Source: Prochlorococcus sp. AG-418-C09
GTDB taxonomy: Bacteria > Cyanobacteriota > Cyanobacteriia > PCC-6307 > Cyanobiaceae
Length of the DNA: 33,115 bases
Direction of reading: 5' to 3'
NCBI GenBank assembly: GCA_003214355.1
Contig: QCLS01000012.1
Coordinates: 1 to 33,115, forward strand
The notes beneath the pieces are model-generated. The model was not told where the DNA came from. It did not search any database and saw only the letters and a list, made by a program, of their open reading frames with translations. Both the position numbers and the translations under genes were made by a program. Shown here one piece after another: positions 1 to 33,115 of the stretch (positions are counted from its first letter, which is position 1; the number at the start of each line of letters is the position of its first letter).

Positions 1-142
1 GACATATAGAATCGTATTAATTTTAAATGATCTAGACCCTACTGCCCCTACTGAGGCTCTTACAAAAATCCTAAGAGAATTTAATTTTAATTTTGAAATT
101 GAAAAAATAGAACGCTATTCTGAAACAAAAGAGCAAAATTGA
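1..142 (+). CDS. 3' end of an unidentified protein (partial)
   Basis: An open frame enters from the left edge with codons starting at base 2 and ends at a TGA at 140-142, giving about 46 C-terminal residues. The visible part has a short hydrophobic strand (YRIVLILN), a proline/alanine-rich turn (DPTAPTEAL) and a charged tail (KIERYSETKEQN). That looks like the end of a small cytosolic alpha/beta protein. I do not recognise the family. It lies 21 bases upstream of the DUF2232-type gene on the same strand, so the two may be co-transcribed. The uninterrupted frame and the spacing support it being real coding sequence, but the N-terminus is outside the window. Confidence 0.6.
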   Translation, partial: TYRIVLILNDLDPTAPTEALTKILREFNFNFEIEKIERYSETKEQN

Positions 143-163
143 AAAATAGGTTGTTTTAATAAG

Positions 164-802
164 ATGAAGCTATCTAAGAAGTCAGAAGCCTTAAATATAA
201 TTGAACCAGCCTATCTCGCTTCACTTTCAGCATTGATTTGGATTGCTTTGTACTATTTACCAATTGGCGGATCGATTCTCAGGCTAATTCTTCCGCTCCC
301 ATTAGCATTGCTCCATCTAAGAAGAGGGACCAAAGCTGCTTTAGAAGGAATAATTATCCAGACTCTTCTGTTAACGGTATTGATGGGTCCTTTGAGAGGC
401 CCCTTGTTTTTGTTCCCTTATGGGATGTTATCTTTTTGGTTGGGTTGGAGTTGGAATGTTAGGAGAAATTGGTGGATTAGTTGGTCAATAGGTATTTTAT
501 TGGGAACATTTGGCTTCTCTGTAAGGGTTTTTGCATTATCAACTTTAGTCGGAGAAAATCTCTGGATAGTAATAACTAGAGCTAGCTATGGCTTGATTGA
601 TAAATTTATATCTTTTTTTCATTCATCTATATCTCCCTCATTATTTACTATTCAAATCGTTGCCTTGTTATTAATCGTTTTTCAAGAGATAGTTTATGTT
701 CTGACTATTCATATAATTGCTTATGCAATTTTCCCTAGACTCAAAATATCATTACCTCATCCACCAAAATTGATGAGTGGGTTTTTATTTTCTGATTTTT
801 AG
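164..802 (+). CDS. DUF2232-like integral membrane protein
   Basis: This 212-residue protein is mostly hydrophobic, with about five or six membrane segments beginning near residue 15, and has a basic patch after the second segment (HLRRGTKAALEG). The segment order and the conserved run PLPLALLHLRRG resemble the cyanobacterial DUF2232 family (YybS-like). These are multi-spanning proteins, some of which resemble substrate-binding S components of ECF vitamin transporters. The family assignment comes from recognition of the sequence pattern; the transport idea is inference only. It precedes a CobT-like gene by 15 bases, so a cobamide-related role is possible but unproven. The ATG at 164 has no strong ribosome binding site. 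Confidence 0.7.
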   Translation: MKLSKKSEALNIIEPAYLASLSALIWIALYYLPIGGSILRLILPLPLALLHLRRGTKAALEGIIIQTLLLTVLMGPLRGPLFLFPYGMLSFWLGWSWNVRRNWWISWSIGILLGTFGFSVRVFALSTLVGENLWIVITRASYGLIDKFISFFHSSISPSLFTIQIVALLLIVFQEIVYVLTIHIIAYAIFPRLKISLPHPPKLMSGFLFSDF

Positions 803-817
803 CATGGTGTAGAAATA

Positions 818-1975
818 ATGGAAAAATTAAACTTGAAATATTTTGGGACAAACAGAAGTGATGCCTTTATCTCTAATAAGATTCAAATTTTAAAGAAAGA
901 GATAGATGAATTAAATTTTTATTTAATTCTTGCAGGCACAAATACATCAAAAATTGATGGTATCTCAGCAGTTGGTGTTGACTCTAAATCAAGAATAAAT
1001 ACTACATTGGCTGATGCAGAATTTCTATTATTTGGGCCTATTGAAGATTTCCGTTATAAGCTTCCTTTCTTAAAAGGAGGTGTTACGCCAGCTCTGATTA
1101 GTTATGTATGTTTAAATTTAATAAAAGCTAATGTGATTGTTGTGCCAATTGGAATTGCAAAATTACCATATTTCAATCATCTAAATATTGAGAAAGGATA
1201 TTCTAATCCATCTGAATGCCTAAGTACTGGAAAAGCAATGCCAATTAATAGGGTTATAAATCTTTTCGAAAAAGGTTTTTCAATTGGCGTGTCTTCTAAA
1301 TCCCCCTTATTTATTAGCGAATCTGTTCCTGGTGGCACCACTACTGCTCAGGCCGTTTTGGAAGCAATAGGGTTTAATAAAATAGATCATTTGATTGGGA
1401 GTAGCCTAATAGATCCTCCCTTTAAATTAAAAAGAGAAATTATTGATAGAGGAATTTCTAATGCAAATTTAAAGTCTGATTTTACCTCTATGGATGTTAT
1501 TTCATCACTTGGGGATCCTTTTCAGGCATTTTGTATGGGAGTCTTAATAGGTGCTAGGAAAAATGATCAAACAGTTATTTTGTCTGGAGGTAGTCAAATG
1601 ATAGCTTTACTTGCGATTGCCTTGGAATGTATAAACTCTGAAGAGAAAAAGTTCTTTGCGGAAAAAGTTTTTATTTCAACAACAGGTTGGTTAGTGCGAG
1701 ATAATAAATTAAATATTTTATTAAATTTGGTAGCAAACAGAAATAATGTATCTTTGCTTGGCATAGGAAGTGGTCTAGATTTTAGTTCTTCTAAGTATCA
1801 AGAATTGAAAGATTATGAGCAAGGATATGTAAAGGAAGGAGTCGGAGCAGGCGGATTCTCGATGGTCGCCTATTTGAAGGGTTTTAATTATCAGGAAATA
1901 ATATCTGAATGCGAATATAATTTGGAAAAAATGAGAGATGTTCAACAAATAGTAAGAAATGAATTTAAGATATGA
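818..1975 (+). CDS. CobT-like phosphoribosyltransferase (UPF0284/TIGR00303 type)
   Basis: The 385-residue protein resembles the UPF0284 family, related to nicotinate-nucleotide:dimethylbenzimidazole phosphoribosyltransferase (CobT). CobT activates the lower base of cobamides. Visible motifs are ESVPGGTTTA at 168-177, a SLGDPFQAF segment in the middle, and VKEGVGAGG near the C-terminus. In the last of these, Glu340 sits where CobT has its catalytic glutamate in a GEGTGA context. Prochlorococcus is known to make pseudocobalamin with an adenine lower base, so the substrate may not be dimethylbenzimidazole. The stop codon overlaps the next gene's start (ATGA at 1972-1975), which implies translational coupling. 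The family call is firm; the exact reaction is inferred. Confidence 0.8.
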   Translation: MEKLNLKYFGTNRSDAFISNKIQILKKEIDELNFYLILAGTNTSKIDGISAVGVDSKSRINTTLADAEFLLFGPIEDFRYKLPFLKGGVTPALISYVCLNLIKANVIVVPIGIAKLPYFNHLNIEKGYSNPSECLSTGKAMPINRVINLFEKGFSIGVSSKSPLFISESVPGGTTTAQAVLEAIGFNKIDHLIGSSLIDPPFKLKREIIDRGISNANLKSDFTSMDVISSLGDPFQAFCMGVLIGARKNDQTVILSGGSQMIALLAIALECINSEEKKFFAEKVFISTTGWLVRDNKLNILLNLVANRNNVSLLGIGSGLDFSSSKYQELKDYEQGYVKEGVGAGGFSMVAYLKGFNYQEIISECEYNLEKMRDVQQIVRNEFKI

Positions 1976-2958
1976 TTAATAGAACACTAACCAGAAGAGA
2001 ATTTTTAAACTTTACTAAATTATCTGCAGCGTTTCTCTTGACATCTTGTAGTAGAAATTCAAATAAATTAGATTTAGGAATCCAAAATAAGTTTTATCCT
2101 GATTCATTTAAAAGAATTCTGCCTAAGAGTTGGAACAGAAAAAATATAAACTTTAGTAATCTTGAATTAAATAACAACTATAAGAATTCAGAACTTCTAA
2201 TTATTAATGATGGTTGGTTGAATAAAATTGATTTTGATCAATTTGAAAACATTACAAATAATTTAGAAAATAAATTAGATGATCGAGCTGTAAAGATATT
2301 AAGTGATATATCTTTTGAAGGGGAAAAAAAATTATTTCCTATCGGTATTATTCCTTATGCCGTAGTTATAAAGAATAATAAGGATTTAAAAATTGGTTCA
2401 GATCAAGCATGGGATTTTCTTCTTTCACAAAGTCTTAAAAATAAAATAATACTTCCTGAAAGTCCAAGGGTTTTAATTTCAATAGCTAAAAGAATGAATA
2501 CTGAGAACTCTTTAAAAAAGTTGCTTTCACAGGCATTCTCCTTCGATGATAAAAATGCCTTGAATTGGTTAATTAATTCAGATATTAATATAGCAATAAT
2601 GCCATATTCTCTTTGCTATGAGGCTATTAAAATTGATTCTAGACTTTCCTTTATATTCCCAGATTATGGAGTCCCTTTGATTTGGAGTTTTATGTTAACT
2701 AGATCAGAATTGCATTGCGATAAAATAGTTGATTGGATAAATTCTTTAGATAATGAATTTGTTATTAATAGATTAAGAAGGGAAGGATTTTATCTCCCCT
2801 TCGAGTTTGAATTAAGTAAAAATGATTACGAGGGAGAAATATTAATATCAAAGATAAATACGTTACCGTCTAAAAAGTGTTGGCAAAATAGCTGGTCTCT
2901 ACCAAGTCTTACTGAGATAGAAAAAAAAGAATTAGAGACATTTTGGTTATTTTCATGA
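1972..2958 (+). CDS. Tat-type lipoprotein resembling a class II solute-binding protein
   Basis: The N-terminus reads TRREFLNF at residues 7-14, a good twin-arginine signal. It is followed by a hydrophobic stretch and a lipobox LLTSC with Cys26 as the lipidation site. The mature part ends with a pattern typical of polyamine/iron-type periplasmic binding proteins: a GVPLIW strand, then a helix with an IVDWINSL-like repeat, then GFYLPFEF. That places it loosely with PotD-like proteins, but the ligand is unknown. No permease or ATPase of an importer is adjacent. The ATG overlaps the TGA of the CobT-like gene by four bases. The 3' end overlaps the convergent reductase by six bases. TatC and Lgt, which would process it, are encoded elsewhere in this window. 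Confidence 0.65.
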   Translation: MINRTLTRREFLNFTKLSAAFLLTSCSRNSNKLDLGIQNKFYPDSFKRILPKSWNRKNINFSNLELNNNYKNSELLIINDGWLNKIDFDQFENITNNLENKLDDRAVKILSDISFEGEKKLFPIGIIPYAVVIKNNKDLKIGSDQAWDFLLSQSLKNKIILPESPRVLISIAKRMNTENSLKKLLSQAFSFDDKNALNWLINSDINIAIMPYSLCYEAIKIDSRLSFIFPDYGVPLIWSFMLTRSELHCDKIVDWINSLDNEFVINRLRREGFYLPFEFELSKNDYEGEILISKINTLPSKKCWQNSWSLPSLTEIEKKELETFWLFS

Positions 2959-4098
2959 ACTCCATAATCTTCTTTTGGGATTTTCAATGAGCATATTGTG
3001 TGTTTCTTTTAATAAATTTGGAATATTTAGATTATTTGGACATTTTGAAATACAGAAATTACAATTTTTACAATCATCCCCATTTTTTGATTCCCACCAA
3101 TGTCCCGCACGACCTATTAAATTATATCTCTCTTTAGCAAAGTTAATCTGACCACTCCCAACAGCTAAGTTCCTTAATCTTAATATTTCTGTAATTGGCA
3201 CTTCATTTGGACAGGGCAAGCAATTTCTGCATTGTCCACATTTTGTATCTCCTAACCTATAAGAAGCATTATCTTCTATATTTTTAATAACATTATGCTC
3301 TTTTTTAGTTAGGGCTTCAATAGAGTTTGCTAATTTTGCTGCTAAAGCAAAATCTTTTTCTTTCTGAGCACCTAATGATAGAGTTGTTATCCCTTCGGAA
3401 ATTAGATATCTATATGCTATTTCTAACGGGTGGATTGATTTTGAATCTTCTTTTAAAGTTTGGCTTGGCGAATATAATTGACCACCTTTATCGGCAGGTG
3501 AAATTGCTAAAACACCCATTTTTTTCTTTAAGGCTTTTTTTGCTAAAGGGATTTTTGATCTATCAAAAAAATGTAAATGCAAACTGCAGAAATTAAAAAT
3601 ATCCGAATCAATAGCTTTATCTATAAGTTCGTAATTTCCGTGAGAACTAAAACCAACTTGCTCTACCTGATTTTTAGTTTTAAGCCACTGAATAAATTTC
3701 TTTCCTTCTCCTTCAAGTACCCATAGCAAGTGACTATTTAAATTTACCCCATGTATGGCTATATTATTTATTTTCTCTAAATTTAATTTTTCCTTAGATT
3801 TTTGGAATTGAGCCTTTAGCTTATTTATATTTCCTGACGGAAGGATTTTTGTAGTGATGACCCATTCTTTTTTAGGAATTTTTTCTTCTCTCTCTAACTG
3901 GTCTAGCGCCCTCCCAATAAATATTTCAGCGTTCCCATAGGAGGGAGCTGTTTCTATATGATTGATTCCAGCAAAATATGCACACTTAATGACATCATAC
4001 ATTTCGTTAAAGCTACCTGTTGCCCGCATGGTACCCAAAGTAAAGATACTTACTTTTGAACCAATACCAAAAGGTCGTTTTGTTGAATTAATAATCAC
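2953..4098 (-). CDS. Aldo/keto reductase with C-terminal 4Fe-4S ferredoxin region
   Basis: Residues 1 to about 270 form an aldo/keto reductase barrel. Tyr54 lies in APSYGNAE, Lys84 in VITTKI and His116 in IAIHG, which match three of the four catalytic positions. The usual Asp of the tetrad appears to be Glu49 (HIETAPSYG). The C-terminal region carries two cysteine clusters, Cys287/290/293/296 and Cys343/346/349/353 followed by Pro, as in 2[4Fe-4S] ferredoxins. The protein is therefore probably a soluble oxidoreductase fed electrons through iron-sulfur clusters; the substrate is unknown. Translation appears to start at GTG 4098, needed to include the first barrel strand. It diverges from ribE across 94 bases. 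Confidence 0.85.
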   Translation of the reverse strand: MIINSTKRPFGIGSKVSIFTLGTMRATGSFNEMYDVIKCAYFAGINHIETAPSYGNAEIFIGRALDQLEREEKIPKKEWVITTKILPSGNINKLKAQFQKSKEKLNLEKINNIAIHGVNLNSHLLWVLEGEGKKFIQWLKTKNQVEQVGFSSHGNYELIDKAIDSDIFNFCSLHLHFFDRSKIPLAKKALKKKMGVLAISPADKGGQLYSPSQTLKEDSKSIHPLEIAYRYLISEGITTLSLGAQKEKDFALAAKLANSIEALTKKEHNVIKNIEDNASYRLGDTKCGQCRNCLPCPNEVPITEILRLRNLAVGSGQINFAKERYNLIGRAGHWWESKNGDDCKNCNFCISKCPNNLNIPNLLKETHNMLIENPKRRLWSS

Positions 4099-4116
4099 TC
4101 TGGATCTCTTTTTATA

Positions 4117-4144
4117 TTGTTAGGATTTCTTACTTATATATAAT
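4117..4144 (+). promoter_or_regulatory. Candidate sigma70-type promoter for ribE
   Basis: A TTGTTA at 4117-4122 is followed after 16 bases by a perfect TATAAT at 4139-4144, which ends 48 bases before the ribE ATG. The surrounding TTATATATAATGATAA is nearly symmetric, so it could also serve the divergent reductase gene. In such AT-rich DNA a -10 box alone is weak evidence. Confidence 0.35.
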
Positions 4145-4192
4145 GATAAAATTTATTCTAAATAACAATCTTTTTTCTAAATTATTTTCTTT

Positions 4193-4846
4193 ATGTTTAC
4201 AGGAATAGTCCAGGCTACTGGCAAATTAAAAAAGTCAAATAATACCACCTTTATTGAAATGTTAGATAATGACTTTGATATAAAGATAGGAGATAGTATT
4301 GCTGTTGATGGGATTTGTTTGACTGTTAAAGAAATCCTTAAAGAATCTTTTGCTGTTGACATTAGTGAAGAGACATTAGCAAAAACTACCCTAGGAGAAA
4401 AATCAAGAACAAGTTCAATAGTTAACCTAGAGCCAGCCCTAAAGATCTCTGATCGATTAGGAGGACATATAGTAAGTGGTCATGTTGATGGTTTAGGCCA
4501 GGTTGTTGATATTAAAGAATTAGATAAATCATGGATAATTTCAATAAAGTGGGTTAAAAAAATCTTTTCTAAATATGTAGTTAACAAAGGAAGTATATGC
4601 GTTAACGGTATAAGCCTTACAATTGCAGATTTTCAAGAAAACGGACAAATATTTGATATTGCTATTATTCCTCATACATGGAATAGTACAAATTTAAGAT
4701 TCTTAAATAAGGGAAATCATGTAAATCTTGAAGCAGATGCCCTCGTTAAGTATGTTGAAAGATTGCTTTTTAATAAAGATGAACCAATTGCGTCACCAAA
4801 TTCCATAAGTGATTCATGGTTAAAGGAAAATGGATGGGTCAAGTAA
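4193..4846 (+). CDS. ribE: Riboflavin synthase, alpha subunit
   Basis: This enzyme converts two 6,7-dimethyl-8-ribityllumazine molecules into riboflavin plus a pyrimidine, the last step of vitamin B2 synthesis in the cytosol. The 217-residue length is normal. The start MFTGIVQ is diagnostic. Two homologous lumazine-binding barrels are visible as paired motifs: GDSIAVDGICLTV at 33-45 and KGSICVNGISLTI at 132-144, with NLEPAL near 79 matching NLEADALVKYVER near 178. The inter-domain GHVDG is at 96-100. The gene is monocistronic in layout, ending two bases before the convergent AbrB-type gene. Confidence 0.96.
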   Translation: MFTGIVQATGKLKKSNNTTFIEMLDNDFDIKIGDSIAVDGICLTVKEILKESFAVDISEETLAKTTLGEKSRTSSIVNLEPALKISDRLGGHIVSGHVDGLGQVVDIKELDKSWIISIKWVKKIFSKYVVNKGSICVNGISLTIADFQENGQIFDIAIIPHTWNSTNLRFLNKGNHVNLEADALVKYVERLLFNKDEPIASPNSISDSWLKENGWVK

Positions 4847-4848
4847 AA

Positions 4849-5202
4849 TTAACTTAGGGGAATAAGTAAAATACTTTTTGAATCTTTTTTTATATAAATC
4901 TTAAATTCTTGGCCAGGAATTAAACCTAGTTTCTTTGTATAGGCATTCCCGATCAAAAGATTGCCATTCCCATGGACTTTTGTTTTGAATTCTGCTTGCC
5001 TGCCTCTGCTCACTCTTTTACCTGGCCTACCGGGTCCTTTATTTACCAACTTGTATCCTTTAGCTTCAACTAATGCTCTATAGAAATTTTTTCTTAATAA
5101 CCTGCCACTAGGGCTAACATAGCCGCAAATTCTGGCTATCTCATCTTCTGACTTTTTGCTTAGTAATTTAGATTTTTCGAGAAGTTCTTTTCCTATCAAC
5201 AT
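4849..5202 (-). CDS. Cyanobacterial AbrB-like transcription regulator
   Basis: The 117-residue protein has the layout of cyAbrB regulators. The N-terminal half (residues 1-55) contains LLRKNFYRALVEAKGY, and the C-terminal half carries a basic linker (GRPGKRVSRGRQ, 57-68) before a swapped-hairpin AbrB fold (TKVHGNGNLLIGNAYTKKLG). In model cyanobacteria these proteins bind DNA and tune carbon and nitrogen gene expression; that role is carried over from the family. It lies downstream of ctaE on the same strand, separated by 95 bases containing a hairpin, so partial read-through from the oxidase operon is possible. Confidence 0.85.
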   Translation of the reverse strand: MLIGKELLEKSKLLSKKSEDEIARICGYVSPSGRLLRKNFYRALVEAKGYKLVNKGPGRPGKRVSRGRQAEFKTKVHGNGNLLIGNAYTKKLGLIPGQEFKIYIKKDSKSILLIPLS

Positions 5203-5228
5203 TATCTAGGCAAATTTATTAATAATAT

Positions 5229-5245
5229 TCTTACCAAAGATAAGA
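5229..5245 (-). terminator. Small hairpin between ctaE and the AbrB gene
   Basis: On the minus strand TCTTATC and GGTAAGA can pair, with one G-U pair, around a three-base TTT loop. The following sequence is A/U-rich but has no long U tract. It lies about 52 bases after the ctaE stop and 26 bases before the AbrB-type start. It could weaken transcription leaving ctaCDE or lie in the leader of the regulator gene. The stem is short, so this is tentative. Confidence 0.3.
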
Positions 5246-5297
5246 TCTGTGGCAATAAATTTTAAAGAAAATATATTTAATAAAATTAGTTTTTTAT

Positions 5298-5900
5298 TTA
5301 TAAAAGATACAAAATTATAAATAATATTACCCAAATTCCATCAACAAAATGCCAATAGAGTTCTACAGCCTCTAAAGGAAACATATTCAAATGAGATAAT
5401 CGTCCTCCATTAGACCTTACTTGCCAGGATATTATTAATATCATTAAAGTCCCAAGAGTTACATGTAATCCGTGAAAACCAGTCAAAGCGTAAAAAGTAC
5501 TTGCAAATAAATTGTCTGTAAGGCTAAAAGGTAAATTAAAATATTCAAATAGTTGACAGACTAAAAAGATAATTCCTAATAAGGCAGTAAATAAAAGCCA
5601 TCTTTGGGAATCATTATTCTTCTTGTTTAACAGAGATTTACTTGCTTTATGAAAAGTCGCACTACTAATAAGTAATAAAATTGTATTTAAAGTAGGTATT
5701 GGTAATTCAAGTTCATAAATTGCTCCATCCGGGAGGGGATTTACTGCTTTATAAGTTAAATAAGCTGCAAAGAAGCCTGCGAAAGTCATCCCATCAGCAA
5801 TAAGGAATGTAATTAACCCAAATAAACGAAAATCTTCATGACCTTCCTCTATTCCTTTATCCTTTTTATTTAATTCTTTTGATGTATCAAGACTAGTCAT
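5298..5900 (-). CDS. ctaE: Cytochrome c oxidase subunit III
   Basis: The 200-residue protein has five predicted membrane segments and the family pattern GLITFLIADGMTFAGFFAAY near the start, TGFHGLHVTLGT in the middle and VELYWHFVDGIWVILF at the end. This is the short five-helix form usual in bacteria. Subunit III stabilises the aa3-type terminal oxidase and lines the oxygen entry path. It is the last gene of ctaC-ctaD-ctaE and follows ctaD by 25 bases, so the three are probably one transcript. Confidence 0.95.
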   Translation of the reverse strand: MTSLDTSKELNKKDKGIEEGHEDFRLFGLITFLIADGMTFAGFFAAYLTYKAVNPLPDGAIYELELPIPTLNTILLLISSATFHKASKSLLNKKNNDSQRWLLFTALLGIIFLVCQLFEYFNLPFSLTDNLFASTFYALTGFHGLHVTLGTLMILIISWQVRSNGGRLSHLNMFPLEAVELYWHFVDGIWVILFIILYLL

Positions 5901-5925
5901 AATTAGATTTTAATAATAATATATT

Positions 5926-7545
5926 TTAATTAGTAATGGATTCTCCATAGCCATAAGGCTCTTTAACTAAAGGGGCCTCTCCTTCCCAATTTTCAACTGG
6001 AGGAGGAGAGGATGTTAACCATTCTGGAGTAAGAGCATTCCATGGATTGTCACCAGCTTTTTTCCCTTTAGCAATACTGATAAAGATATTTACTAAAAAA
6101 GGGATCGTGCTTATTGCCATTAATAATGCCCCAACACTACTTATTTGATTTACAAATTGAAACTGAGGATCATATTCAGCCACTCTTCTAGGCATACCAT
6201 TTAATCCAAGCCAATGTTGTGGAGCAAAACAGAGATTAAAACCAACAAAAGTTATAACAAAATGTAGGATACCTAACTTCTCATTTAATAACTTCCCAGT
6301 TACCTTTGGGAACCAGTGATAAATAGAAGAAAAAATGACAAAAACCGAACCACCATAAACTATATAGTGAAAATGAGCAACAACAAAATATGTATCATGC
6401 ACATGAATATCGAATGGCACCTGGGCTAGTGCAACTCCAGTAATGCCTCCAAAAACAAAATTAATTATGAATCCGCAAGAGAATAATATTGCACTATTTA
6501 TTGAAATTCTACCCCCCCACATAGTTGCTACCCAATTAAAGAATTTTATTCCAGTTGGTACAGCAATAAATGCGGTTGCAATAGTGAAGAATAGTCTCAT
6601 CCATGGAGGGGTGCCACTAGTAAACATATGATGAGCCCAAACTACAAGACCAAGAACTACTATTCCCATTATTGAAAAAACCATAGTGCTATAGCCGAAA
6701 AGTGGTTTTCTGCAATGAATAGGGAGTATTTCACTAACTAGACCGAATGCAGGAAGAACCATTATGTATACCGCTGGATGGGAATAAAACCAAAATAAAT
6801 GTTGATATACAACGACATTGCCACCTAGGACAGGGTTAAAGAAACCTGTATTAGCGACTATGTCAAAACTTAGTAGTATTAGAGTTCCTGCTAAAACTGG
6901 TGTCGATAAGACTACAAGAATACTTGTTCCTAACATTGCCCAGCAATACATTGGCAATTGCATTAACTTAAGACCAGGTCTTCTTAATTTTAAAATAGTA
7001 GCTATAAAATTTATACCTCCAAAGATTGAACTGCCCCCTAACAAAAGAACACTAAGTATCCAAATAATTTGACCAGATTGAGGCGTTGTTATACTTAATG
7101 GTGGATATGCAGTCCATCCTGCCTGAGCAGCTCCATCTATGAAATAGCTAAATATAAGCATTAAACCTGAGGGTGGGATTAACCAAAATGCAACCGCGTT
7201 TAAACGAGGGAAAGCCATGTCTCTGGCTCCTACATAAAAAGGAATTAGATAATTTCCAAAAGCACCATTAACAACAGGAACAATCCAGAGGAAAATCATA
7301 ATTGTGCCATGCAATGTTAGGACTTGGTTATAAACATCTCTGGGCATGAAATCAGACATCGGACTGGCGAGTTCAATCCTTATTGCACTTGCTAAAGTTC
7401 CGCCCACTAAATAAAAAACAAAGCCACAAATTAGATACTGAATACCAATAACTTTATGATCTAAACTAAAACTAAAATATTTAAGCCATCCTTTTGGCTG
7501 AATACTTTCTTGTTTTTTATTCTCTGGTTCAATAGATATTGTCAT
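5926..7545 (-). CDS. ctaD: Cytochrome c oxidase subunit I (A2-type)
   Basis: This 539-residue subunit carries heme a and the heme a3/CuB site where oxygen is reduced to water. Expected ligands are visible: His79 (LTLHGT) and His393 for heme a, His391 for heme a3, and His256, His305 and His306 for CuB, with Tyr260 placed for the His-Tyr crosslink. Helix VI reads FYSHPAVY rather than GHPEVY, so the proton-relay glutamate is missing and a Tyr-Ser pair is present, as in the A2 subclass of heme-copper oxidases. It sits three bases after ctaC and 25 bases before ctaE. Confidence 0.97.
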   Translation of the reverse strand: MTISIEPENKKQESIQPKGWLKYFSFSLDHKVIGIQYLICGFVFYLVGGTLASAIRIELASPMSDFMPRDVYNQVLTLHGTIMIFLWIVPVVNGAFGNYLIPFYVGARDMAFPRLNAVAFWLIPPSGLMLIFSYFIDGAAQAGWTAYPPLSITTPQSGQIIWILSVLLLGGSSIFGGINFIATILKLRRPGLKLMQLPMYCWAMLGTSILVVLSTPVLAGTLILLSFDIVANTGFFNPVLGGNVVVYQHLFWFYSHPAVYIMVLPAFGLVSEILPIHCRKPLFGYSTMVFSIMGIVVLGLVVWAHHMFTSGTPPWMRLFFTIATAFIAVPTGIKFFNWVATMWGGRISINSAILFSCGFIINFVFGGITGVALAQVPFDIHVHDTYFVVAHFHYIVYGGSVFVIFSSIYHWFPKVTGKLLNEKLGILHFVITFVGFNLCFAPQHWLGLNGMPRRVAEYDPQFQFVNQISSVGALLMAISTIPFLVNIFISIAKGKKAGDNPWNALTPEWLTSSPPPVENWEGEAPLVKEPYGYGESITN

Positions 7546-7548
7546 AAA

Positions 7549-8346
7549 TTAAACCTCAGTTTTACGATTCTTGTTAAACCATTGCTCATAATCAGATAAT
7601 TCTTCAACAATAATTGAGGCTCTCATTCCACCATGATATGGGCCACATAATTCTGCGCAAATTATTGGATATTTTCCTACTCTAGTGGGAGTGAAATTTA
7701 GAATTGTTGGCTGACCAGGAATAATATCTTGTTTGATTCTAAATTCTGGTACCCAAAAAGCATGAATTACATCTTTTGATTCCATTTTAATGGAAATTTC
7801 TTCATCAACAGGAACATGAAGTTCACCAGATATAAAATCTCCGTCTGGGTAATTGAAAAGAAAAGCGAACTGCATAGCGGATACTTCAATATTTACATTA
7901 TTAGTGCTTAATTGAGTATTGGATTTCTGACTAATTCCAGCCCAGATCTTTTCTGAATTATTATCAATCATGTGGTGATTATGATTTAGCTCCTTCATTC
8001 CACCCATTCGATCATATATGTTGTAGCTATATAAACCTACTAATAAAACTACAACAGAGGGAATTACAGTCCAAAGTATTTCAAGACTTAAATTCCCCTC
8101 TAAAGCTATTCCATCTCCTAGCTGCCCTTTTTTTCTTCGAAACTTGAACAAGCTATAAATAACTATTAATGTCATTCCTATAAATAAAATCAAACCAATA
8201 ATAAATAGAATTTTAAATAGCTCATCATAAATAGGTGCATTAATACTCGCCTCCTTTGGCAGAAGGTTAATATTTAATCCAATCCAAAAAGATAAACCTA
8301 TAATTGTGAAAACAACTATTATTAAGTTGAGGTTTTTATTTAACAA
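7549..8346 (-). CDS. ctaC: Cytochrome c oxidase subunit II
   Basis: This subunit receives electrons from cytochrome c6 or plastocyanin at its CuA centre. The CuA ligands are all present: His195 (DVIHAFWVP), then Cys230, Glu232, Cys234, His238 and Met241 within CAELCGPYHGGM. Two membrane segments lie at about 8-28 and 47-66, with a third stretch at 92-108. The aromatic run before the copper domain reads QFAFLFNYP, so both tryptophans of the usual QWYW are phenylalanine here. A stop at 8353-8355 bounds the frame and the best start is TTG at 8346; the next ATG would remove the first helix. It is the first gene of the oxidase operon. Confidence 0.95.
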   Translation of the reverse strand: MLNKNLNLIIVVFTIIGLSFWIGLNINLLPKEASINAPIYDELFKILFIIGLILFIGMTLIVIYSLFKFRRKKGQLGDGIALEGNLSLEILWTVIPSVVVLLVGLYSYNIYDRMGGMKELNHNHHMIDNNSEKIWAGISQKSNTQLSTNNVNIEVSAMQFAFLFNYPDGDFISGELHVPVDEEISIKMESKDVIHAFWVPEFRIKQDIIPGQPTILNFTPTRVGKYPIICAELCGPYHGGMRASIIVEELSDYEQWFNKNRKTEV

Positions 8347-8579
8347 ATTTATCTAGGTATATATTTTAAAGATATTCCTTTTTTTGGATTTTGCATTGTT
8401 TTAAAATGGGATAATGGAGAAATTCACAACTTCTTAATAATTAGAAAGTAAATCGTGTGTTAGCAGAGACTATTTTATGCTTTTGTCAGCAAAGAAAGAT
8501 TAAAATAGGCATTTGATTTGTTAAAAATAAAACATTTGGTTTTTATTAATGTTTCTTCTCAGAAACTAAATTATTATGC
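8347..8579. promoter_or_regulatory. Divergent control region between ctaC and ctaA
   Basis: This 233-base gap separates the oxidase operon from the heme A genes and is the longest non-coding stretch in the window. It must hold the promoters of both units. A seven-base inverted repeat, AAACATT at 8530-8536 and AATGTTT at 8548-8554, lies about 25 bases before the ctaA start. I found no open frame of useful length and no recognisable NtcA or other named site. The regulatory role is inferred from position alone. Confidence 0.4.
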
Positions 8580-9539
8580 ATGAAAATTAAAGATTATTTT
8601 TTGAATAATTTCGATATTCATCAAGAAAAATATAAAGCCTCATTGATAAAATTAGGTAATCATAATGTGCTTGCAATAATTGCTTTAATTTCTATAGGAA
8701 GTGCAACAAGAGTAATGGAAGCGGGACTTGCTTGCCCAGACTGGCCTTTATGTTACGGAAATTTATTACCTCTGCCGCACATGAATATCAAGGTTTTTCT
8801 TGAATGGTTTCATAGACTGGATGCTTTTTTAGTTGGTGCTTTTATAGTTGCTCAATTTGTTCTTTCCATTTTATGGAGAAAATCTTTGCCTATCTGGTTA
8901 CCTAAATCATATTCTTTGTTGGTGTTTTTAATTATATTGCAAGGTTCTTTAGGAGCTCTGACAGTTATAAATACTCTCGCTTCAGTAACAGTAACAGCGC
9001 ATCTTTTAACAGCATTTATTCTATTGATTACATCTGTTTTTGTTAATCAAAATTTAGAAGATATTGGTATAAATTCAAAAAAATTGAAATTAGAAAGTCA
9101 ATTTATTTGGTGGAAGATATCTGTTATTGTTCCTTTGTTAATGACTTTTGTTCAATCAATTATTGGTGCAAGATTATCTTCTACTTGGTCTGCACATATA
9201 TGTTTGGATTTTAGTCAAAATTGTTTAAATTTGAATCTTCATCGTTTATTTGCCATACCTACAGCAATTTCAATTTTAATTCCGCTTTTTACTTCACATA
9301 ACAATAAAGAATTATTTATGAGTAACAAGAAATTGCTAATATCAATTTTCTTTCTTTTGATTTTACAAATTTCCTTAGGATTTTTTAGTCTAATAACTAA
9401 TTTATCTCAGCCTTTAATTTTAGTTTCTCATCAATTAATTGCTTCATTATTAATAGCTACATTGTCTGCATTATTTTTTAGGAAACAGAAAAGCTTTATA
9501 TCGATGCAATCAGAAACTTCAAAATTACTTATTAATTAA
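8580..9539 (+). CDS. ctaA: Heme A synthase (COX15/CtaA)
   Basis: This membrane enzyme oxidises the C8 methyl of heme O to give heme A for the oxidase. The 319-residue protein has about eight membrane segments. It contains the family block [21 protein letters not shown] at about 40-60, with Cys52 and Cys58 in the first loop, and EWFHR with His78 as a likely heme ligand. The second half repeats the pattern with [16 protein letters not shown] and NLHRL. It is followed two bases later by ctaB and runs divergently from ctaC, so oxidase and cofactor genes form one locus. Confidence 0.94.
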
Positions 9540-9541
9540 TT

Positions 9542-10528
9542 ATGCAAAATAATTTAAATAGCATTAATCTGCAGACTTCAATTCGAGATGAGGTAGTCCC
9601 TTCCCGAAAGAAGTTAAAATTGCCTGCATGGTTGGAAGTCGCAAAACCTAGATTAATTCCCTTATTATTAGCTACAACTTTAGGAGGCATGGCATTGAAC
9701 GAGGAGTGGCCAATATCCTCTCCAAAGCTTGCCTGCACATTGGGAGGAGGAGCGTTGGCAGCTGCTGCAGCTGGAGCTTTAAATTGTTTATGGGAAACTG
9801 ATTTGGATAAGAGGATGGTAAGAACTAGTAATAGAGCACTCCCTGCTGGAAGATTGTCAAAAAGTTCGGTTTTCTTTGGAGCAATCTCATGCACCTTTGC
9901 TGCTGCAATGCTTTTGATAAGTGGAGTTAATTATCTCGCTGCAGGTTTAACTTTATTAGGTTTATGTAGTTATGTGATTTTATATACTGTTGTTCTCAAA
10001 CCTAGAACCACCAAAAATATTGTTTTTGGTGGAGTTGCTGGTGCTATCCCTCCTTTGGTCGGTGCTTCTGCTGCGTCTGGTCATGTTGGACTTAGTGGAT
10101 GGTGGCTGTTTGGTTTGGTGATGCTTTGGACGCCAGCTCATTTCTGGGCACTTGCAATTTTATTAAAAGATGATTATTCCTCTGTAGGTATACCTATGCT
10201 GCCTTCTGTAAAAGGATCTGTCTTTACTGTTAAGGCAATTTCTCGTTATGGATTAGCAACTGTCTTTATGAGTACTTTAGGAATATTTGCTTTACCGGAA
10301 GGAGGTTTGCTTTATGAAATTATGATTATCCCTTTCAATGCAAGATTAATTCAATTAATTACTAGATTAAGAGATTCTCCTGATGACTTAAATCAAGCGA
10401 AGGGGTTATTTAGATGGTCTATTTTGTATATGTTTGGAATATGCTTGTTACTTATAATTTCAAGAATTAATCTTTCAGTAGAATTTGAAGAGCAGACTCT
10501 CAAATTAGCATCTTCAATCTTTTCTTGA
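9542..10528 (+). CDS. ctaB: Protoheme IX farnesyltransferase (heme O synthase)
   Basis: The 328-residue membrane enzyme transfers a farnesyl group to heme B to give heme O, the substrate of CtaA. It belongs to the UbiA superfamily. The first Asp-rich prenyl-diphosphate site is [12 protein letters not shown] at 81-92, followed by [14 protein letters not shown] second Asp-rich loop ([15 protein letters not shown]) follows in the middle. The residues around [14 protein letters not shown] are typical of the COX10/CtaB branch rather than quinone prenyltransferases. It is two bases after ctaA, so the pair is almost certainly co-transcribed. Confidence 0.95.
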
Positions 10529-10581
10529 TTCAATAATTTTATATTTTTGGTATAAATGAAATAGGATAATATGTTTTTTTG

Positions 10582-11598
10582 ATGCATCATATAGAAATTC
10601 GAAGTCTTTCAAAATCTTTTAGAAATGTTATTGCTTTAGACGGACTGAATATTAAAATTGGTAAAGGAAGTCTATTTGGGCTATTGGGACCAAATGGAGC
10701 AGGTAAAACAACCCTTTTGAAAATCTTAGCTACGCTTATTAACCCAGATAATGGAGAAATTTATATAAATAATATTAATTTAAGAAAGGATCCTAGAACT
10801 ATAAGAGAATTAATAGGTTATGTTGCACAAGATATAGCTTTAGATAAAGTCCTTACAGGAAGAGAACTTTTAGATTTTCAAGCAGATCTTTACCATATGA
10901 ATAAGATAAAAAAATATGAAAGAATTGATTCTCTAATTAATCAATTAGAAATGAATGATTGGATTGATAGAAAGTGTGGGACATATTCGGGGGGTATGAA
11001 AAGGAGAATTGATTTAGCTGCAGGACTTTTACATATCCCACAGATTCTTATACTAGATGAACCAACTGTAGGCTTGGATATAGAAAGCAGAGAAATTATA
11101 TGGAAATTGATGACTAATTTAAGAAATCAAGGCATGACTATCATATTGAGTAGTCATTATCTTGATGAAATAGATAAATTGGCAGATTGTGTAGCGATTA
11201 TTAATAATGGCAAGGTTATAGATCAAGGATCACCTACTGATTTAAAAAACAAGTTGGGAGGAGATAGGATTTCTCTTAAAGTAAGAGAGTTTAGTAATAA
11301 TGAAGAATCTGAAACTATCAAAGAAATCTTGTCAAAAATTGATGGAATTTCTCAAATAGTTGTTAATATTTCTCAAGGCTATTCATTAAATTTTATTGCT
11401 GATAGGGAAAAAGATTTGCTAAATAAATTAAAAGTTGAATTAGCATTTGCCAAATTTGAAATTTTTTCTTTAACTCAAAGTCAGCCAAGTTTAGATGATG
11501 TATATTTACAAGCCACTGGAAATACATTACAAGATGCTGAAATCTTTATGACAGGTAAAAGAGATTTTAGAAAAGAGTCAAAAGAATCAATGAGATAA
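10582..11598 (+). CDS. ABC transporter ATPase, DrrA/ABC-2 type
   Basis: The 338-residue protein is a complete nucleotide-binding subunit with an extra C-terminal domain. Numbered from the ATG at 10582, Walker A is GPNGAGKT at 36-43, the signature is YSGGM at 135-139, Walker B with its glutamate is ILILDEP at 155-161 and the switch histidine is His192. The sequence resembles exporters of the DrrA/multidrug ABC-2 class. A TTG one codon upstream (10579) is a possible alternative start. Its partner is the permease 52 bases downstream. The substrate is unknown, though the position after ctaAB invites a link to heme or oxidase assembly. Confidence 0.88.
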   Translation: MHHIEIRSLSKSFRNVIALDGLNIKIGKGSLFGLLGPNGAGKTTLLKILATLINPDNGEIYINNINLRKDPRTIRELIGYVAQDIALDKVLTGRELLDFQADLYHMNKIKKYERIDSLINQLEMNDWIDRKCGTYSGGMKRRIDLAAGLLHIPQILILDEPTVGLDIESREIIWKLMTNLRNQGMTIILSSHYLDEIDKLADCVAIINNGKVIDQGSPTDLKNKLGGDRISLKVREFSNNEESETIKEILSKIDGISQIVVNISQGYSLNFIADREKDLLNKLKVELAFAKFEIFSLTQSQPSLDDVYLQATGNTLQDAEIFMTGKRDFRKESKESMR

Positions 11599-11620
11599 TT
11601 TAATTTTATAAATTAAACTC

Positions 11621-11626
11621 TATAAT
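11621..11626 (+). promoter_or_regulatory. Possible -10 box before the ABC permease
   Basis: A perfect TATAAT lies 24 bases before the permease ATG. Just upstream is a seven-base inverted repeat (TTTAATT at 11599-11605, AATTAAA at 11611-11617), starting directly after the ATPase stop codon. These could give the permease its own promoter or simply reflect AT-rich sequence. Confidence 0.22.
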
Positions 11627-11650
11627 AAAAATTATTCGATTATTTAATTA

Positions 11651-12475
11651 ATGGAATTACAAAAGTATAATATTTTCTTTTTATATCAAGAAACATTCGC
11701 CTTAACTAAAAGATTATTTATTCAATTAAAGAGAAGGCCATCAACTTTATTTGCGGGAATTTTGCAGCCCATTATTTGGCTTTTTCTATTTGGTGCTTTA
11801 TTTACTAATGCTCCGAAGAATTTTTTGCCAGGAGTTGATTCATATGGCAGTTTCCTTGGAGCAGGTTTAATAGTTTTTACGGCATTTAGTGGCGCTTTGA
11901 ACTCAGGTCTCCCTTTGATGTTTGATAGGGAATTTGGTTTTTTAAATCGACTTTTGGTTGCCCCTTTAACAAGCCGTTTATCAATTGTCTTGTCATCTTT
12001 TATCTACATAACTATTTTAAGTCTTGTGCAAAGTATAGTTATTATGATTATGACTTTTCTCTTAGGTTATGGATTACCTGATTTGCTCGGCCTAGGTATA
12101 GTTTTTCTGACACTAATTTTATTAGTATTATTTGTAACCTCAATAAGTTTAAGTTTAGCCTTCGTTTTACCTGGTCATATTGAATTAATAGCTTTAATTT
12201 TTGTAATAAATTTACCTCTACTTTTTTCAAGTACTGCTTTGGCTCCTATATCTTTTATGCCTAATTGGCTTGGCTGGATCGCCTCAGTGAATCCATTGAC
12301 ATTAGCCATTGAACCTATCAGGGTTGCATATTCCTCTAATATAGATTTAAATTTAATAGCCTTAGAAGCTCCTTATGGCGACTTAACTTGTAAGAACTGT
12401 ATTTCTTCACTTTTCCTTTTGACAATATTATCTTTAATAATAATTAGACCTCTTTTAAATAAAAAATTAAATTAA
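11651..12475 (+). CDS. ABC-2 type transporter permease
   Basis: The 274-residue protein has a cytosolic N-terminal helix followed by about six membrane segments. It carries the ABC-2 pattern LKRRPSTLFAGILQPIIWLFLFG at about 27-49 and a late FSSTALAPISFMPNWLGWIASVNPLTLAIEPIR segment, typical of DrrB/NodJ-like permeases. It is the membrane partner of the preceding ATPase; two copies of each would form an exporter in the plasma or thylakoid membrane. Its cargo cannot be read from the sequence. It ends 12 bases from the convergent groEL. Confidence 0.85.
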   Translation: MELQKYNIFFLYQETFALTKRLFIQLKRRPSTLFAGILQPIIWLFLFGALFTNAPKNFLPGVDSYGSFLGAGLIVFTAFSGALNSGLPLMFDREFGFLNRLLVAPLTSRLSIVLSSFIYITILSLVQSIVIMIMTFLLGYGLPDLLGLGIVFLTLILLVLFVTSISLSLAFVLPGHIELIALIFVINLPLLFSSTALAPISFMPNWLGWIASVNPLTLAIEPIRVAYSSNIDLNLIALEAPYGDLTCKNCISSLFLLTILSLIIIRPLLNKKLN

Positions 12476-12487
12476 TAAAAAAAATTT

Positions 12488-14233
12488 TTACATCATACCA
12501 GGCATACCCATGCCACCCATACCAGGCATGCCCATACCACCCATACCAGGCATACCCATTCCTCCCATACCAGGCATACCCATACCACCCATACCAGGCA
12601 TACCCATGCCACCCATTCCTCCCATAGGATCTGCACCTGCAGCGGCTGGATTTTCCGGCTCAGGCTCAGGGATATCAGCTACGGCGACCTCTGTAGAAAG
12701 AAGCATTGAAGATATCGAAATTGCATCTTCTAAAGATAATCTTATTACTTTTGAGGGATCTAGAATGCCTGATTTATTTAGATCTTCGTATTCACCAGTT
12801 AAAACATTAAAGCCTTTTTTTAGCCTTTTTATTTCTGCAACAACAACTTCCCCATTAAATCCTCCATTCTGAGCTATTTGCTTAGCAGGTTCTTCTAGCG
12901 CTTTTGAAACAATTTCAAGTCCAGTTTTTTCATCAGTAGATAATTGATGACTTGATTTGATAAGCTCCTCAGAAATTTCAATTAAAGATTGCCCTCCCCC
13001 CGCAACTACACCTTCTTCAATTGCAGCTTTTGTTGCATTTAAGGAATCTTCAATTCTAAGCTTTTTATATTTCAGCTCTGTTTCTGTAGCCGCGCCAACC
13101 TTAATAACGGCTACCCCACCTGATAATTTTGCTATCCTTTCGTTTATTTTATCTTTATCATATTCTGAATCCGTTAAATCAACTTCTTTCTTTAATGTCT
13201 TTATTCTTTCTTTAATTAAATTCTTAGTATCTTCAAAAGCAATAATGGTTGTTTTATCCTTTGATATGGTTATCTTTTTTGCCTTTCCTAAATCATTTAA
13301 AGTGACTTGATCAAGTGACATGGATTTGTCTTCACTTATTAAATTTCCACCTGTGAGAATTGCAATATCTTCCAAAGCAGCTTTTCTTCTCTCTCCAAAT
13401 GATGGAGCCCTTACAGCTGAAACATTTAAAACGCCAGCATTCTTATTCATTACTAAAGCTGTCAAAGCCTCGCCTTCAATATCTTCAGCGAGTATCAAAA
13501 AAGGTGATGATGATTTTTGAATTTCTTCAAGTATATTTACTAAAGAATTTAGATTAGATATTTTCTGATCAGTGATTAGAATCCTAGGATTTTCTAATTC
13601 ACATAATTGTCTTTCTTGATCAGTTATGAAGTAAGGAGAACTATATCCTCTGTCAAAAGACATTCCCTCAGTTATATCTAATTCTGTTTCAAGTGACTGA
13701 GATTCTTCTACAGAAATCACACCATCAGATGTTACTACATCCATAGCATTAGTTATTATTGAACCAATTTCTTCATCTCCACCAGCACTTACTATTGCTA
13801 CTTTTTTAATATCAGATCCATTGATTTCGATACTTTTTTCTTTTAATTCTTCTAAGCTTTTTTTAAGTGCTATTGCCATTCCCCTTTTGAGATCTATTGG
13901 GCTAGCACCAGCGGCAATATTTTTTAAACCTTCTTGAACCATAACCTGAGCTAATACTGTAGCAGTAGTTGTACCATCTCCAGCTTTCTCCTTAGTTTTT
14001 GAGGCTACTTGTTCAATTAGTTTTGCACCAAGATTTGCAAACCTATTTTCAATTTCTATCTCTTTAGCCACAGTTGAACCATCTCTTACAACATCAGGGG
14101 AACCAAATTGTCTCTCGATGACAACATTCTTTGCTTTTGGACCAAGTGTAACTTTAACGGCATTTGCAACTGTATTAACTCCTTTCTCTAGTAATTCTCT
14201 GGATTCATTTGAAAAACTTAATTGTTTTGACAT
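12488..14233 (-). CDS. groL: 60 kDa chaperonin GroEL, copy without groES
   Basis: This is a full GroEL with an intact ATP site ([10 protein letters not shown], Asp87 at 86-95) and the expected three-domain layout. At 581 residues it is about 35-40 longer than usual. The extra length is a disordered tail in which GGMGMPGM is repeated five times (about 541-580). No groES precedes it, as for the monocistronic second groEL of many cyanobacteria; those copies usually have divergent tails, so a long Gly/Met tail here is notable. Upstream DNA to 14370 contains no CIRCE operator that I can see. The pairing co-chaperonin must be encoded elsewhere. Confidence 0.96.
12494..12613 (-). repeat. Five tandem 24-base repeats encoding the GroEL tail
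   Basis: Five in-frame units of 24 bases (12494-12517, 12518-12541, 12542-12565, 12566-12589, 12590-12613) each encode GGMGMPGM on the minus strand. Units one and five are identical; the others differ at a few third-position bases, all silent. Such a coding minisatellite can gain or lose copies by replication slippage or recombination. Confidence 0.95.
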
Positions 14234-14370
14234 TGTAATTTAATATTTAAGCCATTTACAATCTAATCTCCCACACAAAAGAGATATTACGCATTATTTT
14301 TTAGTGGGGAAAGCCGAATTTGTTTAATTAATTATCCACATTTAATTGAAAAAAAGGTATCTTATTAAGT

Positions 14371-14553
14371 ATGTATGAAACTGGTAATTTAATTTTTTCA
14401 TTGACTGCCACTTTAGCGGTGGCAATGACACTTATTTATTTTCCCCTTAGATTTTTTCTTACTTTGACTGCACGAAGTAGAAGATTTAAACTATTGCAAA
14501 AAATAAGAAGATTAAGAGATGAGCTAGGTCAGCCTTATAAAAAATTGAGTTAG
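14371..14553 (+). CDS. Small cyanobacterial membrane protein, function unknown
   Basis: The 60-residue product has one hydrophobic segment at about 8-31 and a strongly basic C-terminal half (ARSRRFKLLQKIRRLRDE, 34-51), so it is probably a single-span protein with a cytosolic amphipathic helix. I believe similar short proteins occur next to groEL or fabG in other marine picocyanobacteria, but I cannot name a family. Start ATG is at 14371. Its TAG overlaps the TAA of the convergent fabG (shared bases 14551-14552). It diverges from groEL across 137 bases, which holds the promoters of both. It appears real because of its composition and clean placement. Confidence 0.65.
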   Translation: MYETGNLIFSLTATLAVAMTLIYFPLRFFLTLTARSRRFKLLQKIRRLRDELGQPYKKLS

Positions 14554-15299
14554 ATATTCATTCCCCCATCAATACTAATTGTTTGACCTGTAATATATTC
14601 ACTTGCCTCACTAGAAACTAGAAATTCAACTAAGCTTGCAATCTCATTGGTGCTACCAAGTTTGCCTAATGGTATAGCTTTAAGAATCTCCTCATTATTT
14701 AACTTCTGAGTCATTTCTGTCTCAATAAAGCCAGGTGCAACTGCATTTACCTTGATTCCTCTTGAGGCGAATTCTTTCGCGCATGTCTTTGTAAAGCCTA
14801 TTACACCTGCTTTTGCGGCTGAATAATTTGCTTGGCCAGGATTTCCTATTAAACCAACAATTGATGTTATGTTAATGATCTTTCCTCTCCTTTGTTTTAG
14901 CATGAATTTGGAAACTGATTTTGTGCAAAGAAAAACTCCTTTTAAATTTGTATCCAGAACCTCATCCCATTGTGAGGATTTCATTCTCATTAATAAACCG
15001 TCTCTTGTTATCCCAGCGTTGTTGATAAGTACATCTATGGAACCGCTTGCTTCTACGATCTTGTTGATTGATTTATTTACTGATTCTTCATCCGCAACAT
15101 TAAATCTCGATTCATAAGACTTGCTTCCAAAACTTCTTATTGTGTTAACAACTTCTTTTGCTCTTTCCTCTGATGAAGAATAATTTACAACTACTTCAGC
15201 TCCTAACTTCCCAAGTGATATAGCTATTGCTTTTCCAATACCTCGGCTTGCACCAGTAACTAAAGCAACTTTTCCAGATAAGATTTGTGTTTGATTCAT
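14550..15299 (-). CDS. fabG: 3-oxoacyl-[acyl-carrier-protein] reductase
   Basis: FabG reduces 3-oxoacyl-ACP with NADPH in each cycle of fatty acid synthesis. The 249-residue short-chain dehydrogenase shows the cofactor motif TGASRGIG at 15-22, NNAG at 93-96 and the catalytic residues Ser146, Tyr159 and Lys163 (YSAAK). The ITRDGLLMRM segment and the PGFIETEMT loop are typical of FabG rather than other short-chain dehydrogenases. The ATG at 15299 gives the normal length. It is divergent from ispD across 90 bases. Confidence 0.94.
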   Translation of the reverse strand: MNQTQILSGKVALVTGASRGIGKAIAISLGKLGAEVVVNYSSSEERAKEVVNTIRSFGSKSYESRFNVADEESVNKSINKIVEASGSIDVLINNAGITRDGLLMRMKSSQWDEVLDTNLKGVFLCTKSVSKFMLKQRRGKIINITSIVGLIGNPGQANYSAAKAGVIGFTKTCAKEFASRGIKVNAVAPGFIETEMTQKLNNEEILKAIPLGKLGSTNEIASLVEFLVSSEASEYITGQTISIDGGMNI

Positions 15300-15389
15300 T
15301 TTATTTCTTATAATTTAAAATCGTAGTACTAATTGTGTAATGATATGACTTTTATTTATAATTATCTAGAATAAAAAATTAATCTTACT

Positions 15390-16064
15390 GTGCATTTACT
15401 AATTCCTGCAGCTGGAAGTGGATCTCGAATGAAAGCAGGAAAGAATAAATTACTTATTGAATTGGAAGGGAAATCCTTAATATATTGGACATTGAAATCT
15501 GTTCTCTTGACAAAAAAAATTAGTTGGGTGGGGATTATTGGACAACCTCAGGACAAAGAAAAGATTCTAGATTCAATTAAAGGATTATCTCATAAGATAA
15601 ATTGGATAAAAGGAGGTAAAACAAGGCAGGAATCTGTAAAAAATGGTCTAGATGCTCTTCCTGTAGAGGCGAAAAAGGTATTAATTCATGATGCGGCAAG
15701 ATGTTTAATTGAACCAGAATTATTTGATAAATGCGCAGAAAAGCTAAATTTCAATGATGCCGTTATTGTTGCTAGTAGAGTTACTGATACTATTAAGATT
15801 GTAAATGAAAGCAACATAATATTAGATACGCCGGATAGAAATAATCTTTGGGCAGCACAAACTCCTCAAGGTTTTTTAGTTTCTAAGTTAAAAGAAGCTC
15901 ATCAGATAGCCTTTCAAAGAGATTGGTCTGTGACTGACGACGCCTCTCTTTTCGAAAGGTTGGATTGGGATGTAAAAGTTATTGAAGGAAGTAATACAAA
16001 TATTAAAATTACAACACCATTTGATCTAAAAATAGGAAGTTTGTTGTTGCAGAAAACTAATTAA
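15390..16064 (+). CDS. ispD: 2-C-methyl-D-erythritol 4-phosphate cytidylyltransferase
   Basis: IspD makes CDP-methylerythritol from MEP and CTP, the third step of the plastid/bacterial isoprenoid pathway that supplies carotenoids, chlorophyll phytol and quinones. The 224-residue protein opens with the nucleotide-binding PAAGSGSRM at 6-14 and Lys20. It also carries VLIHDAARCLI, SRVTDTIK and AAQTPQGF, the characteristic IspD blocks. Translation starts with GTG at 15390, which is the only start that keeps the first strand intact. Its 3' end overlaps the convergent LD-carboxypeptidase gene by eight bases. Confidence 0.95.
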   Translation: MHLLIPAAGSGSRMKAGKNKLLIELEGKSLIYWTLKSVLLTKKISWVGIIGQPQDKEKILDSIKGLSHKINWIKGGKTRQESVKNGLDALPVEAKKVLIHDAARCLIEPELFDKCAEKLNFNDAVIVASRVTDTIKIVNESNIILDTPDRNNLWAAQTPQGFLVSKLKEAHQIAFQRDWSVTDDASLFERLDWDVKVIEGSNTNIKITTPFDLKIGSLLLQKTN

Positions 16065-16929
16065 GAATTGTTTTTATTTCAAGAGTCCCGTTATTGCCGT
16101 TAAGGATTGAGTCAAATCCTATTGGTATGCAAGCATTGCCTTGTAAATGACCTATAGGGAGATCAAGGACAATAGGTATGTCAAATCCCTCAAACCTATC
16201 CGTTATTAATTTCTTAAATAAATCCTTTTTATCAATATCCTCAATTGAATTGAAGAAATTACCAAATCCTATTCCTGATATACCCTCTAGTTTTTTTGAA
16301 ATTCTAAAGTAAGTTAACATCCTATCTATTTTATAAATATCTTCATTAATATCTTCAAAAATTACTATTTTCCCTCTTAAGTCAGGTAAATGACTTGTCC
16401 CAATAAGAAATGATGCAATTGTGAGGTTTGACACGATTATTTTTCCTTTGGCTATTCCATTTCGAAGAGGATTACCATTTATGGATTCAACATGTCCCTC
16501 AAATAATAAATTCTTTAGCCTATCAATACTCCAAGAAGGTTCTTTTGATAATGTTGAAATCATTGGACCGTGAACTGAACCAATAAAACCTTGAGAATAT
16601 TTTGATAGCAATAACGAACAAGGGTCTGAAAACCCTATCATCCATCCATCATTCCATAAAGGATTTTTTTCTAGAAGTCTTGCAGAGCCCCATCCTCCTT
16701 TTGCAAACATAACCAATTTACTGTTCTTTGCTTTTTCTATTTCTGTAAATCTAATTTCATCATTCCCTGCAAAGTAATTATATTTTCTAGAAACAGCATC
16801 ATCATAATTAATCTTCAATCCCCACCCTTTTAAAATCTCTATTCCTTCATTATGATCTAACTTATTTTCTACAAAAGAACTAGATGCGACGATAGAAACC
16901 TCATCTCCCTTTTCTAGCTTTTTTAACAT
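16057..16929 (-). CDS. LD-carboxypeptidase, peptidase family S66
   Basis: The 290-residue protein matches family S66, which includes LdcA (removes the terminal D-Ala from murein tetrapeptides during recycling) and the immunity protein MccF. The likely Ser-Glu-His triad is visible as Ser101 in IGFSD, Glu192 in IVIFEDINE and His261 in IGHLQGN. GSVHGPM at 118-123 is another family block. LdcA activity in cell-wall recycling is the more likely role in this context, but S66 sequence alone does not exclude an MccF-like amide hydrolase. It is ten bases downstream of the prenyltransferase gene and probably shares its transcript. Confidence 0.85.
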   Translation of the reverse strand: MLKKLEKGDEVSIVASSSFVENKLDHNEGIEILKGWGLKINYDDAVSRKYNYFAGNDEIRFTEIEKAKNSKLVMFAKGGWGSARLLEKNPLWNDGWMIGFSDPCSLLLSKYSQGFIGSVHGPMISTLSKEPSWSIDRLKNLLFEGHVESINGNPLRNGIAKGKIIVSNLTIASFLIGTSHLPDLRGKIVIFEDINEDIYKIDRMLTYFRISKKLEGISGIGFGNFFNSIEDIDKKDLFKKLITDRFEGFDIPIVLDLPIGHLQGNACIPIGFDSILNGNNGTLEIKTILN

Positions 16930-16939
16930 GTTTCTTAAT

Positions 16940-17827
16940 TTAATTTGAAATTATAATACCTAAAAGAAACAAACTTCCGTAGATCACTTGATTACGAAAA
17001 TGGATACTAACTTTAGATATTGAGTGATCTTCCGTTTTGAAAATGGTTAAAGTATCTCTTTGCATTAAAATTGATGTAATTAACCAAATTGGCCAGAATA
17101 TGTGACTTGCATCTTTTATTAAAACCGCTGCACCTAGAAATATTGAAGTTAATAAATAACAGATTTGTATAGTTATCTTCGTATATGATTTTAAGTGTAT
17201 TGGAGAGCTGTTGATCCCTATTTCAAGATCATACTTTTTATCAGCTAATGCATAAATAGTATCGAATCCAAATGTCCAGAAAATTGTAGCCAACCAGCAA
17301 CACCATAAGACATTACTATACAAGTTACCTTGAATCGCAGCCCATGGAATCAGAACCGCAAAACCCCAACAAATAGATAATATTAATTGGGGGAACTTAA
17401 ACCATCTTTTAGCTGATGGATAAATTAATATGATTGGCAAAGCTACGGAGGCGAGTATTAAAGACAAAATGGTTCCTTTCTCCTTTATTGATAAAGTTAA
17501 AAAAAAGCTTGCTATTACAAAAGAAAATAAAATCAAATAAGCAATTCTTTTATCTAATTTTTTTGCTGCTAAAGGTCTGTCTTTGGTTCTTAACACTTTT
17601 TTATCAATTTCTATATCCCATATATCATTTGCGATACATCCAAATCCACTTACTAATAAGCCACCTAAAACAATTTGTATTATGAAAGATAAACTTGGCT
17701 GATTATTAGGAATTAACCATAAACTCCATCCTGCAGGGATTAGTAAAATCAATCTTCCAGTAGGTTTATTCCAACGTAAGATTTGAAAAATAGATATTAG
17801 ATCACCTCTTATCTTTTTAAAATTCAC
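16940..17827 (-). CDS. UbiA-type 4-hydroxybenzoate polyprenyltransferase
   Basis: This membrane enzyme joins a polyprenyl chain to an aromatic ring. The 295-residue protein has about eight membrane segments. The first Mg-diphosphate site is NDIWDIEID at 67-75, followed by RTKDRPLAAKK at 80-90, matching bacterial UbiA. A second Asp-rich loop includes DTIYALADKKYDLEIG. In cyanobacteria the UbiA homologue acts in plastoquinone synthesis rather than ubiquinone, so that is the expected role. The frame begins at GTG 17827. It lies ten bases before the LD-carboxypeptidase gene and diverges from ppx across 125 bases. Confidence 0.9.
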   Translation of the reverse strand: MNFKKIRGDLISIFQILRWNKPTGRLILLIPAGWSLWLIPNNQPSLSFIIQIVLGGLLVSGFGCIANDIWDIEIDKKVLRTKDRPLAAKKLDKRIAYLILFSFVIASFFLTLSIKEKGTILSLILASVALPIILIYPSAKRWFKFPQLILSICWGFAVLIPWAAIQGNLYSNVLWCCWLATIFWTFGFDTIYALADKKYDLEIGINSSPIHLKSYTKITIQICYLLTSIFLGAAVLIKDASHIFWPIWLITSILMQRDTLTIFKTEDHSISKVSIHFRNQVIYGSLFLLGIIISN

Positions 17828-17879
17828 GGGGCTTTACATTCATAAGTGTGAACAATATAACGTAGTTCAAAATTAAATT

Positions 17880-17915
17880 AATAATTAATAATCACTTTTA
17901 AGTATATTAATTATT
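17880..17915. repeat. AT-rich inverted repeat upstream of ppx
   Basis: AATAATTAAT at 17880-17889 and ATTAATTATT at 17906-17915 form a perfect ten-base inverted repeat with a 16-base spacer. It lies in the divergent gap between the prenyltransferase gene and ppx, with its right edge 37 bases before the ppx start. It could be an operator or a leader hairpin, but AT-only repeats also arise by chance in such DNA. Confidence 0.3.
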
Positions 17916-17952
17916 GTGTTTTATTTCTTTATGGTTTTAAAGATCAAAATAA

Positions 17953-19542
17953 ATGCAAAATAAATCCAACGACCCTTCATTGAAAGATATTTTTGTTGCA
18001 TCAATAGATATTGGAACAAATTCCACTCATCTATTAATTGCTCAGATAAATGAAGATCTTAAATCTTTCACTATCAAATTTACTGAGAAATCAACTACAA
18101 GACTTGGTGAAAGAGATGAAGAGGGAAATCTTAGAGAAGATGCAATTCAAAGAGTCTTAACAACCTTAAAAAGATTCAAAGATTATTGTATGAGCTATAA
18201 TGTTGATACTATACTTGCGGCTGCTACAAGTGCCGTTAGAGAATCGCCAAATGGTAGAGATTTAATTAGTCGTATCAAAGATGATATCGGTTTCGACATA
18301 GAACTGATAAGTGGAGTAGAAGAAGCAAGGCTGATATATCTAGGGGTTTTATCAGGGATGGCACTTGAAGATAAATCTTACGTAATTATTGATATTGGAG
18401 GAGGTTCTACTGAATTAATATTGGCTAATAACCAAGAAACAAAAGCTTTGACTAGTTCAAGAGTAGGCGCAGTTAGATTAAAAAATGACTTCTTTGATGA
18501 AAATCAATTAAGTAAGTCTAGGGTAAACTTCTTAAAAACTTTTATAAAAGGTTCCCTTGAACCTGCTGTAGGTAAAATCCTAAAGAGATTAGAAAAAGAT
18601 GAGACAATCTCATTAATAGCAACTAGTGGAACTGCTTCAGCTATTGGAAACTTAATTGCATACGAATTAACTCATACAAAGCAAAAAATGCAGGGATATA
18701 TATTTTCTAAGAACAACTTAGAAATGATTCTCCAAAAGTTGATTAACATGTCAGATTCTGAAATAAGGAAAGTTCCTCTTTTAAGTGAAAGAAGAGCTGA
18801 AATAATAATTCCAGGAGCACTAATTTTGGATACCTCAATGGATATGTTGAAGGCAAGAGAATTGATTCTTAGTGAAAGAGCTTTAAGAGAGGGACTGGTA
18901 GTTGATTGGATGATAAGAAAAGGTATGTTACAAAGTAGATTTAGTATTCAGAGTAATGTAAGAAAGACAACTGTCTTGCACCAGGCACAGAAGTTTGGAG
19001 TTGATAAATTGAGATCCGATAAAATAACTAAATTGGCTTTCAGAATTTACGAGCAGACTAGAAATATCCTACATAATGACCAAAACGATAAGGGAAAGAA
19101 TCTATTATGGGCCGCTTGCTATCTATTTAATTGTGGTAAGCAGATTAACTTAAGTGCTTACCATAAACATTCTTGGTATTTGATTAAGAATTTCGATTTA
19201 CTAGGCTATTCTCAGGCTGAGACAAATATTATTGCTTCAATAGTTAGATATCACAGAAAGAGTTTACCCAAGAAAAGACATGAATCTTGGCAGAGTTTAC
19301 ATACAAAAGAAGATAAAAATATTGTTCTTGAAATGTCTTTGATTTTGAGATTAACTGCTGCATTAGATAAAAGACCAGATCCCACGATAAGTTCAATTGA
19401 TATTAAATTAATAAATGATCATTTGTCTTTTCAGTTAATCCCTTCAAACTTTAGTCAAGATATTTTACTTGAAAAATGGAGTTTAGAATCTTGCTCAGAT
19501 GCTGTAAAAGAATTAAAAGATTTAAAATTAATAGTGTCTTAA
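17953..19542 (+). CDS. ppx: Exopolyphosphatase / guanosine pentaphosphatase family
   Basis: Ppx removes terminal phosphate from polyphosphate; relatives (GppA) hydrolyse pppGpp. The 529-residue protein has an ASKHA ATPase-type fold, with SIDIGTNSTHLL at 18-29 as the first phosphate loop, SGVEEARLIYLG at about 120-131 and IDIGGGSTEL at 146-155 as the second. The C-terminal third looks like the HD-type domain of long Ppx proteins. Polyphosphate turnover is the likelier role for a phosphate-limited marine cell, but Ppx and GppA are not separable by motif. Its stop shares TTAA (19539-19542) with the convergent gene. Confidence 0.92.
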   Translation: MQNKSNDPSLKDIFVASIDIGTNSTHLLIAQINEDLKSFTIKFTEKSTTRLGERDEEGNLREDAIQRVLTTLKRFKDYCMSYNVDTILAAATSAVRESPNGRDLISRIKDDIGFDIELISGVEEARLIYLGVLSGMALEDKSYVIIDIGGGSTELILANNQETKALTSSRVGAVRLKNDFFDENQLSKSRVNFLKTFIKGSLEPAVGKILKRLEKDETISLIATSGTASAIGNLIAYELTHTKQKMQGYIFSKNNLEMILQKLINMSDSEIRKVPLLSERRAEIIIPGALILDTSMDMLKARELILSERALREGLVVDWMIRKGMLQSRFSIQSNVRKTTVLHQAQKFGVDKLRSDKITKLAFRIYEQTRNILHNDQNDKGKNLLWAACYLFNCGKQINLSAYHKHSWYLIKNFDLLGYSQAETNIIASIVRYHRKSLPKKRHESWQSLHTKEDKNIVLEMSLILRLTAALDKRPDPTISSIDIKLINDHLSFQLIPSNFSQDILLEKWSLESCSDAVKELKDLKLIVS

Positions 19543-20036
19543 TTTTGTTTAATTAATTCATTAGTATTGGATTCATTAAAAGTCTCTGCAAGTTTATTGA
19601 AAATAAAAGAAGAAGAAAATAAACCAACTAATCCAGATATTATTACAACACTAATGAAAAAATAAGGATTACTCTTGACTGGTTTTTCTTCATAATCTGT
19701 ATAAGCTTCTTTATCCTTAAGTTCAATCTCTTTAGTTTCTGTCTTGACATTCTTATCATTAAGTTCTCCTGATATCAAATGAATATCAAGTTTTAATTTC
19801 TCTGATATCCTTTTTACCATTGCCCTAATAAAAACTTTCTCTGGGAGTAGATCTTCTATTCCCTCTTCAATAGCTTTTAATTGTTGTTCACTGATTTTTA
19901 ATATTGATGCAAGTTCGCTAATTGATTGGTTTCTGCTTATTCTTGCTTCTTTAATGTGATTTCCTATTTTTGATAAAGAGAAATCATTTATTGATTTTTT
20001 TTTACCAAAATCTTTATTAATTATTTTTTTGTCCAA
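19539..20036 (-). CDS. RodZ-like HTH protein with one membrane segment
   Basis: The 165-residue protein has an N-terminal helix-turn-helix of the RodZ/Xre kind (about 22-85, with IGNHIKEARISRNQSISELA and ISEQQLKAIEEG). A charged linker follows, then a single membrane segment at about 125-146 and a short tail. RodZ normally links MreB filaments to the membrane through this HTH. This version lacks the large periplasmic domain of E. coli RodZ, and the lineage is coccoid, so its partner is unclear. The best start is TTG at 20036, since the next methionine lies beyond the HTH. It follows cobM by 89 bases. Confidence 0.72.
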   Translation of the reverse strand: MDKKIINKDFGKKKSINDFSLSKIGNHIKEARISRNQSISELASILKISEQQLKAIEEGIEDLLPEKVFIRAMVKRISEKLKLDIHLISGELNDKNVKTETKEIELKDKEAYTDYEEKPVKSNPYFFISVVIISGLVGLFSSSFIFNKLAETFNESNTNELIKQN

Positions 20037-20125
20037 AACGTTGAATTTTTCACTAATTATAATGACTAATTAATATCTATCAACTTTAAACAAATAATTA
20101 ATTTCACGAGTAAAAATAGTCTCAA

Positions 20126-20881
20126 TTATTTAGGGCGAAATAAATGTTTGTAATTTGGATCATATAGGTTGGATGATTTGCTGAAGTTACTTAGTGCTGG
20201 GCTAATAATATAAATAGTTGTGCGAATAAGTTTTTTATCATGCGTAAATTTCTCCATATCTTTAAGTTCAATTAGAGCTGTCCATCCGTCTTCCCAAGAG
20301 ACTCTGTATCCTACTATTACTTTTGTTTTTGGATCGTAAGACTCTAATAAGACCTCCTGTGCACGTTTTACATGTCGGGCACTTAAATAAAGACATAATG
20401 AAGAGTTTATACTTGCTAGATTATGAAGCGACTCTCTGTCTGGCATGCCGGTTCTTCCGCCTGCTCTTGATAGAATTATTGTCTGAGTCACCCCTGGGAT
20501 TGTTAACTCTGCTTGATGATATGAAGCAGTAACCTGGAAGGCACTAATGCCAGGAATCACTTCACACGAAATATTTGATTGATTTAATATGTTTATTTGC
20601 TCGGCGATTGCTCCAAATAGGCAAGGATCACCATCATGCAGCCTTACAACTTTCTTACCCTCCTTCACTTTGGTTATCATCATTTCTGTAATCACATTCA
20701 GATCAAGTGAACTTGTTTTTATCTTTTCGGCATTTTTGTTAGCAAAATCTAATATTTTTTGTGGAATTAAAGAATCTGTCCAGAATAAAACTTCACTAGT
20801 TTGAATCAATTTCATTGCTTTAATAGTTAATAAATCAGGATCTCCTGGACCAACGCCAACAAACGATATTTTTTTGTTCAT
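20126..20881 (-). CDS. cobM: Precorrin-4 C11-methyltransferase
   Basis: CobM adds the C11 methyl group from S-adenosylmethionine during corrin ring synthesis (CbiF in the anaerobic route, as expected for cyanobacteria). The 251-residue protein shows the tetrapyrrole methyltransferase motifs VGVGPGDPDLLT at 8-19 and RLHDGDPCLFGAIAEQ at about 80-95. SRAGGRTGMP, typical of the C11 methylase, follows. It starts three bases after lgt ends, so it is probably translated from the petC-petA-lgt-cobM transcript. Together with the CobT-like gene at 818 it supports cobamide production by this organism. Confidence 0.93.
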   Translation of the reverse strand: MNKKISFVGVGPGDPDLLTIKAMKLIQTSEVLFWTDSLIPQKILDFANKNAEKIKTSSLDLNVITEMMITKVKEGKKVVRLHDGDPCLFGAIAEQINILNQSNISCEVIPGISAFQVTASYHQAELTIPGVTQTIILSRAGGRTGMPDRESLHNLASINSSLCLYLSARHVKRAQEVLLESYDPKTKVIVGYRVSWEDGWTALIELKDMEKFTHDKKLIRTTIYIISPALSNFSKSSNLYDPNYKHLFRPK

Positions 20882-20884
20882 ATT

Positions 20885-21805
20885 TTAAGTCTTTCTATTG
20901 TTCTGATCTCTAAAAGTAGCACTCACTCTTTGCTTTCTGCTTGGTTTTAACTTTAGAAAATATAACCATATCAATCCAGAAGAAAATAAGCAAATACTTA
21001 TAAACTGAGCAACTCTCAATCCCCCCTCACAAAAAGGTGGTAAAGCACCCAAGCAAAGAGAGTCTATCCTTAACCCCTCAATCCAAAATCTTCCAAAGCT
21101 ATAAGTAAGAATATAAGTGCAACTAATTAAACCTGGGGTTATTAATTTGGATTTGTATTGTCGATAGAAAATATAGATTAATATAAAAAAAATTATAGAA
21201 TTAAGTATTGATTCATAAAGGAAAGTTGGATGAAAGAAATTAGATTCTTGAAATTCAAAAGGTCTATTTATTAATGGTATATATAGCTTCCATGGCAAAT
21301 TAGTAGGAATTCCAAATGCCTCATTATTAAAGTAATTGCCCCATCTTCCAATGGCTTGCCCTAAGATTACTGATGGTAAGATTATGTCAAGAAATTCTCT
21401 GAAAGAGATTTTTCTGGCTCTGCAAAAAACAAGTATTGATAACGATCCAGCTATTAAAGCTCCATGTATTGCAATACCCCCTTCCCAAACAGCTAAAAAA
21501 GTGGGGATTTTAATTGTAAGATTTAGTAATCTTATATTAGTAAAAAAATTATATCCCGAGAATTGCCTAAATTCGAAAAGAACATAATAAACTCTAGCTC
21601 CTATTATTGAACTTATAATCAAAGAGGGTAAAAGATTACCTATATGAGTTGGGTCTATACCTCTGAGCTTGGCAAGCCTTTTTGATATAAACATACCTAT
21701 TAAAACTGAGATTGATATTAATAATCCATACCATCTAATACTATATGAACCAATTCTTAATATTTCAGCTCCTGGTGAGGTAGGGAAAGATAAATAAAGA
21801 TGCAT
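20885..21805 (-). CDS. lgt: Prolipoprotein diacylglyceryl transferase
   Basis: Lgt moves diacylglycerol from phosphatidylglycerol to the lipobox cysteine of prelipoproteins in the plasma membrane. The 306-residue protein has about seven membrane segments. Family landmarks are IRWYGLLI at 23-30, [10 protein letters not shown] with His114 and the signature [13 protein letters not shown] at 153-165, followed by HPTFLYES at 192-199. It sits 11 bases after petA and three bases before cobM in one orientation. A client lipoprotein with a clear lipobox is encoded at 1972. Confidence 0.95.
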
Positions 21806-21816
21806 TAATTGGGTGA

Positions 21817-22770
21817 TTAGATACCTTCAGCAGCCTGGACTTTTTCTACTTGCTTCTTCTTAAGAACAAGTAGTATTTGAGTTAATCCAACTCCTATAAA
21901 GAAGACAATAAGACCTATGACTCTGTAGGGGCTTTGCAATACAACTTCAGTATCTAACTGTCCGAATCCTCCAACATTTGGATCATTAGTAAGAGGGTCT
22001 CCGGTTTTTATCTCATCATTTATTTCAACAATCAGTTGTGTACCAATTGGAAGATTTTCCGTAGTTATATTACCATCACTGTTGGCTATGTTTATCGCCA
22101 GTGATCCATCATCATTTGTATCAATACTACTTACAGTTCCTGAACTAGAGGCGGTAAATAATGCATTATTACTTTTCTCACCATTTGGATAAACTTGTCC
22201 TCTGCCTCTATTCGCACCAACATGTATTGAATATTTACCATAATGATATTCTTTGTTTGTCGAAGGATCTGGAGAGAGAACAGGGAAAATAATTTCTTTA
22301 TTATTATCTCCAGGTAAAGGACCAACAATAATTATATTATCTTTTTCCTCACTATAATTTGTGAAATATACACCTTCCGTTTCTTCTTTAATTTCATCGC
22401 TCCATCTATCTTGAGGGGCTAACTTAAATCCATCAGGTAGCATTACAACCGCTCCAACTTGCAAAGGTACTTCTGATCCATCGGCTCCAATTTCTTTAAG
22501 ATCATTCTTATAAGGAATCTTTACCACTGCCTTAAAAACGCTGTCGGCACCAACAGATTGAGGCACTTCTGCAATAGTAGGCATTTGCGCTAAATGACAG
22601 TTTGCGCATACTATTTTCCCTGTAGCTTCCCTTGGCGATTCATAGTTTTGTTGTGCCCAAAAAGGGTATGCACTTACTTGATTAGGAGCAAAGAGGAAGA
22701 CTAAGATTGCAAAAAGTGAACAGATAAAATAAAGTGTCTTTTTCATGAGTTTGTTTTCTAGTTTATACAT
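21817..22770 (-). CDS. petA: Cytochrome f of the b6f complex
   Basis: Cytochrome f passes electrons from the Rieske centre to plastocyanin or cytochrome c6 on the lumen side of the thylakoid. A signal peptide precedes the mature N-terminus YPFWAQQNY; Tyr35 in this numbering supplies the unusual axial ligand through its amino group. The heme site is CANCH at 55-59. A C-terminal membrane anchor ([16 protein letters not shown]) precedes a basic stromal tail. The ATG at 22770 gives 317 residues. A second ATG at 22746 would give 309 and a tidier signal peptide, so the true start is uncertain. It lies six bases after petC. Confidence 0.96.
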
Positions 22771-22776
22771 AATCTT

Positions 22777-23313
22777 TTAGGCCCACCATGGTTTTTCATT
22801 AGTCCTAAAGTCTATTTCAGACCATTGTTTGACAAGAACTGAATCATCTTCAATTTCAACATGGGCTAACGCTAATGAAAGTGGGGCCGGTCCTCTTACA
22901 ACTTTCCCGTTGGAGTCATATTGGCTGCCATGACAAGGACAAATAAATTTGTTTGCTCCACTATCCCATGGAACAACACATCCTAAATGTGTACAAATAG
23001 CATTAAGTCCGAAATCACTTATTTCTCCATTATTTTCAACAATTAGATAAGTTGGATCACCTTTTAACCCTTGAACTAGGTTTCTGTCGCCAGCTTGATG
23101 ATTTGATAGCCAACCTGTTTTTGTAACTGGATTTCCAAGTTCATCTTTTGCAGATGTACCACCACCGCCTCCTCCAGCTCTTAGAGGCATGAAATAATTT
23201 GCAACTGGATATAAAGCTCCTAATGCAACACCTGTGGCTGTACCAAATGTTAGAAGATTCATGAATTGCCTTCGACCCATGGAAGGAACATCATTGGAAC
23301 TTAATTGAGTCAT
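22777..23313 (-). CDS. petC: Rieske iron-sulfur protein of the b6f complex
   Basis: This 178-residue subunit carries the 2Fe-2S cluster that takes electrons from plastoquinol. The cluster ligands are Cys107/His109 in CTHLGC and Cys125/His128 in CPCHG; Cys112 and Cys127 form the disulfide. A single membrane segment (about 20-42) is preceded by GRRQFMN at 13-19, a twin-arginine motif consistent with Tat-dependent insertion. A flexible run of six glycines at 47-52 is the hinge. It heads the petC-petA-lgt-cobM gene string and diverges from DUF3067 over 125 bases. Confidence 0.97.
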
Positions 23314-23438
23314 TCGATACTATGATCTGTTATTTATTAATTATTATGGAACAAATTGCATGATTTCTGTTAGAAATAGATAGGACTTTTAATAATTTAT
23401 AGGGTTTAGCTTGCCGTTAAACATCTCATTCTTAACTT

Positions 23439-23756
23439 ATGAAACCATTGGAAGTTGATGAAGTGATTTTCTATTTAGAGAATAGATGGGGTAAAAGGTA
23501 CGATTTTAGACTTTTTAAGAGACAAAACCACGTGTATTTTCAGATGATGTGGAAATATCTTGAGCAGGAATCATTCCCCTTGACGGAAGAAGAATATAAA
23601 AATTCGCTAGCAGATAAAATTGAAATCTTGAACAGAGGTGGTTACTCTGATCAGGTAAGAAATTGGTTCATGACTGTAAACTGTAGACCTAGACTAGGAA
23701 GAGCTGTAAGCCTTCAACTGATGGTTAATGAGAAGATGAAAGAGTTTTTGCTTTAA
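23439..23756 (+). CDS. DUF3067-like conserved protein
   Basis: The 105-residue soluble protein begins LEVDEVIFYLENRWGKRYDF, a pattern I associate with the cyanobacteria/plant-specific DUF3067 family of unknown function. It has no signal peptide or membrane segment and shows a conserved aromatic and basic core (HVYFQMMWKYLEQESFPL). Family members often sit near petC and tatC in cyanobacteria, which hints at a thylakoid-related job but does not prove it. Its last 32 bases overlap the 3' end of the convergent tatC gene, so the final ten or so codons are constrained on both strands. Confidence 0.75.
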   Translation: MKPLEVDEVIFYLENRWGKRYDFRLFKRQNHVYFQMMWKYLEQESFPLTEEEYKNSLADKIEILNRGGYSDQVRNWFMTVNCRPRLGRAVSLQLMVNEKMKEFLL

Positions 23757-24480
23757 TTGATTCTGATAGATATGTCAGCCCAGTGCCCACAAAAAATAAA
23801 AATATTATTGATATTGAAAGTAGAGACATTGTTAATGGGTCAGTAGATGGTGTGATAACTGCAGATAATATGGCAGAAAACATTACAACTATTTTCCAAT
23901 TTGAGATCATTTTTTCTGTTGTTATGATCCCTAGTGATCCTAAAATAAATTGCAAAACTGGCAATTGAAACGCGATAGCTGTACTAGACATCAAAAGTAG
24001 TACAAAATCAAAGTATCTTTCAATAGACCATATTGGTTCAACAATATCAGCCCCAAATTTAATGAAAAAACTCACTGCAGCAGGCACTAATATCCACCAA
24101 GAGAATAATAATCCAAGAAAAAATAATATACCTGAACCTAATACTGCGGGTAAAATCAGGCTCCTTTCTTTACTTGTTAATCCTGGTGAGATAAATAATA
24201 TTATTTGATAAAAAATATAAGGTAGGGAAATTATTAAACCAGTATATCCTGCAATTTTTATGGCTACAAATAAGAATTCACCTGGAGATAATTGTAATAA
24301 TCTTATGCTGTGGGCAGGAATCTCAAGGAAATTTATTATTGGTTTTATTAATAAGAAGCTAACAAAAATTGATATTAATATCGAGTAAATTGAGTTCAAT
24401 AATCTTTGCCTAAGCTCATCTAGGTGGTCACTAAAAGGCATCACTTTATTTCCTTCTAATTCTTTATCAACATTACTCAT
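23725..24480 (-). CDS. tatC: Sec-independent (Tat) translocase protein TatC
   Basis: TatC recognises twin-arginine signals and exports folded proteins. The 251-residue membrane protein has six predicted segments and the hallmark MPFSDHLDELRQRLL at 14-28. SFFIKFGADIVEPIWSIERY follows the third segment, a typical TatC periplasmic/cytosolic junction. Clients probably include PetC and the RR-motif lipoprotein in this window. It is transcribed toward DUF3067 and lies 36 bases downstream of an 86-residue membrane protein gene on the same strand. Confidence 0.94.
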   Translation of the reverse strand: MSNVDKELEGNKVMPFSDHLDELRQRLLNSIYSILISIFVSFLLIKPIINFLEIPAHSIRLLQLSPGEFLFVAIKIAGYTGLIISLPYIFYQIILFISPGLTSKERSLILPAVLGSGILFFLGLLFSWWILVPAAVSFFIKFGADIVEPIWSIERYFDFVLLLMSSTAIAFQLPVLQFILGSLGIITTEKMISNWKIVVMFSAILSAVITPSTDPLTMSLLSISIIFLFFVGTGLTYLSESIKAKTLSSSH

Positions 24481-24516
24481 TGAACTACTAAAACTTGTTC
24501 TATTTTTAGGTGAAAA

Positions 24517-24777
24517 TTATTTATTAATGTTTGTGTTGTTAGGATCTGGTAGAAGAAAAGGAGGGCAATCATTTAGAGATGATTCTCCGTAAGTTTCATA
24601 CTCTCTATATCCACCCATCTTCCCATTAGTTTTCATGAGAGCACTTATAAATGCGAGTAATAAGAATACAGTAGGCGCGCCAATTATTAGAGCGGCACCA
24701 AATAGATATCCAACTATAAATTCAGGAAAAGTATGGTTGCCTAGAAATTCATGAGTGCCTAAAAGAAAATCAAACAT
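24517..24777 (-). CDS. Small membrane protein upstream of tatC, function unknown
   Basis: The 86-residue product has one long hydrophobic segment at about 20-48 (the run from EFIVGYLFG to ISALMK), followed by a glycine/tyrosine patch (GKMGGYREYETYGESS, 52-67) and a proline/asparagine-rich tail. I do not recognise the family. It may be a cyanobacterial thylakoid or photosystem-associated small protein, judging by neighbours petC, petA and tatC, but that is inference. The ATG at 24777 follows a symmetric T/A run (TTTTTTAAAAAATTTTTT around 24778). The reading frame is clean and its codon use resembles the neighbours. Confidence 0.65.
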   Translation of the reverse strand: MFDFLLGTHEFLGNHTFPEFIVGYLFGAALIIGAPTVFLLLAFISALMKTNGKMGGYREYETYGESSLNDCPPFLLPDPNNTNINK

Positions 24778-24810
24778 TTTTTAAAAAATTTTTTATATTA
24801 TAAACTACTT

Positions 24811-26526
24811 TTAACTTTGACAATTTTTTTTTATATATTCTTCGCCTCTTGTTGGATTTCCCCAGATTATCTCTTGTTTGTTAAAAGAAACGCAGCCAAT
24901 GCCTCCTTTATTGATTTTTTGCAAGTCTTTTATTTTTACTAAATTAATTGGAACTTTAAAATTACCTTTTGCTTTACTAAAAAAAGAGGCGATATCGGCG
25001 GAAATCTGAATGTCTTCTAATGTAGGTTTTTTTACTGAAGATTTAAGTACTACATGACTTCCTGGCGATTCTTGTGCATGGAACCAGAGATCACCTTTCT
25101 TAGAATATTTAAAACTAATTAACTCATTTTGCCTCATATTTCTTCCTACTTGAATTATTAAGTTATCAGGAGACGTAAATTCAATTGGGGAGAATTTTGA
25201 ATTAATTGATTTCTTTCTTATGTTTTTATGTTTTTCTTTTATGTTAAATTCTCTTATTAGTTCAGCTTTAAGTTCTTCTAAAAGAGGGATCTTTACTTTT
25301 AGCGACTCTAAATTCAGATAATTTAGATTTTCAAGCATTATACTATACTCATTTAGCCTAAGTATTTTTTGTTCATAGATTTCTACTCTCTCAAGAATTA
25401 GATTCTTAGCTCTTTTTAATTTTTTTGATTTTCTATAAAGTTTTTCAGCATAAATGATATCTCCTTTTGTCAGATTATTATTTAAAAATACATTATCTGC
25501 TTTTTGTTTATAGATTTCAAAGTTCTCTGAGTTGCCAAGTAAATCTTGTTGATGAATTAAGTTTTTCCTCTCTAAGCTCGTTTGTTTAAAAATTAGAGAA
25601 CTTATTTTCTGGAATAAAAGGTTAATTTTGTTTACATCCAAATAATATGAATAGTAATTTTCTAACTCTGCAGGTAAATTGAAAGCTTCTTTTTTTGTTT
25701 TGCTTACTACCGGTCCCCATACTGCATAAAAATAATTATCAAAGATTGAGAATTTGAATTGGTTCTCATTAAAACTGTTGACCCATATTTGCCAGGTTTG
25801 AAATATCTTTTTTAAATTATTAATTTCTATGTTTTCAATGTCTTCGTTCATCAGATTATTTGTTTTTAACCCTGCAAAGTATTCAATCTGCTTCGTTAAA
25901 ATAGGGCTAACTCCTTGATAATTTTTCATAAGACAATCTTTTAGTTTTTCTGGAACGAGAGATATGGTTTCCATCCAAGATTCAAAAGTTTCTTTTTCGC
26001 TGGGTTCTTTTTTGAAATTCTTTGGAGGACTAGAGTAGGTGGATCCAGTTGATATAGTTCTAAAACGCGATTGATTTGCTCTTATTTGCTTGCCTGCAGT
26101 TATTATTTTTAAGTTTTTATCTAAGTAAAAGAAATTACTATGCTTTCCCATTAACTCCATTATCAAATACTTAGTGACTTCTTCTCCTGGTTTCTTTGCA
26201 AATTCAAATCTAATTACTCTCTCATATTTCTCTTGCACAATATTAACTAAAGCCATATATTTAAGTCCATAACTGAGTTGCTTTGCAAGAGTACTCTCTG
26301 TTCCAATTCTTTCAGGTTGCTTGATGCTTATTATCCTTGCAAAATCACCTTGCCAGCTGACCTCTATCCAGTGATGATTACTTACTCCTCTAAAGCAAAG
26401 TTGAATTGTATTTGATTCAGGTTGTTGAGCCTTTTCAAATTTTGATGGTAAAATCTCAACTGACAAATAATGCAATATTGATTTAATGGATGTTATGTCC
26501 ATTATCTGTGGAACACCTTTAGGCAT
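24811..26526 (-). CDS. NFACT family protein (RqcH/Rqc2 homologue)
   Basis: Bacterial RqcH binds obstructed large ribosomal subunits and adds alanine tails that mark stalled chains for decay; older annotations call it fibronectin-binding protein. The 571-residue protein has the expected order: NFACT-N domain, a long lysine-rich coiled coil around residues 330-430, and NFACT-R near the end with DLWFHAQESPGSHVVLK starting at 479. The start is uncertain: ATG 26526 is used here, but ATG 26502 (MDITSIKS) lies eight codons downstream with an AAAGGTG in front of it. It diverges from gmk over 50 bases. Confidence 0.88.
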   Translation of the reverse strand: MPKGVPQIMDITSIKSILHYLSVEILPSKFEKAQQPESNTIQLCFRGVSNHHWIEVSWQGDFARIISIKQPERIGTESTLAKQLSYGLKYMALVNIVQEKYERVIRFEFAKKPGEEVTKYLIMELMGKHSNFFYLDKNLKIITAGKQIRANQSRFRTISTGSTYSSPPKNFKKEPSEKETFESWMETISLVPEKLKDCLMKNYQGVSPILTKQIEYFAGLKTNNLMNEDIENIEINNLKKIFQTWQIWVNSFNENQFKFSIFDNYFYAVWGPVVSKTKKEAFNLPAELENYYSYYLDVNKINLLFQKISSLIFKQTSLERKNLIHQQDLLGNSENFEIYKQKADNVFLNNNLTKGDIIYAEKLYRKSKKLKRAKNLILERVEIYEQKILRLNEYSIMLENLNYLNLESLKVKIPLLEELKAELIREFNIKEKHKNIRKKSINSKFSPIEFTSPDNLIIQVGRNMRQNELISFKYSKKGDLWFHAQESPGSHVVLKSSVKKPTLEDIQISADIASFFSKAKGNFKVPINLVKIKDLQKINKGGIGCVSFNKQEIIWGNPTRGEEYIKKNCQS

Positions 26527-26576
26527 TATTATTTATAAGTTTTTTAAAGTACCAATTTTACAGCAAAATAAAAAAT

Positions 26577-27137
26577 ATGAAAAACCAAAGAAAACTTATT
26601 ATTATCACAGGCCCAAGTGGGGTTGGTAAAGGAACAGTTGTAAAAGAAATATTAGAAAAGAACAATACTTTTTGGCTCTCTATTTCAGCAACTACAAGAG
26701 AACCTAGAATTGGTGAGAAGGATGGTCGAGAATATTATTTTTTAACTAAAAGGAAATTTAGAGAGATGATTATTAAAGGATTATTTTTAGAATGGGCAGA
26801 ATTTGCTGGTAATCTTTATGGCACCTTAGAGGAATCAGTAACCAAAAAAATAAATATTGGAAGTATTGTTATTTTGGAAATTGAAGTAGAAGGTGCAAAG
26901 CAAGTTAGAGAGAAATATCCTAATACTTTATCAATATTTTTACTTCCACCAAGTAAAAAAGAACTTGAAAAGAGGATCAGGAATAGGGCAACCGATAATG
27001 AAGAGTCAATATTAAGACGACTGAAAAGAGCTGAATTTGAAATAGATTCATCTAAAGAATTTGATTTTGCTATTACAAATCAAAATCTTGATGAAACTGT
27101 TGAAGAAATTTTAGAATTAATAAAAGTTTCTAATTAA
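26577..27137 (+). CDS. gmk: Guanylate kinase
   Basis: Gmk phosphorylates GMP to GDP with ATP, an essential step in guanine nucleotide supply. The 186-residue protein has the P-loop GPSGVGKG at 12-19, followed by SATTREPRIGEKDGREYYF and the GMP-binding EWAEFAGNLYGT. The C-terminal IRNRATDNEESILRRLKRA is the lid region. All expected blocks are present and the length is normal. It ends five bases before the convergent psaJ. Confidence 0.96.
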   Translation: MKNQRKLIIITGPSGVGKGTVVKEILEKNNTFWLSISATTREPRIGEKDGREYYFLTKRKFREMIIKGLFLEWAEFAGNLYGTLEESVTKKINIGSIVILEIEVEGAKQVREKYPNTLSIFLLPPSKKELEKRIRNRATDNEESILRRLKRAEFEIDSSKEFDFAITNQNLDETVEEILELIKVSN

Positions 27138-27142
27138 TTTAA

Positions 27143-27277
27143 TTAATTCATAGGGTGGAATAATAAATCTGGAAAGAATCTATTAAATTCAATTATTATT
27201 CCAGCTGTTATGGTCAGCCAAACTGCTGCAACGACGGGAGCAGATCTAATAAACTTTGTATTTAGGATTTTGAACAT
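27143..27277 (-). CDS. psaJ: Photosystem I subunit IX
   Basis: A 44-codon frame on the minus strand starts at ATG 27277 and stops at 27143. The product begins [20 protein letters not shown], continues with a hydrophobic [19 protein letters not shown] and ends FHPMN. This is the standard PsaJ pattern: a single membrane helix with the IEFNRFFPD chlorophyll-site motif. PsaJ holds PsaF in place at the edge of photosystem I. It lies 32 bases after psaF, the usual psaF-psaJ order. Its short length makes it easy to miss. Confidence 0.95.
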
Positions 27278-27309
27278 TTTAAGTGTTTGAATAATTATTT
27301 TGGGTGAGT

Positions 27310-27864
27310 TTAACGAGGACCATTAAGAGTAATGTTTTTGTCCTCTTCTCTTAGATCTCCATTCCTGCCTTGCTGGTTAGCAATTAAGGGCCATTGTGCC
27401 CCTTTAACAAGACATTTCTTGGCAAGATCGAAATCAATGATAATTTCCATTTCCGCAGGGTTTTTAGTCTTTTTGGATTCAATCAAATATTCCCTGCCAG
27501 ACCAACCAATAATTCCTGCAATATAAATAAAGAGGACGCCAGGAATAAGTAGATCTCCTTCATGACCCCTATTTAGTAATGCTCCAAATGGCTCTAATGG
27601 AGGTCCTATTAATAGATGAGGTAATCCATCATCTCCACAAAGAGCTTTTCCATAACGTTCAAATCTGGCGATGTCTTTTGGAGTAGTGGCTAAACTCGCT
27701 CTTTCAATAAATTTAGGATTCTCTGAACAAGTTTGGAGAGCAGATGCAGTAAACTCTGTACTGTCTCTATCAGCATTTAAAGTTGGTCCATTCGCAGCCA
27801 TAGCAAATGGAGTAATTCCGACAATTAAAAAAACTGAGGTTATGATTGAAAAAAAGAATTTCAT
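27310..27864 (-). CDS. psaF: Photosystem I subunit III
   Basis: PsaF provides the lumenal docking site for plastocyanin or cytochrome c6. I chose ATG 27864 (184 residues, [10 protein letters not shown]) over the in-frame TTG at 27873, because it gives a tidy signal peptide cleaved after about residue 23 (PFAMA). The mature protein has the conserved Cys46 and Cys76, the [18 protein letters not shown] block at about 68-85, and a membrane span near 105-121. The plant-type basic N-terminal helix is absent, as expected for cyanobacteria. psaJ follows on the same transcript. Confidence 0.95.
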
Positions 27865-27880
27865 AGGTTGCAATCTTTAA

Positions 27881-27902
27881 TTCCTTATATATTTATGAGG
27901 AA
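27881..27902. repeat. Small inverted repeat in the psaF leader
   Basis: TTCCT at 27881-27885 and AGGAA at 27898-27902 form a five-base inverted repeat around a 12-base A/T core, 16 bases upstream of the psaF ATG. It could be a binding site or leader hairpin for psaFJ, but is short. Confidence 0.22.
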
Positions 27903-27936
27903 ATTAATATTAAAATAGAACAATTTTGAATGTTAT

Positions 27937-29007
27937 ATGCCTAAAGTGCTCGCGATTGAAACAAGTTGTGATGAGACTTCAGTTTCTGTAGTGTCAAATT
28001 ATCAAGATGTTTACAAAATTAATTCAAACATTGTTGCTTCTCAAATAAAGGATCACTCAAAATGGGGAGGAGTTGTCCCCGAACTTGCGGCTAGGAAACA
28101 TCTTGAACTTATACCTAATGTTCTTGAGAAGGCTCTTGAATCTGCGAGTGTAGATATCAATGGAATTGACTTAATAGCTTCTACTGTTGCTCCTGGATTA
28201 GTTGGTTGCCTGCGGGTAGGTTCTATTACTGCAAGGGCTCTATGTATGTTGCACTCAAAACCATATTTAGGGGTTCATCACTTAGAGGGGCATCTTGCAT
28301 CAGTTTTATTTTTAAAGGATTATCCTAGGCCACCTTTGCTGGTATTACTTGTAAGTGGGGGGCATACAGAACTAATTAAATTAGGAGAGAATAATATTAT
28401 TGAGAGGCTTGGAAGAAGTTTTGATGATGCTGCTGGCGAAGCTTTTGATAAAGTCGGCAGATTATTAGGCTTAAAATATCCAGGCGGCCCAGAAATTGAA
28501 AGAATTGCCCAGAATGGTGATCCTTTGAGATTTGATTTGCCAAAATGTAGAATTTCCGATGGTAAAGGAAGGTTCAGGAAATATGATTTTTCATTCAGTG
28601 GCCTAAAAACAGCTGTATTAAGACTCACTCAGAAAATTAATGAAACTGACGATATATTGCCTATTGAGGATATTGCTGCAAGTTTTGAAAGGGTTGTAGC
28701 AGAAGTTCTAGTGGAACGATCAATTGATTGCTGTGTTGATCACAATTTACACAATATTGTTGTTGTTGGTGGAGTAGCGGCAAATAATACATTAAGAAAA
28801 ATGATGATTAGAGAAGCCTCCAAAAAATCTATTAAAGTTGATTTAGCTCCTTTATCACTTTGTACTGATAACGCAGCTATGATTGGAGCTGCTGCTTTGT
28901 CTAGGCTAAATAATGGAAATTACAAGAGTTCCCTGAAACTTGGAGTTTCAGCAAGGCTGCCGATTGATTTAGCATCTTCTCTCTATGATAAGAATCCTCC
29001 TTTTTAA
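27937..29007 (+). CDS. tsaD: tRNA N6-threonylcarbamoyladenosine transferase
   Basis: TsaD (formerly Gcp) transfers the threonylcarbamoyl group to A37 of ANN-decoding tRNAs. The 356-residue ASKHA-fold protein begins VLAIETSCDETSVS at 4-17. The metal-binding HLEGH has His115 and His119. A later VVGGVAANNTLR block and the SFDDAAGEAFDKVGRLLGL segment complete the signature. TsaB, TsaC and TsaE are not in this window. The stop is eight bases before the hli gene, so the two are likely co-transcribed. Confidence 0.96.
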   Translation: MPKVLAIETSCDETSVSVVSNYQDVYKINSNIVASQIKDHSKWGGVVPELAARKHLELIPNVLEKALESASVDINGIDLIASTVAPGLVGCLRVGSITARALCMLHSKPYLGVHHLEGHLASVLFLKDYPRPPLLVLLVSGGHTELIKLGENNIIERLGRSFDDAAGEAFDKVGRLLGLKYPGGPEIERIAQNGDPLRFDLPKCRISDGKGRFRKYDFSFSGLKTAVLRLTQKINETDDILPIEDIAASFERVVAEVLVERSIDCCVDHNLHNIVVVGGVAANNTLRKMMIREASKKSIKVDLAPLSLCTDNAAMIGAAALSRLNNGNYKSSLKLGVSARLPIDLASSLYDKNPPF

Positions 29008-29015
29008 AAGAATTT

Positions 29016-29195
29016 ATGAATAATAAAATTGATAAAATTGAAAAAGAAGAGGAAAAGCTGGTAGATAAATCTGAGCTTAATTTATGGAAAAGAGGGTTTA
29101 CTCCGCAAGCAGAAATATGGAACGGGAGAATGGCCGTAATTGGAATTGGTTTAATATTGATATTAATTACTTGCCTGAACAAACTTTCCTTTTAG
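29016..29195 (+). CDS. hli: High-light-inducible (Hli) chlorophyll-binding protein
   Basis: A 59-codon frame from ATG 29016 to TAG 29193-29195 encodes an acidic/lysine-rich N-terminus and then the Hli core. The core has TPQAEIWNGRMAVIGIG at about 29-45, which holds the chlorophyll-ligand pair in EIWNGR, followed by one membrane helix. Hli proteins (SCPs) bind chlorophyll and carotenoid and protect photosystem assembly under excess light; marine picocyanobacteria carry many copies. This one follows tsaD by eight bases, so at least part of its expression probably comes from the tsaD promoter. Its exact subgroup cannot be told here. Confidence 0.92.
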   Translation: MNNKIDKIEKEEEKLVDKSELNLWKRGFTPQAEIWNGRMAVIGIGLILILITCLNKLSF

Positions 29196-29266
29196 AAAAT
29201 GATGTATCGCAAGTCTAAATTTGTAAATTAATAAATTTTTTTATATAGTTGATAAAAATATTAAAC

Positions 29267-29279
29267 TTGATTTAATCAA
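29267..29279. promoter_or_regulatory. Perfect palindrome upstream of the antiporter gene
   Basis: TTGATTTAATCAA is a six-base inverted repeat with one central base, in the 116-base gap between hli and the antiporter, 32 bases before the antiporter start. It has the size of a small dimeric-regulator operator, but no known consensus matches that I recognise. Confidence 0.25.
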
Positions 29280-29311
29280 ATAAATTAGTATTTTTATTAT
29301 CGGAAACCTAT

Positions 29312-30505
29312 ATGACGCCTGAAAGGCTAGGATTACTTTGGGGTATTACTGTTTTTGCAGGAGCAATAGCACGTTTAGTTTCTTCAATTACAGGCTTTCC
29401 AAGCGTAGTAATTCTTTTACTTTCTGGCCTTTTAATAGGAAGATCAGGATTAGGACTTGTTGAACCATTAGACCTTGGACAAGGGCTTGAAACAATTGTG
29501 GGCCTATTAGTTTGCTTGGTTTTGTTTGAAGGTGGTTTAAATCTTAGACTTCCAGAAGGCAATATAAGAAATACTGTACTAAGAATTTCATTATTGAGAT
29601 TAATAATTTCTCTTGCTGGAGGAGTATTAGTGGCACATGTATTTGCAGGTTTGTCATGGGAAGTGGCAGGGGTTTACAGTGCGATAGTTTTAGCTACCGG
29701 TCCAACAGTTATTTCTCCCTTAGTTGAACAGATAAAACTTGGTTCGCCTTTATCAGAAGTTTTGAAGGCAGAGGGTCTAGTTCTAGAGCCAATTGGTGCT
29801 GTACTTGCCTTATTATTACTTGAGCTGCTACTAGGTGATTTACATGGTATCAGAGAAGTTTTTATTGCTTTGATGCAAAGATTGGGTGGCGGTGTTCTTA
29901 TTGGGGCATTTGCAGGATGGGTGTTGTCTGAGATTCTTAAAAAAATTAAAAATGATTCTTCTTTTGGAATAGAACTTCAGGTAACTGTAGGGATTATCTT
30001 TTTGGTTTATGGTATTTGTGAATATTTTTTACCGGAGTCTGGATTGCCTGCTTCCGTAGCTGCAGGATTTATCGTAGGAAAGAGAGAGACTATAGATAAA
30101 GAGAGGCTAGATAATTTGATAAGTGAATTAGCACAACTTGCTATTACAGTACTGTTCCCTCTCCTTGCTTCTGATGTCTCTTGGGGTGAGTTAAGTCCTC
30201 TTGGTTGGGGAGGAATAATATGTGTTTTTGTTTTGATGCTTGTTGTTCGTCCAATTTCAATTTCTTTAGCGACGATTGGCCAAGAACTTGATCTAAAACA
30301 AAAAGTATTTCTGGCCTGGTTGGCACCTAGAGGGATTGTTACGGCAGCAGTGGCATCTCTTTTTGCGATAAGACTGGAACAGGCTGGTATATTAGGTGCA
30401 GGAAGACTCCAAGGTCTCGTATTCTTAACAATCCTAATGACTGTTGGGATTCAGGGACTTACAGCGAAACCTCTTGCAAGGTTTCTAAATCTGATAGATC
30501 CTTAG
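29312..30505 (+). CDS. Na+/H+ antiporter-like protein, CPA1 family
   Basis: The 397-residue protein has about 11-12 membrane segments and the architecture of the NhaP/CPA1 group. FEGGLNLRL at 72-80 is a family block. The core helix reads VLATGPTVISPLVEQ at 126-140, where classical CPA1 proteins have an ATDP motif with an ion-binding Asp; here Gly129-Gly130-like spacing gives ATGP instead. A second acidic site, EGLVLEPIGAVL, follows about 27 residues later. No C-terminal RCK/TrkA domain is attached. Sodium or potassium for proton exchange in the plasma membrane is likely; the ion is unproven. It ends three bases from gltX. Confidence 0.85.
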   Translation: MTPERLGLLWGITVFAGAIARLVSSITGFPSVVILLLSGLLIGRSGLGLVEPLDLGQGLETIVGLLVCLVLFEGGLNLRLPEGNIRNTVLRISLLRLIISLAGGVLVAHVFAGLSWEVAGVYSAIVLATGPTVISPLVEQIKLGSPLSEVLKAEGLVLEPIGAVLALLLLELLLGDLHGIREVFIALMQRLGGGVLIGAFAGWVLSEILKKIKNDSSFGIELQVTVGIIFLVYGICEYFLPESGLPASVAAGFIVGKRETIDKERLDNLISELAQLAITVLFPLLASDVSWGELSPLGWGGIICVFVLMLVVRPISISLATIGQELDLKQKVFLAWLAPRGIVTAAVASLFAIRLEQAGILGAGRLQGLVFLTILMTVGIQGLTAKPLARFLNLIDP

Positions 30506-30508
30506 TAA

Positions 30509-31945
30509 TTAGATCATTTCTAGACATTTTCTAACTCGTTTCTTATCTTCTCCATTTAATGCAAATAGCTCCCAACTGAGAATTAGATCTGGTCCTTTTA
30601 GCGATCCAAATAAAGCCACTCGTAAAGATCTCATCACTAAACCTTTCTTGATATTGTGCTCTTTCGCAATACTATTTAAAGCTTCTTTAGCAGAATTCTG
30701 ATTAATTTCTGGGTTCTTAGAATCTAAATATTCTATGATATGTTTTATCGACATTTTTACTTCGTCGTTTTTCAAGAACTGCATGGCATCTGGTTCAAAT
30801 TGTGATGTTTCAAAGAAAGGCTTAGATTGATCAACAACATCTTTCAATACTGTTATTGATTCTTGTAGTAGTGAGGTTAATTTCAAACCCCAAACATTAG
30901 ATGATGAATACCAGCCTTCTTTTTCCCAGTATTCCTTAAAGATAGTGTGCAATTTATCTTTCTTCATTGTTTTTATATATTGACTATTGATCCAATTAAG
31001 TTTTTCCCAACTAAACTTTGCACCTGATTTGTTTACATTTTCTAAATTAAAGTTTTTTGAAATATCAATTAAAGAGCAAAGTTCTCCTTCTCCAGTTTTA
31101 GGAGACCAACCTAAAAGAGCCATATAGTTAGATAATGCTTCGGGCAGATATCCCATTGTCTTAAAATCATCAATTGATGTTACACAATCACGCTTTGAAA
31201 GTTTCTTCCCATCACTGTTAAGGATCAAAGGAGTATGAGAAAAGACAGGTAAATTAAATCCCAGGGACTTGTAGATGAGAATTTGTTTCGCAGTATTTGA
31301 AATATGATCTTCTCCTCTAACAACATGAGTGATTCCCATGAAATTATCATCGACTACAACGGCTAAGTTATAAAGAGGTTCTCCAATTTCATAACCGAAT
31401 GCGCGCCGAGATAAAACCATATCCCCACCAAGATCTTTGCCTAACCATTTAATCTTTCCCCTTATTAAATCATTCCACTCAATAATTATCTCTTCTTCAA
31501 TTCTAAATCTGATAACTGATGATTTCCCTTCAGATATGAATCTTTCTATTTCTTTTTTCGTGAGATTTCTATGCCTATTATCATGTTTTGGTGGTAACCC
31601 ATTCAATTTCTGTTCATTTCTGAGTATTTTACTTTCTTCCTCTGTTGTAAAACATCTATAGGCAAAACCTTTTTGGAGAAGTTTATTAATAGTCGATTTA
31701 TGAATTTCGATTCTTTTACTTTGTTTAATTGGCTCTTCGTCCCAATCTAAACCTAACCATCTTAATCCATCTAAAATATTATTAGTAAATTCTTGTTTTG
31801 AGCGATTGCTGTCTGTATCTTCTATTCTTAAAAGGAATTTACCTTGAGTTTTTTTTGCATATAACCAATTAAACAGGGCAGTTCTTGCAGTGCCTATGTG
31901 TAATAAACCTGTTGGACTAGGAGCTAATCTTAAACGGTTTTCCAA
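30509..31945 (-). CDS. gltX: Glutamyl-tRNA synthetase
   Basis: GltX charges tRNA-Glu; in cyanobacteria it is also expected to mischarge tRNA-Gln for later amidation by GatCAB. The 478-residue class I enzyme has the HIGH-type motif [10 protein letters not shown] at 9-18 and the KMSKS-type motif KLSKR at 248-252. Its length is normal. The start is TTG at 31945, which is needed to keep the first strand before APSPTG. The gene begins 18 bases after tRNA-Asp on the same strand, so the tRNA may be cut from a shared precursor. Glutamyl-tRNA also feeds tetrapyrrole synthesis. Confidence 0.96.
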
Positions 31946-31963
31946 CTTAAATAGTTAAAAGAA

Positions 31964-32037
31964 CGGGACCGACGGGATTCGAACCCGCAACTTCCGCCGT
32001 GACAGGGCGGTGCTCTAACCAGTTGAACTACGGTCCC
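31964..32037 (-). tRNA. tRNA-Asp (GTC)
   Basis: The minus strand folds as a 74-base tRNA. The acceptor GGGACCG pairs with CGGTCCC, with discriminator G. The anticodon stem CCGCC/GGCGG holds the loop CTGTCAC with anticodon GTC, and GCGGG-TTCGAAT-CCCGT forms the T arm. CCA is not encoded. It lies 18 bases upstream of gltX. Confidence 0.96.
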
Positions 32038-32188
32038 AAGTTTAGTTGAAAATTTCTCTATTCAACCACTATAAATTATCAGATAGTGAAGCTCAAATAA
32101 TGTTGTTGTAATAAAAAAATTGGATTTTCTGCAAATTAATAAAAATTTTTAGATTGAACTAAATAATATAAATTAATTCTTGTTGGGA

Positions 32189-32377
32189 TTACGGTCTAAA
32201 GCCTGCCGGCTCAATAAGACGGACTTGGTTCCCTCTGGCAGTGAATTCTCTGCCTTGATCACTTTGAACAACAACTCGACCTCCAGATTTTACTCTGATT
32301 ACCCTTGCACGTACCCATCCAAGAGCGGCTGATTCAAGCACTTTTACAACATCGCCTGGTTGAAGATCTAGCTCCAT
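32189..32377 (-). CDS. 62-residue conserved protein, possibly SH3/KOW-like
   Basis: The small protein reads as a compact beta-barrel, with a PGDVVKVLES strand at 7-16, WVRARVIRVKSGGRVVV in the middle and FTARGNQVRLIEP near the end. Glycine-rich turns and alternating valines are typical of SH3-like or KOW folds found in ribosome- or nucleic-acid-associated proteins. I do not recognise a named family. The coding stretch is visibly richer in G and C than the rest of the window, and the protein is rich in Arg, Val and Gly rather than Lys, Ile and Asn. It lies between tRNA-Asp and tRNA-Trp, all on the minus strand. Confidence 0.72.
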   Translation of the reverse strand: MELDLQPGDVVKVLESAALGWVRARVIRVKSGGRVVVQSDQGREFTARGNQVRLIEPAGFRP

Positions 32378-32416
32378 CTCAAAAAAAAGTTAAATTACAA
32401 AAAGTTGGTTTCTTAA

Positions 32417-32489
32417 CGCGCCGTGGAGGACTTGAACCCCCGACATCAGGTTTTGGAGACCTGCGTTCTACCAACTGAACTAACGGCGC
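32417..32489 (-). tRNA. tRNA-Trp (CCA)
   Basis: The minus strand folds as a 73-base tRNA. The acceptor GCGCCGT pairs with ACGGCGC, with discriminator G. The anticodon stem CAGGT/ACCTG encloses CTCCAAA with anticodon CCA, and GGGGG-TTCAAGT-CCTCC forms the T arm. The terminal CCA is not encoded. It lies between rplS and the 62-residue gene. Confidence 0.95.
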
Positions 32490-32545
32490 ATTAGGTTTAT
32501 TATAAGCGCCTGTTCAACCCCATAGGTTGTTTATACTTTACAACT

Positions 32546-33019
32546 CTAACGGTCGAAACGTTGTTTAACGCGTGTAGCTTTACCTACTCTATCTCTTAAA
32601 TAGAAAAGTTTAGCTCTTCTTACTTTACCTCGACGTTCAACTTTTAGAGAGGCAACTTGAGGACTATGTAGCATAAATATTCTTTCCACACCAATACCCT
32701 GGAAGATTCTTCTTACAGTTATTGTCTGATTCAGCCCCCCGTGCCTTTTTGCAATAACAACACCTTCATAAGGCTGGACTCTCTCTTTGTTACCTTCTGT
32801 AATCTTTACTCCGACTTTAACTGTATCACCCACATAAATTGAAGGTAATTCTTTTTTTATTTGAGAGTCTTCAAAATCCTTTAACAAATCAATACTTAAT
32901 GCGCTGTACTTTGACTTGGCACTTTCTTTCTTTAAATCTTTAGAAGCTACTGACTTATCGCTATCTTCTTTATCAGAGATAGTGGCCTCGATATCATCCT
33001 TTTTAATTTCTTTTGCCAT
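32546..33019 (-). CDS. rplS: 50S ribosomal protein L19
   Basis: L19 sits at the 30S-50S interface. From ATG 33019 the protein has 157 residues; a TTG at 33034 could add five more, but AAAAGG just before the ATG supports the shorter form. The L19 core starts at about residue 50 ([16 protein letters not shown]) and contains [22 protein letters not shown] and the basic end [13 protein letters not shown]. An extra charged N-terminus of about 45 residues ([18 protein letters not shown] and more) is not part of the usual bacterial protein. It lies 27 bases downstream of another gene on the same strand. Confidence 0.94.
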
Positions 33020-33046
33020 TGACCTTTTATACAACGAAATTATATT

Positions 33047-33115
33047 TTAACCCTTAGCATCACTTTTAGAAACCTTTTTAAAGAAACTAATTTTTTTTGA
33101 GAGTATACCTAAGCC
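33047..33115 (-). CDS. 3' end of an unidentified gene (partial)
   Basis: On the minus strand an open frame enters from the right edge and ends at a TAA at 33047-33049. It leaves 22 residues, GLGILSKKISFFKKVSKSDA plus two more, rich in lysine. This looks like a C-terminal basic tail, 27 bases before the L19 start, so co-transcription with rplS is possible. The fragment is too short to identify, and a chance open frame cannot be ruled out. Confidence 0.4.
   Translation of the reverse strand, partial: GLGILSKKISFFKKVSKSDAKG

Follow-up and report, generated by a model that had tools for sequence, protein, structure and literature searches.

PSHCP, the Prochlorococcus/Synechococcus Hyper Conserved Protein, was described in 2014 (PMC4215834) from Prochlorococcus, marine Synechococcus and Cyanobium as a strongly conserved protein whose gene has rpl19, trnW, trnD and gltX as neighbours. 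It was characterized there as basic and abundant, with an amount on the order of that of RbcL; its transcript follows those of translation genes under limitation for nitrogen and for phosphorus, and a homologue with 89% identity is present in the Paulinella chromatophore. Pull-down experiments of the same study recovered ribosomal protein L2, PsaD, and a Ycf48-like protein. The structure of the protein was solved as a Tudor domain (PDB 6NNB). Why PSHCP is frozen within a clade in which other proteins diverge freely has long been puzzling. Tudor domains of the PHF1, PHF20 and TDRD3 type read methylated lysine or arginine, whereas PSHCP binds RNA; according to a structure paper published in J Biol Chem in 2019, it reportedly prefers tRNA, which is bound around Lys-30 and better than DNA. 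The KOW domain of NusG is an SH3-like barrel as well, and MutS2, a large ATPase of which the KOW domain is only a part, resembles PSHCP in having such a barrel and sits on ribosomes (collided disome, 8r55).

The window analyzed here, i.e., the whole stretch of 33,115 nucleotides from contig QCLS01000012.1 of Prochlorococcus sp. AG-418-C09, contains on its minus strand an ORF of 62 codons plus stop with an ATG start (32189..32377). Its product matched the 6NNB sequence over residues 1–56 with an E-value of 2.4e-31 (phmmer, solved-structure sequences); the second-best chain gave an E-value of 0.21. Searches of NCBIfam and PHROGs returned a single weak hit each (E-values of 0.2 and 0.24), and SH3-like Pfam families appeared below threshold only, with SH3_1 (PF00018) scoring 22.0 bits against a cut-off of 22.9 over no more than residues 2–28. 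The gene is real, and its product is PSHCP. Since this protein was described in 2014 (PMC4215834), the finding as such is already known, and the window protein shows no difference from the published PSHCP (6NNB and the available parts of PMC4215834). PSHCP is remarkable but described; the site of its origin and a conserved block at the start of its gene are two side observations worth follow-up.

The preliminary description had placed a GC-richer gene of 62 codons between two tRNA genes, close to gltX and rplS. This observation was confirmed; the ORF list and ARAGORN show gltX and rplS on the outer sides of the two tRNA genes. All features lie on the minus strand: upstream of the PSHCP gene are rplS (ribosomal protein L19; 32546..33019, ATG at 33019), tRNA-Trp (CCA; 32416..32490) and an AT-rich leader of 38 bases that extends from tRNA-Trp to the ATG and has no clear Shine-Dalgarno run (32378..32415), and downstream are tRNA-Asp (GTC; 31963..32038) and gltX (glutamyl-tRNA synthetase; 30509..31945, listed with a TTG start). 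Both tRNA genes were called by ARAGORN and by Rfam RF00005. The gene names rplS and gltX are those used in PMC4215834 and in the preliminary description; the window ORFs found matches in 22 (58–75% identity) and 23, respectively, of 23 genomes from other cyanobacterial families.

An identical ATG together with both tRNA neighbours recurred in 125 of 130 distinct loci, most of which had been fetched because they encode PSHCP, and the other five reach the contig end on the side without the tRNA gene; this recurrence places the ORF far beyond chance. The distance between tRNA-Trp and the ATG ranged from 32 to 46 bases (128 loci). On the other side of the gene, two loci (L048, L052) showed gaps of 1162 and 1179 bases towards trnD, with an ORF of about 300 aa inside, on the reverse strand, that presumably encodes a LysR-type regulator, and gaps of >450 bases were also seen at L066, L072, L093 and L095.

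When 60 genomes of relatives were searched, 32 matched PSHCP, all from the same genus as the window. These correspond to 32 of the 37 same-genus genomes (own genome included), the five without a match being only 51–81% complete, and to 13 of 13 same-genus genomes with a completeness of at least 90%. A class-wide draw of 388 genomes gave matches in 64, all of them in the window's family (f1), which record names identify as picocyanobacteria, and none in the genomes outside that family; no f1 genome lacking PSHCP was found among the unmatched genomes listed (all but 304 in this draw). Within the genomes sampled, PSHCP was universal in, and confined to, the picocyanobacteria. Weak PSHCP-like hits outside f1 (E ≤ 1; 34 of 116 genomes) were treated as chance: the best of them (G079, E = 0.007) runs across stop codons, and two from one family (G099, G051) lie opposite to ORFs of 266 and 241 aa. 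One contig assigned to a ‘Bifidobacterium breve’ MAG (L107) carries an identical PSHCP flanked by trnW and trnD, and is probably a mis-binned cyanobacterial contig.

The protein was 100% identical in 30 of the 32 matches among relatives and in 62 of the 64 class-wide matches, and 98% identical in the others. A scan of genome contigs likewise gave 100% identity for the best 80 of 363 relatives, which, having been chosen as the best, are unusable for counting variants. For the analysis of selection, 149 PSHCP loci remained after removal of duplicates, 140 of which had PSHCP, rplS and gltX all present; since most of the 149 had been fetched as best matches, 62 of 64 is the fairer figure for identity. 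All 62 residues were common to 145 of the 149 loci. Among these 145, 54 carry a C-terminal extension of two residues (QK), in line with the two-residue variation at the C-terminus mentioned in PMC4215834. L185 and L186 end in FSSP in place of FRP, and the sole substitution outside the C-terminal tail was E56Q in two loci of the window's genus (L183, L184). Across the 140 loci, the mean pairwise amino-acid difference was 0.0014 for PSHCP as opposed to 0.171 for rplS and 0.346 for gltX, with similar differences at fourfold sites (0.599, 0.596 and 0.646, respectively). Except at the start of the gene, the constraint acts on the protein, which is under very strong purifying selection, and the freezing of PSHCP is confirmed in a larger genome sample. 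Of the two causes that the preliminary description had offered for the unusual composition of the gene, strong selection was borne out by these values.

The other, recent acquisition, was not. On this view, PSHCP would be a small gene, transferred or mobile, that had recently entered the genome by integration at one of the tRNA genes. Its placement between two tRNA genes would suit this reading, tRNA genes being usual places of integration, but the presence in 13 of 13 near-complete same-genus genomes, the constant location in 125 of 130 loci (the others reaching contig ends) and the high divergence at synonymous sites argue against it. Moreover, neither 50,697 phage nor 72,556 plasmid records contained a match at E ≤ 1, and viral contigs yielded no confirmed relative. 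Recent transfer is refuted by these observations, and we consider a mobile origin of this kind extremely unlikely; an insertion long ago, when f1 arose, may nevertheless have occurred.

The high GC content noted in the preliminary description does stand out: the PSHCP gene has a GC content of 0.476, compared with a mean of 0.337 (sd 0.033) in 31 other, mechanically chosen window ORFs with a length of 100 aa or more, and with 0.327 for the whole window. The argument built on composition mostly failed, as GC at third positions is ordinary (0.279 vs 0.233, sd 0.040, in the 31 ORFs), the values for the first and second codon positions being 0.721 and 0.459. Recoding of PSHCP with the codon usage of the window gave a GC3 of 0.225 (sd 0.051) and a total GC content of 0.442 (sd 0.018); the observed values were attained by 18.5% and 1.6% of recodings, respectively. 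Since recoding with local codon usage already yields 0.442, amino-acid composition accounts for most of the excess, and there is a slight preference in addition.

The compact SH3-like barrel that had been read from the letters, with no mention of PSHCP by name, was borne out by the solved structure. A single-sequence AlphaFold2 model showed a five-stranded barrel (strands at residues 10–15, 20–29, 34–39, 44–48 and 52–56) with a pLDDT of 85.7 and a pTM of 0.70; pLDDT of the five models ranged from 85.7 down to 50.1. In a Foldseek search with this model, 6NNB was the sole hit at E ≤ 0.001, with 100% identity across 56 aligned columns. The top eleven rows of VIA-align were Tudor-domain proteins (PHF1, PHF19, PHF20, TDRD3 and MTF2) with Z scores of 9.2–9.5 and rmsd values of 1.0–3.4 over 50–59 residues, 6NNB itself ranking 45th (Z 8.1), although rows not more than 1 Z apart count as tied and a shared barrel is no proof of function. 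Model, Foldseek and VIA-align agree on a Tudor fold. The Tudor domains of PHF1, PHF20 and TDRD3 (Z 9.2–9.5) are the same kind of barrel as PSHCP, with sequence identities of about 19–26% for PHF20 and TDRD3 and 14–16% for PHF1 in the top rows. Further down, archaeal Spt4/5 entries reached Z scores of up to 8.4, and residues 636–688 of MutS2 on collided ribosomes (8r55), which we take to be its KOW domain, gave a Z score of 8.2 and an rmsd of 1.8 over 53 residues at 24% identity.

As for its function, PSHCP most likely is a basic stand-alone Tudor barrel that holds tRNA via a positive face on or near the large subunit and serves translation, a reading that we regard as probable. The positively charged face of the five-stranded, SH3-like barrel would hold the tRNA and keep it at the large ribosomal subunit or close by, thereby aiding translation, so that tRNA binding and ribosome contact would be one job. 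Were nearly all of its surfaces in contact with a partner conserved to the same degree, be it tRNA, rRNA or L2, near-total invariance of the protein would be the expected consequence. The translation-linked role proposed in the preliminary description appears plausible on account of the tRNA, rplS and gltX neighbours, the tRNA binding ascribed to PSHCP and the published pull-down of L2 (PMC4215834). However, the tRNA neighbours may merely mark the birthplace of the gene.

The authors of the 2014 study hypothesized that PSHCP is a ribosomal protein (PMC4215834). A clade-specific protein of this kind would reside permanently on the 50S subunit near L2 and prop rRNA helices, its tRNA binding being a by-product of charge. 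The pull-down of L2 in all three strains, the non-compensatory 23S changes, some of them near L2, in PSHCP-bearing cyanobacteria (both PMC4215834) and the location of the gene beside rplS speak for this possibility. On the other hand, while 7–11% of transcripts reach the 3′ end of rplS, those comprising all of rplS and pshcp amount to <2% (PMC4215834), and we hold a permanent ribosomal role to be possible but clearly the less likely one.

The Tudor fold does not fix the partner, as Tudor and SH3-like barrels bind many things. PSHCP might also link the ribosome to photosystem assembly by passing nascent thylakoid proteins via Ycf48 and PsaD, which we consider rather unlikely; to our knowledge, neither PsaD nor Ycf48 is confined to PSHCP-bearing cyanobacteria. 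Such a role fits as well in that PsaD and Ycf48-like peptides were present in all three pull-downs (PMC4215834), a result repeated in a review (PMC4823308), but the Ycf48-like protein was represented by one unique peptide per strain, and many proteins were identified in the pull-down (PMC4215834).

The locus order in other families bears on the origin of the gene. In 48 of 53 rplS loci (22 + 4 + 27) from other cyanobacterial families, the next mapped feature after rplS was trnW; of the five without trnW, one holds just 108 bases downstream. What followed trnW was nusG in 28 loci, trnD in six, and neither within the stretch in the remaining 14. Thus, nusG occupies in 28 of the 53 loci the position at which PSHCP stands in f1, which raises the possibility that PSHCP is the freed KOW domain of a resident protein, i.e., of NusG, L19 or MutS2. 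Spt5 and MutS2 chains among the structural matches, the matched parts of which we take to be KOW domains, point in the same direction, and so do profile scores: with the MutS2 KOW profile, built from 17 rows (an antisense ORF, L279, and a masked row, L287, being left out), PSHCP scored 8.4 bits, a value reached by 7 of 4588 scored shuffles, and with the NusG KOW profile 5.2 bits, reached by 14 of 4349 (11 of 1746 in another set). These scores are small, however, and shuffles are a weak null for barrels with a common GD-V-V pattern. The main MutS2 KOW stretch aligns out of register with PSHCP, no sequence relation to MutS2 clearly exceeds chance, the likeness to NusG consists of a short GD-V-V stretch with an unconvincing score, and the score of PSHCP with the RplS profile was reached by 165 of 1913 scored shuffles. 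Besides, a full nusG gene is retained elsewhere in the own genome, on another contig with a small ORF before it and further ORFs after it; we take these to be a secE-like ORF and ribosomal-protein-like ORFs, respectively, the group lying behind what is presumably a Clp-like ATPase gene. Judged by profile scores against shuffles, NusG, RplS and MutS2 are not supported as parents of the barrel, and descent from a resident KOW domain appears very unlikely.

The six loci with trnD after trnW belong to families f10 (L142, L239, L240, L241) and f11 (L141, L238), and all six loci examined from these families show the order rplS-trnW-trnD without PSHCP; gltX comes next in four of the six, namely the f10 loci. 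In two more f10 genomes, rplS had no match. The trnW-trnD spacers of the six loci measure 116–390 bases and contain no PSHCP-like ORF (best tblastn E-value of 0.43). In a tree of rplS, NusG and gltX, f1 joined its one f11 genome with a support of 97, and both next joined one f10 plus one f8 genome with a support of 91; the tree comprises 24 rows, is unrooted, lacks NusG in three of the four f1 rows and has poorly supported deeper nodes. The order rplS-trnW-trnD without the gene suggests that the spacer between the tRNA genes was there before PSHCP, which probably originated in it or moved into it. In the simplest reading, the trnW and trnD neighbours came first and the gene would have appeared once, arising or inserting in their spacer at the base of f1, the alternative being loss from f10 and f11. 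The story is not a simple one, because the f8 genome that groups with f10 (L154) has trnW followed by neither trnD nor nusG within the stretch. The available description in PMC4215834 does not include the empty trnW-trnD site, which may be new. The tRNA-tRNA locus that lacks PSHCP in the related families f10 and f11 offers a place to test the birth of the gene.

A further feature of the gene concerns its first 20 bases, i.e., ATG, codons 2–6 and the next two bases (32358..32377, minus strand). Codons 2–6 read mostly GAG TTR GAT CTW CAA in loci whose GC content ranges from about 33% to 71%. Codon 2 is GAG in all 77 low-GC loci and in 70 of the 72 high-GC ones, compared with 9, 6 and 16 uses of GAG at codons 15, 44 and 56 in the same 77 low-GC loci; codon 4 is GAT in 72 of 77 and 72 of 72, and codon 3 is TTA or TTG in all 72 high-GC loci, the window copy having the minority form CTA (2 of 149). 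Relative to codons of equal degeneracy, codon diversity was 0.06, 0.15 and 0.44 at codons 2, 4 and 6, as compared with a minimum of 0.67 (sd 0.14) in the 53 later codons, and in 30 chosen genomes the segment of codons 2–6 was the lowest (0.34) of 56. The mean ratio over codons 2–8 was 0.49 for PSHCP vs 0.94 for rpsG and 1.09 for rpsL; no such dip occurred at the start of rpsG (30 of 30 genomes) or of rpsL, which was recognized by pattern in only 20 of the 30, 15 of them GC-rich. Six gltX codons showed no dip either (0.89–1.17), a weak control with nine usable codons. Relatedness of the loci means that these counts are not independent; each genome, however, provides its own control. Codons 2–6 are conserved at the nucleotide level, which is true neither of the remainder of the gene nor of the starts of rpsL and rpsG. 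The block was not found in the available description of PSHCP in PMC4215834 and may be new; as a nucleotide-level start signal, it is testable with a reporter.

Compared with synonymous recodings, the PSHCP start is less structured (mean z of 1.57 for 15 GC-rich loci and of 0.89 for 15 GC-poor ones), as are the starts of rpsG (1.25 and 0.94) and rpsL (0.85 in 15 GC-rich and 0.35 in five GC-poor loci), and GAG at codon 2 makes the start more structured than GAA would. Low folding alone was rejected as the cause of the block on both grounds. The principle of low structure at starts without a Shine-Dalgarno sequence (PMC3121790) agrees with the AT-rich codons of GC-rich loci, whereas GAG does not conform to it. 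Another candidate cause is a nearly leaderless mRNA, since a promoter is predicted 12–14 bases before the start codon (PMC4215834). Pairing of the start with the 16S tail had no consistent place in a scan of eight genomes, and a reading as an NtcA-like GT-N10-AC site was discarded, the window copy lacking the motif because of CTA at codon 3.

The start may form a small hairpin that covers part of the AUG, but support for it is poor. With CTT at codon 5, the 20-mer folds at -3.5 kcal/mol; CTC, for which better pairing is expected, occurs in 0 of 149 loci, and leader plus start folded less than most shuffles in four of four sequences (z of 0.95 to 1.92). Several ribosomal proteins regulate their own synthesis. 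PSHCP might do likewise, with its first six codons as an operator: it would bind its own conserved start segment, which could form a small hairpin that includes part of the AUG, and control its own synthesis. Birth of the gene in the trnW-trnD spacer would then have yielded a newborn protein that is both frozen and self-regulated; we consider this reading unlikely. The exact 18-base start motif also occurs in six viral contigs (L327–L332), at about the frequency expected by chance according to a rough estimate.
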